Origin: Rhizobium sp. NRK18
Lineage (GTDB): Bacteria > Pseudomonadota > Alphaproteobacteria > Rhizobiales > Rhizobiaceae
DNA: 64,000 bases
Direction of reading: 5' to 3'
Assembly (NCBI RefSeq): GCF_024385575.1
Contig: NZ_JANFMV010000005.1
Location: 1-64,000, forward strand
Positions 1 through 64,000 of the stretch are shown here, in pieces. The position numbers were made by a program, and so were the translations under genes. Numbering within the stretch: position 1 is the first letter of the stretch; every line of letters begins with the position of its first letter. Below the pieces are notes generated by a model, which worked only from the letters and a program-made list of their open reading frames with translations, was not told the DNA's origin and ran no database searches.

Positions 1-336
1 GCGGGCCGGATCGCGCCATTTGACATAGGAGCGCGCCTTGGCGGCATTGCCCTTTGCCAGCGCCTGATCGGCGAGGTAGTGGCGCAGCGCATCGATGTCG
101 GCGAGCGAATAGGAGCGCCGGCCGCCGGGGCCGACCTCCGGCTGCGGGCCTTCGCCGGCAAGCGAGAGCTGCCTGAGATATCCGTCGGAGACGCCGATCA
201 GCCGGGCAGCCTCGCCAGAGGTGAAGGAACGAAGGGTCTTTTCGGAAGCCGGTGCGAACAGCCGTTCGCGCATGGCCTGCAGTTGCGCGGACAATGCCTG
301 GGCATCTTCCGCGATCGTGACATCCGCTGGACGCAT
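1..336 (-). CDS. repA: RepA (ParA-like) plasmid partition ATPase, N-terminal part
   Basis: This frame stays open to the left window edge, so only the first 112 codons are present. The predicted protein begins MRPADVTIAED and contains the helix-turn-helix stretch FTSGEAARLIGVSDGYLRQL followed by GPQPEVGPGGRRSYSLADI. That arrangement is characteristic of the N-terminus of repABC-encoded RepA proteins; the Walker ATPase domain lies outside the window. The chosen ATG has AAAAAGGA seven bases upstream. A second in-frame ATG 15 codons earlier (381) has no properly spaced ribosome site. RepA works with RepB in partition and represses the repABC operon, and RepC initiates replication; repB and repC should lie left of the window. 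Family assignment is firm, the exact start less so. Confidence 0.9.
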   Translation of the reverse strand, partial: MRPADVTIAEDAQALSAQLQAMRERLFAPASEKTLRSFTSGEAARLIGVSDGYLRQLSLAGEGPQPEVGPGGRRSYSLADIDALRHYLADQALAKGNAAKARSYVKWRDPAR

Positions 337-644
337 TGCAGGTCCTTTTTGGGCCGCAGCCTGGTTCGACGGCAAAGCCATCCCCTTCGTCTTCGCTTCG
401 CCATCCTGTCCCGGTTTGCCGGCGGGGATGGCATAATTAACACTATCAATGTGACCGATTCTCTACGTCGTGAATATACGGCGGTGACGCGAGCTACAGA
501 TTTAACGCCGAGTTACGGAGAAGCGATCGCTTGGCTTCGAATTCCGTTAGAAACCTGAGCAAACAAGCGAGTCGCGTCAAGCCCTTTTGTTGCAGGCTCA
601 TTGCGGGCAGAAATCGCCGCGGCGACTCATCAAGACGATCCCGC

Positions 645-660
645 GTTGACAGCTGTCAAC
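645..660. promoter_or_regulatory. parS: parS-like RepB-binding palindrome, copy 1
   Basis: The sequence GTTGACAGCTGTCAAC is a perfect 16-bp palindrome that fits the RepB-binding consensus described for repABC plasmids, GTT-N4-GC-N4-AAC. It lies about 310 bases upstream of repA. The centre-to-centre distance to the second copy is 104 bases, close to ten helical turns. It is most likely a centromere site bound by RepB, though binding is inferred. Confidence 0.85.
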
Positions 661-748
661 AGGGAGAATCGATCCGCATTCCTCGGCTCACAAGAAACTC
701 GTTACCGACTCACGGACTGGCCGAGCAAGCGGAATTGCCAAATGCTCT

Positions 749-764
749 GTTGACAGCTGTCAAC
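749..764. promoter_or_regulatory. parS: parS-like RepB-binding palindrome, copy 2
   Basis: This is an exact second copy of GTTGACAGCTGTCAAC, again upstream of repA. Two identical 16-bp palindromes within 120 bases are not expected by chance, and the position next to repA supports a partition role. Confidence 0.85.
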
Positions 765-928
765 GGCACCGACAGCCCAAAGCGTCAGCATTCACAGAAA
801 GAATCCAATCGCACTCGTCGGTCGAGGTGGCGCGGCTGACCGCTAAGCCGCCGACCAGAGGCTAGATTCAACGTCTTGCCAGAGCCCGGTCGGCCGGATA
901 CCTGTTCCGCACCATCAGGAGGCTCATC

Positions 929-1633
929 ATGGCAGAACAGACCGAAAGCACCCAATATGTCATCGCGCCCGAGGCGCAGAAGAGCCTTGCAGTCACCGAC
1001 ACGGATCGGCGCTTCCCGGTCGGTCGCATCTTCTGCGTCGGGCGCAACTATGCCGACCATGCGATCGAGATGGGCCACGACCCTGATCGCGAAGAGCCGT
1101 TCTTCTTCATGAAGCCCACGAGCAGCCTCGTCACGGACGGGCGTTTCCCGTATCCATCGATGACGTCCGACGTGCATCATGAGGTCGAGATGGTGGTGGC
1201 GATCGGGAAGGGCGGCCGCGACATCGCCGTCGCGGATGCGTTCGACCATGTCTATGGCTACGGTGTCGGCCTCGACATGACGCGACGCGATCTGCAGGCC
1301 GTCGCCAAGAAACAGGGCCGGCCGTGGGAAACCGCCAAGGCATTCGACGCCTCCGCACCCTGCTCGCCACTCGTCGCCACCCGCGCCATCGGCCACCCGA
1401 TCAAGGGCGCCGTCACGCTTGCCGTCGATGGCGATATTCGCCAGCAGGGCAATCTCGACCAGATGATCTGGAAGACGCCGGAGATCATCAGCTACCTTTC
1501 CGGCCTGTTCGAGCTTCTCCCCGGCGACCTCATCATGACGGGTACTCCGGCCGGCGTCGCCGCCGTCTCGCGCGGCCAACGGATGGAAGCGACGATCGAG
1601 GGCATCGGCTCGCTTACCGTCGAGGTCATCTGA
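929..1633 (+). CDS. Fumarylacetoacetate hydrolase family protein (fumarylpyruvate hydrolase-like)
   Basis: The 234-residue protein has the core of the FAH fold: CVGRNYADHAIEMGHD near residue 30, FFFMKPTSS near 55, the metal-ligand segment HHEVEMVVAIG near 80 and YGVGLDMTRRDLQ near 110. The size and the GRNYADHAIEMG / DPDREEPFFFMKP pattern resemble NagK-type fumarylpyruvate hydrolases, which cleave fumarylpyruvate to fumarate and pyruvate in gentisate breakdown. No gentisate dioxygenase or isomerase gene lies beside it, so the real substrate is uncertain; other 2-oxo acid hydrolases share this scaffold. The ATG is preceded by AGGAGG at a good distance. The gene is probably transcribed alone from the region it shares with repA. 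Confidence 0.85.
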   Translation: MAEQTESTQYVIAPEAQKSLAVTDTDRRFPVGRIFCVGRNYADHAIEMGHDPDREEPFFFMKPTSSLVTDGRFPYPSMTSDVHHEVEMVVAIGKGGRDIAVADAFDHVYGYGVGLDMTRRDLQAVAKKQGRPWETAKAFDASAPCSPLVATRAIGHPIKGAVTLAVDGDIRQQGNLDQMIWKTPEIISYLSGLFELLPGDLIMTGTPAGVAAVSRGQRMEATIEGIGSLTVEVI

Positions 1634-1778
1634 TCCGTTCGGGTTCCGGCGCCCTGCGCCGCAACCCACGCGACCAGATGACGTGAAATTTGACATATGT
1701 TATTCTCCGACTGCTCTTCCATTGCGGCAGGGCAGGGGGCCGCGCAGCTGTCTGCCGCGGCAAATGGGGGATAATTCA

Positions 1779-2150
1779 ATGCGCGGTATCGCGTTTCTTT
1801 TCTACGTCGTCGCAATTCTTTACGTGCTTGCCGGCATGTTGTTCGGCATCCACATGGCCGGCGCTCATGATTTTTCGCTGGCGCCCGCGCATGCGCATCT
1901 CAATCTTGTCGGCTGGGTGACCACCGGCATGTTCGGGATCTATTATCACGTCGTTCCGAAGGCGGCCGAAGGCATGCTGCCGAAGATCCACTTCGCGGTG
2001 GCGACGCCCGGTGTCATTCTGATGTTCCCGGGCATCATCATGTCGATCCAGGGGCAGGGCGAGGCGCTGGCGATCATCGGTTCGCTGCTGACGATCCTCT
2101 CGATGCTCATCTTCCTCTTCACCGTGATCCGCAGCCGCGGAACGGCCTGA
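1779..2150 (+). CDS. Small haem-copper-oxidase-like membrane protein with HAHLN motif
   Basis: The protein is 123 residues long and almost entirely hydrophobic, with about four membrane segments (roughly residues 4-24, 42-60, 72-92 and 97-117). Residues 38-42 read HAHLN and are followed by GWV and a later HVVP at 57-60. These short histidine motifs resemble those in subunit I of cbb3/NOR-type oxidases and in NnrS-like proteins, but the protein is far too short to be an oxidase. A haem or copper binding role is possible and unproven. The chosen ATG has GGGGG eight bases upstream; an in-frame ATG five codons earlier (1764) overlaps that site and is less likely. Confidence 0.65.
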   Translation: MRGIAFLFYVVAILYVLAGMLFGIHMAGAHDFSLAPAHAHLNLVGWVTTGMFGIYYHVVPKAAEGMLPKIHFAVATPGVILMFPGIIMSIQGQGEALAIIGSLLTILSMLIFLFTVIRSRGTA

Positions 2151-2284
2151 CATTAGAGACGTCTCACGGAAACGTGAAGCGGATGCCTTGATCCGTGAAC
2201 AGCCACCCCGGCGTAAATGAGGTTTCATGCCATGCGCTGGGCCCATGGCTGGGGTGGAGTGCCAACACGAAACGGGAGCATCCG

Positions 2285-3181
2285 ATGAACGACATCAAGC
2301 GAATGAAGGCCACCGACTTCCCGCAGGAACTGCTGGATATCTATGACGGCTACGTGCACGGCGTCATCACCAAGCGCGAATTCCTCGACAGGGCGGCAAA
2401 GTTCGCCGTCGGCGGCGTCACCGCCATGGCGCTTTTGAAAGCGCTGCAGCCGACCTATGCCTGGGCCGAACAGGTCAAGGCCGACGATCCTAGAATTTCC
2501 ACCGAGCGGATCCAGTACCAATCACCGGACGGAAACGGCACCATCACCGCGCTCCTGGCAAAGCCCGCCGGCGCAACCGGAAAGCTGCCGGGCGTCGTCG
2601 TGGTGCACGAGAACCGCGGCCTCAACCCGTATATCGAGGACGTGGCCCGCCGCGTCGCCGTCGCAGGTTTTGTCGCACTTGCTCCGGACGGCCTGTCGCC
2701 GCTTGGCGGCTATCCGGGCAACGACGAGAAGGGCCGCGAAATGCAGAGCCAGATCGATCCTGCCAAGCTGATGGAAGATTTCTTCGCGGCCTACGAGTTT
2801 CTGCTCGCGCATGACGCGACGACGGACAAGGTCGGCTGCGTCGGCTTCTGCTATGGGGGAGGGGTGTGCAATGCGCTCGCCGTCGCCTACCCGAAGCTCG
2901 CCGCCAGCGTTCCGTTCTACGGCCGCCAGCCGCCGGCGGCCGACGTGCCGAAGATCGAGGCGCCGCTGCTTCTGCATTATGCCGGCCTCGACACGCGCAT
3001 CAACGAAGGTTGGCCGGCCTATGAAGCCGCACTCAAGGCCAACAACAAGACCTATGAGGCCCACATCTACGAAGGCGTGAACCACGGCTTCCACAACGAC
3101 ACCACGCCGCGCTACGACGAAGAAGCCGCGACACTTGCCTGGACCCGCACGGTCGACTTCTTCAAGGCCAACCTGACCTGA
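2285..3181 (+). CDS. Dienelactone hydrolase family protein
   Basis: This 298-residue alpha/beta hydrolase carries the dienelactone hydrolase hallmarks: [10 protein letters not shown] (Glu109), the nucleophile elbow GFCYGGG with Cys189, Asp236 in AGLDTR and His267 in GVNHGFH. Residues 39-52 ([14 protein letters not shown]) form a hydrophobic stretch after an Arg/Lys-rich segment, so membrane anchoring or export is possible, as in other rhizobial homologues with this extension. Members hydrolyse dienelactone in chlorocatechol breakdown, but many homologues have unknown esterase substrates. GGGAG lies six bases before the ATG. A weak hairpin follows the stop codon. Confidence 0.85.
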
Positions 3182-3198
3182 CCTTGTCCGCAACAATG

Positions 3199-3220
3199 CC
3201 GGACCGCAACGGCGGTCCGG
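3199..3220 (+). terminator. Stem-loop after dienelactone hydrolase gene
   Basis: Nine paired bases (CCGGACCGC with GCGGTCCGG) enclose a four-base loop 17 bases past the stop codon. There is no following T-run, so intrinsic termination may be weak. Confidence 0.5.
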
Positions 3221-3400
3221 TCATAACTGCAAGAAATTACTTATTATTTCTTGGGTACAATTCAGGCAAGATCGCACAATACAACTGATTGAGCATCGCT
3301 TTGCCCGTCTAAAGCACTGTTATTCTGCCTCCAAAAAAATTTTCACACCTTCACTGCCCATCTTGATTTCAACCAAAGGTAATCGCGCGCGTTGTTACTG

Positions 3401-3415
3401 TTAAACCTTGGTTAA
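3401..3415. promoter_or_regulatory. CtrA-type box TTAA-N7-TTAA
   Basis: TTAAACCTTGGTTAA matches the alphaproteobacterial CtrA half-site arrangement, two TTAA elements separated by seven bases, about 117 bases upstream of the chemoreceptor start. CtrA controls many motility and chemotaxis genes in this class. The match is short and in AT-rich DNA, so it remains a candidate. Confidence 0.4.
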
Positions 3416-3531
3416 TCCTATCGCACCCAAGCGGAGACAAGATATCGTTTAAATATAGGATTTCTTAATTCTATTGGCCGATCCATTGGACAAAGGCGAG
3501 AAGACTACTCGCGTCCAGCTGGAGCCTATAC

Positions 3532-5631
3532 ATGAAGATCAGCCGCAAGATTTCCCTCATCATCGCATTGATGAGCCTCATCACACTGAGCGTTGCGGGA
3601 ATGACCTTTTACGTCGTTCAGGAATATAACAACAAGCTGCAGGCCTATGCGAGCGCATCGACGCGCGCCTTCTACGGCGAGCACTTCAATCGCCTCGTCA
3701 CGGCAGTCGTGATGGAAGCTCGCGGCATCTATGCCTCGCCGAGCACCGACAAGGCGACGAAGTTCGCCGAAGGCTTGCGCGCCCGCCTCGACGAGATGCA
3801 GACCGTCATCGACGAATGGAAGCCGATGGTGCCTGACACCGAGAAGCAGTCATTCGACAATCTGATCACCCGCTTCGGCGAGTTCCGCACCTTCCGCAGC
3901 GAAACTGCCCGTCTCGGTACCGAGGTGGATCCGAAGGCCGCCAACGAGCAGGGCAACAACGAAGCCAACCGCGCGAACCGCAAGGCCTTCCAGGCCGAGA
4001 TCGACGCCGTCGTCAACGCAGACACTGCCGAGCTCTCGGCGGTCACCGCATCGCTTGAAACCTTCCGCAGCACGATGATGATGATCGTTGCCGGTGTCTC
4101 GCTGTTCGGCATCGCCGTCAGCGCCGCCTTCGGCATCTTCTTCGCTCGCAACCACCTGATCCGCCCGCTGGAAAAGATGACCGATACGCTGAAGGCTGTC
4201 GCCTCCGGTGATTTCAAGGTCGAGGTTCCCTATACCGACAACAAGGACGAAATGGGCGAAATGGCCCGGGCCGTCGACGTGTTCAAGCAGAACGGCCAGC
4301 AGATCGCACGGCTCAACGCCCAGGAAGCCTCGATGCGCGAGAAGTCCGGCGACCTGCAGTCCAGCATGGCCGGCGTCGTCGAGGCCGCTGCCAATGGCGA
4401 TTTCTCCGGCCGGATCACCCGGGATTATGGCGACGAGGGCCTCAATGGCTTTGCCGCCGGCATCAACAACCTGGTTGCCGGTTTCGACTCCGGCATGAAG
4501 GAAACCCAGCGCGTCATCGCGCATCTGGAAAAGGGCGACCTGACCCAGAACATGGAAGGCCGCTTCAGCGGAGCCTTCGCCGAACTGCAGACCAACCTCA
4601 ACAGCGCGCTTTCGACGCTCCGGAGCACCATGCAGGACGTTCGCCGCACCGCCGATGCCATCAACGGCAACACGCGGGAGCTGAAGACGGCCGCCGACGA
4701 CCTGTCGCGCCGCACGGAGCAGCAGGCGGCATCGCTGGAGGAAACCTCGGCAGCGCTCGAGGAGATCACCTCTGTCGTCAAGACCTCGACCGACCGGTCG
4801 CAGGAGGCAAGCGGCATGGTGTCCGAGACGACCGCCTTCACCGCCAAGTCGTCCAGCGTCGTCCGCGACGCCATCGAGGCCATGGGCCGCATCGAGGGCG
4901 CATCGCAGGAAATCAGCCAGATCATTAACGTCATCGACGAGATCGCCTTCCAGACCAACCTGCTGGCGCTGAATGCCGGTGTCGAAGCGGCACGCGCTGG
5001 CGATGCCGGCAAGGGCTTCGCCGTCGTCGCCCAGGAAGTCCGCGAACTGGCCCAGCGTTCGGCGACCGCCGCCAAGGACATCAAGGCGCTGATCAGCAAG
5101 TCCGGCACCGAGGTCAAGACCGGCGTCGAGCTCGTGCAGGCCGCCGGCACGGCGCTGACCGAAATCGAAACCCGCGTACGCTCGGTCAATGATCACATCC
5201 ATTCGATCGCCGTTGCTGCCCGCGAACAGTCGACGGGCCTGACCGAAGTCAACGTCGCCGTCAACCAGATGGACCAGGTCACCCAGCAGAACGCCGCGAT
5301 GGTGGAAGAGACCTCGGCTGCCACCCACAAGCTCGCCGGCGAGACCGACGGCCTGCTGCAGCTGATCTCGCGCTTCCAGACGGGCGAGGAAACCAGGGCT
5401 CCGGCGAACCGCAGCGCGTCCTTCGCACCGGCCGCCCGTCACACGGGCTCGGCAAGCCCGGCGCCCGCCGCTCGCGCCGCAGCACCGGCGCGTCCGGCTC
5501 CGGCACGCCCGGCCGTCGCATCGGCAGGCGCAAGGCCGGCGGTATCGCAGCCGCGCAACATGGCCCGCCAGGTCGCCGCAGCCTTCAACGCCGCCCCGGC
5601 CGCAAGCGCGGACAACTGGGAAGAGTTCTGA
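3532..5631 (+). CDS. mcp: Methyl-accepting chemotaxis protein
   Basis: This 699-residue transmembrane chemoreceptor has TM1 at about residues 7-30, a periplasmic helical sensor domain of about 150 residues, and TM2 at about 183-205. Next come a HAMP domain ([19 protein letters not shown]), a second HAMP-like region, and the cytoplasmic signalling hairpin with the conserved tip [20 protein letters not shown]. An Ala/Pro-rich linker leads to the terminal pentapeptide NWEEF, the tether that recruits CheR/CheB methylation enzymes. The ligand is unknown. No che genes are adjacent, so it must feed a chemotaxis array encoded elsewhere. A strong terminator follows. Confidence 0.95.
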
Positions 5632-5655
5632 TAAAAGCCATTGAAATAAAATGAA

Positions 5656-5691
5656 AAAATCCCCCGCGTCCGGAACGGTGCGGGGGATTTT
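5656..5691. terminator. Bidirectional intrinsic terminator
   Basis: A 12-bp perfect stem with a GC-rich core (CCCCCGC / GCGGGGG) flanked by A-runs on the left and T-runs on the right can end transcription from both the chemoreceptor and the opposing esterase gene. Confidence 0.85.
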
Positions 5692-5693
5692 CG

Positions 5694-5709
5694 ATTGACA
5701 CCTGTCAAC
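5694..5709. promoter_or_regulatory. parS-like degenerate palindrome
   Basis: ATTGACACCTGTCAAC differs from the two perfect repA-proximal palindromes at two of 16 positions, the first base and one central base. It could be a weak accessory RepB site or a chance inverted repeat. It sits between a terminator and the end of the esterase gene. Confidence 0.3.
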
Positions 5710-5718
5710 CCCTGACGC

Positions 5719-6324
5719 TCACCCCTTCAGGAAGGTGTTGAGCGCCTGGAGTTCGTCCTGACGGATCTCGTGGCCGCCGGCATGCGCCGTCAGCGTGACA
5801 TCCGCGCCTTGGCCTTCCAGATAGGTCTCAAGGCTTTCCGTCAGCGGCCATGGGCAGATGGGGTCGTGACGACCCGCGGTGATCAGCACCTGCCGTCCGG
5901 CAAGGCCGGCATTCGCCGCAGGCGTCCACGGGATCAGCGGATGCAGGAGCGCGGCGCGATCGAAGAGTTCGGGCCTGGTAAACAGCACCGAGGCGAGAAT
6001 GTTCGCCCCGTTCGAATAGCCGATACCGTAGACGGGGCGGCCCGGATGTGCCGCCTTGTGGGCGGCGACGAAGGCCGCCATCTTCTCCGTGCGGTAGGCG
6101 AGGTCTTCCATGTCGTAGACGCCTTCGCCGGTGCGGCGGAAGAAGCGCAGCGCGCCGTGTTCCGACACATCGCCACGCGGCGAAACGATGCCGGCGTCCG
6201 GCAGGATCTGCGACAGGAGTTCGGTGAACTGCATTTCGTTGCCGCCCGTGCCGTGAAAGGCAAAGACGAGCGGCGCGTCGCCAACAGGCGCCTTGGTATA
6301 AGCGTGATAGGATTGAGCAGTCAT
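5719..6324 (-). CDS. mhqD: Alpha/beta hydrolase, MhqD-like carboxylesterase
   Basis: The 201-residue protein belongs to the phospholipase/carboxylesterase family. It has an oxyanion region FAFHGTGGNE at 21-30, the nucleophile elbow GIGYSNGAN with Ser104, Asp154 in GRHDPICP and His185 in AGGHE. In Bacillus and many proteobacteria such esterases are paired with an MhqO-type ring-cleaving dioxygenase, as here, and act in detoxification of quinones and hydroquinones. The gene lies downstream of the dioxygenase on the same strand with a 66-base gap, so the two probably form one transcript. The symbol rests on this pairing and family, not on a proven reaction. Confidence 0.8.
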   Translation of the reverse strand: MTAQSYHAYTKAPVGDAPLVFAFHGTGGNEMQFTELLSQILPDAGIVSPRGDVSEHGALRFFRRTGEGVYDMEDLAYRTEKMAAFVAAHKAAHPGRPVYGIGYSNGANILASVLFTRPELFDRAALLHPLIPWTPAANAGLAGRQVLITAGRHDPICPWPLTESLETYLEGQGADVTLTAHAGGHEIRQDELQALNTFLKG

Positions 6325-6390
6325 AAGCTTGTCCTCCGGCAGGCGGGGCGCCCTGGCCCCGCCGCACGCTAGAGAGAATGATGATCCGGC

Positions 6391-7323
6391 CTAGTCGGCG
6401 ATTGGCTTCAGCAGCGCCTCGATCCGGTCGCGGTGCGGCTCGTAGCGGCTCGGCAACTTCAGTGCTTCGCCGAGATGGGCCGTATCCTCGTCACGGTCGA
6501 AACCGGGCTCATTGGTGGCGATCTCGAACAGGACGCCACCGGGCGTGCGGAAATAGATCGCCCAGAAGTAATCGCGGTCGATGACAGGGGTTACCTGATA
6601 GCCGGTGTCGAGAAGCGCCTTGCGGACTTCCAGCTGCGCCGCGCGGTCTTCCACCGCAAAGGCGATATGATGGACCGATCCGGCGCCCTGGCGGGCAAAG
6701 GCTGCTTGCGGCAGGGTCTCGATGTCGATGAAGTCGGCGCCGTTGCCGCCGGGAATGGCGTAACGCGACCATTCGTTCTTCTCGTCGACCTTCTGATAGC
6801 CCATGAAGCCGAGCAGTTCGCGGGTGGCGCCCGAATCCTTCAGGCGCATGCTGGCGCCGTGAAAGCCCTGGATCGCCTCGGCCGCGCCGATATCGTCGTG
6901 CAGCCAGCCGTCGCGCTTGTCGTTGTCGACTTCGACGAGCGAAAAGCCGTCCTGATCGGGACCGGTAAAACGCAGGCGCTTTTCGCCGAAGACTTCCGTC
7001 TCGGTGAGGCCGCCGACGCCGAGCTTTTCAAGCCGTTCGCGCCAGAAGCCAAGAGAACCCTTCGGCACGGCGAAATAGGTTTCGCCGACTTCACCGGCAC
7101 CGGGACGACCGGCGGCGATGTGCGGGAAGGGGAAATAGGTCATGACCGAGCCCGGCGTGCCGACCTCGTCGCCGTAATAGAGGTGATAGACCTCGGGGGC
7201 GTCGAAATTTACGGTCTTCTTGACCCGGCGAAGGCCGAGCTTCTTGGTGAAGAAATCGCTGTTGACCTGCGCATCGGCCGCCATGGAGGTGACGTGGTGC
7301 AAGCCCTTGATCTGAGTAAGCAT
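6391..7323 (-). CDS. mhqO: VOC-family ring-cleaving dioxygenase, MhqO-like
   Basis: This 310-residue protein consists of two glyoxalase/extradiol-dioxygenase (VOC) modules. Probable iron ligands are a His in GLHHVT (9/10), a His in SVHHIAF (218/219) and Glu267 in GGVLFEIA. Length and architecture match the MhqO/MhqA/MhqE group that opens hydroquinone-type rings. It is the first gene of a pair with the MhqD-like esterase and is transcribed away from a LysR regulator that starts 127 bases away. A near-palindrome in the shared region is the likely control site. The inducer is probably a quinone or hydroquinone by analogy with characterised mhq systems. Confidence 0.88.
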   Translation of the reverse strand: MLTQIKGLHHVTSMAADAQVNSDFFTKKLGLRRVKKTVNFDAPEVYHLYYGDEVGTPGSVMTYFPFPHIAAGRPGAGEVGETYFAVPKGSLGFWRERLEKLGVGGLTETEVFGEKRLRFTGPDQDGFSLVEVDNDKRDGWLHDDIGAAEAIQGFHGASMRLKDSGATRELLGFMGYQKVDEKNEWSRYAIPGGNGADFIDIETLPQAAFARQGAGSVHHIAFAVEDRAAQLEVRKALLDTGYQVTPVIDRDYFWAIYFRTPGGVLFEIATNEPGFDRDEDTAHLGEALKLPSRYEPHRDRIEALLKPIAD

Positions 7324-7404
7324 GGCATTGATCCTTCCGTTCGGGCACCAGTCTGGCGCCCTTGTCTGGACAGAAGATGGGGGAGGACCAGCAGAAAGAG
7401 AATA

Positions 7405-7429
7405 GAAATAATATTGACAATATCATTTC
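7405..7429. promoter_or_regulatory. Imperfect 25-bp palindrome, probable LysR operator
   Basis: The 25-bp AT-rich segment beginning GAAATAATATTG is palindromic at all but one base pair and the central base. It lies in the 127-base gap between mhqO and the divergent LysR gene, 22 bases before the LysR start. Such sites are typical binding points for autoregulated LysR proteins. Confidence 0.6.
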
Positions 7430-7450
7430 AATTTCTGCAATAATAACCAA

Positions 7451-8350
7451 ATGAACGAGCTGAACGACATGCGCGTCTTCCTGGCGGTCGCCAAGGAGCG
7501 CAGTTTCGTCGCTGCCGCGCGCGAGCTGTCGATGACCGCGCCGACGGTGACACGTGCCGTGGGGGCGCTGGAAGAGCGGCTCGGCGTGCAGCTTCTGCTA
7601 AGGACAACGCGACAAGTGTCGCTGACGGCGGCGGGCGCCGTCTATGCCGCGCGCATCGAGCCGCTGCTGGCAGCCGTTGCCGCCGCCGACGACGAGGTGC
7701 GGGCGGAAGCCGGCCACGCCGCCGGGCTGATCCGTCTCAATGCGCCCCTGTCGCTCGGCCAGCGCATCCTGCCGAACGTGATTTCCGGCTTCCGGGTCGA
7801 GAATCCCGGCGTTGCCGTCTCCCTGACGCTGACCGACCGCTTCATCGACATCATGTCCGACAGCCACGACCTTGCAGTGCGCATTTCCGAGCCGCCGCGC
7901 GACAAGTCGACGATCTGGCGCAAGATCTGTCCGGTGCGCCGCCTGCTGGTGGCATCCCCCGGCTACATTGCCCGCAACGGCATGCCGCAATCGCCGGACG
8001 ACCTCGATGAATTGGCCTGCATCGCCTATGACGAGGAGGCGCTGTCGGAGACCTGGGAGCTGTCCAGTGGCGGCCGCACGCGGCGGGTGAGGGCAGGGCG
8101 GGTGCTCGCCGGCAACAATGGCGAACTGACGGCCAAGCTCGCCGAGAACGGCGAGGGCATCGCGCTGCTGCCGCATTTCATCGTCGAGGAGGCGCTTGCC
8201 TCAGGCCATCTCGTTCCCGTCCTTGCCGACTGGCAGGCGCCCGAACTCTGGCTGACCCTTTACTACCCACCCTATGACAAGTTGCCGATGCGGGTCGCCA
8301 AATTCTCCGACTTCTTCGAAGCCTACGTCACCACGACCCGCCCGCTGTAA
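7451..8350 (+). CDS. LysR-family transcriptional regulator of the mhq-like genes
   Basis: A winged helix-turn-helix at residues 1-60 (MNELNDMRVFLAVAKERSF, then ELSMTAPTVTRAVGALEERL) is followed by a type-2 periplasmic-binding-like effector domain, total 299 residues. This is the standard LysR length. The gene is divergent from the dioxygenase-esterase pair, and a palindrome lies between them. This arrangement predicts that it controls that pair and itself. No strong terminator separates it from ehuB downstream, but 190 bases do, and ehuB seems to have its own promoter region. Confidence 0.9.
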   Translation: MNELNDMRVFLAVAKERSFVAAARELSMTAPTVTRAVGALEERLGVQLLLRTTRQVSLTAAGAVYAARIEPLLAAVAAADDEVRAEAGHAAGLIRLNAPLSLGQRILPNVISGFRVENPGVAVSLTLTDRFIDIMSDSHDLAVRISEPPRDKSTIWRKICPVRRLLVASPGYIARNGMPQSPDDLDELACIAYDEEALSETWELSSGGRTRRVRAGRVLAGNNGELTAKLAENGEGIALLPHFIVEEALASGHLVPVLADWQAPELWLTLYYPPYDKLPMRVAKFSDFFEAYVTTTRPL

Positions 8351-8401
8351 GCCGGCACATCGCTTCTCCTCTGTAGAACTCGCCCTCCCATGTATTGCCA
8401 T

Positions 8402-8410
8402 TTGTGTACA
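8402..8410 (+). promoter_or_regulatory. TTGTGTACA repeat, copy 1, upstream of ehuB
   Basis: TTGTGTACA occurs twice in the 190 bases before ehuB, 84 bases apart (about eight helical turns). The core TGTACA is self-complementary. It is a candidate operator for a regulator of the ehu operon. Confidence 0.35.
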
Positions 8411-8485
8411 TTGCTTCACGCAATCGTCATTTTCATGCCTCATTTTCACAAAATTCCAATTGACATTCCGAAGCAAGCGACCATG

Positions 8486-8494
8486 TTGTGTACA
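8486..8494 (+). promoter_or_regulatory. TTGTGTACA repeat, copy 2, upstream of ehuB
   Basis: This second copy sits in the longer context GTTGTGTACAACAAC, which has partial dyad symmetry, and lies about 47 bases before the ehuB start, a plausible repressor or promoter-overlapping position. Confidence 0.4.
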
Positions 8495-8540
8495 ACAACA
8501 AAATCCAAGATGTGGAACACAAGCTAAAACGGGAGTTTCC

Positions 8541-9401
8541 ATGACACATAAACTTTTGAAGACCGCCACCGCCGCCGCTGTCATCGCGCTTCTCGGGGCA
8601 TCTGCCGCCGGCGCCGTGACGCTGAAGGAAATCCAGGATCGCGGCTATGTCCGCATCGCCGTCGCCAATGAAATCCCCTACGGCTTCGTCGATCCGTCGG
8701 GCGCCGCCAAGGGCGCCGGGCCGGACGTTGCCGCCGCCATTTTCGAGAAGCTCGGCATCAAGGGCGACGACATCCAGTGGGTGGTCACCAACTTCTCCTC
8801 GCTGATCCCCGGCCTGCAGGCCAACCGCTTCGACATGACCGCCGCCGAGATGGCGATCCGTCCGGAGCGCTGCCAGAAGGTCATCTATTCCGAGCCGAAC
8901 AGCTCCTATGGTGAAGGCCTGCTGGTGGCCGACGGCAACCCGAAAGATGTGCACAGCTATTCCGACTTCGCCAAGGAGGGCATGAAGGTCGCCATCATGG
9001 CCGGCGCCGACCAGCTGCACATGCTGCAGTCACTGAAGGTTCCGGAAGGCAACATCGTCACCATCGCCTCGAACTCGGATGCGATCTCGACCGTTTCGAC
9101 CGGCCGCGCCGATGCCTATGCGGCAACCGGCCTGACGGCGAGCGAGCTTGCCTCGAAGAGCGACAAGGTCGCCATCGTCAAGGATTTCAAGGACCCGGTC
9201 GTCGACGGCAAGGAAGTCCGCAGCTGGGGCGGGTTCAACTTCAACACCGACTCCACCGATCTGCGCGACGCCTTCAACAAGGAACTGGCCGCGTTCAAGA
9301 AGACCGACGAGTGGAAGAAGATCCTGACGTCTTACGGCTTCACGCCGGCCGATATCGAAGGCTCGACGGCCAAGACGACCGAAGAACTCTGCAAGATGTA
9401 G
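8541..9401 (+). CDS. ehuB: Ectoine/hydroxyectoine ABC transporter substrate-binding protein
   Basis: This is a 286-residue periplasmic binding protein with a signal peptide (MTHKLLKTATAAAVIALLGA, cleavage near AGA-VT). The mature part follows the amino-acid binding family (SBP_bac_3) and closely resembles EhuB, for example in the run MTAAEMAIRPERCQKVIYSE and YAATGLTASELASK. EhuB delivers ectoine or hydroxyectoine to the EhuC/EhuD channel. The start chosen has CGGGAG nine bases upstream; longer open frame upstream has no signal sequence. The gene leads the operon ehuBCDA, and a stem-loop after it probably lets ehuB be expressed above the membrane genes. Confidence 0.92.
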   Translation: MTHKLLKTATAAAVIALLGASAAGAVTLKEIQDRGYVRIAVANEIPYGFVDPSGAAKGAGPDVAAAIFEKLGIKGDDIQWVVTNFSSLIPGLQANRFDMTAAEMAIRPERCQKVIYSEPNSSYGEGLLVADGNPKDVHSYSDFAKEGMKVAIMAGADQLHMLQSLKVPEGNIVTIASNSDAISTVSTGRADAYAATGLTASELASKSDKVAIVKDFKDPVVDGKEVRSWGGFNFNTDSTDLRDAFNKELAAFKKTDEWKKILTSYGFTPADIEGSTAKTTEELCKM

Positions 9402-9441
9402 TCGGCTGCACCCGCAGCGAACAATCGCAGATGAACACGAT

Positions 9442-9464
9442 GGACCTCCCCGCGCGGGAGGTCC
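9442..9464 (+). terminator. Intra-operon stem-loop between ehuB and ehuC
   Basis: A perfect nine-base stem (GGACCTCCC with GGGAGGTCC) with a five-base loop lies in the 102-base ehuB-ehuC gap. Without a clean T-run it is more likely to stabilise the ehuB message or reduce readthrough than to stop all transcription. Confidence 0.6.
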
Positions 9465-9503
9465 GCTTCTTCCCCGCATCGAGCCGCCGGAGCGAGCAAA
9501 GCC

Positions 9504-10178
9504 ATGCAATGGGTAGACTATCTCGGCCCGCTATCCCAGGGGGCCTGGGTCACGATCCAGCTGACAATCTATTCGACGATCCTCGGCGGCATCTTCTCGT
9601 TCCTGTTCGGGATCGGCAAGCTGTCGCACAACTGGATCATCAAGGGCTTCTCGATCGCCTATATCGAGATCTTTCGCGGCACGTCGCTGCTCGTCCAGCT
9701 GTTCTGGCTCTATTTCGCACTGCCGGTGGCCGGCGACATGATCGGCCTGGACCTGCGCCTGCCGCCGGTTGCCGCAGGGGTCCTGGCACTGGCGCTGAAC
9801 ATCGGCGCCTATGGCGCGGAAGTGGTGCGCGGCGCCATCCAGTCGGTCAGCCGCAGCCAGTACGAGGCGGCCACGGCGCTGAACTTCACCCGCCGCCAGG
9901 CGCTCTGGCGCATTTCGCTGCCGCAGGCGATCCCGGAAATGATGCCGAGCTTCTCCAACCTCGCGGTGCAGAACCTCAAGGACACGGCGCTCGTCTCGCT
10001 GATCAGCCTGTCCGATCTGGCGCTGAAGGCTGAGCAGCTGCGCAACTACTACCAGGACTCCACCACGATCTACACGATCATCCTCCTCATGTATTTCGGC
10101 ATGGCGCTGGTGCTGACCGTGATCATGCGGATCGTCGAGAACGCCGTCGGCCGCTGGCGCGGCGTCGGGAGGGCCTGA
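9504..10178 (+). CDS. ehuC: Ectoine/hydroxyectoine ABC transporter permease EhuC
   Basis: This 224-residue polar amino-acid type permease (HisM family) has about five membrane helices. Its coupling-loop motif is EVVRGAIQSVSRSQYEAATAL near residue 110, typical for contacting the ATPase. It forms the channel with EhuD. The gene follows ehuB after a stem-loop and ends one base before ehuD. GGAGCGA precedes the ATG. Confidence 0.9.
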   Translation: MQWVDYLGPLSQGAWVTIQLTIYSTILGGIFSFLFGIGKLSHNWIIKGFSIAYIEIFRGTSLLVQLFWLYFALPVAGDMIGLDLRLPPVAAGVLALALNIGAYGAEVVRGAIQSVSRSQYEAATALNFTRRQALWRISLPQAIPEMMPSFSNLAVQNLKDTALVSLISLSDLALKAEQLRNYYQDSTTIYTIILLMYFGMALVLTVIMRIVENAVGRWRGVGRA

Positions 10179-10179
10179 C

Positions 10180-10875
10180 ATGCTGTTCGGATACCAATGG
10201 GACACGATGCATGGCGAATGGGCATTTGCCCTGTCGATCCTGCCCATGCTGCTGCACGGCCTCGTCGTCACCATCGAGGCCTCCATCCTCGGCTTCTTCG
10301 TCGCCATGGTGCTCGGCCTCGTGCTCGCCGTCCTCAAAGGCGCACGCTCGAAGCTGATTTCCTGGCCGGCCACCGTGATCACGGAGTTCATCCGCGACAC
10401 GCCACTGCTGGTGCAGCTGTTCTTCCTCTATTACGTGCTGCCGGACTACGGCATCGTGTTGCCGGCCTTCCTGACGGGGGCGCTCGCGCTCGGCATCCAG
10501 TACAGCGCCTACACCTCCGAGGTCTATCGCGCCGGCATCGGCGCCGTCGATCATGGCCAGCATGAGGCCGCCAAGGCGCTGGACCTGCCGCCACGGCGCA
10601 CCTTCACGCACATCATCCTGCCGCAGGCCGTGCCGCGGGTGATCCCGGCGCTCGGCAACTATCTCGTTTCGATCATGAAGGACGTGCCGGTGCTTTCCGT
10701 CGTCACCGTGCTCGAAATGCTCAACGTCGCCAAGATCATCGGCGACCAGACGTTCAATTATCTCGTGCCGCTGTCCATGGTAGGCGGCCTCTACCTGATC
10801 CTCACCATCATCGCCTCAGCGCTGGTGCGGCTCGCCGATACCAAGCTTCCGAAGAGAGGGATTCCGTTACGATGA
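10180..10875 (+). CDS. ehuD: Ectoine/hydroxyectoine ABC transporter permease EhuD
   Basis: The second HisM-type permease has 231 residues and about five membrane helices, with the coupling motif [21 protein letters not shown]. The next gene's ATG overlaps its end by four bases, showing translational coupling to the ATPase gene. Together with EhuC it makes the membrane channel. Confidence 0.9.
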
Positions 10876-11648
10876 GCGAGCCCATTATTGTTTTCGACAA
10901 GGTCAAGAAGGCCTATGGCAATTTCACCGTGCTGAGCGACCTCGATTTCGAGGTCAAGCAGGGGGAGAAGGTCACCATCATCGGCCCGTCCGGCTCCGGC
11001 AAGTCGACCGTGCTGCGCATCCTGATGACGCTGGAAAACATCACCGACGGCGCCGTCTATGTCGGCGGCGAGCCGCTGTGGCACGAACGGCGCAACGGCG
11101 GCCTTGTACCAGCCGGCGAAAAGCACCTGCGCGAGATGCGCACCAAGCTCGGCATGGTGTTCCAGCAGTTCAATCTCTTTCCGCACATGACCGTCTTGCG
11201 CAACCTCACCGAAGCGCCGCGCGTCGTGCTCGGCATGTCGAAGGCGGATGCGAAGGCCCGCGCGGAGGAGCTTCTCGACCTCGTCGGCCTGACTGAACAC
11301 GCCAACAAGTTTCCAGGCCAGCTCTCCGGCGGCCAGCAGCAGCGCGTCGGCATCGCCCGGGCGCTCGCCATGCGGCCGAAGATCCTGCTGTTTGACGAGC
11401 CGACGTCTGCGCTCGACCCTGAACTTGTGGGCGAAGTGCTGAACGTCATTCGCAGGCTCGCCTCGGAGCACGATCTCACCATGCTGATGGTCACCCATGA
11501 AATGCGCTTTGCCCGCGAGATTTCCGACCGCGTCTGCTTCTTCGACAAGGGTCGCATCCGCGAGGAGGGGACGCCTGATGAGATCTTCGGCAACCCGAAG
11601 AACGAGCGCACGCGGCAGTTCCTGAGCGCGGTGCTGGAAGGCGACTGA
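10872..11648 (+). CDS. ehuA: Ectoine/hydroxyectoine ABC transporter ATP-binding protein EhuA
   Basis: This 258-residue ABC ATPase has Walker [10 protein letters not shown] near residue 40, Q-loop FQQFNLFPH, signature LSGGQQQR, Walker [13 protein letters not shown] and H-loop VTHEM. It energises EhuBCD. Its position at the end of the operon (B-C-D-A) differs from the Sinorhizobium meliloti order A-B-C-D. The ectoine-degradation genes that follow ehu in that species are absent here; the next gene is an OsmC protein. Confidence 0.9.
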
Positions 11649-11689
11649 GCGCCGGGACCTCGCAGCCCTTGACCGAGGCTAAGAAACTT

Positions 11690-11723
11690 GCTCCCCATTC
11701 TGGCGGAATGCCGAACGGGGAGC
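11690..11723 (+). other. Hairpin covering the osmC ribosome site
   Basis: GCTCCCC can pair with GGGGAGC 20 bases later, with an inner ATTC/GAAT pairing. The right arm contains the GGGGAG ribosome-binding sequence of the next gene, so folding would hide it. It may also act as a weak terminator after ehuA. Confidence 0.4.
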
Positions 11724-11730
11724 CTGACAC

Positions 11731-12162
11731 ATGAGCACGAAGAAAGCCGTCATCAAGACGCGGAACACCGGTGCCAGAGCCACGATCGGCCGCACCGGCC
11801 GCGTCCGCGTGACGGCGCGCACCGACGGCGAAATCGAGATCGTCACGGCGCCGTCGGAGGCCGGCTTCAATCCGCTCGACCTCATCTACTCCTCGCTAGC
11901 CGCCTGCCTGGTCTTGAGCGCCCGCATCGCGGCCAGCCGCATGGGCATTCTCGACCACATCGAAAGCGTGGAGGCCGACGTCAGCGGCGAGAAGGCCGGC
12001 GACGAGCCCTCGCGGATTGCCCGCTTCAACGTGATCCTCGACATTCGCGGCGAGCTCGACGACGAAACGCGGCAAAAGCTGGCGCATGAGGCGGAAGAGA
12101 TCTGCACCGTCAGCAACACGCTGAAAGGTGATCCGCAATTCACGGTTTCGCTTGCCGGCTGA
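11731..12162 (+). CDS. OsmC family protein
   Basis: The 143-residue protein has the OsmC/Ohr fold pattern with the two expected cysteines, Cys59 in [12 protein letters not shown] and Cys125 in [10 protein letters not shown]. Proteins with this pair reduce organic hydroperoxides or act as redox-linked stress proteins. The sequence is closer to general OsmC-like proteins than to Ohr. It sits 82 bases after the ehu operon, a position that suits osmotic or oxidative stress, but a shared transcript is not shown. Confidence 0.82.
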
Positions 12163-12252
12163 CAAAACTTGATCGCGAAAGCGGTTTGCCTGCCGGCCGG
12201 CGTCTGCTACGCAAGCCACTTCAAAAATGCCCCAGAACGGATTCCGCACACG

Positions 12253-12921
12253 ATGTCACACACCTTCTCCCGCGACTACGCAGCCCTTCTCTTCGACATG
12301 GACGGCACGCTGCTGAACTCCATCGCCCTGGTGGAGCGCATCTGGCGGGAGTGGGCCGACGATCACGGCGTCGACGCCGACGCACTGATGCACCGCATCC
12401 ACGGCATCCGGGCCGTCGAAGTGGTGCGCGCCGAAGGCATTGCCGGCCTCGATCCGGAACGCGAAGCGGCGATCCTGCTTGAACGCGAGCTTGCGACCGT
12501 CGAAGGCGTCGTCGCGATCGAGGGCATCCACCAGTTTCTCGAAACCCTGCCGAAAGACCGCTGGGCGATCGTCACCTCGGCCCCGCGGTCGCTGGCCGAA
12601 CTGCGCCTCGGCGCCGTCGGCATCACGCCGCCCGACATCATGATCGCCGGTGAGGACGTGGTGAACGGCAAGCCGGATCCGGAAGGCTATCTGAAGGGCG
12701 CTGCAGCACTGGGTGTCGACCCCGCCGACTGCGTGGTCTTCGAAGACGCCCATGCCGGCATTGACGCCGCCAAAAGGGCCGGTGCCGCCGTCGTCGTCAT
12801 CTCGGCAACCCATTCGACGCCGATGGACGTGCCGCACCCGAAAATCGACAATTACGATGTGATTGGCGCGGAGCTCACGGAGAACGGCCGCATCAGGCTG
12901 ACGATGCGCGAGGCGGATTGA
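12253..12921 (+). CDS. HAD-family hydrolase (sugar-phosphatase type)
   Basis: This 222-residue haloacid dehalogenase-like hydrolase has motif I LLFDMDGTLLNS (Asp15, Asp17), a small helical cap, motif II VTSAPR, motif III lysine in NGKPDPEGY and motif IV VFEDAHAGIDAAKRAG. Subgroup IA members with this cap usually dephosphorylate sugar phosphates such as 2-deoxyglucose-6-P or glycerol-3-P. The start used is the ATG giving MSHTFSRDY, because an earlier TTG at 12169 adds a poorly conserved stretch. It converges with the GlxA-type gene. Confidence 0.82.
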   Translation: MSHTFSRDYAALLFDMDGTLLNSIALVERIWREWADDHGVDADALMHRIHGIRAVEVVRAEGIAGLDPEREAAILLERELATVEGVVAIEGIHQFLETLPKDRWAIVTSAPRSLAELRLGAVGITPPDIMIAGEDVVNGKPDPEGYLKGAAALGVDPADCVVFEDAHAGIDAAKRAGAAVVVISATHSTPMDVPHPKIDNYDVIGAELTENGRIRLTMREAD

Positions 12922-12942
12922 GGCCGAGAGCTGCCGGAGGGG

Positions 12943-13995
12943 TTACCCCACCATCGACTTCTTCACCCGGGCCCGATGGTCTTCCTTTGCCTGGCGGCGC
13001 AGGGTCGTCGGGGTGATGTTGAAAGCCTTCTTGAAGCGGCGGATGAAGTGGGAGACGTTCTCGAAGCCGGTGTCGAGCGCGATGTCGATCAGCGGCTTGC
13101 TGGTATCGGTGACGAGCTTCATGGCCGCCTCCAGCCGGATGCGCTGATAGGCGGACGCCGGCGAGGTATTGAGTTCCAAGAGGAAGATGCGCTCCAGCTG
13201 GCGGCGCGAGACGTTGAGCTTTTCGGCGATCTCCTCGATGCCGAGCACGCTCTCGACATTCTGCTCCATCAGCATCAGCGCGGCGCGGGCCCGCTTGTCC
13301 TGGATGCCTTCGGCCTCCAGCGGATTGCGCGGCTGCAGTTCGGTCGCATCGCGGCGGCGGATGATCTGCAGGATTTCCAGCGCGTTGCGCTCGGCGGCAG
13401 CACCGACATGGCGGCGGATCAGGTAGGTGGCGAGATCGGCAACCGCGCTGCCGCCCGCACAGGTGATGATGTTGCCGTCCTCGACGAAAATGCGCTGCGA
13501 GGTGAGCTTCAAATCCGGATAGCGGTCGTGGAACTCCTTGTGGTGCAGCCAACTCACACAGGCGAGGCGATCCTTCAGCAAGCCGTTTTCCGCCAGGATG
13601 AAGCTGCCGGTGCACACGCCGGCGATCGGCACGCCGGCGGCGGCGGCCTTCTTGAGGTAAGCCTGTGTTTCCGGGTCGATCGGCTCGGCGACGTTCAAAA
13701 GCCCGCCGATGACGGCGATATAGCTGAACTCGCTCGGTGGACGCAGCGAAGCGGTGGGCGAGACCTGGATGCCGCAGCTTGACGTCAGGAAATGCCGCGT
13801 GCTGCCGAGCACTTCCCAGTCGCAATTGATGCGGCCCGACTTGTCGGCCTCGTCGCTGCCGAGCCGGAGCGCGTCGACGAACAGCGCAAAGGCGCTCAGC
13901 GTGAAGGAGCGGGCAAGAATGAACCCGACCTTCAACTGGTCTTTCTTCGGGGCCGGCGAAGCGGCGGAGCGGCTCGTTTGCGGGTGCTGTGGCAT
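12943..13995 (-). CDS. GlxA-family AraC-type transcriptional regulator
   Basis: The protein has 350 residues. Residues 20-190 form a DJ-1/PfpI-like domain (VGFILARSFTLSAFALFVDAL, GVCTGSFILAENG), followed by a C-terminal AraC/XylS double helix-turn-helix (EIAEKLNVSRRQLERIF and IDIALDTGFENVSHFIRRFKK). Characterised members of this architecture (GbdR, CdhR, ArgR of pseudomonads) respond to quaternary amines or amino acids such as betaine, carnitine or arginine. The target here is unknown. It is not clearly divergent from any operon, since the GH2 gene lies upstream on the same strand. Confidence 0.88.
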   Translation of the reverse strand: MPQHPQTSRSAASPAPKKDQLKVGFILARSFTLSAFALFVDALRLGSDEADKSGRINCDWEVLGSTRHFLTSSCGIQVSPTASLRPPSEFSYIAVIGGLLNVAEPIDPETQAYLKKAAAAGVPIAGVCTGSFILAENGLLKDRLACVSWLHHKEFHDRYPDLKLTSQRIFVEDGNIITCAGGSAVADLATYLIRRHVGAAAERNALEILQIIRRRDATELQPRNPLEAEGIQDKRARAALMLMEQNVESVLGIEEIAEKLNVSRRQLERIFLLELNTSPASAYQRIRLEAAMKLVTDTSKPLIDIALDTGFENVSHFIRRFKKAFNITPTTLRRQAKEDHRARVKKSMVG

Positions 13996-14070
13996 CGTAT
14001 GTGGCTGTCAACCAGAATCCGGCGGTTCACGCAAGATGCAGCGATCGGCGGCAATCGGCAAGGCCGCCGG

Positions 14071-16509
14071 TCAATGACTGCCGTAGGAGGCCGTTTTCGT
14101 GCCGTTGACGGCCGCGATGTGGCCGGCGGGACGGGCGTCCTCAGGCGCGCCGGGACGGCGGACAAGCCTGACGACACGCTCGACGCCGGGCGGCAGGTGG
14201 AACCAGTCATGGGCGGCATAGAAATGATCGTCAACGACGTGAACGGACTGGGCGAGGCGCGCAGTCGAGAGCACCACGGAGAACTCGCCATCGGACTCCT
14301 CCAGCCGTGCCGACAGGCCGAGGTCATGAAGATCCTGACCGCGTCCGAGCGGGAAATAGACCGTCTCGGAGAGGAGCGCGCCGTCCGGCGACGTCAGCCG
14401 CGCGACGACGGCATCGTGGCTCGGCGGGCCGAAACGGTAGGCATAGGTCAGGTCGAAGAACGCGCCGGTCAGCTCGAAGGCGTTGATTTCGCTGTTCGAA
14501 CGAGCGGCCAACTCGACGTCGCGCTTTGCCGAGAGCACCGTCACCTGGCAGTCGCGCAAGGCCGTCAATGACAGCGTGGCGGACTGGGCTTCCGCCGTTT
14601 CGTTGACGAGATGGACGGCGAGCCCATTCGTGCCTTCGTCGGTGAGGATCACACGGACCGGCCGCAGGGCGCCAGCCAGCCCCTGGAACGCCGGCTTCGG
14701 CACGCCGTTTGAACCGATCAGACCCCAGCCGGCACCCGGCGCGAGATCGGCGAGCGTCCAGACCAGTGCGCCATGGCAGCTGGAGCCCGCACGCCGCCAT
14801 TCGTCTAAGGTGGCGGCCATCACCTCGCCGGTGACGGCACGCGAGAGTTCGAGATAACGCGCCTGATCTTCGCGGCGCAGGCGGGCCGGATCGACGCCGT
14901 AGAGGAGCGCCAGATAATGATCGCGGACATCCTCGAAATCCCAGGAAGCGCCGAGATCGCGCGGCACGCCGGCCTTCCAGCGCGGATGGTGGACGGCAGC
15001 GACGGGTAGCGTCGCCTTCAGCGACACCTCGTCCGGGACATTGGCGAAGGCGAGGCTTTCGGCGGCAAAGCGGACATTGGCCCGGCGGGCATCTTCCAGC
15101 GGCCGCATATAGGCGCCGACACCGTAATAATGGCCGACGCCTTCGCTCGGCAGGAAGGGCAGCGCACCGCCGGACGGCGAATTTTCCACGTAAGGTACGT
15201 CCGGACGCAGGCGCTCGGCCTCGCCGGGCAGGATTTCGGTGAAGAGCGGCCCGCGCCAGGCGCTTTCCGGCAAGCCCATCATCGCGCCCTGCTGCATCAC
15301 CTCACTGCCGCCGCACAGGACGGCAAGCGACGGCGAGAGGGCGGTGGCGCCAAGCTGGGTTTCGACCTCGCGCCTCACCTGGGCCACGAAATCAGGATCA
15401 CGGACCGGGTAATCGAAATTGGCGAAGGCGAATTCCTGCCAGACCATCAGGCCGAGCTCGTCGCATAGCTCGAAGAAGGCCGGGCTTTCATAGAGCATCG
15501 TGCCGCCGATGCGGATCATGTTCATGCCCGCGTCGCGGGCAAGGCGCAGCAACGGCTCGTAGGCCTCACGAGTGGTCGGCAGGCGCAGGAGATCGGCGCT
15601 CGTCCAGCAGGCGCCGCGGCAGAAGACCGGGACGCCGTTGACAGTGAACCCGAACCCCTTGCCGTCTGCGCCGCGATCGACCGCGATGCGGCGGAAACCG
15701 GTCTTGCCGAGATCGAAGGCATGTCCGCCGATCTCCAGCGTCACCGGATAGAGCGGCTGGTCGCCGTGTGTCGCGGGCCACCAGGGCGCGACGTCCAGCC
15801 CGTCGATACTGCCGGTGAAGACATGTCCGTCGTCACTGGCAAGCTCCACCGTCCGGCCGGCGCAGGTCAGGTGGACCGGCACGGTCGCGTTTTCAATGGC
15901 GATGGCGACGTCGAGCGAACCCTGTCCGTCGTAATCGGTCGTGGCGCGGAGCGGTCGGATGACGGGCGTATCCAGCCTCTCGATGCGCAGCGGACGGTAG
16001 GGGCCGACGGCGTGGATCTCGGGGCACCAGCCGGGCATGTGGCCGAGCAGCGTGGTGCGAACGAGGCGCAGTCCCTGTTCCGGGATCATCTGCGTCCGCC
16101 AGCGGGCGCGGGGGCCCTTCTTTTCCAGCTCAGGCGCCAGCGCACGGAAGCAGAGGGCGAGCCGGTGAGTGCCGGAAAGATCCACATCGAAGCTGTGGGT
16201 GGCAAACATGTTGCGGGTCGAGCCGATCGGCGCATCGTCGAGATAGATGTCGCAAAGCGTCGCCAGACCTTCGAATGTCAACCGGTGACGGCCCTTGCCC
16301 GAAAGCGTGCCGACATACCAGTGGTCCTGATCGTGGAGCGGGTGCGGGGTCTCCCGATCGAACAGGCCGGCATCTGCAAGCGCACCTGCCACCGTGCCGG
16401 GAAGGGATGCGGGAATGCCGTGATCCTGTGGAAGATCTTTTGGCGTCTCGAAGGCACCGGCCGGCGTCGAGACGAGGCGGAAGACGCCGATGGTTGCTGT
16501 TTCGGTCAA
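14071..16509 (-). CDS. Glycoside hydrolase family 2 protein, beta-mannosidase-like
   Basis: The 812-residue GH2 protein has an N-terminal jelly-roll sugar-binding domain (WYVGTLSGKGRHRLTFEGL), an immunoglobulin-like domain and a TIM-barrel core (GVPVFCRGACW, MNMIRIGGTMLYES). The probable acid/base Glu is in LCGGSEVMQQ and the probable nucleophile is the Glu in RFAAESLAFANVP. The pattern resembles beta-mannosidases, which release terminal beta-mannose. No signal peptide is evident, so it is likely cytoplasmic and acts on imported oligosaccharides. The start is uncertain: TTG 16509 has a GGGGA site, whereas ATG 16551 adds 14 codons at the border of a repeat element. Confidence 0.83.
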   Translation of the reverse strand: MTETATIGVFRLVSTPAGAFETPKDLPQDHGIPASLPGTVAGALADAGLFDRETPHPLHDQDHWYVGTLSGKGRHRLTFEGLATLCDIYLDDAPIGSTRNMFATHSFDVDLSGTHRLALCFRALAPELEKKGPRARWRTQMIPEQGLRLVRTTLLGHMPGWCPEIHAVGPYRPLRIERLDTPVIRPLRATTDYDGQGSLDVAIAIENATVPVHLTCAGRTVELASDDGHVFTGSIDGLDVAPWWPATHGDQPLYPVTLEIGGHAFDLGKTGFRRIAVDRGADGKGFGFTVNGVPVFCRGACWTSADLLRLPTTREAYEPLLRLARDAGMNMIRIGGTMLYESPAFFELCDELGLMVWQEFAFANFDYPVRDPDFVAQVRREVETQLGATALSPSLAVLCGGSEVMQQGAMMGLPESAWRGPLFTEILPGEAERLRPDVPYVENSPSGGALPFLPSEGVGHYYGVGAYMRPLEDARRANVRFAAESLAFANVPDEVSLKATLPVAAVHHPRWKAGVPRDLGASWDFEDVRDHYLALLYGVDPARLRREDQARYLELSRAVTGEVMAATLDEWRRAGSSCHGALVWTLADLAPGAGWGLIGSNGVPKPAFQGLAGALRPVRVILTDEGTNGLAVHLVNETAEAQSATLSLTALRDCQVTVLSAKRDVELAARSNSEINAFELTGAFFDLTYAYRFGPPSHDAVVARLTSPDGALLSETVYFPLGRGQDLHDLGLSARLEESDGEFSVVLSTARLAQSVHVVDDHFYAAHDWFHLPPGVERVVRLVRRPGAPEDARPAGHIAAVNGTKTASYGSH

Positions 16510-16556
16510 GTATGCTTCCCCGTCCTGCCTGACACGATAGATCACGTGCATATTTC

Positions 16557-16668
16557 CGTCATTCCGGCCCTGAGCCGGAATCCAGCGATCCGGCGTCGGC
16601 CGGATCAGAAGACTTTTCCAGCCCAAGGACTTGGGCTGGCTGGATGCCGGATCAAGTCCGGCATGACG
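16557..16668. repeat. Rhizobial-type intergenic palindromic repeat element
   Basis: This 112-base element starts with CGTCATTCCGG and ends with CCGGCATGACG, so its ends are near-inverted copies. Inside are further inverted repeats (ATTCCGG..CCGGAAT, ATCCGGC..GCCGGAT, CAGCCCAAG..CTTGGGCTG). Similar 'ATTCCGGC...' elements are scattered between genes in alphaproteobacterial genomes. It separates the GH2 gene from the four-gene carrier-protein operon and can fold into a strong multi-stem RNA. Confidence 0.7.
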
Positions 16669-16703
16669 ACGTCAAATCAAGCCAGCCAAACCCTAATCAA
16701 ACT

Positions 16704-17711
16704 CTAGCCAGAAAACTTGCTGTCCAGCCCGGCCATCAGCCGATCCCATGCCTCGACGGCAGGCACCATCTGCTCGGCGAGCTTGTCGAAGCGGCCGCGG
16801 GTGACGGCGCGGGCGAGCTGGAACTGCGTGCTCTTCATCGCCTCGCCGATCAGCCGGGCATCCGTGCCGTCTTCGCCCAGCCAGTCGAGATGGCTTGAAA
16901 GAAGCTCGAAATTGGCCCCGAACTGGCGCAGCGTGTTGAACGCGTAGTGATGGAAGGCCGAGAAGGGCCGGCCGGCGAGGCTGGCGGCCTGCTCCGGCAG
17001 GACTTCGGCGAACGCCTTCAGCGGATTGTCCTTCGGGCGCAACGCCAGCTGTTCGGAAAGCCGCTTGCGGGCATAGGCCTTTGGATCGGCGACCGCAGGC
17101 GCGACATCGAATTTGACGAATTCCGAGTAAGGCAGGAACTGCGGAAACTCTCCGTCATCCCCGGGAATCCGGTGGAAGATGCCGTCGAAATCCTCGCCTT
17201 CGAGAACGAAGTAACCGGCATTGTGGAAATACTCCATCGTCCGGTTTTCGATGTCGAGGCGGTTGATCGCGACCGTCGTCTTGCCGTGCTCGGTGCGGTA
17301 GGAGACGCCCTTCGTATCCGGCAGATAATAGCCGTCGACCTCGACGAGGCAGAGGCGACCACGGGCGATCTGCACCGCGACATGGTCTTCCACCCGTTCG
17401 AAGACCGCCAGTTCCTGGTGGCGCAGGCCGTAAAGCGCTTCGATGTCGGCGGTCGGCACCTTGAAGAAGGTCGCCTGGTCGCCCTCGAAATCCTGCGTCA
17501 CGGTGAAGCCGAGCATGGCTTCCGGCGGATGGCCGAGCGTGGCGATCACCTCGATCCAGAGATCCATGAAGCAGTTCGTCTCCGGCCAGCTGCGCTCCGC
17601 GGCATGCAAGGCATGGCGGGGATAATTGTCCGGATCGAGCGCCGGGAAGACGGCCGGTTGGTTTGCCGGAAGAGCGGCGCGCCGCTCTTCCGATGCAGTC
17701 ATTGCGGACAT
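16704..17711 (-). CDS. DUF1839 family protein of carrier-protein operon
   Basis: The protein is 335 residues long and recognised as DUF1839, a family without a known reaction. Visible features are a conserved N-terminal block HALHAAERSWPETNCFMDLW and LGFTVTQDFEGDQATFFK, an acidic central part (IGNRL-like segment INRLDIENRTMEYFHNAGY), and a mostly helical C-terminus. There is no signal peptide or membrane segment. The start ATG (MSAMTASEE) is four bases past the ligase stop; an earlier in-frame start at 17762 would overlap the ligase gene. As the last gene of ACP - flavoprotein - ligase - DUF1839, it probably accepts, transfers or further processes an aminoacyl group on the carrier protein. 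That role is inference only. Confidence 0.8.
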   Translation of the reverse strand: MSAMTASEERRAALPANQPAVFPALDPDNYPRHALHAAERSWPETNCFMDLWIEVIATLGHPPEAMLGFTVTQDFEGDQATFFKVPTADIEALYGLRHQELAVFERVEDHVAVQIARGRLCLVEVDGYYLPDTKGVSYRTEHGKTTVAINRLDIENRTMEYFHNAGYFVLEGEDFDGIFHRIPGDDGEFPQFLPYSEFVKFDVAPAVADPKAYARKRLSEQLALRPKDNPLKAFAEVLPEQAASLAGRPFSAFHHYAFNTLRQFGANFELLSSHLDWLGEDGTDARLIGEAMKSTQFQLARAVTRGRFDKLAEQMVPAVEAWDRLMAGLDSKFSG

Positions 17712-17715
17712 CGCA

Positions 17716-18624
17716 TCAACCCCAGAGCACCTTGCGGACCGATGCCGGCCATTTCTCGACATCGAGACCGTGATGGCGGAAGAGCGCCAGCGTCACGCGT
17801 TCCAGGCCGAAACCGACGCAGGCCGTATGCGCCTCGGCACCGGTGCTGGTCTCGATCCCCCAGGTGTGGCCGAAATGGTTCTGGTGGTAGTTGAAGCTCA
17901 GGCAGGCGGTCGGGTTTTCCTCGCTGTTGACCGGCACCAGAAGCTCGAACTTCAGGCCCTGGTCACGCTGGTTGACCTTCATCATCCGGCCGGCGCGGCC
18001 GAAGAACGGATCGTTGGCGACGTCGACATCCATCGGCAGTTCGAGCGAGGTGATCAGCGCCTTGCCGCGCTCGAGCCATTTTTCGCGGAACTCGACAACC
18101 TCTTCCGGCGTGCCGGCGCGCACATATTCGCGCATGCGGAACATCTGCATGCGCGTCGGCTCTTTCGAGGGCTCGTGGCGGAAGCAGTAGGACTGCAGGT
18201 CGAACAGCCGACCGCCTTCCGGCATGCGGCCGCGCTTGGCGATCAGCGGATAGAGCGGGTAGCAGGCCGCCGGCGTCAGCACGATGTCGGAGGCTTCCTG
18301 CTGGCCTGTCCAGTCCTCGCCGGCCTCCAGGCACTCGATGATGCGGGAATGCCCCTTGTCATCGCCGCAGAAGCAGTGAACGGTGCCGGCAAGCTGCGGA
18401 AAGCTCTTCAGATAGCCGCTCTTTTCGAAATACGGACGGCTCATACCGGGCGGAAAGCGAATGACCTCGGCGCCATCGGCACTGCCATAGCGCGTCACCA
18501 GCGCCTCGAAGCGTTCGATGACATTCTCGAAGGTGCCGCTGCGGCCATAGAGACCGTCGATCCCGGTATCGAAGAGAAGACCGGCTTCCAGCAGCTGGTC
18601 GAGATACGTGTTCTGCATATCCAT
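17716..18624 (-). CDS. Amino acid:[carrier protein] ligase (class II aaRS homologue)
   Basis: The 302-residue protein is a shortened homologue of the seryl-tRNA synthetase catalytic core without a tRNA-binding arm. Motif 2 reads [20 protein letters not shown] and motif 3 GFGLER (271-276). Likely zinc ligands are Cys121, Glu166 and Cys269. In the characterised Bradyrhizobium enzyme Bll0957 I recall Cys131, Glu176 and Cys279, a constant ten-residue offset. Such enzymes activate glycine or alanine with ATP and load it on the phosphopantetheine arm of a small carrier protein, not on tRNA. The carrier gene is two genes upstream. Which amino acid is used cannot be read from sequence alone. Confidence 0.93.
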
Positions 18625-18630
18625 GGGAGC

Positions 18631-19830
18631 CTACCTCAGAAGACTTGTGTCTTGCCGCTGCACGAGCAGCAGGTTCGACGTGTTGGAGAGGATGCGATCG
18701 TTGCTGATCATCAGCCGCGCCGAATGCGCATCGCGCAGGTGCCGGCCGACCGAGTAGGGCGTGCCGTTCTTGTAGCCGAGAATGCCGGTGATCAGCAGCG
18801 CCTGGTCGACGACGGCCAGCACCTGTTCCGACGAGGCGATCTTCAGATTGTTCATCGCCACGGCAAAGCCCATCGAAGAGAGCTTTTCCTGATCGTCCCG
18901 CACGCTTTCGAAATGCTCGAGACCGGCTCGGACGCCGGAGCGCATGGTTTGCAGCACATTGCCGGCCTCCGCGAGACGCAGGGCGCCCGGCGGCTTGACG
19001 TTCGGCTGCTTGCGGGCGGCCGCACGCACGAAGCTTTGGGCGCGGGTGAATGCGTCGACGGCGATGCCGTACCACAGCGCCGACCACAGAAGGTGCGACG
19101 TCGCCAGCATCGACTGGGCGGCGATTTCGGCAAACGGCTTCGGAAAAATCTGGTCGGCAAGCACTTCGCCGCGCAGCATGAAGCCTTCCGAGCAGGTGCC
19201 GCGCATGCCGAGCGTATCCCAGTCATTGGTCTTTTCGAGCGTGTACTGGCCCTTTTCCAGAACCGTCATCACCTGGTCGGACGAAGCCGCATCGGGATGG
19301 CGGCGCGAGGTCGCCAGGATCGCGTCGGCCTCGGCACCGTAGGAAATCACGGTCGCCGCCTTTTCGAGACGCGCCTTGGTACCATCGACTTCGACCGCGC
19401 AGATGGAATTGCGCAGGTCGCCGCCGATACCGGCTTCGGTGGTCGCCGATCCCAAAAGCAGCTGGTCGCGGGAACAGCGCGTCATGTAGGCGGAATGCCA
19501 GGCGCTCTCGACCCCATGCGAGACGAGGCTCGACATCTTGATCTGGTGCATGGCGAAGATCATGCCGGACGAGGCACAGGCCTGACCGATGATCGAAACG
19601 GCCTCGGCGACATCGGCGAGGCTTGCGCCTTCACCGCCGAGCGATTTGGGCACCATCATGCCGAGCAGACGCTCCGTCTTCATGGCGGCGATCGCCTCTT
19701 TCGGGAAACGTGCCCCGCGATCGACGGAATCGGCGTTGGCGGCGGCGACCTCGGCAACCCGTTTTGCCCGTTCGGCATAGCCCGGCAGGACGGCGGACTG
19801 CTCAGGTTCCGGAATGGCGTGAGTGTTCAT
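18631..19830 (-). CDS. Acyl-CoA dehydrogenase-like flavoprotein
   Basis: The 399-residue protein has the acyl-CoA dehydrogenase fold: LLGMMVPKSLGGEGASLADV at the N-terminal helical domain, the middle beta-domain (LGSATTEAGIGGD, TNDWDTLGMRGTCSEGF) and a helical C-terminal domain ending RDAHSARLMISND. The usual catalytic Glu of the C-terminal YEGT motif is replaced around ISND. Since the adjacent genes make an aminoacylated carrier protein, this enzyme may oxidise or otherwise act on the carrier-bound group, as flavoproteins do with prolyl carrier proteins in pyrrole formation. It overlaps the carrier gene stop by one base (TAATG) and ends six bases before the ligase. Confidence 0.87.
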   Translation of the reverse strand: MNTHAIPEPEQSAVLPGYAERAKRVAEVAAANADSVDRGARFPKEAIAAMKTERLLGMMVPKSLGGEGASLADVAEAVSIIGQACASSGMIFAMHQIKMSSLVSHGVESAWHSAYMTRCSRDQLLLGSATTEAGIGGDLRNSICAVEVDGTKARLEKAATVISYGAEADAILATSRRHPDAASSDQVMTVLEKGQYTLEKTNDWDTLGMRGTCSEGFMLRGEVLADQIFPKPFAEIAAQSMLATSHLLWSALWYGIAVDAFTRAQSFVRAAARKQPNVKPPGALRLAEAGNVLQTMRSGVRAGLEHFESVRDDQEKLSSMGFAVAMNNLKIASSEQVLAVVDQALLITGILGYKNGTPYSVGRHLRDAHSARLMISNDRILSNTSNLLLVQRQDTSLLR

Positions 19831-20081
19831 TACGCAGCCTCTTCATCTCCGGTGATCGACGACACCGCGGCGGCGATCGAATTGATCGTCGCGAAGGTGC
19901 GCCGGTTCAAAAGGTTTTCCGGGAACTCGATGTCGAACATGTCCTCGATGCCGAGCATGAGCTGCACCGAGGCGAACGACGTCAGCCCCGCGTCATAGAG
20001 ATCGCTGTCGTCCTTCAGTGACGACGGATCGATGCCGCTATGCTTGCCGATTAGCTCTCTTATCTTCTGCTTCATGGTCAC
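19830..20081 (-). CDS. Acyl/aminoacyl carrier protein
   Basis: This 83-residue carrier protein has the 4'-phosphopantetheine attachment site at Ser35 in DAGLTSFASVQLML, a variant of the usual D-S-L motif common in the carrier partners of amino acid:[carrier protein] ligases. The flanking helices (MKQKIRELIGKHSGI, IEDMFDIEFPENLL) fit a four-helix carrier fold. It is the first gene of a tight four-gene operon, with GGGG before the ATG. The holo form needs a phosphopantetheinyl transferase encoded elsewhere. Confidence 0.92.
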   Translation of the reverse strand: MTMKQKIRELIGKHSGIDPSSLKDDSDLYDAGLTSFASVQLMLGIEDMFDIEFPENLLNRRTFATINSIAAAVSSITGDEEAA

Positions 20082-20175
20082 GTCCCCTCAAAATGCCGGA
20101 ATCCAAACTTCGGCGGGAACGGTAGGCGCGCAAACCTGTAGCAAAGGTAAAATGCCGCCGATTTGAGGTGCACCA

Positions 20176-20228
20176 ATTGGCTCTGTGGCTAACCAATCGT
20201 TACTTCGCAGGTTGTATTGTCCACAACC
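20176..20228. promoter_or_regulatory. Candidate control region of the carrier-protein operon
   Basis: Two inverted repeats lie here in the 193-base gap before the carrier gene: ATTGG/CCAAT with a 12-base spacer (20176-20197) and GGTTGT/ACAACC with a 7-base spacer (20210-20228). Either could bind the LysR protein encoded just upstream. Arms are short, so this is tentative. Confidence 0.35.
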
Positions 20229-20274
20229 GGTTGAAATCGTCGCACGATGGCGAAGACACGGAAAATCGCCGAAA

Positions 20275-21180
20275 CTATACAGTGCCCCGCGCGAGGCATT
20301 CCCCCAGCCATTTGCGGAATGCGGCAAGCGGCGGGTACATGGCGCGGGCCTCGGGCCAGACGAGCCAATAGGCGCCGGAGCCGGGCACCGAGCGCTTCAG
20401 AAGCGGCACCAGCCGGCTTTCGCGGATTTCGGTGTCGGCGAGAAAATCCGGCAGCAGTGCGATGCCGAGGCCGGCAATCGCCGCCTGGGTCATGGTGGCG
20501 AACTGGTCGAACAGCATGCCGGTGATGTTCGGCGGCGCCGCCTCTTGCGCCGCAAACCAAATGCGCCACGCCGTCGGCCGGGTTTCGAGCTGCAGGAGCG
20601 GCAAATCCTGAAGATCGGCGGCGGTGGCGATCGGGTGCTTTTCCAGGAGGGCAGGCGAAATGCAGGCGGTCAGGGTCTCGTCGAACAGCTTCATATGGCC
20701 GGCATCGCGCCAGTCGTCCGTGCCGAAATGAATGGCGGCGTCGAAGCTTTCGGCGGCGAAGTTGAAGCGCTTCAGCCGGGTCGCCAGATTGACGGTGATG
20801 CCCGGATGGCCCTCCAGAAAATCACCGAGCCGCGGCGCCAGCCAGCGTGTGCCGAAGGCCGGCAGGATGGAGAGCGACAGCGAGCCGCCGCCGGGATTGG
20901 CGGCAAACTCCATGCTGGCGCGCTGAACGAGATCGAGCGCGCGGGTAACGTCGCGGCCATAGGCGAGCGCGGCCTCGGTCGGGATCAGCTTCTGGCGATG
21001 CCGCTCGAACAGCGGATGGCCGAGCTGCTGCTCGAGATTCTGCACCAGACGGCTGACGGTGCTCTGCGTCAGATCGAGATCACGGGCGGCGGCCGCCGTG
21101 GATCCGCTTCTGAGCACCGCCTCGAAAGCGGAGAGAAGGCTGACCGAGGGAAGGAAGCGGCGCGGACGAAAGCTGGACAC
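20275..21180 (-). CDS. LysR-family regulator, GcvA-like
   Basis: This 301-residue LysR protein has a helix-turn-helix with the GcvA-type start FLPSVSLLSAFEAVLRSGS and DLDLTQSTVSRLVQNLE, and an effector domain with the subgroup signature FDAAIHFGTDDW. It lies directly upstream of, and in the same direction as, the carrier-protein operon with 193 bases between. It is the nearest candidate regulator of that operon, though divergent placement, the usual LysR hallmark, is missing. Confidence 0.9.
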   Translation of the reverse strand: MSSFRPRRFLPSVSLLSAFEAVLRSGSTAAAARDLDLTQSTVSRLVQNLEQQLGHPLFERHRQKLIPTEAALAYGRDVTRALDLVQRASMEFAANPGGGSLSLSILPAFGTRWLAPRLGDFLEGHPGITVNLATRLKRFNFAAESFDAAIHFGTDDWRDAGHMKLFDETLTACISPALLEKHPIATAADLQDLPLLQLETRPTAWRIWFAAQEAAPPNITGMLFDQFATMTQAAIAGLGIALLPDFLADTEIRESRLVPLLKRSVPGSGAYWLVWPEARAMYPPLAAFRKWLGECLARGTV

Positions 21181-21316
21181 GGCAGATCATTTCCTATGCA
21201 TGGAATGCATGAACTTCGCATTGGATAACTGGCAACGACGTCAAGAGCAATGACGGGCTGCATGATTTGCATGGCGCCCGCGGTCATATCGAACTGCACA
21301 GACACTTTTCTGGGGC

Positions 21317-21652
21317 TCAGCTCTGTTCCTCGGAACTGTCATCCAGGTCCTTGTCGAGAGCGACATCCGGAGTCTGCATGATCATGCGTGCATGGCGGAT
21401 GGTGAGAACGTCGACGATCTTGCCATCATAGAGGTAGTCCAGAAGATAGTCACCGACGACGAGTGTGCGTCCGCCCGCAATCTGCAGGCCGTGCATATGG
21501 TTGCCTGTCTCTGGAAACTCGTCGAGCAAATTTCTCGCCTTCTTCATCGCCAGAGAAAAGGTGCGGGCGGCAGGCGGGTTCCGCAAGTGAAGGTATTCCG
21601 CTTCCCGACGGATATAGTCAGCGGCTTTCCTGGAAAGCCGGACCTTCGTCAT
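21317..21652 (-). CDS. ParE/RelE-family toxin
   Basis: The 111-residue protein has the ParE-like pattern: N-terminal helix KVRLSRKAADYIRREAEYL, a central FPETGNHMHGL block and the C-terminal strand motif YLLDYLYDGKIVDVLTIRHAR. ParE-type toxins poison DNA gyrase and RelE types cleave mRNA; the sequence resembles ParE more. It overlaps the preceding antitoxin gene by four bases (ATGA), the usual arrangement. An acidic tail (LDKDLDDSSEEQS) is unusual. Confidence 0.85.
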   Translation of the reverse strand: MTKVRLSRKAADYIRREAEYLHLRNPPAARTFSLAMKKARNLLDEFPETGNHMHGLQIAGGRTLVVGDYLLDYLYDGKIVDVLTIRHARMIMQTPDVALDKDLDDSSEEQS

Positions 21653-21909
21653 GCGACCTTGCCGGCGATGATGCGATCCATCTCGGCGATGACGTCATCC
21701 ATGTCCTCGCGCTCGCCTGCGGCGATCTGTTCACGCCCGTGAACGGCGGACAGCAGTTCAGCCCCCTCGTTGAGCAGGTAGGTTCTGAGCGCCCGGACGA
21801 TGATGTAGCTTCTGGATCGCTCGGTGGCATCGGCGATCTGCTCGATCTCTGCCAGAACGTCCGATGGCACGCGGAGGGTGACGGATTCCGTCGTTGCAGG
21901 TTTCGTCAT
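21649..21909 (-). CDS. Ribbon-helix-helix (CopG/ParD-type) antitoxin
   Basis: This 86-residue protein starts with a ribbon strand ESVTLRVPSDVLAEIEQI and the helix ERSRSYIIVRALRTYL, a clear ribbon-helix-helix DNA-binding domain, followed by an acidic toxin-binding tail (REDMDDVIAEMDRIIAG). AAGGAGG sits just before the chosen ATG. Upstream direct repeats likely form its operator. It should neutralise the ParE-like protein and repress the pair. Confidence 0.88.
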   Translation of the reverse strand: MTKPATTESVTLRVPSDVLAEIEQIADATERSRSYIIVRALRTYLLNEGAELLSAVHGREQIAAGEREDMDDVIAEMDRIIAGKVA

Positions 21910-21926
21910 GCGGACCTCCTTGAAGC

Positions 21927-21944
21927 GTAAGACAATGTAAGACA
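21927..21944 (-). promoter_or_regulatory. Direct-repeat operator of the toxin-antitoxin pair
   Basis: GTAAGACA occurs twice with starts ten bases apart, about one helical turn, 18 to 35 bases upstream of the antitoxin ATG. Ribbon-helix-helix repressors often bind such helically phased short repeats. Confidence 0.55.
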
Positions 21945-21990
21945 CTTCAGGCAGCGATGCAACGACACGACCAATTGAACCAAGATCCCA

Positions 21991-22812
21991 TCAGAACGTC
22001 GGCGGCGTGTTGATCCAGATGAGGACGGTTTCGGTGTCGGCGGCGTTGCGCCAGGAATGCGGGCGGCGGCTTTCGAAATAGAAGCTGTCGCCGGCGGCAA
22101 GCTCGAAGAAGCGGTCGCCGTCGAGGACGATTTCAAGCCGGCCGGAAAGGACGTGGATGAACTCCTCGCCCTCGTGCTGATAGGCGCCTTCGCTGGAGGC
22201 GCCGGGCGCGAGCTGGAAGCGGTGGCAGTCCATCTGGTTCTGCCCTTCGGCCAGCACGTTGACGGTGACGCCGGAGGAAGAGGGTGGCCAGGACTTCCAC
22301 GCACCGCCCCGCACCAGCGATTCCCCCTGTCCGGCGACGTCCTGGCCGCTGAGCGCCGCAACCGTGGTGCCGAGATGCTGGGCGACCGTATGCAGGGTCG
22401 TGAAGGAGAGCCCCTGGGAGGTGCGCTCGAAGGTGGAAAGAACCGAGGCGGAGATGCCGCATGCGGCGGCAACGGCGTCCAGGGTGGCACCCGCCGCCTG
22501 TCGCAGCCGCCGCACCTTGCGGCCGATCGGGATGCCCGCGGGCTCCCGCCGCTTCCGGCGTGCCGGCTCGGTTTTCCGGACAGCCGGCCTGTCTTCCATG
22601 CTGTCGCGGATCGCGGCCGGGTTCAGCCCCTTCTCGCTGCGCAGCCAGGCGATCGTCTTCAGCCGGTCCACCAGCGTCTGGTCGTAGAGCCGCTGGCCGC
22701 TGTCGGTGCGGATCGGTTCGATCAGCCCCTGGCTTTCCCACAGCCTCAGCGTCGAGGGGGAAACGCCGGCAATCCGCGCGGCTTCGGCGATCTTGAAACG
22801 GACATCGTTCAT
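21991..22812 (-). CDS. MerR-XRE-cupin triple-domain regulator
   Basis: The 273-residue protein fuses three parts: a MerR-type winged helix at 1-70 (FKIAEAARIAGVSPSTLRLWES), a second helix-turn-helix of XRE type at about 96-155 (IGRKVRRLRQAAGATLDAVA) after a basic linker, and a cupin sensor domain at about 185-268 (HEGEEFIHVLSGRLEIVLDG). XRE-cupin regulators such as PuuR control putrescine/GABA catabolism, and this gene is divergent from gabT-gabD, so it probably regulates them. Two DNA-binding domains of different families in one chain are uncommon. GGAG lies before the chosen ATG. Confidence 0.88.
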   Translation of the reverse strand: MNDVRFKIAEAARIAGVSPSTLRLWESQGLIEPIRTDSGQRLYDQTLVDRLKTIAWLRSEKGLNPAAIRDSMEDRPAVRKTEPARRKRREPAGIPIGRKVRRLRQAAGATLDAVAAACGISASVLSTFERTSQGLSFTTLHTVAQHLGTTVAALSGQDVAGQGESLVRGGAWKSWPPSSSGVTVNVLAEGQNQMDCHRFQLAPGASSEGAYQHEGEEFIHVLSGRLEIVLDGDRFFELAAGDSFYFESRRPHSWRNAADTETVLIWINTPPTF

Positions 22813-22872
22813 GGCTGCTCCGGCCGGAAGGAAACCCGGCCCTGAGGCCCGGATTAAATCGTTACGGCCATA

Positions 22873-22897
22873 TTGCAACTCTACAGAAAAAATGCAA
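22873..22897. promoter_or_regulatory. Candidate operator between the cupin regulator and gabT
   Basis: TTGCA and TGCAA form an inverted repeat with a 15-base spacer in the 138-base divergent gap. The arms are short, so this is only a candidate site for the MerR-XRE-cupin regulator. Confidence 0.25.
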
Positions 22898-22950
22898 GAA
22901 ATCTATTCAAGGCGGCAGGCGCCGGTTTTCCAGATCGAAGGGGATCTCCC

Positions 22951-24231
22951 ATGCTCAACAACGAAGTTGCAACCCGTCGCTCCGACGCCATTTCGCGCGG
23001 CGTCGGCGTCACCACGCAGGTCTATGCCGACAAGGCAGAGAACGCCGAGATCTGGGACATCGAAGGCCGCCGCTATATCGACTTTGCCGCCGGCATCGCC
23101 GTCGTCAACACCGGCCACCGGCATCCGAAGGTGATCGCGGCCGTCAAGGATCAGCTCGATCACTTCACCCACACCTGCCATCAGGTAGTGCCCTACGAGA
23201 ACTACGTCCGGCTCGCCGAGCGGCTGAACGATCTCGTTCCCGGCCAGTTCAAGAAGAAGACCGTCTTCGTCACGACCGGCGCCGAAGCCGTCGAAAACGC
23301 CGTGAAGATCGCCCGCGCAGCCACCAACCGCTCCGCCGTCATCGCCTTTACCGGCGCCTTCCATGGCCGCACTTTCATGGGCATGACGCTGACCGGCAAG
23401 GTCGTGCCCTACAAGACGGGCTTCGGCGCGATGATGCCCGACGTCTTCCACGTGCCGTTCCCGGTCGCGCTGCACGGCACGACGCCGGAAGAGTCGCTCG
23501 CCGTCCTGGACAAGCTGTTCAAGGCCGACGTCGACCCGAACCGCGTCGCGGCCTTCATCGTCGAGCCGGTGCAGGGCGAGGGCGGTTTCTATGAAGTGCC
23601 GCGCGCCTTCATGACGAAGCTGCGCGAACTTGCCGACAAGCATGGCATCCTGATGATCGCCGACGAGGTGCAGACCGGCTTTGCCCGCACGGGCAAGATG
23701 TTTGCCATGGAGCATTACGGCGTCGTCGCCGACATCACCACCATGGCCAAGGGCCTTGGCGGCGGGTTCCCGATCGCTGCCGTCACCGGCCGCGCCGAGA
23801 TCATGGATGCGCCCGGCCCCGGCGGTCTTGGCGGCACCTATGGTGGCAACCCGATCGGTATTGCCGCCGGCAATGCGGTGCTCGACGTCATCGCGGAAGA
23901 AAAGCTCTGCGAGCGGGCGGATTCGCTTGGCAACCGGCTCAAACAGCGGCTGCAGTCCTTGACGGAAGCCGTGCCCCAGATCGCCGACATCCGCGGTCCG
24001 GGCTTCATGAATGCGGTCGAGTTCAACCTGCCCGGAACAAAGACGCCGGACGCGGATTTTGCTAACAAGGTCCGCGCCAAGGCGCTCGACAAGGGCCTCA
24101 TCCTGCTGACCTGCGGCGTCTACGGAAACGTCATCCGCTTCCTGTCGCCGATCACCATCCAGGACGACGTCTTCGCCGAGGCGCTCGACATTCTTGAAAC
24201 CACATTGCGCGAATGCGCCAAGGAAGCCTGA
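22951..24231 (+). CDS. gabT: 4-aminobutyrate aminotransferase
   Basis: This 426-residue class III PLP-dependent aminotransferase has the motifs VTTGAEAVENAVKIARAAT and FTGAFHGRTFMGMTLTGK, the cofactor Asp in LMIADEVQTGFARTG and the Schiff-base Lys267 in MAKGLGGGFP. Length and sequence fit GabT, which moves the amino group of GABA to 2-oxoglutarate to give succinic semialdehyde. gabD follows three bases later. The ATG preceded by AAGGGG (MLNNEVATRRSD) is chosen. Confidence 0.95.
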   Translation: MLNNEVATRRSDAISRGVGVTTQVYADKAENAEIWDIEGRRYIDFAAGIAVVNTGHRHPKVIAAVKDQLDHFTHTCHQVVPYENYVRLAERLNDLVPGQFKKKTVFVTTGAEAVENAVKIARAATNRSAVIAFTGAFHGRTFMGMTLTGKVVPYKTGFGAMMPDVFHVPFPVALHGTTPEESLAVLDKLFKADVDPNRVAAFIVEPVQGEGGFYEVPRAFMTKLRELADKHGILMIADEVQTGFARTGKMFAMEHYGVVADITTMAKGLGGGFPIAAVTGRAEIMDAPGPGGLGGTYGGNPIGIAAGNAVLDVIAEEKLCERADSLGNRLKQRLQSLTEAVPQIADIRGPGFMNAVEFNLPGTKTPDADFANKVRAKALDKGLILLTCGVYGNVIRFLSPITIQDDVFAEALDILETTLRECAKEA

Positions 24232-24234
24232 TCC

Positions 24235-25713
24235 ATGACCATTTCCGACACCCTCACCAAGAAACTCAAGGATCCGAGCCTCGCCGTCGACAAGGCCTAT
24301 ATCGCCGGCAAATGGGTCGACAGGAGCGATAGCGGCAAGACGTTCGAGATCACCAACCCGGCCAATGGCGAGGTGATCGCCACCGTGCCGGACATGAACC
24401 GCACCGAGACCGCCCGCGCGATCGATGCGGCCTACAAGGCGCAGAAGGAGTGGGCGAAGAAGACCGGCAAGGAACGCGCCGCGGTCCTGCGCAAGCTCTA
24501 CGACCTGATGGTCGCCAATGCCGATGACCTCGCGATCATCCTGACGATGGAAATGGGCAAGCCGGTTGCCGAAGCGAAGGGCGAGATCCTCTACGGCGCA
24601 TCTTACGTCGAGTGGTTCGGCGAGGAAGCAAAGCGCGTCTACGGCGACACCATTCCGGGCCACCAGGCCGACAAGCGCATCCTCATCATCAAGCAGCCGG
24701 TCGGGGTCGTCGGCGCCATCACGCCCTGGAACTTCCCGAATGCGATGCTCGCCCGCAAGATGGCGCCGGCGCTCGCCGCCGGTTGCGCCATGGTGTCGAA
24801 GCCCGCCGGTGAAACGCCGCTGTCGGCGCTGGCGCTGGCCCTGCTCGCCGAACGTGCCGGCCTGCCCGCCGGCCTGTTCAACGTCATCCTGTCGTCGGAT
24901 TCCTCCTCTGTCGGCAAGGAGCTCTGCGAGAACGACAAGGTCCGCAAGCTGACGTTCACCGGCTCGACCAATGTCGGCAAGATCCTGATGCGCCAGGGTG
25001 CCGACCAGATCATGAAGCTCGGCCTTGAGCTTGGCGGTAATGCGCCGTTCATCGTCTTCGACGACGCCGACCTCGACGCGGCCGTCGAAGGGGCGATGGT
25101 CTCCAAGTACCGCAACAACGGCCAGACCTGCGTCTGCGCCAACCGGCTCTACGTGCAGGCCGGCGTCTATGACGCGTTTGCCGACAAGCTTGCCGCCAAG
25201 GTCGCCCAGATGAAGGTCGGCGACGGTTTCGCCGATGGCGTGAATGCCGGCCCCCTGATCACCGACAAGGCGCTCGCCAAGGTCGAGGAGCACATCGAGG
25301 ACGCGCTCGGCAAGGGCGCCAAGGTGGCGATCGGCGGCAAGCGCGACAAGCAGGGCGGGCTGTTCTTCGAGCCGACGATCCTGACCGGCGTGACGACCGA
25401 GATGAAGGTCGCGCGCGAAGAAACCTTCGGCCCTGTCGCACCGCTCTTCAAGTTCGACACCGAAGAGGAAGTGATCGAGATGGCCAACAACACCGAATTC
25501 GGCCTTGCCTCCTATTTCTACTCGAAGGATCTCTCGAAGGTCTTCCGTGTTGCCGAGGCGCTGGAATACGGTATGGTCGGCATCAATACCGGCCTGATCT
25601 CCACCGAAACCGCCCCCTTCGGCGGTATCAAGCAGTCCGGCCAGGGCCGCGAAGGCTCGAAATACGGGATCGAGGACTATATCGAGATCAAGTATCTCTG
25701 CCTCAGCATCTGA
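24235..25713 (+). CDS. gabD: Succinate-semialdehyde dehydrogenase (NADP+)
   Basis: This 492-residue aldehyde dehydrogenase has the cofactor motif FTGSTNVGK, the general base Glu266 in LELGGNAPF and the nucleophile Cys299 in NNGQTCVCANR. The Cys-X-Cys pair is the redox-sensitive pair known in GabD enzymes. It completes GABA breakdown by oxidising succinic semialdehyde to succinate. It lies three bases after gabT in the same operon and is followed by a strong terminator. Confidence 0.95.
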   Translation: MTISDTLTKKLKDPSLAVDKAYIAGKWVDRSDSGKTFEITNPANGEVIATVPDMNRTETARAIDAAYKAQKEWAKKTGKERAAVLRKLYDLMVANADDLAIILTMEMGKPVAEAKGEILYGASYVEWFGEEAKRVYGDTIPGHQADKRILIIKQPVGVVGAITPWNFPNAMLARKMAPALAAGCAMVSKPAGETPLSALALALLAERAGLPAGLFNVILSSDSSSVGKELCENDKVRKLTFTGSTNVGKILMRQGADQIMKLGLELGGNAPFIVFDDADLDAAVEGAMVSKYRNNGQTCVCANRLYVQAGVYDAFADKLAAKVAQMKVGDGFADGVNAGPLITDKALAKVEEHIEDALGKGAKVAIGGKRDKQGGLFFEPTILTGVTTEMKVAREETFGPVAPLFKFDTEEEVIEMANNTEFGLASYFYSKDLSKVFRVAEALEYGMVGINTGLISTETAPFGGIKQSGQGREGSKYGIEDYIEIKYLCLSI

Positions 25714-25728
25714 GGCTGGAGACAGACC

Positions 25729-25755
25729 GGGGCGGCAGCAATGCCGCCCCTTTTT
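25729..25755 (+). terminator. Intrinsic terminator after gabD
   Basis: A perfect nine-base stem (GGGGCGGCA with TGCCGCCCC), a GCAA tetraloop and five T residues form a textbook intrinsic terminator ending four bases before the convergent LacI gene's stop. Confidence 0.92.
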
Positions 25756-25758
25756 GAT

Positions 25759-26790
25759 TCAGGCAGGGACCGGCCCGGTGCTGGCGCGGGCGATTAGCTC
25801 CACGTCGACGAGATGGACCTTGCCCTCGGGACCCGCGCCCCTGTCGTCGTTCAACAGATCCAGGAGGGTTTCGGCCGACCGCCGGCCGAGCTCGGTGCGG
25901 TCCTGACGTATCGTCGTCAGCGCCGGGATGTAATATTCCGACAATTCGATATCGTCGAAACCGACCACGGAAATATCCTCGGGCACGCGGACGCCGGCCG
26001 CGTGCAGCCCAGAAATCAGCCCGCTCGCCACCTGGTCCGAAGCGCAGAACACCGCCGTCGGCCGGTCCTTCATCGCGACGATCCTTGCCGCTGCCTCGAA
26101 GCCGCACTTCAGCGAGAAATCGCCGCGGATGATCCACTCGTCACGGGTTTCGAGGCCAAGCCGCTGGCGCTCGGCCTGCATGCCTTCGCGCCGGGCGCGT
26201 GTGAGGACGTTGCCGGCCGGACCGGTGATATGGGCAATCTTGCGATGGCCGAGCTCGTGGAGATGGCGGACGGCGAGTTCCGCCCCGCGGACATTGTCGC
26301 TCCGCACCGAGGGGAAGGGGGCGTCATCGACCCATTCGCAGGCAAAGACGACGCGGCCGCCGGACTGGCCCTCAGCCAGCCGCGCCACGTCGCCCGGCAT
26401 CAGATTGCCGTCCATGACGATCATGCCGTCGATGCGGGCGTCGAGGAAATAATCGACAATGGTGCGGTCCGGCGAGACGACGTCTTCGGTGTCTGCGACA
26501 AGGATGGAGAAATCGGTGTTGGCGAAGGCGGCACCGATGCCGGCAAGGATGCGCGAGAAGAAGGGATTGCCGAGGTTGGGCACCAGCACGAGGACCGCAC
26601 CGGCGCGCCGCATGCGCAGGTTGCGCGCCGCCTGGTTGACGCGATATCCCGTATCGCGAATGGCATCGAAGACCGCATTGCGAGTGGCTTCCGCCAGCAT
26701 GTCCGGGCTGCTCAAGGCGCGGCTAACGGTCGCTGTGGACACGCCGGCGCGACGCGCAACATCCTGAATCCTGACGGTTTTCTGATCCAT
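25759..26790 (-). CDS. LacI-family transcriptional regulator of the sugar operon
   Basis: The 343-residue LacI/GalR repressor has an N-terminal helix-turn-helix (TVRIQDVARRAGVSTATVSRAL), the hinge helix region NQAARNLRMRRAG and a periplasmic-binding-like effector domain (VPNLGNPFFSRILAGI, GFDDIELSEYYIPALTTIRQ). It is divergent from the sugar ABC transporter operon, and two identical operator-like repeats lie between them. The ATG with GGGGG just upstream is chosen; longer upstream frame is in promoter DNA. Effector likely the imported sugar or a metabolite of it. Confidence 0.92.
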   Translation of the reverse strand: MDQKTVRIQDVARRAGVSTATVSRALSSPDMLAEATRNAVFDAIRDTGYRVNQAARNLRMRRAGAVLVLVPNLGNPFFSRILAGIGAAFANTDFSILVADTEDVVSPDRTIVDYFLDARIDGMIVMDGNLMPGDVARLAEGQSGGRVVFACEWVDDAPFPSVRSDNVRGAELAVRHLHELGHRKIAHITGPAGNVLTRARREGMQAERQRLGLETRDEWIIRGDFSLKCGFEAAARIVAMKDRPTAVFCASDQVASGLISGLHAAGVRVPEDISVVGFDDIELSEYYIPALTTIRQDRTELGRRSAETLLDLLNDDRGAGPEGKVHLVDVELIARASTGPVPA

Positions 26791-26866
26791 GTTCCCCCGT
26801 ATGCACATCCCTATGCGCGGCCAGCAGTAATAGACTTGACTCATATTTTTGTCTCTGGAATATTCC

Positions 26867-26882
26867 ATGTAATCGATTTCAT
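26867..26882. promoter_or_regulatory. LacI-type operator, copy 1
   Basis: ATGTAATCGATTTCAT carries the central ATCGAT with near-symmetric flanks (TGTAATCGATTTCA), typical of LacI-family operators. An identical copy starts 42 bases away, about four helical turns. Confidence 0.8.
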
Positions 26883-26908
26883 TTCCAGCAATACATGATT
26901 GTAACGAT

Positions 26909-26924
26909 ATGTAATCGATTTCAT
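26909..26924. promoter_or_regulatory. LacI-type operator, copy 2
   Basis: This is an exact second copy of ATGTAATCGATTTCAT, 54 bases upstream of the binding-protein gene. Two in-phase copies allow cooperative binding by a repressor tetramer or two dimers. Confidence 0.8.
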
Positions 26925-26977
26925 GGCGTGGAGGCGCCGGACACATCTGCCTGTCACAGGCATTTCGGGAGGAAGAA

Positions 26978-28210
26978 ATGAAAGCATTGCGTATGATTCT
27001 CGTAGCGGCGACAGCCCTTTCGGCTGCGACCGCTGCTTCTGCAACGGATCTGGAAGTCACGCATTGGTGGACGTCCGGCGGCGAAGCCGCAGCGGTCGCC
27101 GAACTCGCCAAGGCGTTCGATGCCACCGGCAACCACTGGGTCGATGGCGCGATCGCCGGCTCCGGCGGTACCGCCCGACCGATCATGATCAGCCGCATCA
27201 CCGGCGGCGACCCGATGGGCGCTACCCAGTTCAACCACGGCCGTCAGGCGGAAGAGCTGGTCCAGGCCGGTCTGATGCGCGACCTCGAAAGCGTTGCCGA
27301 GGCCGAACATTGGCGCGACATCATCCGTCCGTCGAGCCTGCTCGACAGCTGCACGATCGACGGCAAGATCTATTGCGCGCCGGTCAACATCCACTCCTGG
27401 CAGTGGCTGTGGCTGTCGAATGCCGCATTCGACAAGGCGGGCGTAGCCGTGCCGAAGAACTGGGACGAATTCGTTGCTGCCGCTCCGGCACTCGAAAAGG
27501 CCGGTATCATTCCGCTCGCCGTCGGCGGTCAGCCGTGGCAGGCAGCCGGTGCGTTCGACGTGCTGATGGTGGCAATCGCCGGCAAGGATACCTTCTACAA
27601 GGTGTTCAAGGACAAGGATGCCGACGTGGCGGCCGGTCCGGAAATCGCCAAGGTCTTCAAGGCCGCCGATGATGCGCGCAAGATGTCCAAGGGCACCAAC
27701 GTTCAGGACTGGAACCAGGCAACCAACCTCGTCATCACCGGCAAGGCCGGCGGCCAGATCATGGGTGACTGGGCGCAGGGCGAATTCGCACTCGCCGGAC
27801 AGGTTGCCGGCAAGGACTATACCTGCCTTCCGGGCCTCGGCGTGAACGAGATCATCTCGACGGGCGGCGACGCCTTCTACTTCCCCAAGCTTGACGACCC
27901 GGAAAAGTCGAAGGCCCAGGAAGTGCTGGCTTCGACCCTCTTGGCTCCGGCAACGCAGGTCGCCTTCAACCTGAAGAAGGGCTCGCTGCCGGTGCGTGGC
28001 GACGTCGATCTCGCCGCCGCCAACGACTGCATGAAGAAAGGCCTCGAGATCCTGCAGAAGGGCAACGTCATCGAAGGCACCGACCAGCTGCTTTCGGCCG
28101 ACAGCCAGAAGCAGAAGGAAGACCTGTTCTCCGAATTCTTCGCCAATCCGTCGATGACGCCGGAAGACGCGCAGAAGCGGTTTGCAGACATCATCGCCTC
28201 CGCCGACTGA
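26978..28210 (+). CDS. Sugar ABC transporter substrate-binding protein
   Basis: This 410-residue family-1 sugar-binding protein has a signal peptide (MKALRMILVAATALSAATAA, cleavage near ASA-TD) and mature segments EVTHWWTSGGEAAAVAELA and GGDPMGATQFNHGRQAEEL typical of glucose/mannose-type binding proteins of rhizobia. It begins an operon with two permeases, an ATPase and four sugar-processing enzymes, so the ligand is probably a sugar or glycoside processed through keto-sugar intermediates. Ligand identity is not visible in sequence. Confidence 0.92.
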   Translation: MKALRMILVAATALSAATAASATDLEVTHWWTSGGEAAAVAELAKAFDATGNHWVDGAIAGSGGTARPIMISRITGGDPMGATQFNHGRQAEELVQAGLMRDLESVAEAEHWRDIIRPSSLLDSCTIDGKIYCAPVNIHSWQWLWLSNAAFDKAGVAVPKNWDEFVAAAPALEKAGIIPLAVGGQPWQAAGAFDVLMVAIAGKDTFYKVFKDKDADVAAGPEIAKVFKAADDARKMSKGTNVQDWNQATNLVITGKAGGQIMGDWAQGEFALAGQVAGKDYTCLPGLGVNEIISTGGDAFYFPKLDDPEKSKAQEVLASTLLAPATQVAFNLKKGSLPVRGDVDLAAANDCMKKGLEILQKGNVIEGTDQLLSADSQKQKEDLFSEFFANPSMTPEDAQKRFADIIASAD

Positions 28211-28223
28211 CGGACACATAGCG

Positions 28224-28252
28224 GCCGGCGAGGGCGACATGCCTTCGCCGGC
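28224..28252 (+). terminator. Intra-operon stem-loop after the sugar-binding-protein gene
   Basis: A 12-base stem with one G-T pair (GCCGGCGAGGGC with GCCTTCGCCGGC) and a five-base loop lies 13 bases past the stop codon. It lacks a T-run and probably protects the upstream message while lowering expression of the permeases. Confidence 0.6.
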
Positions 28253-28367
28253 TGAATGACCCCGGAATACCGCGCTATCCGGCGCGGGCGTCCGGAGACG
28301 TTGGTTGCCTGCCCGGCATCGACCGCGGCTGCCGGCGTCCCGTCTGCGACAGAGGAGACACATACCA

Positions 28368-29270
28368 ATGACCGAACAGGTTCACGCGCGCCGGCCAAGC
28401 CAGCTGCTGCGCAACCTCAATTCCAAGATCGCCTCGATCCCGATGATCCTCACGGCATCGGTGGTCTTCTTCGGCGGAACCATCTGGACGATCGTCTATT
28501 CCTTCACCAATTCCAAGCTCCTGCCGCGACTGAAATGGGTCGGCCTCGACCAGTACGAACGGCTGTGGTCGGCGCCGCGCTGGATCATCTCGATCGAGAA
28601 CCTGGCGATCTACGGCATCCTGTCGCTGATCTTCAGCCTGCTGATCGGCTTCGTGCTCGCCGCGTTCATGGACCAGAAGATCCGCTTCGAGAACACGTTC
28701 CGGACGATCTTTCTCTATCCGTTCGCCCTCTCCTTCATCGTCACCGGCCTTGTCTGGCAATGGATCCTGAACCCGGATTTCGGGGTGCAGTCGATCGTCC
28801 GTTCGCTCGGCTGGACGGACTTCACCTTCAATCCGCTCTACACCCAGTCGATCGTCATCTACGGCATCCTGATAGCGGCGCTCTGGCAGGGCACAGGTCT
28901 TGTCATGTGCCTGATGCTGGCGGGCCTGCGCGGGATCGACGAGGATATCTGGAAGGCCGCCCGCGTCGACGGCATTCCGATGTGGAAGACGTATGTCTTC
29001 GTCATCATCCCGATGATGCGCCCCGTCTTCATCACCACGCTGGTCATCATCGCCAGCGGCATCGTGCGCGTCTACGACCTTGTCGTGGCGCAAACCAGCG
29101 GCGGTCCGGGGATCGCCTCGGAAGTGCCGGCGAAATACGTCTACGACTACATGTTCCAGGCGCAGAACCTGGGGCAGGGCTTCGCCGCCTCCACCATGAT
29201 GCTCATCACGGTCTCGATCGTCATCATTCCGTGGGCCTTCCTTGAATTTGGAGGAAAGAAGCGTGGCTAA
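28368..29270 (+). CDS. Sugar ABC transporter permease (MalF/UgpA type)
   Basis: The 300-residue permease has six predicted membrane helices and the coupling motif GLRGIDEDIWKAARVDGIPMW for ATPase contact. AGAGGAGA precedes the ATG. Its stop overlaps the following permease start by eight bases. It works with the next permease as a heterodimeric channel. Confidence 0.92.
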   Translation: MTEQVHARRPSQLLRNLNSKIASIPMILTASVVFFGGTIWTIVYSFTNSKLLPRLKWVGLDQYERLWSAPRWIISIENLAIYGILSLIFSLLIGFVLAAFMDQKIRFENTFRTIFLYPFALSFIVTGLVWQWILNPDFGVQSIVRSLGWTDFTFNPLYTQSIVIYGILIAALWQGTGLVMCLMLAGLRGIDEDIWKAARVDGIPMWKTYVFVIIPMMRPVFITTLVIIASGIVRVYDLVVAQTSGGPGIASEVPAKYVYDYMFQAQNLGQGFAASTMMLITVSIVIIPWAFLEFGGKKRG

Positions 29271-30207
29271 CATCGGCACACTCAACACCACGGCCGCTGC
29301 GGCCAATATTTCCGCCGACCGGATGGAGGAAGGCCCGCGCGGCCGACGCCCCAAGCCGCTCCTGTCGCCGCGCAACATCATCGTTTACGGCACGCTGTTC
29401 GTCGCCGCCGTCTACTACCTCATCCCGCTCTACGTGATGGTGGTCACATCGCTGAAGGGCATGCCGGAAATCCGCCTCGGCAACATCTTCTCGCCGCCGG
29501 TGGAAATCACCTTCGAACCCTGGGTGAAGGCATGGGCGGAAGCCTGCACCGGGCTGAATTGCGACGGCCTGTCGCGCGGCTTCTGGAATTCGGTGCGGAT
29601 CACCATCCCTTCGACGATCATCTCGATCGCCATTGCCTCGATCAACGGCTACGCGCTCGCCAACTGGCGCTTCAAGGGTGCGGAACTGTTCTTCACGATC
29701 CTGATCGTCGGCGCGTTCATCCCCTATCAGGTGATGATCTATCCGCTCGTCATCATCCTGCGCGAAATGGGCATCTACGGTACGCTGACCGGTCTCGTCA
29801 TCGTCCACACAATTTTCGGCATGCCGATCATGACACTGCTGTTCCGCAACTACTTCACCTCGTTGCCCGAGGAACTGTTCAAGGCGGCCCGCGTCGATGG
29901 CGCCGGCTTCTGGCAGATCTATCTGAAGATCATGGTGCCGATGTCGATGCCGATCTTCGTCGTGGCAATGATCATCCAGATCACCGGCATCTGGAACGAC
30001 TTCCTGTTCGGGGTCGTCTTCACCCGGCCCGAATACTACCCGATGACGGTTCAGCTGAACAACATCGTCAACTCGGTCCAGGGCGTGAAGGAATACAACG
30101 TCAACATGGCGGCGACCATCCTCACGGGTGCCGTGCCGCTCTTCGTCTACTTCGTCTCCGGGCGGCTGTTCGTGCGCGGCATCGCCGCCGGCGCAGTTAA
30201 GGGATAA
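29263..30207 (+). CDS. Sugar ABC transporter permease (MalG/UgpE type)
   Basis: The 314-residue permease has an N-terminal hydrophilic extension of about 40 residues, six membrane helices and the coupling motif LPEELFKAARVDGAGFWQIY. The start is taken as GTG (MANIGTLNTT), because GGAGGA is eight bases upstream; an in-frame TTG seven codons earlier lies before that ribosome site. It pairs with the preceding permease. Confidence 0.9.
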   Translation: MANIGTLNTTAAAANISADRMEEGPRGRRPKPLLSPRNIIVYGTLFVAAVYYLIPLYVMVVTSLKGMPEIRLGNIFSPPVEITFEPWVKAWAEACTGLNCDGLSRGFWNSVRITIPSTIISIAIASINGYALANWRFKGAELFFTILIVGAFIPYQVMIYPLVIILREMGIYGTLTGLVIVHTIFGMPIMTLLFRNYFTSLPEELFKAARVDGAGFWQIYLKIMVPMSMPIFVVAMIIQITGIWNDFLFGVVFTRPEYYPMTVQLNNIVNSVQGVKEYNVNMAATILTGAVPLFVYFVSGRLFVRGIAAGAVKG

Positions 30208-30211
30208 GCGC

Positions 30212-31294
30212 ATGTCTCATAGTGTATCGATCAAGAACCTGTCCTTGAGCTTCGGCGCGGTCCACGTGCTGAAGAACCTCGACCTGGACATTTCCCACGG
30301 GGAGTTTCTCGTGCTGCTCGGCTCGTCCGGTTGCGGCAAGTCGACCCTGCTCAACTGCATCGCCGGCCTTCTGGAGCCGACCGACGGCCAGATCTACATC
30401 AACGACCGCAACGTGACCTGGGAGGAGCCGAAGAACCGCGGCATCGGCATGGTGTTCCAGTCCTACGCCCTCTATCCGCAGATGACGGTCGAGGGGAACC
30501 TCTCCTTCGGCCTCAAGGTCGCCGGCATGGCGAAGGACGAGATCGACAAGCGCGTGGCGCGCGCCGCCGACATTCTGCAGATCAAGCCGCTTCTCGGCCG
30601 CAAGCCGGCCGCCCTTTCGGGTGGCCAGCGCCAGCGCGTCGCGATCGGCCGGGCGCTGGTGCGCGACGTCGACGTGTTCCTGTTCGACGAGCCGCTTTCC
30701 AACCTCGACGCCAAGCTGCGAACCGACCTGCGCGTCCAGATCAAGCGGCTGCACCACTCGCTGAAGAACACCATGATCTACGTGACCCACGACCAGGTGG
30801 AGGCGATGACGCTTGCCGACCGGATCGCCGTCATGAAGGGCGGTGTCATCCAGCAGCTCGCCAGCCCTTCGGAAATCTACAACCGCCCTGTCAACAAGTA
30901 TGTTGCCGACTTCATCGGCTCGCCGTCGATGAACTTCCTCGATGGCGGCATGCAGGGCTCGCCGGCGGTCTTCCGCGCCGACGGCGTCGACATCCCGCTT
31001 ACCGGCTACGACTTCGCCGAGACGCCGAAGAACGGCAAGGTCTGGTTCGGCATCCGGCCGGAACATGTTCTGACCGGAGAGGCGGCCGCCGCCGCGCCGT
31101 TCCGCCACGAGATCACCGTCGAGATCGTCGAGCCGATGGGCTCCGACACGCTCGTCTGGACCTCGATTGGCGGCCAGGAATTCCGCTTCCGCATGGACGG
31201 GCAGGCGGAGGTCGATGAAGGCGACACCATGACCATCGGCTTTGAACCGTCCAAGGCTTCCATTTTCGATCAGACCAGCGAACTCAGGGTCTGA
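30212..31294 (+). CDS. Sugar ABC transporter ATP-binding protein (MalK/UgpC type)
   Basis: This 360-residue ATPase has Walker A GSSGCGKST, Q-loop FQSYALYPQ, signature LSGGQRQR, Walker B VFLFDEPLSNLD, H-loop VTHDQ and a C-terminal TOBE/OB domain (WFGIRPEHV). It is the usual length of MalK-type subunits. AAGGGA stands before the ATG, four bases after the permease stop. Confidence 0.94.
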   Translation: MSHSVSIKNLSLSFGAVHVLKNLDLDISHGEFLVLLGSSGCGKSTLLNCIAGLLEPTDGQIYINDRNVTWEEPKNRGIGMVFQSYALYPQMTVEGNLSFGLKVAGMAKDEIDKRVARAADILQIKPLLGRKPAALSGGQRQRVAIGRALVRDVDVFLFDEPLSNLDAKLRTDLRVQIKRLHHSLKNTMIYVTHDQVEAMTLADRIAVMKGGVIQQLASPSEIYNRPVNKYVADFIGSPSMNFLDGGMQGSPAVFRADGVDIPLTGYDFAETPKNGKVWFGIRPEHVLTGEAAAAAPFRHEITVEIVEPMGSDTLVWTSIGGQEFRFRMDGQAEVDEGDTMTIGFEPSKASIFDQTSELRV

Positions 31295-31325
31295 TCGGCC
31301 CCCTCGAACGATACAGGTGACAAAT

Positions 31326-32069
31326 ATGAGTGTTTCATTTCAGCTTTATTCCGCCCGCAATTTCACGCCCTGGGAAGATGTCCTGTCGATGCTTGCCGAT
31401 CTCGGCTACCGGAATGTCGAGGGCTTCGGCGGCGTCTACGAGAACCCCGCCGAGTTCGCCAAGGCGCTGGATTCCCGCGGCCTCGCCATGCCGTCCGGCC
31501 ACTTCTCGATCGACATGCTGGAGAACGACTTCGGCAAGGCGACCGACATCGCCGCGACCTTCGGCATGAAGAAGATCTACTGCCCCTACCTGATGCCCGA
31601 CGCCCGTCCGACGGACCAGTCCGGCTGGAAGGGGCTCGCCGACCGGCTGTCGGCCATCAACGAGAAGGTGCGCGCCGCCGGCTACCTGTTCGGCTGGCAC
31701 AATCATGACTTCGAGCTCGTCGCCCTTGCCGACGGCTCCGTGCCGATGGCGACCATCCTCGACAACGCGCCGGCCATCGGCTGGGAAGCCGACATCGCCT
31801 GGATCGTCCGCGGCGGCGCCGACCCGCTCGAATGGATCGAACGCTACGGCAACCGGATCACGGCGGCGCATGTCAAGGACATCGCGCCCGCCGGCGAATG
31901 CGTTGACGAGGACGGCTGGGCCGATGTCGGCCACGGCACGATGAACTGGAAGGCGATCACCGCCGCCCTGCTGAAGACCAATTGCGATCTCTTCATCATG
32001 GAACACGACAAGCCGAACGACGCGCGCCGCTTCGCCAGCCGTTCGATCACCGCATTCAACAGCTTCTGA
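31326..32069 (+). CDS. Sugar phosphate isomerase/epimerase-type TIM barrel, first copy
   Basis: This 247-residue xylose-isomerase-like TIM barrel has likely metal ligands in HNHDFEL (about residue 122), WEADIAW, HVKD and MEHDKP. Relatives include IolE/IolI and 3-keto-sugar processing enzymes. The exact reaction is unknown. It is paired with a Gfo/Idh/MocA dehydrogenase gene that starts 13 bases later; a similar pair follows further on. Confidence 0.86.
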   Translation: MSVSFQLYSARNFTPWEDVLSMLADLGYRNVEGFGGVYENPAEFAKALDSRGLAMPSGHFSIDMLENDFGKATDIAATFGMKKIYCPYLMPDARPTDQSGWKGLADRLSAINEKVRAAGYLFGWHNHDFELVALADGSVPMATILDNAPAIGWEADIAWIVRGGADPLEWIERYGNRITAAHVKDIAPAGECVDEDGWADVGHGTMNWKAITAALLKTNCDLFIMEHDKPNDARRFASRSITAFNSF

Positions 32070-32082
32070 AGGATAGTCATCC

Positions 32083-33204
32083 ATGACCAAAGAACTTGGC
32101 GTCGGCATTATCGGCTGCGGCAACATATCCACGGCTTACATGCGGTTGTCACCCCTCTTCAAGGGCATCGAGGTGCGCGCCTGCGCCGACATGCTGCCCG
32201 AAGCGGCAAAGGCGCGGGCCGCTGAATTCGGCCTGAAGGCGATGACGGTCGAGGACCTGCTCGCCTCCGACGAGATCGACATCATCGTCAACCTTACGAT
32301 CCCGGCGGCGCATTTCGGCGTCTCGAAGATGGCGCTCGAAGCCGGCAAGCACGTCTATTCCGAAAAGCCGTTCGTGCTCAGCGTCGAGGAAGGCCGCGAA
32401 CTGGCGAAGATCGCGGAGGCGAAGGGCCTGCGCGTCGGCTCGGCGCCCGACACCTTCCTCGGCGGCGCGCATCAGCTTGCCCGTCACCTGATCGACACCG
32501 GCGCGGTCGGCGAGATCACGTCTGGCACCTGCTTCGTGCAGAGCCCCGGCATGGAAATGTGGCACCCGAACCCGGACTTCTTCTTCAAGCCCGGCGGCGG
32601 CCCGGTCCTCGACCTCGGCCCCTACTACATCTCCAACCTCGTGCAGCTGCTCGGCCCGGTCAAACGGGTCGGTGCGATCAGCAAGATCGTTTCGAAGGAA
32701 CGGACGATCACCTCGCAGCCACGCTTCGGCGACAAGATCACCGTCGAGACCCCGACGACGATCCACACGGTGATGGAATTCCATTCCGGCGCGATGATCA
32801 CCTACGTCACCAGCTGGGACGTCTGGGAGCAGAGCCACACCAACATGGAGCTCTACGGCCGCGACGGCAGCCTGCACGTGCCGGATCCGAACTTCTTCGG
32901 CGGCGAGGTGCGGATGACCCGCCAGCGTGCGTTCAGCAACGGCACGCCGACCTGGGATCATCCGTTCGGACGGGCCAATGACGGCGAGCGCGCCAATTAC
33001 CGCACCGCCGGCCTTGCCGACATGGCGGTGGCGATCGGCGAAAAGCGGCCGCACCGCTGCTCGCTTGAATTCGCGCTGCATGTCGTCGACGTGATGACGT
33101 CGATCCTGAAGTCAGGCGAGACCGGCGCGTTCGTCGAGATCTCGACCACCTGCGAGCGGCCGGCGGCCCTTGGTCCGGACGACGCGGCCAAACTGCTCGT
33201 CTGA
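32083..33204 (+). CDS. Gfo/Idh/MocA family oxidoreductase, first copy
   Basis: The 373-residue dehydrogenase has an N-terminal Rossmann domain (GVGIIGCGNISTAYM) and the catalytic lysine motif YSEKPF, followed by the alpha/beta substrate domain (GGGPVLDLGPYYISNLVQLLG). Members oxidise or reduce sugars and cyclitols with NAD(P). It is in the LacI-controlled operon and partners with the preceding TIM-barrel gene. A stem-loop follows. Confidence 0.9.
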   Translation: MTKELGVGIIGCGNISTAYMRLSPLFKGIEVRACADMLPEAAKARAAEFGLKAMTVEDLLASDEIDIIVNLTIPAAHFGVSKMALEAGKHVYSEKPFVLSVEEGRELAKIAEAKGLRVGSAPDTFLGGAHQLARHLIDTGAVGEITSGTCFVQSPGMEMWHPNPDFFFKPGGGPVLDLGPYYISNLVQLLGPVKRVGAISKIVSKERTITSQPRFGDKITVETPTTIHTVMEFHSGAMITYVTSWDVWEQSHTNMELYGRDGSLHVPDPNFFGGEVRMTRQRAFSNGTPTWDHPFGRANDGERANYRTAGLADMAVAIGEKRPHRCSLEFALHVVDVMTSILKSGETGAFVEISTTCERPAALGPDDAAKLLV

Positions 33205-33220
33205 CCAGCGGCCAATCATG

Positions 33221-33242
33221 CGGGCGGCCTCTTGGCCGCCCG
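33221..33242 (+). terminator. Stem-loop dividing the sugar operon
   Basis: A nine-base perfect stem (CGGGCGGCC with GGCCGCCCG) with a TCTT loop lies 17 bases past the first dehydrogenase stop. A second small palindrome (CCGGCTTGAAGCCGG) follows at 33268-33282. No T-run is present. It may partly separate the two enzyme pairs. Confidence 0.55.
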
Positions 33243-33302
33243 TCAAACCCAATTACAATAAGCACCCGGCTTGAAGCCGGACAATTCGGAGGACCTGAGG
33301 AT

Positions 33303-34358
33303 ATGGCAAAGACGATGAAAGGGCCGGCCCTGTTTCTGGCACAGTTTGCTGGTGACGCAGCGCCCTTCAATTCCCTCGAGGCTATCACCAAATGGGCCGG
33401 CGGGCTCGGCTACAAGGGCGTGCAGATCCCGACCTTCGTGCCCAGCCTGTTCGACCTCGACAAGGCGGCGGAAAGCGACGCCTATTGCGACGAGGTCAAG
33501 GGCATCTGTGCGGATGCGGGCGTCGAGGTCACCGAGCTCTCGACCCATCTGCAGGGCCAGCTCGTCGCTGCGCACCCGGCTTACGACATCGCCTTTGACG
33601 GCTTTGCGCCGGCATCGGTTCACAACAACCCGAAGGCGCGGCAGGAATGGGCCGTCGACCAGATGGTCAAGGCCGCCCGGGCCAGCCGCCGGCTGGGGCT
33701 CACCGCCTCGGTCAGCTTTTCCGGTTCGCTGCTCTTCCCCTATCTCTACCCGTGGCCACAGCGCCCCGCCGGCCTGATCGAGGAAGGCTTTGCCGAACTC
33801 GGCCGGCGCTGGAAGCCGATCCTCGACGTCTATGACGAAAACGGCGTCGACGTCGGCTACGAACTGCATCCCGGCGAGGACCTGTTCGACGGCGCCACCT
33901 TCGAGATGTTCCTCGAGCAGGTCGACGACCATCCGCGCGCGCAGATCAACTACGATCCGAGCCACTTCCTGCTGCAGCAGCTCGACTACCTGCAGTTCAT
34001 CGATTTCTACCACGAGCGCATCTGCGCCTTCCACGTCAAGGATGCCGAGTTCAACCCGGACGGACGCCAGGGCGTCTATTCCGGCTACCAGGGCTGGGTG
34101 AACCGCGCCGGCCGCTTCCGCTCGCTCGGCGACGGGCAGGTGGACTTTTCCGGTATCTTCTCCAAGCTGGCGCAATATGACTATGACAGCTGGGCGGTTC
34201 TCGAATGGGAATGCTGCCTGAAATCGCCGGAGCAGGGGGCGGCGGAAGGTGCGCCCTTCATCGCCAGCCACATCATCGAAGTGACCGGCAAGGCCTTCGA
34301 CGATTTCGCCGGCGGCAGCACCGACAAGGCAATGATCAGAAAGATGTTGGGACTTTAA
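33303..34358 (+). CDS. Sugar phosphate isomerase/epimerase-type TIM barrel, second copy
   Basis: The 351-residue TIM-barrel protein is about 100 residues longer than the first copy. Probable metal-site segments are YELHPGEDLFDG, INYDPSHFLLQQLDY, FHVKDAEF and LEWECCL. It belongs to the xylose-isomerase-like superfamily but is not a close duplicate of the first copy, which suggests a different step. The next dehydrogenase gene starts three bases after its stop. Confidence 0.86.
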   Translation: MAKTMKGPALFLAQFAGDAAPFNSLEAITKWAGGLGYKGVQIPTFVPSLFDLDKAAESDAYCDEVKGICADAGVEVTELSTHLQGQLVAAHPAYDIAFDGFAPASVHNNPKARQEWAVDQMVKAARASRRLGLTASVSFSGSLLFPYLYPWPQRPAGLIEEGFAELGRRWKPILDVYDENGVDVGYELHPGEDLFDGATFEMFLEQVDDHPRAQINYDPSHFLLQQLDYLQFIDFYHERICAFHVKDAEFNPDGRQGVYSGYQGWVNRAGRFRSLGDGQVDFSGIFSKLAQYDYDSWAVLEWECCLKSPEQGAAEGAPFIASHIIEVTGKAFDDFAGGSTDKAMIRKMLGL

Positions 34359-34361
34359 CAC

Positions 34362-35492
34362 ATGAGCAAACTGAAACTTGGAATGGTCGGCGGCGGCCAG
34401 GGCGCCTTCATCGGCGGCGTGCATCGCATGGCCGCGGCGATCGACGGCCAGTGGGAGTTCGTCGCCGGCGCGCTGAGCTCCGACCCGGCCCGCGCCCTCG
34501 CATCCGGCCAGGAACTCGGCCTTGCCGCCGAGCGCATCTACCCCTCGTTCGAGGAGATGGCCAAGGCTGAAGCCGCGCGGCCCGACGGCATCGACGCCGT
34601 GGCGATCGTCACGCCGAACCACATGCATGCCGCCCCGGCGGTCGCCTTCCTGAAGGCCGGCATCCATGTGATCTGCGACAAGCCGCTCGCCGCCACCATG
34701 GAGGACGCCGAAGCGATTGCCGCTGCCGTCAAGGAAAGCGGCAAGCTCTTCGTGCTGACGCACAATTACAGCGGCTATCCGCTGGTCCGGCAGGCGAAGG
34801 AAATGATCGCCCGCGGCGACCTCGGCGACATCCGCGTCGTGCAGGTGGAATATCCGCAGGACTGGCTGACCGAGCCCGCCGACAACAAGCAGGCCGACTG
34901 GCGGACCGATCCGGCCCGCTCCGGCGCGGGCGGCTGTGTCGGCGATATCGGCACGCATGCCTTCCATCTGGCAAGCTTCGTCACCGGGCTGAAGACGGAG
35001 AAGCTTGCGGCCGACCTCGACGCCTTCGTCGAAGGCCGACGGGTGGACGACAATGTCAACGTGATGCTGCGCTTTGCCGGCGGCGCCAAGGGCATGCTGT
35101 GGGCAAGCCAGGTGGCGCCCGGCAACGAGAACGGCCTGAGGCTGAGGGTCTACGGCTCCAAGGGCGGCATCGAATGGATGCAGGCGGTGCCGAACCACAT
35201 GTACTACACGCCGTTCGGCAAGCCGATGCAGATCCTGACGCGCGGCGGGGCAGGGGCGACCGAGGCGGCAACCCGCGTGACCCGCATCCCGTCCGGCCAT
35301 CCGGAAGGCTATCTCGAAGCCTTCGCGACGATCTACCGGGAAGCCGCCGCGATGATCCGCCACGCCAAGGACGGCACGCCACTGCCGGCCGGCGTGGAAG
35401 CGCCGTCGATCGAGGATGGCCTGACCGGCATGCGCTTCATCTCCGCCTGCATCACGTCTTCGCGTAACGACGCAGCGTGGACGGCGCTCTGA
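34362..35492 (+). CDS. Gfo/Idh/MocA family oxidoreductase, second copy
   Basis: This 376-residue oxidoreductase starts KLKLGMVGGGQGAFIGGVHR (Rossmann fold) and has the catalytic lysine in CDKPLAAT, where the first copy has EKP. Its second domain contains GAGGCVGDIGTHAFHLASFV. The different motif and low similarity to copy one suggest a separate substrate or direction of reaction. It is the last gene of the operon, followed by a strong terminator. Confidence 0.9.
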   Translation: MSKLKLGMVGGGQGAFIGGVHRMAAAIDGQWEFVAGALSSDPARALASGQELGLAAERIYPSFEEMAKAEAARPDGIDAVAIVTPNHMHAAPAVAFLKAGIHVICDKPLAATMEDAEAIAAAVKESGKLFVLTHNYSGYPLVRQAKEMIARGDLGDIRVVQVEYPQDWLTEPADNKQADWRTDPARSGAGGCVGDIGTHAFHLASFVTGLKTEKLAADLDAFVEGRRVDDNVNVMLRFAGGAKGMLWASQVAPGNENGLRLRVYGSKGGIEWMQAVPNHMYYTPFGKPMQILTRGGAGATEAATRVTRIPSGHPEGYLEAFATIYREAAAMIRHAKDGTPLPAGVEAPSIEDGLTGMRFISACITSSRNDAAWTAL

Positions 35493-35517
35493 AAGCAGCG
35501 TTGGATCGAGAATGATC

Positions 35518-35550
35518 GGCCCGCACCGGCTTGCCGGTTGCGGGCCTTTC
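35518..35550 (+). terminator. Intrinsic terminator after the sugar operon
   Basis: A stem of 12 pairs with one bulge (GGCCCGCACCGG with CCGGTTGCGGGCC) and a four-base loop is followed by TTTCT, just before the end of the convergent dehydrogenase gene. Confidence 0.82.
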
Positions 35551-35560
35551 TGGCGGCCGG

Positions 35561-36433
35561 TCAGCCGGCGAGGTTTGCGAAAGTCTGCCGCATGCGCTGC
35601 GGATCGGCCTTGACGCCGGAGAACAGTTCGAAGGCGCGGATTGCCTGGAAGACCGCCATGTCGGAACCGCCGACGGCCTTGCAGCCCTTGGCGCGGGCAG
35701 CGAGGACCAGCTCGGTTTCCAGCGGGAAATAGATGACGTCGGACACCCACATCGAGGCCGTCAGCCTGTCCAGCGGGAAGGGACTGCCCGGCAGCTTTGC
35801 CATGCCGACCGGCGTCGCGTTGACGACGCCGTCGACCGCGCCGGCATCGGCGATATTGGTGATAACCGAAATGGAACCGTCGCCATGGCGCGCGGCAATG
35901 GCCGAGGCAAGGCTTTCGGCGCGCGCAGCCGACGTATCGCAGATGACGAGATGGCCGACGCCGCGCTGCATCATCGCAAAGGCTGTCGCCACGCCGGCAC
36001 CACCGGCACCGATCTGCAGCACCCGATCCTTGGCGCTGCCGGCAAAGTTCTGCGTGAAGCTTTCCCCGAAACCCCAGAGATCGGTGTTGTGGCCGAAGCG
36101 CTTGCCGTCGCGAAAGACGACCGTGTTGACCGCGCCGATCGCCTGAGCGTTGTCAGACAGCGCGTCGAGATGGTCGATCACCTCGATCTTGTAGGGATAG
36201 GTGATGTTCAGCCCGGCAAAGCCGGAAAGCTCGGCGGCGCGCACAAGATCCGCGAGCGGCGGCGGCGTAGTACCCATCCGGTCCGTGTCGAACAGTCGGT
36301 AGACATAGCGGAGCCCATGGGCGGCGCCTTCGGCCTCGTGCATGGCCGGCGTGCGCGACAACTGAATGCCGCTGCCGATGAGACCGGCGAGAACCGTCTT
36401 CGGTGTGCCGAGCGCCTGATATCCGTCTGTCAT
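35561..36433 (-). CDS. Shikimate/quinate dehydrogenase (AroE family, QsuD-like)
   Basis: The 290-residue AroE-family enzyme has catalytic Lys82 in NITYPYK and Asp118 in HNTDLWGF, and the nucleotide loop GAGGAGVA. The substrate-binding pair is Ser26 and Thr28 in QLSRTP. Biosynthetic AroE normally has two serines, while quinate/shikimate dehydrogenases such as the Corynebacterium QsuD have Ser and Thr, so a catabolic role in quinate or shikimate use is likely. A GntR regulator lies upstream on the same strand. The ATG is chosen over a TTG two codons earlier. Confidence 0.85.
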   Translation of the reverse strand: MTDGYQALGTPKTVLAGLIGSGIQLSRTPAMHEAEGAAHGLRYVYRLFDTDRMGTTPPPLADLVRAAELSGFAGLNITYPYKIEVIDHLDALSDNAQAIGAVNTVVFRDGKRFGHNTDLWGFGESFTQNFAGSAKDRVLQIGAGGAGVATAFAMMQRGVGHLVICDTSAARAESLASAIAARHGDGSISVITNIADAGAVDGVVNATPVGMAKLPGSPFPLDRLTASMWVSDVIYFPLETELVLAARAKGCKAVGGSDMAVFQAIRAFELFSGVKADPQRMRQTFANLAG

Positions 36434-36561
36434 GAGCAATGTCCGTCAGAATGCAGGACCGTCCGGGCTCTCCCGCACCGCGGATCGTATCGCAGAGCCG
36501 GCAGGCAACGCAGCCAGCGGAGCGACAGCGGCAAATTCTCATGAAGCAATCTTCATTTCAA

Positions 36562-36583
36562 CCTATATTTTCGATTTTATAGG
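36562..36583. promoter_or_regulatory. Inverted repeat before the quinate/shikimate dehydrogenase gene
   Basis: CCTATA and TATAGG flank a ten-base AT-rich spacer in the 155-base gap between the GntR gene and the dehydrogenase gene. It may be an operator or promoter element of the dehydrogenase gene. Confidence 0.35.
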
Positions 36584-36588
36584 ATGAA

Positions 36589-37287
36589 TTAGGTATCTCG
36601 CTTTGATTTCTGCGCTTTCGCGCGGGTACCGCCATATTTGAGGCTGTGCTCGATCCCGCCCTGCAAATGCTTGCGCAGAACGGCGACCGCGGTCTTCGCA
36701 TCATGCGCCAGCGCGGCGTCGAGAAGCTGCTTGTGCTCGCCGACCGCCACCTCGCCGCGATAGGTCAGCGTCAGCATCTGGTAGCGCAGATACTTGTCGA
36801 AGACCTCGCCGTGAATATCGATCAGGAGCGCGGAACCGCAGCCGGCAATCAGCGCCCGGTGAAAGCCCCAGTCGGCGATCTTCCAGCCCTCGCGCGCGGT
36901 TTCGTCGCCGTTCATCATCCGCTTTTCCATCACGTTGAGCTTGTGATAGGCGGCCACCACGCCGGCTTCCCAGTTCAGGTCACCCTGGGCAAAGGACTGT
37001 TCAAGCGCGTGCGATTCCAGAAGAATGCGCAGGTCGGCCACTTCCTTGAGGTCCTGATCGGAAACCGGCGCCACCTCGAAGCCCTTCTGCCCTTCGGCGA
37101 CGACGAAGCCGTCGGAGGTCAGCCGGTTGAGGATCTCGCGCAGCGTCGTCACGCTCACCTCGTAGCGCTTGCGCAGGATTTCCAGCCGCAGACGCTCGCT
37201 CGGCTGCAACCTGCCGAAAATGATGTCGTTGCGAATGGCGCGGTAGGCGCTCTCGCCGACCGTATCGCCGATGGCCGCTGTCGTCAT
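36589..37287 (-). CDS. GntR-family regulator with FCD domain
   Basis: This 232-residue FadR-subfamily protein has an N-terminal winged helix (YRAIRNDIIFGRLQPSERL, YEVSVTTLREILNRLTSDGF) and a helical FCD effector domain with likely metal-binding residues (DLRILLESHALE, FHRALIAGCGS, EHKQLLDAAL). It is divergent from galE and upstream of the quinate-type dehydrogenase. Regulation of the dehydrogenase is the more natural guess, since FCD regulators sense organic acids. Confidence 0.9.
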   Translation of the reverse strand: MTTAAIGDTVGESAYRAIRNDIIFGRLQPSERLRLEILRKRYEVSVTTLREILNRLTSDGFVVAEGQKGFEVAPVSDQDLKEVADLRILLESHALEQSFAQGDLNWEAGVVAAYHKLNVMEKRMMNGDETAREGWKIADWGFHRALIAGCGSALLIDIHGEVFDKYLRYQMLTLTYRGEVAVGEHKQLLDAALAHDAKTAVAVLRKHLQGGIEHSLKYGGTRAKAQKSKRDT

Positions 37288-37427
37288 TGCTGCTGCAGTT
37301 CTCCCGTCATGTTTTGTGCCACCATAGGAGATTCAACGAAACGTGGGAAATTATTTCCATTTTGGCTATAGGGTGGCCGCGAACGAAAGGATCGGGCGAT
37401 CGGTCGAAGTGGATGGGAAGGGATGAC

Positions 37428-38441
37428 ATGACGGTACTGGTGACGGGCGGCGGCGGCTATATCGGCAGCCACATGGTGTGGGCCCTGGTCGATGCCGGCG
37501 AGGATGTGGCGGTGATCGACCGGCTGTCGACCGGCTTCCGCTGGGCGATCGCCCCGCAGGCGAAGTTCTACGAAGGCGACATCGCCAATATGGTGCTGCT
37601 CGAGCGCATCTTCGCCGAAAACAGCATCGATGCGATCATCCATTTCGCCGGGTCCATCGTCGTGCCGGAATCGGTCGCCGACCCGCTCGGCTATTACGAG
37701 AACAATACGGTCAAGTCGCGTGCGCTGATCGCCGCCGCCGTCAAGGCCGGCGTTCCGCATTTCGTCTTTTCCTCGACCGCCGCCGTCTACGGCACGCCGG
37801 CGTCGAACGATCCGGTCGTCGAAGAGGCAAGCCTCAATCCGGAATCGCCCTATGGTAGCTCGAAGCTGATGACCGAGATCATGCTGCGCGACACGGCCGC
37901 AGCGCACGACTTCACCTACACGGCGCTGCGCTATTTCAACGTTGCCGGCGCCGACCCGCGCGGACGCACCGGCCAGTCGACGGTCGGCGCGACGCATCTG
38001 ATCAAGGTCGCCAGCGAAGCCGCACTCGGCAAGCGTGACGGCATGACGGTTTTCGGCACGGACTATCCGACGCCGGACGGCACCTGCGTTCGCGACTACA
38101 TCCACGTCTCCGACCTTGCCAACGCCCACCTGAAGGCGCTGCAGCGCATGCGCGCCGGCGGCGGTTCGCTGACGGCCAATTGCGGCTACGGCCAGGGCTT
38201 TTCAGTGCTGCAGGTGCTGGAAACGGTGAAGACGGTGGTCGGCCGCGATTTCCCGATCATCTTGGCAGACCGCCGTCCGGGCGACGCCGTCAGCATCGTC
38301 GCCAACCCGTCGCGCGCCCGGGAACTGCTCGGCTGGACGCCCGAACACGACGACCTGTCCTTCATCGTCAAGACGGCGATCGACTGGGAACGCCATCTGA
38401 CGCGGACGATCAACGATCCCGACCGCAAGCCATTGGGCTGA
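37428..38441 (+). CDS. galE: UDP-glucose 4-epimerase
   Basis: This 337-residue short-chain epimerase has the NAD motif VTGGGGYIGSHM at residue 4 onward, the catalytic Ser/Thr region VFSSTAAVYG and the YxxxK motif in SPYGSSK, plus the family segment LRYFNVAGADP. GalE interconverts UDP-glucose and UDP-galactose for exopolysaccharide or galactose metabolism. AAGGGATG stands before the chosen ATG; an in-frame ATG five codons earlier is possible. The gene stands alone between the GntR regulator and the convergent M24 gene. Confidence 0.93.
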   Translation: MTVLVTGGGGYIGSHMVWALVDAGEDVAVIDRLSTGFRWAIAPQAKFYEGDIANMVLLERIFAENSIDAIIHFAGSIVVPESVADPLGYYENNTVKSRALIAAAVKAGVPHFVFSSTAAVYGTPASNDPVVEEASLNPESPYGSSKLMTEIMLRDTAAAHDFTYTALRYFNVAGADPRGRTGQSTVGATHLIKVASEAALGKRDGMTVFGTDYPTPDGTCVRDYIHVSDLANAHLKALQRMRAGGGSLTANCGYGQGFSVLQVLETVKTVVGRDFPIILADRRPGDAVSIVANPSRARELLGWTPEHDDLSFIVKTAIDWERHLTRTINDPDRKPLG

Positions 38442-38445
38442 CGCG

Positions 38446-39621
38446 TCAGAAGATCGCCGGCGATTTGGTCAGCAGCTCGTTGCCGTCCCGGCCGATGATG
38501 ATGATGTCTTCATAGAAGGCGGCGCCGACGCCGTCGAGCGACAGGAACGCCTCCACGCCGAAGACCATGTCCTGCTCGACGACGTCTTCGGGCAGCGACA
38601 TGCTTGTCGAGATGCGCGGCAGCTCGAAGCCCAGCCCGATGCCGTGGCCATAGAAGGGGAAATTCTTCATGATCGGCGAGATCGATCCGCCGAAGGCCGC
38701 CGTCATGCGGTCGCCTTCCGCCGCGACGTCCAGAAGCTTGACGCCGGGCCGCAGCATGTCCGTCAGGCGATGGACGATATCGCCGGCCGCTTCCCTCAGC
38801 CGAAGCTGCTCGCTGTTGGCCTTGCCGCGCACGCCCGTGCGTCCGGGATCGAGATAGTATCCCTGAAACAGCGCGCCGTGCAGCGTGCCCGTGACCATGT
38901 CGCCGATGGCCGGCGTGTCTTCGCTGTAGCCGGTCAGCGGAAAGCGCTGGTCGAAGCCGAGCGTTTCGCCGTGGTTGGTCCCGATCATCTGGATCCGTCC
39001 GCCGCGGCGCACGACTTCGCGCGCCGCTTCGCCGGCCGCTTCACGCTCCGACATGCCGCCGACCAGGTTTTCCATCAGGACGTTCATGCCCACAGTCGCC
39101 GTCTCGCCGGCGACGCGGTAACAGTCGAGCTCGCGGACGCTCTTGATGCGGCGCACGGAGCGGACGAGATCGTCAACGGCGACCCATTCGATGCCCGGCG
39201 CGACGGCTTCCAGCTGCCGGTAATATTTGATCGGAATGAAATTGGTGCCGACGATCGCAACCGGACCGCTCACGCCGCGCTCGACCAGCGACCGCGCGAC
39301 ACTCTCGAACGGGTGATTGCTGCAGCGGACATCATCGATGGAGACGAGATCGCGGCGCACTTCCGGTTCGTCGATATGGAGCTGGGGAGGGCGCCCCTCC
39401 TGCAGGATTACGCCGGCAAAGGATCTTGCCGTCCAGATCAGCGAATCCATTCCGCCGCTGATGGCATAATGATTGGAGAGGTAGAGAATGTCGCCGCAAT
39501 TGTCGGTCGTTCCGCCGCCGCGCCCGAAGACGACCGCGCAGGCAAAACCACGGCGTTTCATCTCCGCGTGGACGCGGTCCCAGCGCTCGACATACTCATC
39601 CTGAGGGAAGTAGCGCCCCAT
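38446..39621 (-). CDS. M24-family (pita-bread) hydrolase, creatinase-like
   Basis: The 391-residue protein has a creatinase/prolidase N-terminal domain followed by the M24 pita-bread domain. Of the five metal ligands of M24 aminopeptidases, four can be seen: Asp258 in YYLDPGRT, His326 in YGHGIGLG, Glu357 in FGVEAF and Glu371 in FYEDIII. The first Asp, expected 11 residues before Asp258, is Leu247. A missing ligand suggests a creatinase-like, metal-independent or altered enzyme. The gene is divergent from a DUF1989-transporter operon, so the substrate may be a guanidino or ureido compound. The start MGRYFPQDEY is preceded by GGAG. Confidence 0.82.
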   Translation of the reverse strand: MGRYFPQDEYVERWDRVHAEMKRRGFACAVVFGRGGGTTDNCGDILYLSNHYAISGGMDSLIWTARSFAGVILQEGRPPQLHIDEPEVRRDLVSIDDVRCSNHPFESVARSLVERGVSGPVAIVGTNFIPIKYYRQLEAVAPGIEWVAVDDLVRSVRRIKSVRELDCYRVAGETATVGMNVLMENLVGGMSEREAAGEAAREVVRRGGRIQMIGTNHGETLGFDQRFPLTGYSEDTPAIGDMVTGTLHGALFQGYYLDPGRTGVRGKANSEQLRLREAAGDIVHRLTDMLRPGVKLLDVAAEGDRMTAAFGGSISPIMKNFPFYGHGIGLGFELPRISTSMSLPEDVVEQDMVFGVEAFLSLDGVGAAFYEDIIIIGRDGNELLTKSPAIF

Positions 39622-39961
39622 GACCTCACTCCATGCGGTTGGACGTAAAATGGTGATGCTGGCGCATCGCGGACGGCCGGAACCGGCCGCCTGACCATTT
39701 CGGTACACCAACTGTATTCACATTTCAAACCCTCTCCGTATCGGGTGCCGAAAGCAGACGGCAGAATTTTGTGGCAATCCCGATTGCGCACAAAATTTCA
39801 CCAACGAATGACGCTTCCTTGTGCAGTCAGCTTAATTATTCGGCTGTAAATTGTTGAAATACCACATTGAATTCCAGTGGTATACCGAATATGGTTTCGA
39901 TATTCCGGATTGCCAGAACGTGCATCCGGCCAAACGACAGCCCACACAGCAAAGAAATCGG
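39622..39961. other. Divergent promoter region between M24 and DUF1989 genes
   Basis: No gene is seen in these 340 bases. They are AT-rich and contain an inverted repeat ATACCAC-N11-GTGGTAT and a partial repeat CCGAATAT / ATATTCCGG at about 39885-39918. No regulator gene sits beside it, so the protein that binds here must be encoded elsewhere. No known riboswitch pattern was recognised by eye. Confidence 0.6.
39859..39883. promoter_or_regulatory. ATACCAC-N11-GTGGTAT inverted repeat
   Basis: Seven-base perfect arms separated by 11 bases lie about 80 bases before the DUF1989 start in the divergent region. Spacing of this kind suits LysR- or GntR-type dimers. Likely operator, unproven. Confidence 0.5.
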
Positions 39962-40594
39962 ATGGAAATGAGCCTCGACGCAGAGATCGTACCTGCCAGC
40001 CACGGACGCGCCTTCCGGATGAAGGCGGGCGAGTGCGTGCTGATCACCAACACGCATGGCAATCAGGTCGTCGATGCCTGGGCGCTCTCCGCAAGCGATC
40101 CCTTCGAGACCTCGTCGCTCGACCACACCCGTTCCATCAACAGCAACATCTTCTTTGTGAGCGGCATGAGCCTTGCCAGCAACCGTCGCCGCCCGATGCT
40201 GACCATGGTCGCCGACAGCGCCGGTGTGCGTCATGACACACTTCTGTGCCCCTGCAGCAGTGAACTCTACGCCCAGCTCGGATGCGAGGAGCATCACCGC
40301 AGTTGCACAGACAATTTCCATGAGGCTCTGTCCGAGATCGGCATGGATGTGCCCTTCACCCCGGCCTCCCTGAACCTGTTCATGAATGTGCCTGTCGCAG
40401 AAGGTGGAACCGTGGATCGGGTCCCGCCGTCCACGTCACCAGGCGACCATGTTGTGTTGCGAGCGGAGATGGATCTCATCCTGGTGCTCTCCGCATGTCC
40501 GCAGGACATCACCCCGATCAATGGCGCAGCACGCATGCCGAAAGACGTTTCCGTCCGGATTGTCGACAGCTTTCCCGCCGGTGACGCGTCATGA
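39962..40594 (+). CDS. DUF1989 (urea carboxylase-associated) family protein
   Basis: The protein has 210 residues. Family hallmarks are the start segment [21 protein letters not shown] and the Cys-rich block [19 protein letters not shown] with several possible metal ligands (Cys, Cys, His, His). DUF1989 proteins occur with urea carboxylase, and two of them form carboxyguanidine deiminase; other members are uncharacterised. Here only one copy is present, and it overlaps the transporter ATPase gene by four bases, so it probably acts on the transported compound. Start may be the ATG at 39962 or the one two codons later. Confidence 0.85.
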
Positions 40595-41403
40595 CCAAGC
40601 CACTTCTGTCACTGCGCGATATCCGCAAGAGCTTCGGCAGCAACGAGGTGCTGAAAGGCGTGTCGCTCGATGTTCATGCAGGCGAAGTCGTCTCCATCAT
40701 CGGCGCCAGCGGCTCGGGCAAGAGCACGTTTCTCAGGTCCATCAACGCGCTCGAGATGCCGCAATCCGGTTTCATGGACTTCGAGGACCTGTCCTTCGAT
40801 TTCCGGCCGCAATCGCGCTTCTTCCCGACGCAGTCCCAGCTTCAGCTCCTGCGCAGCCGCGTCGGCATGGTCTTCCAGAGCTACAATCTCTGGCCGCACA
40901 TGACCGTTCTGGAAAACGTCACCCATGCGCCCCGCAAGCTCCTGAAACTGTCGCGCACGGAGGCGGAACGGGAAGCGGAAGCCTTGCTCTCCCGGATCGG
41001 GCTTTACGAAAAGCGGCACAGCTATCCGTCGCGCCTTTCGGGCGGCCAGCAGCAGCGCGTCGCGATCGTCCGGGCACTGGCCATGAAACCGCGCCTGATG
41101 CTGTTCGATGAAGTGACATCGGCGCTCGATCCGGAACTCGTTCACGAAGTTCTGGTGCTCATGGCATCGCTGGCGGCCGAGGGCATGACCATGCTGCTGG
41201 TCACCCACGAGATCGCCTTTGCGCGCGACGTTTCCTCGCGTGTCCTGTTCTTCGACAAGGGCATCATTGCCGAAGAGGGGGCGCCGGACATCCTCCGCCA
41301 GCCGGAAAGCGATCGGCTCAAACAGTTCCTCCACCGCATCCTTCACGACGATGTCGGCCATGCGCTTTCCAACACTCAGGACCGGGGGATGCAGCCACAA
41401 TGA
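40591..41403 (+). CDS. Amino-acid-type ABC transporter ATP-binding protein
   Basis: This 270-residue HisP/GlnQ-type ATPase has Walker [11 protein letters not shown]-loop FQSYNLWPH, signature LSGGQQQR, Walker [13 protein letters not shown] and H-loop VTHEI. It differs slightly in Walker B (DEV instead of DEP). It overlaps both neighbours by four bases, giving tight coupling of DUF1989, ATPase and permease. Confidence 0.92.
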
Positions 41404-42056
41404 ACGGCATGATCGACGAATTCCGGATTTACGGACCCGGCTTCCTTGAAGCGGCATGGACCGTGTTCGCGCTCACCATCCTGACCATCATCGTCAGTTG
41501 GATCTGCGGCCTGGTGGCCGCACTCGGCCAGCGCTCGAAATGGAAATCCGCCCGCATGGCGGCGGCATTCTACATCTGGTTCATCCGTGGCACGCCGACG
41601 CTGATCCAGGTCTTCATCATCTATTTCGGCCTGCCGCAGATCGGCATCCGGCTCTCGCCGTTTACGGCCGGTGTCATCGCACTGGGGGTCAACAGCGGCG
41701 CCTATGTCGCCGAGATCGTGCGCGGCGGCTTGAGTGCCATCCCGCACGGACAGACGGAATCGGCTCTGGCGCTCGGCTTCAGCCCCGGCGAAACCATGCG
41801 CACGATCATCCTGCCGCAGGTCTTCCGCATCATTCTGCCATCGGTGACGAACGAAGCGATCTCGACGCTGAAGAACACCTCGCTGCTGTCGACGATCACC
41901 GTCGTCGAACTCACCCTCTACGCCCAGACGCTGATTGCCGCGACCTTCAGGCCCTTCGAGTTCTACATTGCCGTGGCGATCATCTACCTGGTGCTGACAA
42001 CCGTGCTGACGCTGCTCGCCTCGTGGCTGGAGCGTCGTTACGCCAATCTGAGCTGA
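41400..42056 (+). CDS. Amino-acid-type ABC transporter permease
   Basis: The 218-residue HisM-type permease has about five membrane helices and the coupling motif [21 protein letters not shown]. Only one permease gene is present, so the channel is likely a homodimer. A stem-loop after it precedes the binding-protein gene. Confidence 0.9.
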
Positions 42057-42113
42057 GGTGGACGGATGCGCGCGGTCCGGCTCGAATTCGGAACCTCACA
42101 TTCCTGCATGCCT

Positions 42114-42133
42114 CCCGACGCACAAGCGTCGGG
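42114..42133 (+). terminator. Intra-operon stem-loop before the binding-protein gene
   Basis: A perfect eight-base stem (CCCGACGC with GCGTCGGG) and an ACAA tetraloop separate the permease and the binding-protein gene. It lacks a T-run. It may uncouple the amounts of the two products. Confidence 0.6.
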
Positions 42134-42193
42134 TTGTGAAATACCGGTGTGACGCCGTGGAACTGCCTCATCACAACAACAGGGAACAAGCAC

Positions 42194-42979
42194 ATGAAAC
42201 TCAAGTCTCTCATTCTCACCGCCGCGCTTGCCGCCATGTCGTTCGGCGCGCTTGCACGGGCCGCCGACCTGGAACTGCTCGAACCCGGCAAGCTGATGGT
42301 CGCGACGGAGGGCACCTATGCACCGTTCAGCATGCGCGCACCGGACGGCACGCTCGACGGCCTTGAAATCCGCGTCATGAAGGAAGTCGCCAAGCGCCTC
42401 GATCTCGAATACACGCCCGTCCTCATCAAGTGGGATTCGCTGCTGGTCGGCCTTCAGGCGGACCAGTACGACGTCATCAGCGCCGCCATGGACATCACCG
42501 AGGCCCGCCAGAAGCAGGTGACCTTCTCGAATGGCTGGCTGGAGTCCGGCGGCCGCGTCGTCGTGGCCAAGGATTCGGACATCACCCAGTCCAGCGAGAT
42601 CAAGGGCAAGACCGTCGGCGCGCTGGTCGCTTCGAGCTGGACCAAGATCGCCGAAGAGAAAGGCGCGACGGTCAAGGGCTACAAGGCTGAATCGGATGCG
42701 ATGCAGGATCTCGTCAACGGCAATGTCGACGCCGTGATCACGGACGCGATCGCCGCCGCCTATGCGATCAAGACCGCCAACATGCCGCTGAAGATGACCG
42801 ACGACTATGTCAGCCACGTCCAGAAGGGCTTCGCCTTCAAGAAGGGCAAGCCGCATCTCGTCGAAGCCGTCAACAAGGCGCTTGCCGACATGGTTGCGGA
42901 CGGAACCTACGCCAAGCTGACAACGGACCTCGTCGGCTTCGATCCGGCCCCCAAGGATCCGATCAAGACCATCGAGTAA
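42194..42979 (+). CDS. Amino-acid-type ABC transporter substrate-binding protein
   Basis: The 261-residue SBP_bac_3 protein has a signal peptide (MKLKSLILTAALAAMSFGAL, cleavage near ARA-AD) and the family segment GKLMVATEGTYAPFSMRAPDG. It is the last gene of the DUF1989-transporter operon. Its ligand is unknown; the context with DUF1989 and a creatinase-like enzyme favours a guanidino or ureido compound over a common amino acid. AGGGAA lies before the ATG. Confidence 0.9.
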   Translation: MKLKSLILTAALAAMSFGALARAADLELLEPGKLMVATEGTYAPFSMRAPDGTLDGLEIRVMKEVAKRLDLEYTPVLIKWDSLLVGLQADQYDVISAAMDITEARQKQVTFSNGWLESGGRVVVAKDSDITQSSEIKGKTVGALVASSWTKIAEEKGATVKGYKAESDAMQDLVNGNVDAVITDAIAAAYAIKTANMPLKMTDDYVSHVQKGFAFKKGKPHLVEAVNKALADMVADGTYAKLTTDLVGFDPAPKDPIKTIE

Positions 42980-42987
42980 TCAGTTTT

Positions 42988-43015
42988 TGGCCGGGCGTGT
43001 TTCCATGCCCGGCCA
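42988..43015 (+). terminator. Stem-loop after the DUF1989-transporter operon
   Basis: A 12-pair stem with one G-T pair (TGGCCGGGCGTG with CATGCCCGGCCA) and a four-base loop begins nine bases after the stop codon. It has no downstream T-run, but the length and GC content favour a terminator role. Confidence 0.65.
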
Positions 43016-43258
43016 TGTGATCCATGCCGCAATCGGCGGCAGCGTCTCCAGTCCCTAACGACCGACCCTTCGTCGTCACGGCATTTGCGCCGAAGCGCCA
43101 TCTTTCCTTCATCCACCTTCTGCCAAAGTCTCTTTGGCAACCAAAAACCTTGCCGGCGCGACATTCTGCCCCATGTTGTCCAGGGGACTTGAGGACGGCA
43201 AGGGGGAACTCCGGCTTCTGCCGGGGGGATCCAGGGAACACGATTGAAGGAGAGATTC

Positions 43259-44872
43259 ATGACGGATACGGGAATTCCCGCACCCGAAGGCCCGAGCGCA
43301 ATCATCGATACTGATTACGAAATCGGCCAGGACAACATCACCACAAACATAGGTCCATTCGGGCTCGACATTCACAATCCGGTCTTCATGATTTCCGGGT
43401 TGATGATCGTGGCATTCGTCCTTCTGACGCTGGCTTTCCAGGAGGAAGCCGGAGCCATCTTTCTCGCCATGCGTGACTGGCTGACAGCCACCTTCGACTG
43501 GTTCTTCCTGACATCCGCCAACATCTTCGTCGTCCTCTGCCTGTTCCTGATCGTCTCGCCCTATGGCCGGGTGCGCATCGGCGGCAAGGAGGCGACGCCC
43601 GACTATTCCTATTCCGGCTGGTTCGCCATGCTGTTTGCCGCCGGCATGGGCATCGGCCTGATGTTCTACGGCGTCTCCGAACCGATCTCGCATTTTTCCT
43701 CGTCCTTTGCCGATGACGCGGGAACACCCGAAAGCTGGGCTCCGCTCGGCGGTGCCCCCGGCGATGCCGTCACCGCCCGTCATCTCGGCATGGCGGCGAC
43801 GATCTTCCACTGGGGACTGCATCCCTGGGCGATCTATGCGGTCGTCGCGCTGGCGCTGGCGATCTTCGCCTATAACAAGGGCCTGCCGCTGACGATGCGC
43901 TCGGTCTTCTATCCGGTCTTCGGCGAGCGCGTCTGGGGCTGGCCCGGTCACGTGATCGACATTCTCGCCGTGCTTGCGACGCTGTTCGGTCTCGCGACAT
44001 CTCTCGGCTTCGGCGCCGAACAGGCGAATGCCGGCCTCAACCACATCTTCGGCATCCCGGTGAGCGAAGTCTCCAAGGTCGTGCTGATCGTCGCGATCAC
44101 CGGCGTGGCACTGACCTCGGTCGTCGCCGGGCTCGATGCCGGCGTCAAGCGGCTTTCCGAGATCAACATGGTGCTGGCCGCCCTGCTGCTGGCATTCGTG
44201 CTCATCGTCGGGCCGACGATGGCGATCGTCTCGGGCTTCTTCACCAACCTCTATGAGTATGCCCGCTACCTGCCGGAACTCGCCAATCCCTTCGGCCGGG
44301 CGGACGACAATTTCCGCGACGGCTGGACGGCGTTCTACTGGGCCTGGTGGATTTCCTGGTCGCCCTTCGTCGGCATGTTCATCGCCCGCGTGTCGCGCGG
44401 CCGCACCGTGCGCGAATTCATCGTCTGCGTGCTGCTCATCCCGTCGCTGGTCTCGGTCTTCTGGATGACCGCCTTCGGCGGCACGGCAATCAGCCAGATC
44501 GTCAATGACGGTTATCAGGCAGTTGTCGACGCGCCGCTGGAACTGAAGCTGTTCTCCATGCTGGAGGCGCTGCCGCTGCAGCAGATTACCTCCTTCATCG
44601 CCATCGTGCTGGTGATCGTCTTCTTCGTCACCTCCTCGGACTCCGGCTCGCTGGTCATCGACACGATCACCGCGGGCGGCAAGGTCGATGCCCCGACGCC
44701 GCAGCGGGTGTTCTGGGCAAGCTTCGAAGGCATCGTCGCGATCGCGCTGCTGCTTGGCGGCGGACTTGGCGCATTGCAGGCGATGGCGGTGTCGACGGGC
44801 TTTCCGTTCACGATCGTGCTTCTGCTGGCCTGCTACGCGATCCTCAAGGGACTGGCCAGCGAACCCCGCTGA
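43259..44872 (+). CDS. BCCT-family betaine/carnitine/choline transporter
   Basis: The 537-residue carrier has 12 predicted membrane helices, the sodium-site segment FAAGMGIGLMFYGVSEP and the family signature FHWGLHPWAIYAVVALALAI. The C-terminus is short, without the long cytoplasmic osmosensing tail of BetT/BetP-like proteins, so it may serve catabolic uptake more than osmotic response. Substrates in the family are glycine betaine, choline, carnitine and related trimethylammonium compounds. GAAGGAGAG precedes the ATG. It follows the DUF1989 operon after 279 bases. Confidence 0.93.
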   Translation: MTDTGIPAPEGPSAIIDTDYEIGQDNITTNIGPFGLDIHNPVFMISGLMIVAFVLLTLAFQEEAGAIFLAMRDWLTATFDWFFLTSANIFVVLCLFLIVSPYGRVRIGGKEATPDYSYSGWFAMLFAAGMGIGLMFYGVSEPISHFSSSFADDAGTPESWAPLGGAPGDAVTARHLGMAATIFHWGLHPWAIYAVVALALAIFAYNKGLPLTMRSVFYPVFGERVWGWPGHVIDILAVLATLFGLATSLGFGAEQANAGLNHIFGIPVSEVSKVVLIVAITGVALTSVVAGLDAGVKRLSEINMVLAALLLAFVLIVGPTMAIVSGFFTNLYEYARYLPELANPFGRADDNFRDGWTAFYWAWWISWSPFVGMFIARVSRGRTVREFIVCVLLIPSLVSVFWMTAFGGTAISQIVNDGYQAVVDAPLELKLFSMLEALPLQQITSFIAIVLVIVFFVTSSDSGSLVIDTITAGGKVDAPTPQRVFWASFEGIVAIALLLGGGLGALQAMAVSTGFPFTIVLLLACYAILKGLASEPR

Positions 44873-44937
44873 CCTGATCCCGAGGGCGGCGGGCGAGATC
44901 TGCCGCCCTTGATCTTTCAAAAGAGACAAGCGCGCGT

Positions 44938-44972
44938 GAAAAAGGCGCCTCCCGCTTTGGGAGGCGCCTTTC
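44938..44972. terminator. Bidirectional intrinsic terminator
   Basis: A 13-base perfect stem (AAAGGCGCCTCCC with GGGAGGCGCCTTT) with A- and T-rich flanks ends the BCCT gene and, on the other strand, the DUF7282 gene. Confidence 0.9.
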
Positions 44973-44992
44973 TTCCGACTGGAATACCCGGA

Positions 44993-45415
44993 TTACTGGT
45001 TCATCGGCACGTTGACGACGGTGTCGCCGGCGCCCATGGCAGGCGTGTCGACATCGGTCGAGCCCGGGCCGAAGTCATAGGTCGTGTTGCCGTTGGTTTC
45101 ATAGTGCAGCATGACCGAAACCTTGGTTGCCGGATCGAGGGGCTCGGAGGATTCGATCGTCACATCCGTGCTCTGACCCTTCGGAACGGCGATGTGGCCG
45201 AGCGATGCCGGCGGCTTGCCAGCGGCGTCGTTGTGGATCACCAGATAGCCGGCCTCAGGGGTCCAGACGCTGACGCCGGTGATCTTGTTGCCTTCGATCT
45301 TGGCGGTGCCGAGATCGACTTCCGGCAGGTTGCCCTGATGGCCATCGGAGGACTGGGCGAAGGCGACGCCGCCGAGAGCGAGCGTGGCGACGGTGGCGAG
45401 AATAGCGGTTTTCAT
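44993..45415 (-). CDS. Secreted DUF7282-type protein
   Basis: The 140-residue protein has a clear signal peptide (MKTAILATVATLALGGVAFA, cleavage before QSSDG). The mature part, with VSVWTPEAGYLVIHND and ASLGHIAVPKGQS, resembles DUF7282, a beta-sandwich domain thought to lie at the cell surface or periplasm. Function is unknown. It is transcribed alone with a good terminator after it. Confidence 0.75.
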   Translation of the reverse strand: MKTAILATVATLALGGVAFAQSSDGHQGNLPEVDLGTAKIEGNKITGVSVWTPEAGYLVIHNDAAGKPPASLGHIAVPKGQSTDVTIESSEPLDPATKVSVMLHYETNGNTTYDFGPGSTDVDTPAMGAGDTVVNVPMNQ

Positions 45416-45558
45416 GGGGGAGTCTCCTCAGTTTTGCGCCCGGCGATGCGTTGTCGCCGGATGTTATGGTCAGCGGTCATTGCCGCTGCGAGGTAAACAC
45501 CCACCGACGCCCGATGTTCCGAAGAAATTTATCATCAGGCCCCCGACACAATGTCCTC

Positions 45559-46314
45559 TCAGAGCGTTTGCGCCGCATTGATCGAGGAAACGAAGCGTCG
45601 CGTGCGCTCATGTTCGGGCGTACGGAAAATCTGTTCCGCGCTGCCTGTCTCGACGATCTTGCCGGCTTCCAGGAAGACGACGAAATTGGCGATCTGCGAG
45701 GCGAGCCGCAGGTCGTGGGTGGCCATGACCATGGTCGTTCCCTCGTTGGCGAGCGTGCCCAGGACATCGACCACTTCGGCCGCCAGTTCCGGATCGAGCG
45801 CCGAGGTCGGCTCGTCGCAGAGCAGCACCTTGGGCGAGGGCGCCAGCGCCCGGGCGATCGCCACGCGCTGCTGCTGGCCGCCCGACAGGTTGGCCGGCCA
45901 GGCGTCGATCTTGTGCTCCATGCCGACCTTGGTCAGGAGCTCGACCGCGCGTTCGCGCGCCTTTTCCTTCGGCCATTTCTGCACCACGAGCAGGCCTTCC
46001 ATGACGTTTTCCAGGACACTCCTGTGCGGAAAGAGCTGGAAATTCTGGAACACCATGCCGGTCTGGCAGCGGATCTTCTGGATCGAACGCCACGGCACCT
46101 TGCGGTCCGGCACGAATTCGACGCTTTCGCGGCCGATCGTCACCGTGCCCCGCGTCGGCTGCTCGAGCAGATTGATGGTTCTGAGCAGCGTGCTCTTGCC
46201 GCCGCCCGACGGACCGACCAGCGCGGTGACGCTGCCTTCGGGGAAGGAGAGAGAGATATCGCGCAGGATGACGGCCTCGCCGAAGCGCTTTTCGATGTCC
46301 TTGAGCTCAATCAT
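45559..46314 (-). CDS. Amino-acid (cystine-like) ABC transporter ATP-binding protein
   Basis: This 251-residue ATPase has Walker A GPSGGGKST, Q-loop FQNFQLFPH, signature LSGGQQQR, Walker [13 protein letters not shown] and H-loop MATHDL. It overlaps the permease gene by four bases and is the last gene of the binding protein - permease - ATPase operon. Confidence 0.92.
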   Translation of the reverse strand: MIELKDIEKRFGEAVILRDISLSFPEGSVTALVGPSGGGKSTLLRTINLLEQPTRGTVTIGRESVEFVPDRKVPWRSIQKIRCQTGMVFQNFQLFPHRSVLENVMEGLLVVQKWPKEKARERAVELLTKVGMEHKIDAWPANLSGGQQQRVAIARALAPSPKVLLCDEPTSALDPELAAEVVDVLGTLANEGTTMVMATHDLRLASQIANFVVFLEAGKIVETGSAEQIFRTPEHERTRRFVSSINAAQTL

Positions 46315-46991
46315 CGGCTGGCCTCCAGCATGCCGCCATAGCGCGCGAACCGCACTTCCAGCCGCGCCTGCAGCGTGGAGAGAACGGAGCTCATGGCGAG
46401 ATAGATGAGTGCTGCCTCGATATAGAGGATCAGCGGTTCATAGGTGGTCGCGACGATCCGCTGCGCCGCCTGGAACAGTTCCGGCACGGTGATGGCGGCG
46501 GCAAGCGAGGTGTCCTTGACCAGCGAAATGAAGGTGTTGGAGAGCGGCGGGATCGCCACCCGTCCGGCCTGTGGGAGAATCGTGCGCATCATCGCCTGGC
46601 GCCAGCTCATGCCGGTGGAATAGGCCGCTTCCCACTGGCCCTTCGGCACCGAGGAAATGGTCGCACGGATGATTTCCGAGGAGTAAGCGCCGATGTTCAG
46701 CGTGAAGCCGATGACGGCGGCCGGGAAGGCATCAAGCAGCACGCCGATGCTCGGAAGGCCGTAAAAGATCACGAAAAGCTGCACCAGAAGCGGCGTGCCC
46801 CGGAAGACCCAGACGTAGAAGCGGGCCAGAAGCGCCAGCGGCGTCGGGCCGAACAGCCGGGCGACCGCCGTCAGCAGGCCGAGTGCCAGCCCGAGCACGA
46901 AGGAGATGAGCGTCAGGGGGATGGTGAAGGTCAGGCCGGCCCAAAGCAGGGTCGGCAGCGCATCGGCCATCAGTTGCAGCCAGTGGGACAC
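46311..46991 (-). CDS. Amino-acid (cystine-like) ABC transporter permease
   Basis: The 226-residue HisM/TcyL-type permease has about five membrane helices and the coupling motif EIIRATISSVPKGQWEAAYS. It is a single permease, so probably a homodimer. The gene follows the binding-protein gene after a 100-base gap holding a strong hairpin. Confidence 0.9.
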   Translation of the reverse strand: MSHWLQLMADALPTLLWAGLTFTIPLTLISFVLGLALGLLTAVARLFGPTPLALLARFYVWVFRGTPLLVQLFVIFYGLPSIGVLLDAFPAAVIGFTLNIGAYSSEIIRATISSVPKGQWEAAYSTGMSWRQAMMRTILPQAGRVAIPPLSNTFISLVKDTSLAAAITVPELFQAAQRIVATTYEPLILYIEAALIYLAMSSVLSTLQARLEVRFARYGGMLEASR

Positions 46992-47009
46992 GATAAACTC
47001 CGTAAATGA

Positions 47010-47037
47010 GAGCGCCCGACGCGGACGTCAGGCGCTC
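47010..47037 (-). terminator. Intra-operon stem-loop after the binding-protein gene
   Basis: GAGCGCC and GGCGCTC form a stem that continues as GACG/CGTC after one mismatch, with a CGGA loop. It lies between the binding-protein stop and the permease start on the minus strand. Confidence 0.55.
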
Positions 47038-47091
47038 CATGTTCCATTTGTCGTCAGCCATTCGAACGGCAATCCCGCCGTTCGCGGCCTG

Positions 47092-47865
47092 TTATTTCGA
47101 GACGTCTTCGCCGAAATATTTTTCCGAGATCGTCTGATATGTACCGTCCGCCTTGATGTCGGCCAGAGCCTTGTCGATCGCGGCGACCAGATCTTCATCG
47201 CCCTTGCGGATCAGCACGCCGGAATGATCGGCATTGGCCTCTTCGGCGACGACCTTCACCGGTGCGTTCGGCTGGTGCTTCTTGAAGTCGAGATAGGACA
47301 GGCTGTCGTTGATCGTCGCGTCGGCGCGGCCGGTGATGACCAGTTGGATCGACTGGTCGAAGCCGTCGGTGCCGACGAGGCTGGCGCCGTTCTGTTCGGC
47401 AAGCTTGCCGAAGTTCGACGTCAGCGACTGGGCAGACTTCTTGCCCTTCAGGTCCGCAAAGCCCTTGATGTCCTCGTTCTTGGCGCTGACGATCAGCACG
47501 GCCTTCGAGGCGATATAGGGTTCGGAGAAGGCATACTTTTCCTTGCGCGCCTCGGTGATGCCGACTTCGTTGATGACGACGTCGTAGCGCTTGGCGTCGA
47601 GGCCGGCGATCAGGCCGTCCCACTTGCCTTCGACGAACTCCGGCTTGACGCCGAGCTGCTTGGCGATCGCTTCGCCGATTTCCACGTCGAAGCCGACGAG
47701 CTTGCCGCTGTCGTCATGATAGGTGAAGGGCGCATAGGTGCCTTCGGTGCCGATCTTCAACACGCCGTCGGCCTTGATCTGGTCGAGGTTGTCGCCGGCA
47801 AGCGCCGGAGTGAATGCGAGGGCCTGCAGCGCGGCGGCTGCGGCGAAAAGGTGGAGCCGGTTCAT
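47092..47865 (-). CDS. Amino-acid (cystine-like) ABC transporter substrate-binding protein
   Basis: The 257-residue periplasmic protein has a signal peptide (MNRLHLFAAAAALQALAFTP, cleavage near ALA-GD). It contains the segments GVLKIGTEGTYAPFTYHD and KWDGLIAGLDAKRYDVVIN, which follow FliY/TcyA-type cystine-binding proteins. L-cystine or a related amino acid is the likely ligand. AGGAAGGA precedes the ATG. Confidence 0.9.
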   Translation of the reverse strand: MNRLHLFAAAAALQALAFTPALAGDNLDQIKADGVLKIGTEGTYAPFTYHDDSGKLVGFDVEIGEAIAKQLGVKPEFVEGKWDGLIAGLDAKRYDVVINEVGITEARKEKYAFSEPYIASKAVLIVSAKNEDIKGFADLKGKKSAQSLTSNFGKLAEQNGASLVGTDGFDQSIQLVITGRADATINDSLSYLDFKKHQPNAPVKVVAEEANADHSGVLIRKGDEDLVAAIDKALADIKADGTYQTISEKYFGEDVSK

Positions 47866-48015
47866 TGTTATTCCTTCCTGAGTGCTCACGATGGGCGTCT
47901 TATCGCAGATATCGGCCGCCCTTTGATGGGAGAAACCTGCCGCCAAAAGTGGCAAATGAGAAAATTTTGCTCATTTTCCGCCAAAGGCGTGAAGAGGTTG
48001 CCGGTGGCTTCGATA

Positions 48016-48327
48016 TCAGCCGTGGTGGGACGGAAGTGTCATCCTGGCGAGATGATAGCGACGCGCGGGAGCCGCGCTTTTCTTCGCCGCGATGAGCCGA
48101 CCGAGTTCGCGCCGGGTGATTTCGACCGCACCGGCCGACACCGCAAGGGCGCGCATCGCGAGGCTGATGTCGAAGTGCTCGCGGTAGCTTCCGGGATATT
48201 GCAGCCATTTGCGCGCCATGCCGATGCGGTCGGCCATATCGAGCAGTTCCGCCGTCGTATCGGCCGCCATGTGGCACATGACCATGCCGCGGAACGGCGC
48301 TGCCATGTCATCGACATAAACCGCCAA
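48016..48327 (-). CDS. DUF4031 domain protein
   Basis: This 103-residue protein starts MAVYVDDMAAPFRGMVMCHM and contains ELLDMADRIGMARKWLQ and HFDISLAMRALAVSAGAVEI, the full pattern of DUF4031. The function is unknown; relatives occur in phages and in chromosomes of rhizobia. No phage genes are near. Confidence 0.82.
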   Translation of the reverse strand: MAVYVDDMAAPFRGMVMCHMAADTTAELLDMADRIGMARKWLQYPGSYREHFDISLAMRALAVSAGAVEITRRELGRLIAAKKSAAPARRYHLARMTLPSHHG

Positions 48328-48407
48328 TCGAATGTCCTTTCCTTCCGTCTGGCGATCAATCTAGGCGGCCGCCGATAGAAGTCCAGACGGTCGGGTGCGT
48401 GGCCGCT

Positions 48408-49508
48408 TCAGCGCGGTCCTTGCGAAAAGGCGCTGCTTGCCAGGCGGAACGGCGCCGAAATCGTGTTGCCGATCGTGCTGAAGACGAATACGCCGGCCCT
48501 CTGGACCTCATTCGGGCGCCCATCCGCCTTCAGCTTCGGGTAGAGTGCGGCCAATGCCGTGAAGCGATCGTGGTTGGTGCCGTCGGCGGACGATAGCTCG
48601 GATATGTCGACGATCGCCACATTCGCCTCCCGCGCCTCCTCCTGGATCGAGGGATCACGAATATCCAGCGCCCCGGCGCGCGTGTCGCCGGCGAGCAGGC
48701 TCGACAATTTCAGGGCGCGGTCATCGGGCGACACCAGGACGACAAGCGGGTTCTTCATCCGTCCGACGACCTCAAGCTGGGCGCGGAAAAGGTCGAGATC
48801 GATATCGGGTGCAGCGAGCACGACCTGCAGGCGGTTCATCTCGCGGCCCTTGCCGGTCAGCCGCATCTGCCTGAGTGCCTCCATCGTCAGCCAACCGCCC
48901 ATGCTGTGGCCCAGCACCAGCGTATCCTTGCCGCCGCTGCGGCCAAGGTCGGTGAGAAGTTCGGTCAGCTGGTCGCGCGAATAGGCTGCGGCGTCCTTGT
49001 CGCCGATATAACCCGATATTTCGGCCAGCGAGGGCCAGGCGAACAGCACCGCCATGCCGTCGACATCGGCGTCGGCGCTCATCTGCGCCATGCGGAAGAG
49101 CGATTCCTGAAAACTGTAGTTGAAGCCGTGCACGAACACGCCGATCTGCTTGCCGCTCTGCTTCTGCCGGGCCACGGCCTGCAGGAACTGGGTGTGGTCG
49201 ACCCGTTCGGCGGCAATGACGGTGAAGCTCTTGTCCGGACCGGCGGTGGGGCCGGGATATTCAATCTCGCCGGGCGTATGCGACTGCGGGATGGAGATGG
49301 TGTAGCGCAAATAGCGTGTCTTTTCGGCCTTGCCGGACCCGTAGCCTACCCCGTCTTCCGACGGCGAGCGGGTGGTGACGGCATAGATCGTCACCTCGCG
49401 CCACGGCTTGACCGAGACTTTGGCGGGAACCAGAACCGCGTCGGACGGCCGGGTGCCGCACCCGGCCAGCATGGCGCCGAGAAGCACCAACATGATGACG
49501 ATACGCAT
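48408..49508 (-). CDS. DUF900-type alpha/beta hydrolase lipoprotein
   Basis: The 366-residue protein has a lipobox LLGAMLAGC, so it should be a lipoprotein. Its core is an alpha/beta hydrolase of the DUF900 group: VFVHGFNYSFQESLFR and nucleophile elbow LGHSMGGWL, with a later Asp in SPDDRAL and probable His in GTNHDRF. The family includes esterase-like proteins of unknown substrate. It is followed on the plus side by no strong terminator. Confidence 0.82.
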   Translation of the reverse strand: MRIVIMLVLLGAMLAGCGTRPSDAVLVPAKVSVKPWREVTIYAVTTRSPSEDGVGYGSGKAEKTRYLRYTISIPQSHTPGEIEYPGPTAGPDKSFTVIAAERVDHTQFLQAVARQKQSGKQIGVFVHGFNYSFQESLFRMAQMSADADVDGMAVLFAWPSLAEISGYIGDKDAAAYSRDQLTELLTDLGRSGGKDTLVLGHSMGGWLTMEALRQMRLTGKGREMNRLQVVLAAPDIDLDLFRAQLEVVGRMKNPLVVLVSPDDRALKLSSLLAGDTRAGALDIRDPSIQEEAREANVAIVDISELSSADGTNHDRFTALAALYPKLKADGRPNEVQRAGVFVFSTIGNTISAPFRLASSAFSQGPR

Positions 49509-49569
49509 GCGTCCCCACTGATCATGGATTGAGATTGTTTAGCGATCGGCGCGGAAAATAGGGGCCGAG

Positions 49570-49595
49570 GAGCTGCCGGCAAGCGCCGGCAGCTC
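49570..49595 (-). terminator. Terminator of the RND efflux operon
   Basis: A perfect 11-base stem (GAGCTGCCGGC with GCCGGCAGCTC) and an AAGC loop lie 20 bases past the RND pump stop on the minus strand. The following T-run is weak. Confidence 0.7.
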
Positions 49596-49615
49596 GATTT
49601 CCATCACGAAAGCGC

Positions 49616-52600
49616 TTATTCTTCCTCGCGCGGAATGCGGAACCAGGTGACATAGAGCGCCGGCAGGAACAGGAGCGTCAGCAACGTCCCGACCACGATG
49701 CCGCCCATCATGGCGTAGGCCATCGGCCCCCAGAACACCTCGCGGGCGATCGGGATCAGGCCGAGCGTCGCGGCGGCGGCCGTCAGCATGATCGGCCGCA
49801 TTCTCTGCTCGGTCGCGTCTATCACGGCCTTGTACGGCGAGACCCCCTCCTTGCGCAGCTGCTCGATCTGCACGATCAGGATGACCGAGTTGCGGATCAG
49901 GATGCCGATCAGCGCCAGCACGCCGAGGATTGCGACGAACCCGAGCGGCGCGCGGCTCAAGACGAGGGCCGCCACCACCCCGATCAGGGCCAGAGGCGCG
50001 ACCGAGAAGACCAGGAACAGGCGGTGGAAGCTCTGCAGCTGGATCATCAGGAGGGTGGCCATGGCAAACAGCATCAGCGGAACGACCTGGATGATCGGCG
50101 CCTGGGACTGTGCACTCTGCTCGACGGCACCGCCGACCTTCACCGAATAGCCGACCGGCAGATCCTTGGCGAAGGCCGCGACCTTGTCCTTCAGCTCGTC
50201 AACGATCGTCGCAGGCTGCTTGTCTCCGATGATACCGCCCTTCAGCGTGATCGTCGGAATTCTGTTGCGCCTTGCAATACTCGGCTGCTCCAGTTCGTAA
50301 TCGAAGGTGGCGACAGACGACAGCGGCACGGATTCCCCCGAACTGCTGGTAATCTGCAGGCTCAAAAGACCATCGATCGATGACCGGTCGGTGTCGACCG
50401 CACGGCCCACCACGTCGATCAGATAGATGCTGTCGCGAACCTGCGTGACCGTCGTTCCCTGGACGACACCGTTCAGAACGTTGGCGATGTCCTGGGAGGA
50501 GACGCCAAGCTCGCGCGCCTTGTCCTGCAGGACGTTGACCTTGACCACGCGGGCAGGTTCGTTCCAGTCGAGCACGATGCTCGTCAGCTCGGGATTGCTG
50601 CCCATGACGGTGGCGAATTTCAGCGCCTCGTCGCGAACCTTCGTGGCATCCGGGCCGCTGACGCGATACTGCACCGGCTTGCCCACAGGCGGCCCGATGT
50701 CGAGCAGTTTCACATAGGCGTCGGAACCGGGAAAGGTCTTCTTCAGATAGGCCTGCAGTTCCGGACGCAACCGATTGCGCGCCTCCAGACTTTTCGTCAG
50801 GATGACGGTCTGACCGAAGGCCGGCGACGGATCCTGAACGTCGTAGGACAGGATGAAGCGCGGTGCGCCTTCGCCGATGTAGCTCGAGAAATGGTCGATA
50901 TCCGGATTGTTCTTGAGCTTCTCGTCTTCGAACTGCTGCATTTCACGGCCGGTTTCGGCGATCGTGCTGTTTTGCGGCAGATTCCAGTCGACGATCAGCT
51001 CCAGACGGTCGGAACTCGGGAAGAACTGCTGCTGGACGAGCGAGAAGCCGGCGATAGAAGCGCCGAACACGGCGATGGTGGCGATGACGGTCAGCCAGCG
51101 GAAACGCAGGCAGACGCGCAGAATGCTGCCGAAGGCGGAAGCGACGCGGCCCTTGTGCTCATGATGCTTCTTCATGCTCTTCGGCAGGATCGTCACACCG
51201 AGCAACGGCGTGAAGACCACCGCCACCACCCAGGACACGGTCAGCGACACGGCCAGGACGACGAACAGAGTGAAGGTGAATTCGCCGGCGCTGCTGTTGT
51301 TGAAGGCGATCGGCAGGAAGCCGGCCACCGTCACAAGCGTTCCCGTCAGCATCGGGAATGCCGTCGAGGTGTAGACGTGGGTCGCCGCCTTGCGCAGCGT
51401 ATCGCCGACTTCGAGCCGCGCCACCATCATCTCGACCGCGATCATGGCGTCATCGACCAGCAGGCCGAGGGCGATGATCAGCGCGCCGAGCGAAATGCGC
51501 TGCAGCGAAATGTCCGAATACTGCATGACGAGGAAGGTGATCGCCAGAACGAGCGGGATGGAAACCGCGACGACGAGGCCGGCCCGGACCCCGAGGCTGA
51601 TGAAGCTGATGGCCAGAACGATCACAACCGCCTCGAACAGCGCGCGGGTGAAGCCGGATACGGCCTCCTCGACGACGGCCGGCTGATCGGAGACGTGCGA
51701 GACGGTGACGCCGACCGGCAGCTCCTGCTGGATGCGTTCGATCTTCTCGTCGAGCGCCTTGCCGAAATCGAGCAGATTGGCGCCCGGCTTCATGCCGATC
51801 GCCAGACCGATCGCCGGCTTGCCGTTGTAGCGGAAAAGCGAGCTTGGCGGATCGACATAGCCACGACGGATATTGGCGACGTCCGTCAACGGAAAGAAGC
51901 GGTCATTGACCCTGAGATTGACGGCACGCAGGCTGTCCTCGGAGGAGAAGCTGCCGCCGACGCGGAGCGCGATGGTTTCGGCTCCCGATTGCATGATGCC
52001 GGACTGCGTGACCGCATTCTGTGCCTGCAGGGTCGAGATCACGGAGGACACGTTGAGGCCGAGCGCGGCAAGCTTCTTCGGCGAGAATTCGAGATAGATG
52101 ACCTCGTCCTGCGCGCCGATGATGCTGACCTTGCCGACATTCGGGACGGTCAGGATTTCGGTGCGGGCATCCTCGACCTTGTCGCGCAGCTCGCGCTTCG
52201 TCAGCCCATCCGAGGTGAAGGCGAAGATATTGCCGTAGACGTCACCGAACTTGTCATTGAAGAAGGGCCCCACGACGCCGGACGGAAAGTTGCCCTTGAT
52301 ATCGTTGACCATGTTGCGAACGGTCAGCCATGTCTGATCGACATCCTTGCCCCTCGTGGTGTCGAGCAGGTTGACGAAGACCGTGGTCGAGCCGGCCTTG
52401 GTGACGCTGCGGGTATAATCGAGGGAGGGCAATTCCTGCAGCTTCTTCTCGATGCGGTCGGTGACCTGCTGGGTCATTTCCTCCGCCGACGCGCCCGGCC
52501 ATTGAGCCTGCACGACCATGGTCTTGATCGTAAAGGACGGGTCCTCCTCGCGGCCGAGCTGCACGTATGCGTTCAGGCCCGCGAGGGCAAAGGCGATCAT

Positions 52601-52660
52601 GAAATACCAGACGATGGAGCGATGATCGAGCGCCCAATCCGAAAGATTGAATTTCTTCAC
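49616..52660 (-). CDS. RND multidrug efflux pump, TriC-like
   Basis: This 1014-residue inner-membrane proton antiporter has 12 membrane helices and two large periplasmic loops. The proton-relay Asp pair is in TM4 (GLLVDDAMIAVEMM). The start MKKFNLSDWALDHRSIVWYF and the segment GREEDPSFTIKTMVVQAQWPG closely follow TriC-type pumps of Pseudomonas, which work with two different adaptors, as here. Substrates may include biocides and detergents. An outer-membrane channel gene is not nearby, as also in the triABC operon. The gene overlaps its upstream adaptor by four bases. Confidence 0.93.
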   Translation of the reverse strand: MKKFNLSDWALDHRSIVWYFMIAFALAGLNAYVQLGREEDPSFTIKTMVVQAQWPGASAEEMTQQVTDRIEKKLQELPSLDYTRSVTKAGSTTVFVNLLDTTRGKDVDQTWLTVRNMVNDIKGNFPSGVVGPFFNDKFGDVYGNIFAFTSDGLTKRELRDKVEDARTEILTVPNVGKVSIIGAQDEVIYLEFSPKKLAALGLNVSSVISTLQAQNAVTQSGIMQSGAETIALRVGGSFSSEDSLRAVNLRVNDRFFPLTDVANIRRGYVDPPSSLFRYNGKPAIGLAIGMKPGANLLDFGKALDEKIERIQQELPVGVTVSHVSDQPAVVEEAVSGFTRALFEAVVIVLAISFISLGVRAGLVVAVSIPLVLAITFLVMQYSDISLQRISLGALIIALGLLVDDAMIAVEMMVARLEVGDTLRKAATHVYTSTAFPMLTGTLVTVAGFLPIAFNNSSAGEFTFTLFVVLAVSLTVSWVVAVVFTPLLGVTILPKSMKKHHEHKGRVASAFGSILRVCLRFRWLTVIATIAVFGASIAGFSLVQQQFFPSSDRLELIVDWNLPQNSTIAETGREMQQFEDEKLKNNPDIDHFSSYIGEGAPRFILSYDVQDPSPAFGQTVILTKSLEARNRLRPELQAYLKKTFPGSDAYVKLLDIGPPVGKPVQYRVSGPDATKVRDEALKFATVMGSNPELTSIVLDWNEPARVVKVNVLQDKARELGVSSQDIANVLNGVVQGTTVTQVRDSIYLIDVVGRAVDTDRSSIDGLLSLQITSSSGESVPLSSVATFDYELEQPSIARRNRIPTITLKGGIIGDKQPATIVDELKDKVAAFAKDLPVGYSVKVGGAVEQSAQSQAPIIQVVPLMLFAMATLLMIQLQSFHRLFLVFSVAPLALIGVVAALVLSRAPLGFVAILGVLALIGILIRNSVILIVQIEQLRKEGVSPYKAVIDATEQRMRPIMLTAAAATLGLIPIAREVFWGPMAYAMMGGIVVGTLLTLLFLPALYVTWFRIPREEE

Positions 52661-53757
52661 GAGCGACGCTCCTGGCCGAGTTTGACGGTCTCGCCGTCCT
52701 TGAGTTGGTCAACGCCTGCGGCAACGATCTTGTCGCCGCGCGACACGCCTGACAGCACGCGCACATAGGTGGCATCCGCGGACGGCGGATCGATCTTCAG
52801 TTCGGTCAGCCGCACGGCGCTGTCCTTTTCGCCGATCAGCCAGACATAGTCTTTCCCGTCCTTGCTGAAGATGGAGGACTTCGGCAGGCGAATGACTTCC
52901 GCACCGTCTTCGGTGGAGAAGTGGACGGTGACGACCGAGCCGAGCCGGAACGCCTGAGGCGCACCGTCAATGGCGATCTTGACGCGATAGGTCCTAGTGG
53001 TCGGATCGGCTTCCGGCGCAATTTCGCGCAACGTCCCCTCCGCGGTGACTGTCTTGTCAAGCTGAAGTTCGACGGTGATTTCCGGTGTATTGCGGATCGG
53101 CCGCAACAGAGCCTCCGGCACATCCACCACCGCGTCGCGCTGGTCGAGCCGGGCAAGCGTCAGAACGGTCTGACCGAGCGCCACCGTCTGACCGACTTCG
53201 GCGGATGTCGAGGTTATCACGCCATCGAAATCGGCCTTGAGTTCGGCATAGCTCAACTGCTGGCGCGCCTTGTCGAGACTCGCCTGTGCCTGATCGCGGC
53301 TGGCCTGGGCCGACACGAGGCTCTGCTGTGCCAGATCGACGTCAACCTGGCTGACCGTGTTGGACGACACCAGCTTCTGCTTGCGTTCCGCGACGAGCCG
53401 AGCGTTTTCCAGGCTCGCCTCGGCGGAACGCAGGTTGGCCTCGGACATGCGTAATGCAAACTTCAACGCCAGCGGATCGAGCGTCATGAGGACATCGCCG
53501 GCCTTGACGACACTGCCGATATTGACGTTGCGGGAGATGACGCGGCCAAGCGTGCGGAATGCAAGATCAACCTGCACCCGCGGCTGCACGGTGCCGACGA
53601 AATCAAGTAGTCCGGCATGCTCGGCCTTCGCCTCCACCCAGAGGACGGGGCGAACGACAGGCGCAGCTTCCGCCTCTTCCGCCCTTATGCCGGCAGAGCC
53701 GAAGGACAAGGTTGCGAGAATGACGGAAAGCGCGATTGCGGCTTTGTGTCGACGCAT
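52657..53757 (-). CDS. RND periplasmic adaptor protein, second (TriB-like)
   Basis: The 366-residue membrane-fusion protein has a signal-type N-terminus (MRRHKAAIALSVILATLSFG), a lipoyl/biotinyl-like half (VQPRVQVDLAFRTLGRVISR), a long alpha-hairpin coiled coil and beta-barrel domain. No lipobox Cys is seen, in contrast to the upstream adaptor. It starts four bases after that adaptor's stop and overlaps the pump gene. Confidence 0.9.
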   Translation of the reverse strand: MRRHKAAIALSVILATLSFGSAGIRAEEAEAAPVVRPVLWVEAKAEHAGLLDFVGTVQPRVQVDLAFRTLGRVISRNVNIGSVVKAGDVLMTLDPLALKFALRMSEANLRSAEASLENARLVAERKQKLVSSNTVSQVDVDLAQQSLVSAQASRDQAQASLDKARQQLSYAELKADFDGVITSTSAEVGQTVALGQTVLTLARLDQRDAVVDVPEALLRPIRNTPEITVELQLDKTVTAEGTLREIAPEADPTTRTYRVKIAIDGAPQAFRLGSVVTVHFSTEDGAEVIRLPKSSIFSKDGKDYVWLIGEKDSAVRLTELKIDPPSADATYVRVLSGVSRGDKIVAAGVDQLKDGETVKLGQERRS

Positions 53758-53761
53758 GGGA

Positions 53762-54895
53762 TCAGCCTTTCCAGTCGAGAACTTCATCGGGACGAATGAG
53801 CTTGGTACCGTCGGTGACGACGATATCGCCCGCATTCAGTCCGCTCTTCACCACGAAATCGTGAGCGCGATAGAGCGCCACGTCCACCGGATGCAGCGAG
53901 GCCATGCGGCTCTTCGGATCGACGACCCAGACGGCCGGCTTGCCTTCCATCCAGGACATCGCGTTCCACGGCAGGATCGCACCCTTTTCCTGCGGCGCCA
54001 GAAAGGCGCCCGTGACCGGCGTGCCAAGCGGCCACTGGACGCTTTCGGGCAGCGTCAGCTTGACCTGGATCGTTCCGGTCTTGGAATTGATGACGGGAGA
54101 GGTTTCGCGAATATCGGCTTCCACCTTCTGTCCGGGATCGCTGATCGAGCGTACCTCGACCGGCGTCGACGGTTCGCCCTTTAGGAAGAAGGCTTCGTAG
54201 ATATCGAAGACCGCATCCCTTGGACCGTCATGCGCGATCGTGAGGGCGGCCTGCGCGGGCGAAACGACTGCGCCCACTTCCACCCGCCGGGAGGTGATGA
54301 CGCCGTCCGCGTCTGCCTTGAGTTCGGTGTAGGACAGCGTATCACGCGCCGTCGCAAGCTGCGCGCGCGCCGATTCAAGGGCGGCCTGGGCGGAGGTCAG
54401 CTCCTGCTGCGCCTGGTCGAAGGACTGCTGGGCGATCGCCTGCGATTCCAGAAGGGCCTGATAGCGCCGATAGGCCAGCGTCTTCTGCGTCAGGTCGGCT
54501 TCGGCCGAGCGCAGGCTCGCTTCCGCAATCGCGACATCGGCCTTTTGCTCGGTGTTGTCGATCCGCATCAAAACGTCACCGGCCTTGACATGACTGCCGA
54601 CATCGACGCTTCGATCGATGACCTTGCCACCCACGCGGAACGCCAGGTCCGTCTGGATCCGGGCCTGAACCTGACCGGTAATCGTCGCGATCGGCTGGTA
54701 GTCCGCAATCGACACCGTGGCGACGCGAACAGGCTGGGCGGAGGTTTCGGTCTGCGCATCCTGACGGTCGCATCCGGCAAGGGCAACGCCACCGATGATG
54801 GCGAGCAGCAAATGGGCACCCAGCCGCGGGCCGGACCAGGATGGACCGAAGCGGGAGAGAAGTCTCCGGCGGATCCGAGGGTGTGGCAGGATCAT
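53762..54895 (-). CDS. RND periplasmic adaptor lipoprotein, first (TriA-like)
   Basis: The 377-residue adaptor has a lipobox GGVALAGC, so it is likely lipid-anchored in the inner membrane. It has the same order of domains as its neighbour (QVQARIQTDLAFRVGGKVID, helical hairpin, beta barrel) but is clearly different in sequence. It is the first gene of the efflux operon, divergent from a TetR regulator. The start is taken as the ATG giving MILPHPRIRR; a TTG seven codons earlier is possible. Confidence 0.9.
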   Translation of the reverse strand: MILPHPRIRRRLLSRFGPSWSGPRLGAHLLLAIIGGVALAGCDRQDAQTETSAQPVRVATVSIADYQPIATITGQVQARIQTDLAFRVGGKVIDRSVDVGSHVKAGDVLMRIDNTEQKADVAIAEASLRSAEADLTQKTLAYRRYQALLESQAIAQQSFDQAQQELTSAQAALESARAQLATARDTLSYTELKADADGVITSRRVEVGAVVSPAQAALTIAHDGPRDAVFDIYEAFFLKGEPSTPVEVRSISDPGQKVEADIRETSPVINSKTGTIQVKLTLPESVQWPLGTPVTGAFLAPQEKGAILPWNAMSWMEGKPAVWVVDPKSRMASLHPVDVALYRAHDFVVKSGLNAGDIVVTDGTKLIRPDEVLDWKG

Positions 54896-55023
54896 CGTGA
54901 TGTCATCCCCGATCAAATCGTTAGCGGTGCCTTTTGCGTGGGCCCCGGGTACCTTAAGCCAATTGTTGCGACGTATTTTGCCGCTTGCTGAAAATTATGC
55001 CTGAATGGCCTTATTTTTGGTAT

Positions 55024-55062
55024 ATCAACACCCGTTGACTAAATTTGTCAACGGGTGTTGAT
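55024..55062. promoter_or_regulatory. Perfect 39-bp inverted repeat, TetR operator
   Basis: Two perfect 16-base arms (ATCAACACCCGTTGAC and its complement) flank a 7-base AT spacer in the region between the efflux operon and the TetR gene. Length and position suggest the TetR protein binds here, possibly as two dimers, and represses both directions. Confidence 0.85.
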
Positions 55063-55120
55063 TAGATTGCGGACATGGGCAGCGATTGGCAGCCCCGGTG
55101 AGAAGAGGGGAGATAGGGCC

Positions 55121-55684
55121 ATGACGACCAGGCGCGACGAGGGCCACGCGGACGAGAGCACGCGCGAACGCATCCTCAGACATGCGATCAAGCGGTTTTC
55201 AACGCAGTCCTACAATACGACCGGCTTGCGGGAGATTGCAGCCGACGCCGGCGTCGACGTCGCCTGGGTGCATCGCAGCTTCGGATCCAAGGAGAAGCTC
55301 TTTGCGGAATGCGTTCGCGCATCGATCGCGGAAGAGAGCGCATTTCGCGATTTCGGCCCGCAGACGTTCCAACGTCTGCTCGAAAAGTTCGTCAGCACCT
55401 CCGATGAACCCGAGCCGCGATCGATCGATATTCTCATCCACTCCATGACCAGTCCGGAGGCATCCGGCATCATCCGCGAACTCGGGGACGAGCTTGTGCT
55501 GGCACCCCTCGCGAAAGCCGCCGGCCCGGGCAGGGAGGTGAAGGCCACCGTGCTGCTCTCCGCATTCTTCGGCATCGCGATCATGCGTGACATCATCGGC
55601 ATGAAATCCTTGACCGATGCAGATCCGGAGGAGATCCGGACGCTGCTCGCAAAGTTCATAGAAGATGCGATGGGTGAGACCTGA
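55121..55684 (+). CDS. TetR-family regulator of the RND pump
   Basis: This 187-residue TetR/AcrR regulator has an N-terminal helix-turn-helix (RERILRHAIKRFSTQSYNTT, LREIAADAGVDVAWVHRSFG) and an all-helical ligand domain. It is divergent from the two-adaptor efflux operon, with a perfect operator-like inverted repeat in between. AGAGGGGAG precedes the ATG. Confidence 0.92.
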   Translation: MTTRRDEGHADESTRERILRHAIKRFSTQSYNTTGLREIAADAGVDVAWVHRSFGSKEKLFAECVRASIAEESAFRDFGPQTFQRLLEKFVSTSDEPEPRSIDILIHSMTSPEASGIIRELGDELVLAPLAKAAGPGREVKATVLLSAFFGIAIMRDIIGMKSLTDADPEEIRTLLAKFIEDAMGET

Positions 55685-55787
55685 TCGCCCGAAAGGGCAG
55701 GTGAGGGCAACCAACATTCAGCACGCGCTAATATTCACTTAAAATTAAATCTCCTCAATTATAGGTAGTGCTGGAGGAGAGTGTTTG

Positions 55788-57377
55788 ATGGCGGATTTTT
55801 TCAACAGTCGAGCCGGTCGGCAATTGCTGCTGCTGTCTGCAGTCGCATTCGCGTTCTGGATTCCGGCGGTGGCCTCCGAAGACAACGTCCTGCAGCTTCT
55901 GCGCGTCGGCATAGGGGCCCATGCCGACTCCATTCTGCTGACGCTTCTGGTGGCCGGTATCACCAGCGTTGCCTATTCGGCACTCCGCATCTACGATCTG
56001 CGCAAGGAAATGGTGCTGCGTCGCCAGGCGGAGGAGAAAGCCGACTGGACAGCGACCCACGACCAGCTGACGCGCCTGCCGAACCGCTACGCCTTCGAGC
56101 GCGTCGACGTGACGAAGTTCTGTGGTGTCGTCGACAGCAACGGGGTGGAGATCGCCGAGCCGAGCGTCACCGTCTATTCCGTGGACCTCGACGGCTTCAA
56201 GAAGGTCAACGACCTCGTCGGTCACTGGGGCGGCGACGCGCTGTTGAAGGAAGTCGCCCGCCGGCTCTGCCAGCTGGCCGGAATATCCAGCGTCTTCCGC
56301 TTCGGCGGCGACGAGTTCATCGTGCTCGCCAACAATCTGCCGCTTGCCAAGGCGGACGGATTCGCGCGGCTGATGATTCAGGGCGTGACCCGGCCGATCC
56401 TGATCGACGGCATCTGGACGGAAGTCGGAGCAAGCGTCGGCTACGCCCGCTGGCCGCATCAGGGCAGGACGCTGGAGGAAGTGTCACACAATGCCGACAT
56501 GGCGCTTTACGAAGCCAAGTCGGCCGCCCGCAACAACGCGCTTCTGTTCTCGACCGACATGCATGAACGCGTAGCCAAGCGCGCCAGGCTGGAGGAAAAG
56601 CTGCGCCAGGCGATCCAGCAGCATCTTATCCAACCCTTCTATCAGCCGCTGATCAACCTCAAGACCGGCGAAGTATGCGGCTTCGAGGCACTGGCCCGCT
56701 GGATCGATGAGGATGGCGATTTCGTCTCGCCACAGGTCTTCATCGCGCTGGCAGAGGAAACCGGCCTGATCACCGAACTCTTCCACCAGTTGCTGGTCCA
56801 GGCCTGCGAGGACGCGCGCACATGGCCGGAGCACCTGTTCCTGTCCTTCAACGTCTCCCCGGTGCAGATGGAGGATCGCCTCCTGCCGGTGCGCATTCAG
56901 GAAATTCTCGACCGCAGCGGTCTCACGCCGCGACGCCTCGAGGTCGAGATCACCGAGAACGCGCTGGCCCGCGAACCGGCTATGGCTGCCAACATCATCG
57001 ACAGGCTGCATGAAATGGGCATCCAGATTGCGCTGGACGATTTCGGCACCGGCTATTCGAACCTGTCGCAGCTCGCCCGCTATCGCTTCGACCGGATGAA
57101 GATCGACAAGAGCCTGGCGGCCAATGTGCACAGCGACGAGCGCCAGCAGAAGATCATCCAGGCCGTCCTCGGCCTGAGCCAGAGCCTGAACCTGGCAACC
57201 ACGGTCGAAGGCGTCGAGGAACATTCGCAGCTTGCCTATTTCCTGCAGCAGGGATGCGACGTCGGCCAGGGCTACCTGTTCGGAAAGGCGATGCCAGCTG
57301 ACGCCGTGCAGCCCTTCCTCGACAACCATGCCGCCATCAAGGGCACCGAGCCGAAGCTGCCCGGCCTCACGGCCTGA
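55788..57377 (+). CDS. Membrane-bound GGDEF-EAL cyclic-di-GMP protein
   Basis: The 529-residue protein has two N-terminal membrane helices (about residues 10-30 and 47-66), then a GGDEF domain with an intact active motif GGDEF at 173-177, and an EAL domain with intact EAL at 300-302, DDFGTGYSNL and the later motif EGVEE. The RxxD inhibitory site that normally precedes GGDEF is absent (AGIS). Both cyclase and phosphodiesterase activity are possible. GGAGGAG precedes the ATG by eight bases; a TTG just before it is less likely. The signal it senses is unknown. Confidence 0.93.
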   Translation: MADFFNSRAGRQLLLLSAVAFAFWIPAVASEDNVLQLLRVGIGAHADSILLTLLVAGITSVAYSALRIYDLRKEMVLRRQAEEKADWTATHDQLTRLPNRYAFERVDVTKFCGVVDSNGVEIAEPSVTVYSVDLDGFKKVNDLVGHWGGDALLKEVARRLCQLAGISSVFRFGGDEFIVLANNLPLAKADGFARLMIQGVTRPILIDGIWTEVGASVGYARWPHQGRTLEEVSHNADMALYEAKSAARNNALLFSTDMHERVAKRARLEEKLRQAIQQHLIQPFYQPLINLKTGEVCGFEALARWIDEDGDFVSPQVFIALAEETGLITELFHQLLVQACEDARTWPEHLFLSFNVSPVQMEDRLLPVRIQEILDRSGLTPRRLEVEITENALAREPAMAANIIDRLHEMGIQIALDDFGTGYSNLSQLARYRFDRMKIDKSLAANVHSDERQQKIIQAVLGLSQSLNLATTVEGVEEHSQLAYFLQQGCDVGQGYLFGKAMPADAVQPFLDNHAAIKGTEPKLPGLTA

Positions 57378-57506
57378 TCATCCGACACCTGCCGTCCAGC
57401 GCTGCCAACGCCATGAATTGATGGCGGAATCGAATGCTGATAGCGTGCAGAAGCGGGTCCGGGCATAAGCGGGCCCGCCGCGTTTCGATAAAGCAGGGTG
57501 GCGTCT

Positions 57507-58415
57507 TTGGCCTTCACGCTCAGGCAACTCCAGTATTTCGTCGCCGTTGCCGAACAGGGGACGGTGTCCGGCGCGGCGCATGCGCTGTCGATCTCGCAAT
57601 CCTCAATCACCGAGGCCGTCAAGGAGCTCGAGCGCGATCTCGGCGTCAGCCTGTTCGAACGCCATCCGCGCGGGCTCAACATCACCCATCCCGGCCACCA
57701 GTTTCTCCGCCACGCGACCAAGATCCTCGCCGACGTCGCCGAGGCCCGGCAGGTCGTCAACGAGAAGACCGACGAGACGGCGGGCACACTGCAGCTCGGC
57801 GTCACCTCGCTGGTCGCCGGCTATGTGCTCTCGGATCTGCTGGCGCGCTATCGCCGCGCCTTTCCGGGCGTCGACGTCGGCACCATCGAGGACGACGGCA
57901 ACTATCTCGAACACCTGCTGGTCGGCGGCGAGCTCGATGTCGCCGTGATGCTGTTGAACAATCTGCGCGACCGGCAGGCGCTGCAGTCGGAAACGCTGGA
58001 AATGTCGCCCTTCAGCCTGTGGCTGCCGGCCGGGCACGAGCTGACGACGCGCGAGTCCATCGCCATGGAGGATATCGTCGGCCAGCCGCTGATCATGCTG
58101 ACGGTGGATGAAATCGAGGAATCGACCCGCAAGCTGCTCGCCGCCTTCGGCGCTCGCCCGGAAGTTGCATTTCGCACCCGCTCGGTGGAAGCGGTGCGCA
58201 GCCTCGTCGCCACCGGCGCCGGCGTCGCCATCCTGCCGAACCTCATCTATCGGCCCTGGTCGCTGGAAGGCGACCGCATCGAGGCCCGCGACGTCTCCGC
58301 CTCGCTTCCGGCCGTCCATGTCGGCCTTGTCTGGCGGCGGGGGCTCAGCCTGTCGCAGCCGCTGAGGAACTTCATCGCCCTTGCCCAGGCGCAGCGAACG
58401 CCCCGCCTGAGATGA
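57507..58415 (+). CDS. LysR-family regulator upstream of polyamine operon
   Basis: This 302-residue LysR protein begins MAFTLRQLQYFVAVAEQGT (TTG start, AGGGTGG five bases before) with helix-turn-helix and effector domain. A GTG three codons earlier is possible but lacks spacing from the ribosome site. It lies upstream of and in the same direction as the ydcSTUV-patD operon, 130 bases away, and may regulate it. In E. coli the equivalent operon is controlled by a different (MocR) regulator. Confidence 0.88.
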   Translation: MAFTLRQLQYFVAVAEQGTVSGAAHALSISQSSITEAVKELERDLGVSLFERHPRGLNITHPGHQFLRHATKILADVAEARQVVNEKTDETAGTLQLGVTSLVAGYVLSDLLARYRRAFPGVDVGTIEDDGNYLEHLLVGGELDVAVMLLNNLRDRQALQSETLEMSPFSLWLPAGHELTTRESIAMEDIVGQPLIMLTVDEIEESTRKLLAAFGARPEVAFRTRSVEAVRSLVATGAGVAILPNLIYRPWSLEGDRIEARDVSASLPAVHVGLVWRRGLSLSQPLRNFIALAQAQRTPRLR

Positions 58416-58545
58416 TCCGCAAGGATAGGTATCGGAAATTCCGATACCGTCTTTCTGATAAAAGAAATTGCGAAACCGGAATTGGCCGATATCCTTTCCC
58501 GCAACAAGAACGGGAAAACCCGGAAAGCCAACGAAGGGGATCATC

Positions 58546-59703
58546 ATGAAGACATTTCTGCGCATGACCACCGCCTTGACCTTTGCCTTCGGCTCGGTCG
58601 TTCCGTCGTTCGCGGCGGACATGAAGACCGAAATCGGCGCCGGCGAAGGCGAAGTCGATATCGTCGCTTGGGCCGGCTATATCGAACGCGGCGACAGCGA
58701 CAAGGCCTATGACTGGGTCACCGGCTTCGAGAAGGAGACGGGCTGCAAGGTCAACGTCAAGACCGCCGCCACCTCCGACGAAATGGTCACCCTGATGAAC
58801 CAGGGCGGCTTCGACCTCGTCACCGCTTCCGGCGACGCCTCGCTGCGGCTGATCGCCGGCGGCAAGGTTCAGCCGATCAACACCGACCTCATCAAGAGCT
58901 GGTCGACCGTCGACGAGCGGCTGCAGAACGCAGCCTGGCACACGGTCGACGGCAAGCACTACGGCACACCCTATCAGTGGGGCCCCAACGTGCTGATGTA
59001 CAACACCAAGGCGTTCGGCGACAAAGCGCCGGAAAGCTGGGATGTCGTCTTCAAGGAAATGACGCTTCCGGACGGCAAGTCCAACAAGGGCCGAGTGCAG
59101 GCCTATGACGGACCGATCTACATCGCCGACGCTGCACTTTACCTGAAGACCGCCAATCCGGACCTCGGCATCACCGATCCCTACGCGCTCAATGAAGACC
59201 AGTACGCCGCGGCCATCGAGCTTCTGAAGGGCCAGCGTTCGCTCGTCGGCCGCTACTGGCACGATGCGACCGTCCAGACCGACGACTTCAAGAACGAAGG
59301 CGTGGTCGCTTCCGGTTCATGGCCCTATCAGGTCAACCTGCTGGAAGCCGACGGCCAGCCGATCTCCTCAACCATCCCGAAGGAAGGCGCCACCGGCTGG
59401 GCCGACACGACCATGATGCATGTCGACGCCGCCCATCCGAATTGCGCCTATATGTGGATGGAGCATTCGCTGTCGCCGAAGGTCCAGGGCGATGTCGCCG
59501 CCTGGTTCGGCTCCGTGCCGTCCGTACCGGCTGCCTGCAAGGGCAACGAACTCCTGGGCGATGGCGGCTGCGCCACCAATGGCTTCGACAACTTCGACAA
59601 GATCTCCTTCTGGAGAACGCCGGTATCGAAGTGCGAACAGGGAACCTGCGTCCCCTACGGCCGCTGGGTCAGCGACTACATCGCCGTGATGGGCGGGCAG
59701 TAA
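58546..59703 (+). CDS. ydcS: Polyamine ABC transporter substrate-binding protein (YdcS-like)
   Basis: This 385-residue periplasmic binding protein has a signal peptide (MKTFLRMTTALTFAFGSVVP, cleavage near SFA-AD). The segments GEVDIVAWAGYIERG, NQGGFDLVTASGDASLRLI and YQWGPNVLMYNTKAF are typical of PotD/YdcS-type spermidine/putrescine binding proteins. Four Cys near the C-terminus (PAACKGN, GGCATN, KCEQGTC) may form disulfides. AAGGGG precedes the ATG. It heads an operon in the order of E. coli ydcSTUVW. Confidence 0.9.
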   Translation: MKTFLRMTTALTFAFGSVVPSFAADMKTEIGAGEGEVDIVAWAGYIERGDSDKAYDWVTGFEKETGCKVNVKTAATSDEMVTLMNQGGFDLVTASGDASLRLIAGGKVQPINTDLIKSWSTVDERLQNAAWHTVDGKHYGTPYQWGPNVLMYNTKAFGDKAPESWDVVFKEMTLPDGKSNKGRVQAYDGPIYIADAALYLKTANPDLGITDPYALNEDQYAAAIELLKGQRSLVGRYWHDATVQTDDFKNEGVVASGSWPYQVNLLEADGQPISSTIPKEGATGWADTTMMHVDAAHPNCAYMWMEHSLSPKVQGDVAAWFGSVPSVPAACKGNELLGDGGCATNGFDNFDKISFWRTPVSKCEQGTCVPYGRWVSDYIAVMGGQ

Positions 59704-59729
59704 GGTTCTGCAGATAAAGTAAGGCCCTC

Positions 59730-59853
59730 TCTGCCCTGCCGGGCATCTCCCCCACAAGGGGGGAGAAACAGGAGGTTACAGCTTTCCCGACTCCGACACG
59801 TTCGAGGGTAGGCCCCTCCCCCTTGTGGGGAGGGGTTGGGGAGGGGCTTTCTC
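59730..59853. repeat. Rhizobial-type GC-rich intergenic repeat with two hairpins
   Basis: Between the binding-protein and ATPase genes lies a repeat with hairpin one TCTCCCCC/GGGGGAGA (59746-59766) and hairpin two CCCCTCCCC/GGGGAGGGG (59813-59835). A direct copy of GGGGAGGGGCTT follows. Such C-rich/G-rich elements are found between genes in many alphaproteobacteria. Here the element plays the position of the binding-protein stem-loop. Confidence 0.7.
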
Positions 59854-59897
59854 CCGCCGACATCAGACAAACCACAACGAAAGCGCCGGAAAAGACG

Positions 59898-60896
59898 ATG
59901 ACAATCGCAGTGAGCTTCCGCTCGGTATCCCGCCATTTCGGTTCCGTCAGGGCCGTCGACGCTGTCGACCTCGACATCGAGGAAGGGGAATTCTTCGCCA
60001 TGCTCGGGCCGTCGGGCTCCGGCAAGACGACCTGCCTGCGTCTCGTGGCCGGTTTCGAGCAGCCGACCGCCGGCGACATCCGCATCTTCGGCGAGGACGG
60101 CAACGGTGTGCCGCCGTGGAAGCGCAACGTCAATACCGTCTTCCAGGACTATGCGCTCTTCCCGCACATGACCATTCTCGACAATGTCGCCTACGGCCTG
60201 ATGGTGCGCGGTGTCGACAAGAAAAGCCGGCACAAGGCGGCGGAAGAGGCGCTCGACCTCGTCAAGCTTGGCGGCTACGGCGCGCGCCGCACCGGTCAGC
60301 TTTCTGGCGGCCAGCGCCAGCGCGTCGCGCTCGCCCGCGCACTCGTCAACAAGCCGAAGGTGCTGCTGCTCGATGAGCCGCTCGGCGCGCTCGACCTCAA
60401 GCTGCGCGAGGCGATGCAGGAGGAGCTGAAAAGCCTGCAGAAGCGTCTCGGCATTACCTTCATCTTCGTCACCCACGACCAGGGCGAGGCCCTGTCAATG
60501 GCCGACCGGGTCGCCGTCTTCAACAATGGCAGGATCGTCCAAGCCGGACGGCCGGAAGAGATCTACCAGCAGCCGAAGACACGTTTCGTCGCCGATTTCG
60601 TCGGCTCGTCCAACATTCTAGCGCCGGCGCTGACGGAGCGCCTGACGGGCCTCAAGGCCTGGTCGAGCCTCAGGCCAGAGGCGATCGGCAACGGCAACCT
60701 GCCGGACGGCCTGTCGCTCACCGGCACGCTGACGGCGACAGCCTTCCTCGGATCGGTCCGCCGTGTCGCGGTCGCGGTCGGCGAGGAGGTCATCCACGCC
60801 AACCTGCCGGCCGGCGAAAGCCTGCCGCCCGAGGGCGAAGAGGTCACGCTCTCTTTCGACCGCACGGCGCTGCACATCCTGGACGACCAGCCATGA
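59898..60896 (+). CDS. ydcT: Polyamine ABC transporter ATP-binding protein (PotA/YdcT-like)
   Basis: This 332-residue ATPase has Walker A GPSGSGKTT, Q-loop FQDYALFPH, signature LSGGQRQR, Walker B VLLLDEPLGALD, H-loop VTHDQ and a C-terminal TOBE domain. It fits PotA-type subunits. Its stop overlaps the permease start by four bases. Confidence 0.92.
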   Translation: MTIAVSFRSVSRHFGSVRAVDAVDLDIEEGEFFAMLGPSGSGKTTCLRLVAGFEQPTAGDIRIFGEDGNGVPPWKRNVNTVFQDYALFPHMTILDNVAYGLMVRGVDKKSRHKAAEEALDLVKLGGYGARRTGQLSGGQRQRVALARALVNKPKVLLLDEPLGALDLKLREAMQEELKSLQKRLGITFIFVTHDQGEALSMADRVAVFNNGRIVQAGRPEEIYQQPKTRFVADFVGSSNILAPALTERLTGLKAWSSLRPEAIGNGNLPDGLSLTGTLTATAFLGSVRRVAVAVGEEVIHANLPAGESLPPEGEEVTLSFDRTALHILDDQP

Positions 60897-61825
60897 CGGC
60901 CGTCGCCACCTCCAGCTCCACGCTGTCCCGGATTTCCGCCACGCTCTGGCGGCGTCCAGGGCTGCTCGTCTTCCTGATGCTCACACCGCCGCTCCTCTGG
61001 CTTGGCGTCGTCTACGTCGGCTCGCTGTTCGCGCTCCTGCTGCAGAGCTTCTTCTCGATCGACGATTTCACCGGCCTGACGAACTACCAGCTCACGCTCT
61101 CGACCTATGCCGAACTCTTCCGACCGTCGAACTTCGACATCATCCGGCGCACGGTGGTGATGGCCGCGCTGGTCACCATCGCGTCCGCCTTCCTCGCCTT
61201 CCCGATCGCCTATTATGCCGCGCGCTATGCCAAGGGCCGCTGGAAGGCCTTCTTCTATCTCGGCGTCATGCTGCCGCTGTGGTCGAGCTATCTCGTCAAG
61301 ATCTATGCCTGGAAGATGATCCTTGCCAAGGAAGGCATCATCAGCTGGGTCGCAGACAAGCTGCACGTGACGCCGGTGCTCGACGCCTGGCTTTCGCTGC
61401 CGGTCGTCGGCGGCAATTCGCTTTCGGTCAGCTCCACCGGCACCTTCATCGTCTTCGTCTACATCTGGCTGCCCTACATGATCCTGCCGGTGCAGGCCGC
61501 ACTCGAACGCGTGCCCTCGAACCTCATCGAAGCCTCGCACGATCTCGGCGCCGCACCGGCCAGCACATTCCGCCATGTGCTGCTGCCGCTGGCTCTGCCG
61601 GGTGTCGCCGCGGGCTCGATCTTCACCTTTTCGCTGACGCTCGGCGATTATATCGTGCCGGGCATCATCGGCACCTCGCGCCTGTTCCTCGGCCAGGTTG
61701 TCTATGTCCAGCAGGGCACGGCCGGCAATGTGCCTCTCGCCGCCGCCTTCTCCGTCGTCCCGGTGATCATCATGGGCATCTATCTCTGGCTCGCCAAGAA
61801 ACAGGGGGCTTTCGATGCGCTCTGA
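60893..61825 (+). CDS. ydcU: Polyamine ABC transporter permease (PotB/YdcU-like)
   Basis: This 310-residue permease has six membrane helices and the coupling motif [20 protein letters not shown]. It is the PotB-type half of the channel. It overlaps the next permease gene by 11 bases. Confidence 0.9.
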
Positions 61826-62630
61826 CCGCAACACCTCAGCACCCTTCCTCCTGAAACTCGCCGCCGGCGGCGGGCTCCTGTTCCTGCACCTGCCGATCCT
61901 GCTGATTTTCGTCTATGCGTTCACGACCGAGGACAAGAGCTTCCAGTGGCCGCCGCCGGGGCTGACCACCCGCTGGCTCGTTTCCACCTGGAACCGCCCG
62001 GATGTCTGGCAGGCGCTGGCGCTTTCGGTGAAGGTGGCGGCCATCGCGACGACGCTGGCGCTGATCCTCGGCACGCTCTGCGCAGCCGCGGTCGCCCGCT
62101 CGCGCTTCTTCGGCCGCGAGGCGGTGACGCTGCTCGTCATCCTGCCGATCGCGCTGCCCGGCATCGTCACCGGTATCGCGCTGCGCTCGGCCTTCGGCCT
62201 GTTCGAGATCCCGTTTTCCTTCTGGACGATCATCCTCGGCCACGCGACCTTCTGCATCGTCGTCGTCTACAACAATGCAGTCGCCCGTTTCCGGCGGCTG
62301 TCGAGCTCACTGATCGAGGCATCCTACGATCTCGGCGCCGACAGTTTCCAGACCTTCCGCCACGTCGTCCTGCCCAACATCGCGACCGCGCTTCTGGCCG
62401 GCGGCATGCTCGCCTTCGCGCTGTCCTTCGACGAGGTGATCGTCACCACCTTTACCGCCGGCCAGCAGCAGACGCTGCCGATCTGGATGCTGGAAGAACT
62501 GATCCGTCCACATGAGCGCCCGGTGACGAACGTCGTCGCCATGGTCGTCGTGCTCGTCACCTTCCTGCCGATCCTCGGCGCCTACTACCTCACACGCGAC
62601 GGCGACCAGACCGCCGGCGCCGGCAAATGA
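61815..62630 (+). CDS. ydcV: Polyamine ABC transporter permease (PotC/YdcV-like)
   Basis: This 271-residue PotC-type permease has six membrane helices and the coupling motif [20 protein letters not shown]. It completes the channel with the preceding permease. The aldehyde dehydrogenase gene follows after 31 bases. Confidence 0.9.
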
Positions 62631-62661
62631 AGAACGCTAAGAAGAAAGAAGGAGTCTCCAC

Positions 62662-64000
62662 ATGGATACCGCAATGCTCATCGGCTCCGACATGGTCAAG
62701 GGAGAGGACCAGGAGGAGCGCATCCTGAACCCGAAGACCGGCGGCCTGATCCTCGACCTGCCGGAAGCCTCCCCGGCGCAGATCGATGCGGCCGTCGCCG
62801 CCGCAACCAAGGCATTTTCCGCCTGGTCGAAGACGACGCCCGGCGAACGGGCCGGTTATCTTCTGAAGATCGCCGATGCGATCGAGGCCGATGCCGATGC
62901 GTTTGCGGCGCTGGAAGCGCTCAACTGCGGCAAGCCGATCAATGCCGTGCGCAATGATGAAATCCCGGCGATCGCCGATTGCTACCGCTTCTTCGCGGGT
63001 GCGATCCGCAACATGCAGGGTACGATCGGCGGCGAATACCTGCCGGGCTTCACCTCGATGATCCGCCGCGATCCGGTCGGCGTCATCGGCTCCATCGCGC
63101 CGTGGAACTACCCGATGATGATGATGGCCTGGAAGCTCGCTCCGGCGATTGCCGGCGGCAACACCGTCGTCTTCAAGCCGTCCGAGCAGACGCCGCTGAC
63201 GGCGCTGAAGATGGCGAAGCTCCTGGCCGAAATCCTGCCTGAGGGCGTGGTCAACGTCATCCTCGGGCGCGGCGAGACTGTCGGCAACGCGCTGATCAAC
63301 CAGCCGGGCATTCACATGGTCTCGATCACCGGCGACATCGCCACCGGCAAGAAGGTGATCCAGGCCGCCGCCAAGACGGTCAAGCGCACGCATCTGGAAC
63401 TCGGCGGCAAGGCGCCGGTCATCGTCTATGGCGACGCCGATCTCGAGGCTGTCGTCGCCGGCATCCGCACCTTCGGCTACTACAATGCCGGCCAGGATTG
63501 CACCGCCGCCTGCCGCGTCTATGCCGAAAAGTCGATCTACGACAAGCTCGTCGCCGATCTGAGTTCCGCCGTCTCGACGATCCGCTTCAACGATCCCGAC
63601 GACACCCAGAACGAGATCGGCCCGCTGATCTCGCAGCGCCAGCGCGACCGCGTCGCAAGCTTCGTGCAGCGCGCCGCCGAGACCGGTCATATCGAGATCA
63701 CCGCCGGAGGATCGGTGCCGGACAGCAGCGGCTTCTTTTACCAGCCGACCGTGGTCGCCGGCGCACTGCAGTCCGACGAGATCGTGCGGCGCGAGGTCTT
63801 TGGACCGGTCGTATCGGTCACGCCGTTCAGCGTCGACGACGACGTGGTCGGCTGGGCGAACGACAGCGACTACGGCCTCGCATCCTCCGTCTGGACGAAG
63901 GATATCTCCAAGGCGATGAAGGCTTCGGCGGACCTGCGCTACGGCTGCACCTGGATCAACACGCATTTCATGCTCTGCAACGAAATGCCCCATGGCGGAC
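62662..64000 (+). CDS. patD: Gamma-aminobutyraldehyde dehydrogenase, 5' part
   Basis: The frame stays open to the right window edge with 446 codons seen, about 95 percent of the expected length. It has the cofactor motif [11 protein letters not shown], the general base Glu in [11 protein letters not shown] and the nucleophile Cys in [11 protein letters not shown]. Sequence and position after ydcSTUV agree with E. coli ydcW (patD), which oxidises gamma-aminobutyraldehyde from putrescine to GABA. GAAGGAG stands before the ATG. The product could be consumed by the GabT/GabD pair encoded at 23-25.7 kb. Confidence 0.9.

Follow-up and report, generated by a model that had tools for sequence, protein, structure and literature searches.

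A co-inherited aminoacyl-carrier gene set in Rhizobium sp. NRK18 and its possible role in decorating an exported polysaccharide

What becomes of an amino acid that a synthetase-like ligase has loaded onto a carrier protein? In the consulted portion of a 2022 review, aminoacyl-carriers made by such ligases are still without known use (PMC9437257). A note in proof to Iyer et al. 2010, in the excerpt available, had already remarked on the gene association and proposed an amide linkage to a cell-surface sugar (PMC2922099). An earlier note on the present DNA had called the product of the whole route undescribed, a statement that needs qualifying in view of the 2010 prediction. The locus lies within the window, a stretch of 64,000 nt from Rhizobium sp. 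NRK18. The answer proposed here, for and against which the evidence is about evenly balanced, is that six co-inherited genes charge a carrier with a small amino acid, oxidise the bound amino acid and join it to a sugar of an exported polysaccharide.

Gene order and co-inheritance

All cassette genes are located on the minus strand. The gene for an aminoacyl carrier protein (19830..20081; GTG start, alternative ATG at 20075) overlaps by 1 base that of an acyl-CoA-dehydrogenase-like flavoprotein (18631..19830), followed after 6 bases by a class II synthetase-like amino acid:[carrier protein] ligase (17716..18624) and after a further 4 bases by the likely, approximate ATG at 17711 of a DUF1839 protein (16704..17711; PF08893, 388.5 bits). 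Reading frames and profile matches thus bear out the four genes of the earlier note and its gaps of 6 bases or less. Its four-gene operon has to be enlarged, since a gene for a GH2 beta-mannosidase-like protein (14071..16551, start picked by eye; PF22666, 46.2 bits, cut-off 27) lies on the same strand 152 bp past DUF1839. The GH2 gene follows DUF1839 in 47/47 loci, which rules out a simple four-gene operon, and a tandem alpha/beta-hydrolase, often unlinked, brings the components to six. The order carrier–flavoprotein–ligase–DUF1839–GH2 is kept in 43 of the 47 loci read. On Rhizobium binae plasmid p4 the first four genes are present, with no GH2 match within 28.9 kb. Azospirillum brasilense Sp7 is among the carriers of the operon.

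The gap between the DUF1839 and GH2 genes contains a palindromic intergenic repeat (16641..16668, minus strand), which occurs at 8 genome sites at no more than two mismatches; the reversed-pattern control gave 0.

Genome-wide searches place DUF1839, the ligase, the GH2 protein and the hydrolase in one and the same set of 28 family genomes out of 151. The neighbourhood search for co-occurrence that had been suggested earlier supports a linked set: besides the conserved order, the ligase is present in every genome with DUF1839, both in the family draw (28/28) and in the phylum draw (16/16). That the ligase always comes with DUF1839 is ruled out, 12 of the 28 phylum-draw genomes with an over-cut-off ligase being without it; seven of these 12 were opened, and three family-draw genomes with weaker ligase-like matches (G022, G065 and G141) were left unopened. 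In Propionibacteriaceae, a carrier–ligase–hydrolase locus represents a split actinobacterial version, with no polysaccharide gene seen nearby by eye. In genome G468, a carrier–hydrolase pair is accompanied by an adenylation domain and lacks DUF1839, an adenylation-domain substitution. DUF1839 is also found on plasmids, in 59 of 72,556 records, nine of which had their regions opened.

Carrier, ligase and flavoprotein

The carrier matches PF00550 (41.5 bits) and NF005480 (97.7 bits, cut-off 72), and its nearest solved chains are the 4h2w carrier and Atu2571 (2jq4), at 77 bits each. The 4'-phosphopantetheine site had been placed at Ser35, a numbering that starts at the GTG (from the ATG at 20075 it is residue 33); this residue is serine in 43/43 carriers. 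The ligase scores 513.6 bits against NCBIfam NF005479 (cut-off 357) and 350.9 bits against 4h2w. Each ligase feature previously listed is present, with motif 2 (RHE) from residue 149 and motif 3 (GFGLER) from residue 271; C121, R149, E151, E166 and C269 are each invariant in 44/44 ligases. In the 4h2w alignment, the metal residues Cys121, Glu166 and Cys269 fall on residues 131, 176 and 279 of Bll0957 after an inferred 20-residue tag offset, positions which we take to be zinc-binding. The protein has 302 aa, its Pfam match covers the catalytic core only, it has no tRNA-binding domain, and the carrier is encoded in the same operon. Judged by sequence, 17716..18624 is an amino acid:[carrier protein] ligase, with charging of the carrier predicted. 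By analogy with the literature on homologues, the amino acid that it would adenylate and load onto the holo-carrier is a small one, Gly or Ala.

The flavoprotein passes the PF02771 cut-off (40.3 bits against 22.9) and stays slightly below that of PF00441 (21.8 against 22.4). Profile matches include 7p98 (101.3 bits), 3pfd (79.6), DnmZ (78), 3m9v and 4kcf (about 67.5), 3mxl (65.7) and 5xb8 (57.9). The catalytic glutamate of acyl-CoA dehydrogenases presumably sits at the positions of MCAD 376 or IVD 254. The Glu376-equivalent column holds Ile375 in 44/44 sequences, and no Glu or Asp is found in the 44 at residues 240–250, the aligned IVD 254 column. The protein probably acts as an oxygenase or oxidase on the amino acid while this is bound to the carrier; oxygenation at the nitrogen or the alpha carbon would be likelier than alpha,beta-dehydrogenation. 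This assignment is weakened because the top match, a short-chain acyl-CoA dehydrogenase, itself shows Thr in the Glu column of the alignment, and because residue 378, three columns past the Glu376 column, is acidic in 44/44 (Asp 39, Glu 5) and could act as the base if the alignment were shifted.

DUF1839 fold and the glycan setting

Because a sequence search with DUF1839 against solved chains returned nothing (best E 0.49), a fold search was needed. In two fold comparisons, the predicted fold is papain-like, of the CcbD/CtaG/AziU3 type, and the strong matches are not peptidases or thioesterases. AziU3 is at the top of both, CcbD and CtaG tie with it in Z (within 1), and identity to the fold relatives is 9–12 % in one comparison and, for CcbD/LmbD, 11–13 % over both. 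In the part of a 2015 paper that was consulted, LmbD/CcbD were said to be similar to no sequence (PMC4351081). Among DUF1839 proteins assigned to a named species, the closest is that of Hartmannibacter diazotrophicus (75 %).

Cys25 (from codon 17645) is conserved in 81/81 DUF1839 sequences and starts the first long helix (25–36). Residue 123 is Thr in 80 of the 81 and Ser in one, and His141 is present in all 81. Both positions would fit the catalytic order described for DUF1839, Cys-(Thr/Ser)-His, which is swapped with respect to the Cys-His-Glu of CcbD (PMC10318531). The modelled fold suggests a carrier-dependent amide-forming transferase with Cys25 as its predicted nucleophile; the cysteine would take the aminoacyl group and pass it to a sugar amine, giving an amide as CcbD does. 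The earlier proposal that the flavoprotein and DUF1839 act on the carrier-bound amino acid is the most likely one for a carrier-loading operon, but its release step is not favoured, as amine transfer fits a CcbD/CtaG/AziU3 fold better than release of a nitrogen metabolite. Were DUF1839 thioesterase-like all the same, setting the oxidised amino acid free in the form of a small nitrogen metabolite, with the GH2 gene incidental, the papain-like fold, the invariant Cys25 and His141 and a flavoprotein able to yield an oxidised aminoacyl thioester would be in keeping; this is improbable, given strong fold matches of another kind, a GH2 gene behind DUF1839 in all 47 loci, and the co-inheritance of GH2 and hydrolase. 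The amide-transfer pathway is itself weakened by the low identity, by AziU3 as top match and by the different triad order, because of which the chemistry of DUF1839 may differ from that of CcbD.

The GH2 protein matches the beta-mannosidases 5n6u (277.8 bits) and 2vjx (248.3 bits). E420 and E501 align to the acid/base and nucleophile glutamates of 2vjx and are kept in 46/46 readable sequences. The Asn before the acid/base Glu is missing, GNNE of 2vjx being replaced by GGSE with Ser in 46/46 readable, and no signal peptide was seen by eye. The tandem hydrolase has a Cys nucleophile and is encoded at G000:C1:2765424-2767115, unlinked to the cassette in this genome and in a stretch with Wzx, Wzz, GT4 and GH5 genes; of seven further loci where it is unlinked, five likewise have a recognised polysaccharide-type cluster nearby. 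Together, the GH2 protein and the hydrolase would process or complete the glycan, and the most likely product is a unit of an exported polysaccharide that bears an amino acid.

It is also conceivable, if rather improbable, that the hydrolase, with its Cys-Asp-His residues, is the true glycan transferase, forming an ester or amide, and that DUF1839 performs an AziU3-like internal reaction on the carrier-bound intermediate. The hydrolase residues are well conserved (GxCxG Cys 34/34, Asp 34/34, His 33/34), the pair in G468 does without DUF1839, and AziU3 heads both fold comparisons; set against this are the tie in Z with CcbD and CtaG and a hydrolase fold comparison that gave just generic esterases, lipases and thioesterases, nothing finer than alpha/beta-hydrolase. 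PhaC is absent from the best 50 hydrolase fold matches listed, which excludes nothing.

Around the cassette, no polysaccharide gene was recognised in the 24 kb of the window examined, and a Wz or GT cluster was recognised in only 22 of 47 spans, a raw count with no random-window baseline. The polysaccharide pathway is weakened by both findings, as well as by the Propionibacteriaceae locus and by R. binae p4. Neighbours of the EF-P, EpmA and lysine-aminomutase types were rejected as partners and taken as local synteny, since their clusters occur in just 7, 9 and 8 of 47 loci. The LysR gene of the window was also rejected, its cluster having members in two further loci among the 47; when LysR and AraC were compared by tblastn with the first 39 loci (21 with short flanks), a single weak LysR match resulted.

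In the window the cassette stands apart from any recognised glycan genes, which would suit the same condensing chemistry making a free small molecule instead, a lincosamide-like aminoacyl-sugar or pseudo-dipeptide trimmed or released by GH2 and hydrolase. The fold relatives are natural-product enzymes, DUF1839 is carried on plasmids, and an MFS transporter gene adjoins the cassette in Phyllobacterium. We nevertheless regard a free product as doubtful in view of the hydrolase among Wzx, Wzz and GT genes in the window genome and the clusters at most other unlinked loci. Spelled out in full, the polysaccharide pathway is tentative: ligase and flavin oxygenase would give an oxidised (e.g. N-hydroxylated) aminoacyl-carrier, the swapped-triad relative of lincosamide enzymes would form a sugar amide in the cytosol, and GH2 and the Cys tandem hydrolase would finish it before Wzx export, a new surface-glycan decoration of Alphaproteobacteria, Betaproteobacteria and Actinomycetota. 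If true, it gives a testable job to those tRNA synthetase relatives that serve carrier proteins and have long been orphans. The CcbD fold link singles out a probable next enzyme together with its nucleophile and the type of acceptor to expect, and the sixth gene indicates in which glycan locus that acceptor would lie.

Comparison with known systems

DUF1839 would be a widespread cousin of LmbD/CcbD, from which it differs in the triad order described and in its operon; activation is by a synthetase-like ligase here and by an adenylation domain in the CcbD/LmbD systems. CtaG belongs to the closthioamide pathway and AziU3 to the azinomycin pathway, natural-product pathways of other chemistry, and to our knowledge AziU3 is not an amide former.

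An AMP ligase and a carrier are likewise part of exosortase-A systems. The tandem hydrolase resembles XrtA (exosortase-A) hydrolases 1 and 2 in its polysaccharide setting and in its matches to TIGR03101/TIGR03100 (67/88.3 bits for the copy at locus L022, 91.6/85.7 for that of the window genome). Here, however, the halves are fused in one chain, and all four copies scanned, that of L022 and three others, fall under the curated cut-offs (L022 well under) of 202.75 (TIGR03101) and 168.45 (TIGR03100). Dlt places D-Ala on teichoic acid and AlmEFG places Gly on lipid A; likewise, an amino acid is predicted here to be activated as an adenylate and to travel on a carrier protein towards a glycan or lipid of the cell surface. 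Those systems use other ligase and transferase families and make esters; the present set combines a GH2 protein and a flavoprotein with a predicted condensing enzyme.

The nearest systems are the amino acid:[carrier protein] ligase systems of Agrobacterium (Atu2571-2575) and Bradyrhizobium, reportedly treated by Mocibob in 2010 and 2013. They share the ligase family, the carrier family (2jq4, 77 bits), a redox enzyme, a conserved ORF and a glycosidase, and from gene order we infer that Atu2574 is a DUF1839 protein. New here, beyond those systems, are the link to the CcbD-type fold, a sixth component, the phyletic evidence, a split version in actinobacteria and the adenylation-domain substitution.

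Composition and surroundings of the cassette

All four genes claimed in the earlier note were found on the minus strand of the window, in the transcription order carrier protein (20081–19830), acyl-CoA-dehydrogenase-like flavoprotein (19830–18631), amino acid:[carrier protein] ligase (18624–17716) and DUF1839 protein (from 17711 or 17762, two possible starts, to 16704). The residues it had listed are likewise in place, namely RHE, GFGLER, C121, E166 and C269 of the ligase and Ser35 of the carrier (Ser33 if ATG is taken as the start). Ligase residues R149, E151, C121, E166 and C269 are each invariant in 44 of 44 aligned sequences, and the phosphopantetheine-site Ser is kept in 43 of 43 aligned carriers. 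As a four-gene unit, however, the cassette had been drawn too small: a GH2-like gene (14071–16551, minus strand) follows after a 152-base gap downstream of DUF1839, and the five genes run in this order on a single strand in 43/47 loci. The gap holds a palindromic intergenic repeat (16641–16668, minus strand), present at 8 sites in the genome with no more than 2 mismatches (reversed-pattern control, 0).

Of the 47 loci, one is the window, 18 come from the genome collection and 28 are stretches surrounding the remaining DUF1839 hits among 151 genomes of the same family; because all were retrieved via DUF1839, they are uninformative on ligases lacking it. Contig ends interrupt the cassette in two loci (L028, L038), and two Propionibacteriaceae loci have DUF1839-GH2 alone at the cassette position. 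In one of the 43, from Chenggangzhangella methanolivorans CHL1 (L037:5163–11634), the flavoprotein, DUF1839 and GH2 frames are each split into more than one piece, through sequencing errors or decay. Among plasmids, 59 records match; eight of the 9 regions opened carry all five cassette genes and 5 the tandem hydrolase described below (tblastn); Rhizobium binae p4 has four cassette genes and no GH2 match within the span.

Directly upstream of the carrier gene lies a LysR/GcvA-like regulator (20275–21180, minus strand). A protein 53.5 % identical to it is encoded near the cassette in locus L076 (21840–22697), and members of its cluster occur in L053 and L056 (3/47 loci counting the window). Beyond it, overlapping small genes (21317–21945, minus strand) resemble by eye a ParE/RelE-type toxin and a ribbon-helix-helix antitoxin, and the gene for a MerR/cupin regulator diverges from those for an aldehyde dehydrogenase and a class III aminotransferase (21991–25713), by eye a GABA or putrescine-type catabolic set.

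A tandem hydrolase as sixth partner

DUF1839, a ligase above the NCBIfam NF005479 cut-off (357 bits), a GH2 orthologue (at least 48 % identity) and a tandem alpha/beta-hydrolase (at least 220 bits) are found in the identical 28 of 151 family genomes (p 4e-31 for the 28/123 split). Weaker ligase-like matches occur in three more genomes, remaining GH2 matches reach at most 174.6 bits, and all other hydrolase matches fall below 30 bits; in one genome (G093) the hydrolase is in two pieces. Carrier and flavoprotein, read at the cassette, are present in 28/28. In a phylum draw of 398 genomes, 16 have DUF1839, and all 16 also have both ligase and hydrolase, the latter scoring at least 429 bits against 148.5 for the next match. 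The question of whether the genes always occur together has a one-sided answer: in both draws every genome with DUF1839 has the ligase, but 12 further phylum genomes have the over-cut-off ligase alone, and one, G468, the hydrolase alone.

The hydrolase, a chain of ~600 aa built from two alpha/beta-hydrolase domains, falls inside the span of 23/47 loci and is the operon's sixth gene in Azospirillum brasilense and Mycetohabitans rhizoxinica. Its C-terminal half keeps the GxCxG Cys and the Asp in 34/34 sequences and the His in 33/34; the nucleophile of the N-terminal half is mostly gone (Ser in 2/34). Fold comparison was generic and singled out no specific relative. In Burkholderiales (Cupriavidus metallidurans CH34, G403 and also G474), second DUF1839 copies occur outside the cassette (L073:12001–12930; L100:115–1038), those in L073 and L100 being ~5 kb or less from a tandem hydrolase.

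The window's genome encodes its hydrolase on another contig (C1:2765424–2767115), away from the cassette. No more than ~13 kb away from it are encoded two GT4 glycosyltransferases, a GH5 protein, a flippase of the Wzx type (PF01943, 32 bits), a chain-length protein (32.7 bits to GNVR; 22.7 to Wzz, below cut-off) and two GINT1_N proteins (L086:5020–6453 and 11293–12792; 111 and 113 bits). Polysaccharide-type clusters were recognised in 5/7 loci of cassette-unlinked hydrolase copies in other genomes. For the cassette, 22/47 spans contained a recognised Wz- or glycosyltransferase cluster, a raw count with no random-window baseline and likely an undercount, since only named shared clusters were counted.

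Loading module, predicted enzyme chemistry and earlier prediction from 2010

Seven of the 12 ligase-without-DUF1839 genomes were opened. The flavoprotein adjoins the ligase in 7/7 (39–48 % identity to that of the window) and a divergent carrier is present in 5/7, with no match to DUF1839, GH2 or hydrolase within any of the seven spans. The flavoprotein is therefore part of the loading module, and its substrate is most likely the aminoacyl-carrier. The pairing agrees with the consecutive numbering of bll0957 and bll0958 (acd) in Bradyrhizobium (PMC10888616). The actinobacterial version, in the two Propionibacteriaceae genomes, is split. One locus (L090:7828–12173; L091:7819–12168) combines carrier, flavoprotein, ligase and hydrolase with a phosphopantetheinyl transferase of its own, of the ACPS type (PF01648, 41.6 bits for the L090 copy), and has no glycan genes nearby by eye; DUF1839-GH2 forms the other. 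In G468, where neither DUF1839 nor ligase was found in the genome, a different loading enzyme takes the ligase's place: an adenylation domain for amino acids (TIGR01733, 346.1 bits vs 317.4), a carrier and the hydrolase stand in a row (L098:7514–11309), next to a Wzc-type kinase and a glycosyltransferase. Through this swap the hydrolase is linked, within a polysaccharide locus, to amino acids bound to a carrier.

The flavoprotein profile matched, among solved chains, the short-chain dehydrogenase 7p98 best (101.3 bits), followed by 3pfd (79.6), DnmZ (78), more dehydrogenases, 3m9v/4kcf (~67.5; KijD3) and nitrososynthase 3mxl (65.7), with DszC relatives lower. The catalytic Glu column of the 3pfd alignment is Ile375, Ile in 44/44, and no Glu or Asp occupies the alternative position (residues 240–250) among the 44 flavoproteins. 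Two points count against an oxygenase or oxidase: 7p98 itself has Thr at the Glu column, and an acidic residue (Asp in 39/44, Glu in 5/44) sits three columns further along, at 378. With moderate confidence, the sequence points to an oxygenase or oxidase; Iyer et al. likewise guessed monooxygenation (PMC2922099).

The GH2 protein is closest to beta-mannosidases (277.8 bits). Both catalytic glutamates are conserved in 46/46 readable sequences, and the residue preceding the acid/base is Ser instead of Asn; the protein may be a transglycosidase or an active glycosidase of atypical specificity.

In a 2010 note added in proof, Iyer and colleagues described linkage of this synthetase paralogue with a carrier, a redox enzyme, a glycosidase, a conserved ORF (Atu2574) and glycan genes; they predicted that an amide is formed with a cell-surface sugar, at its amino group (PMC2922099). 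The modelled DUF1839 fold independently supports that prediction, and the tandem hydrolase adds a sixth component to the system described in 2010.
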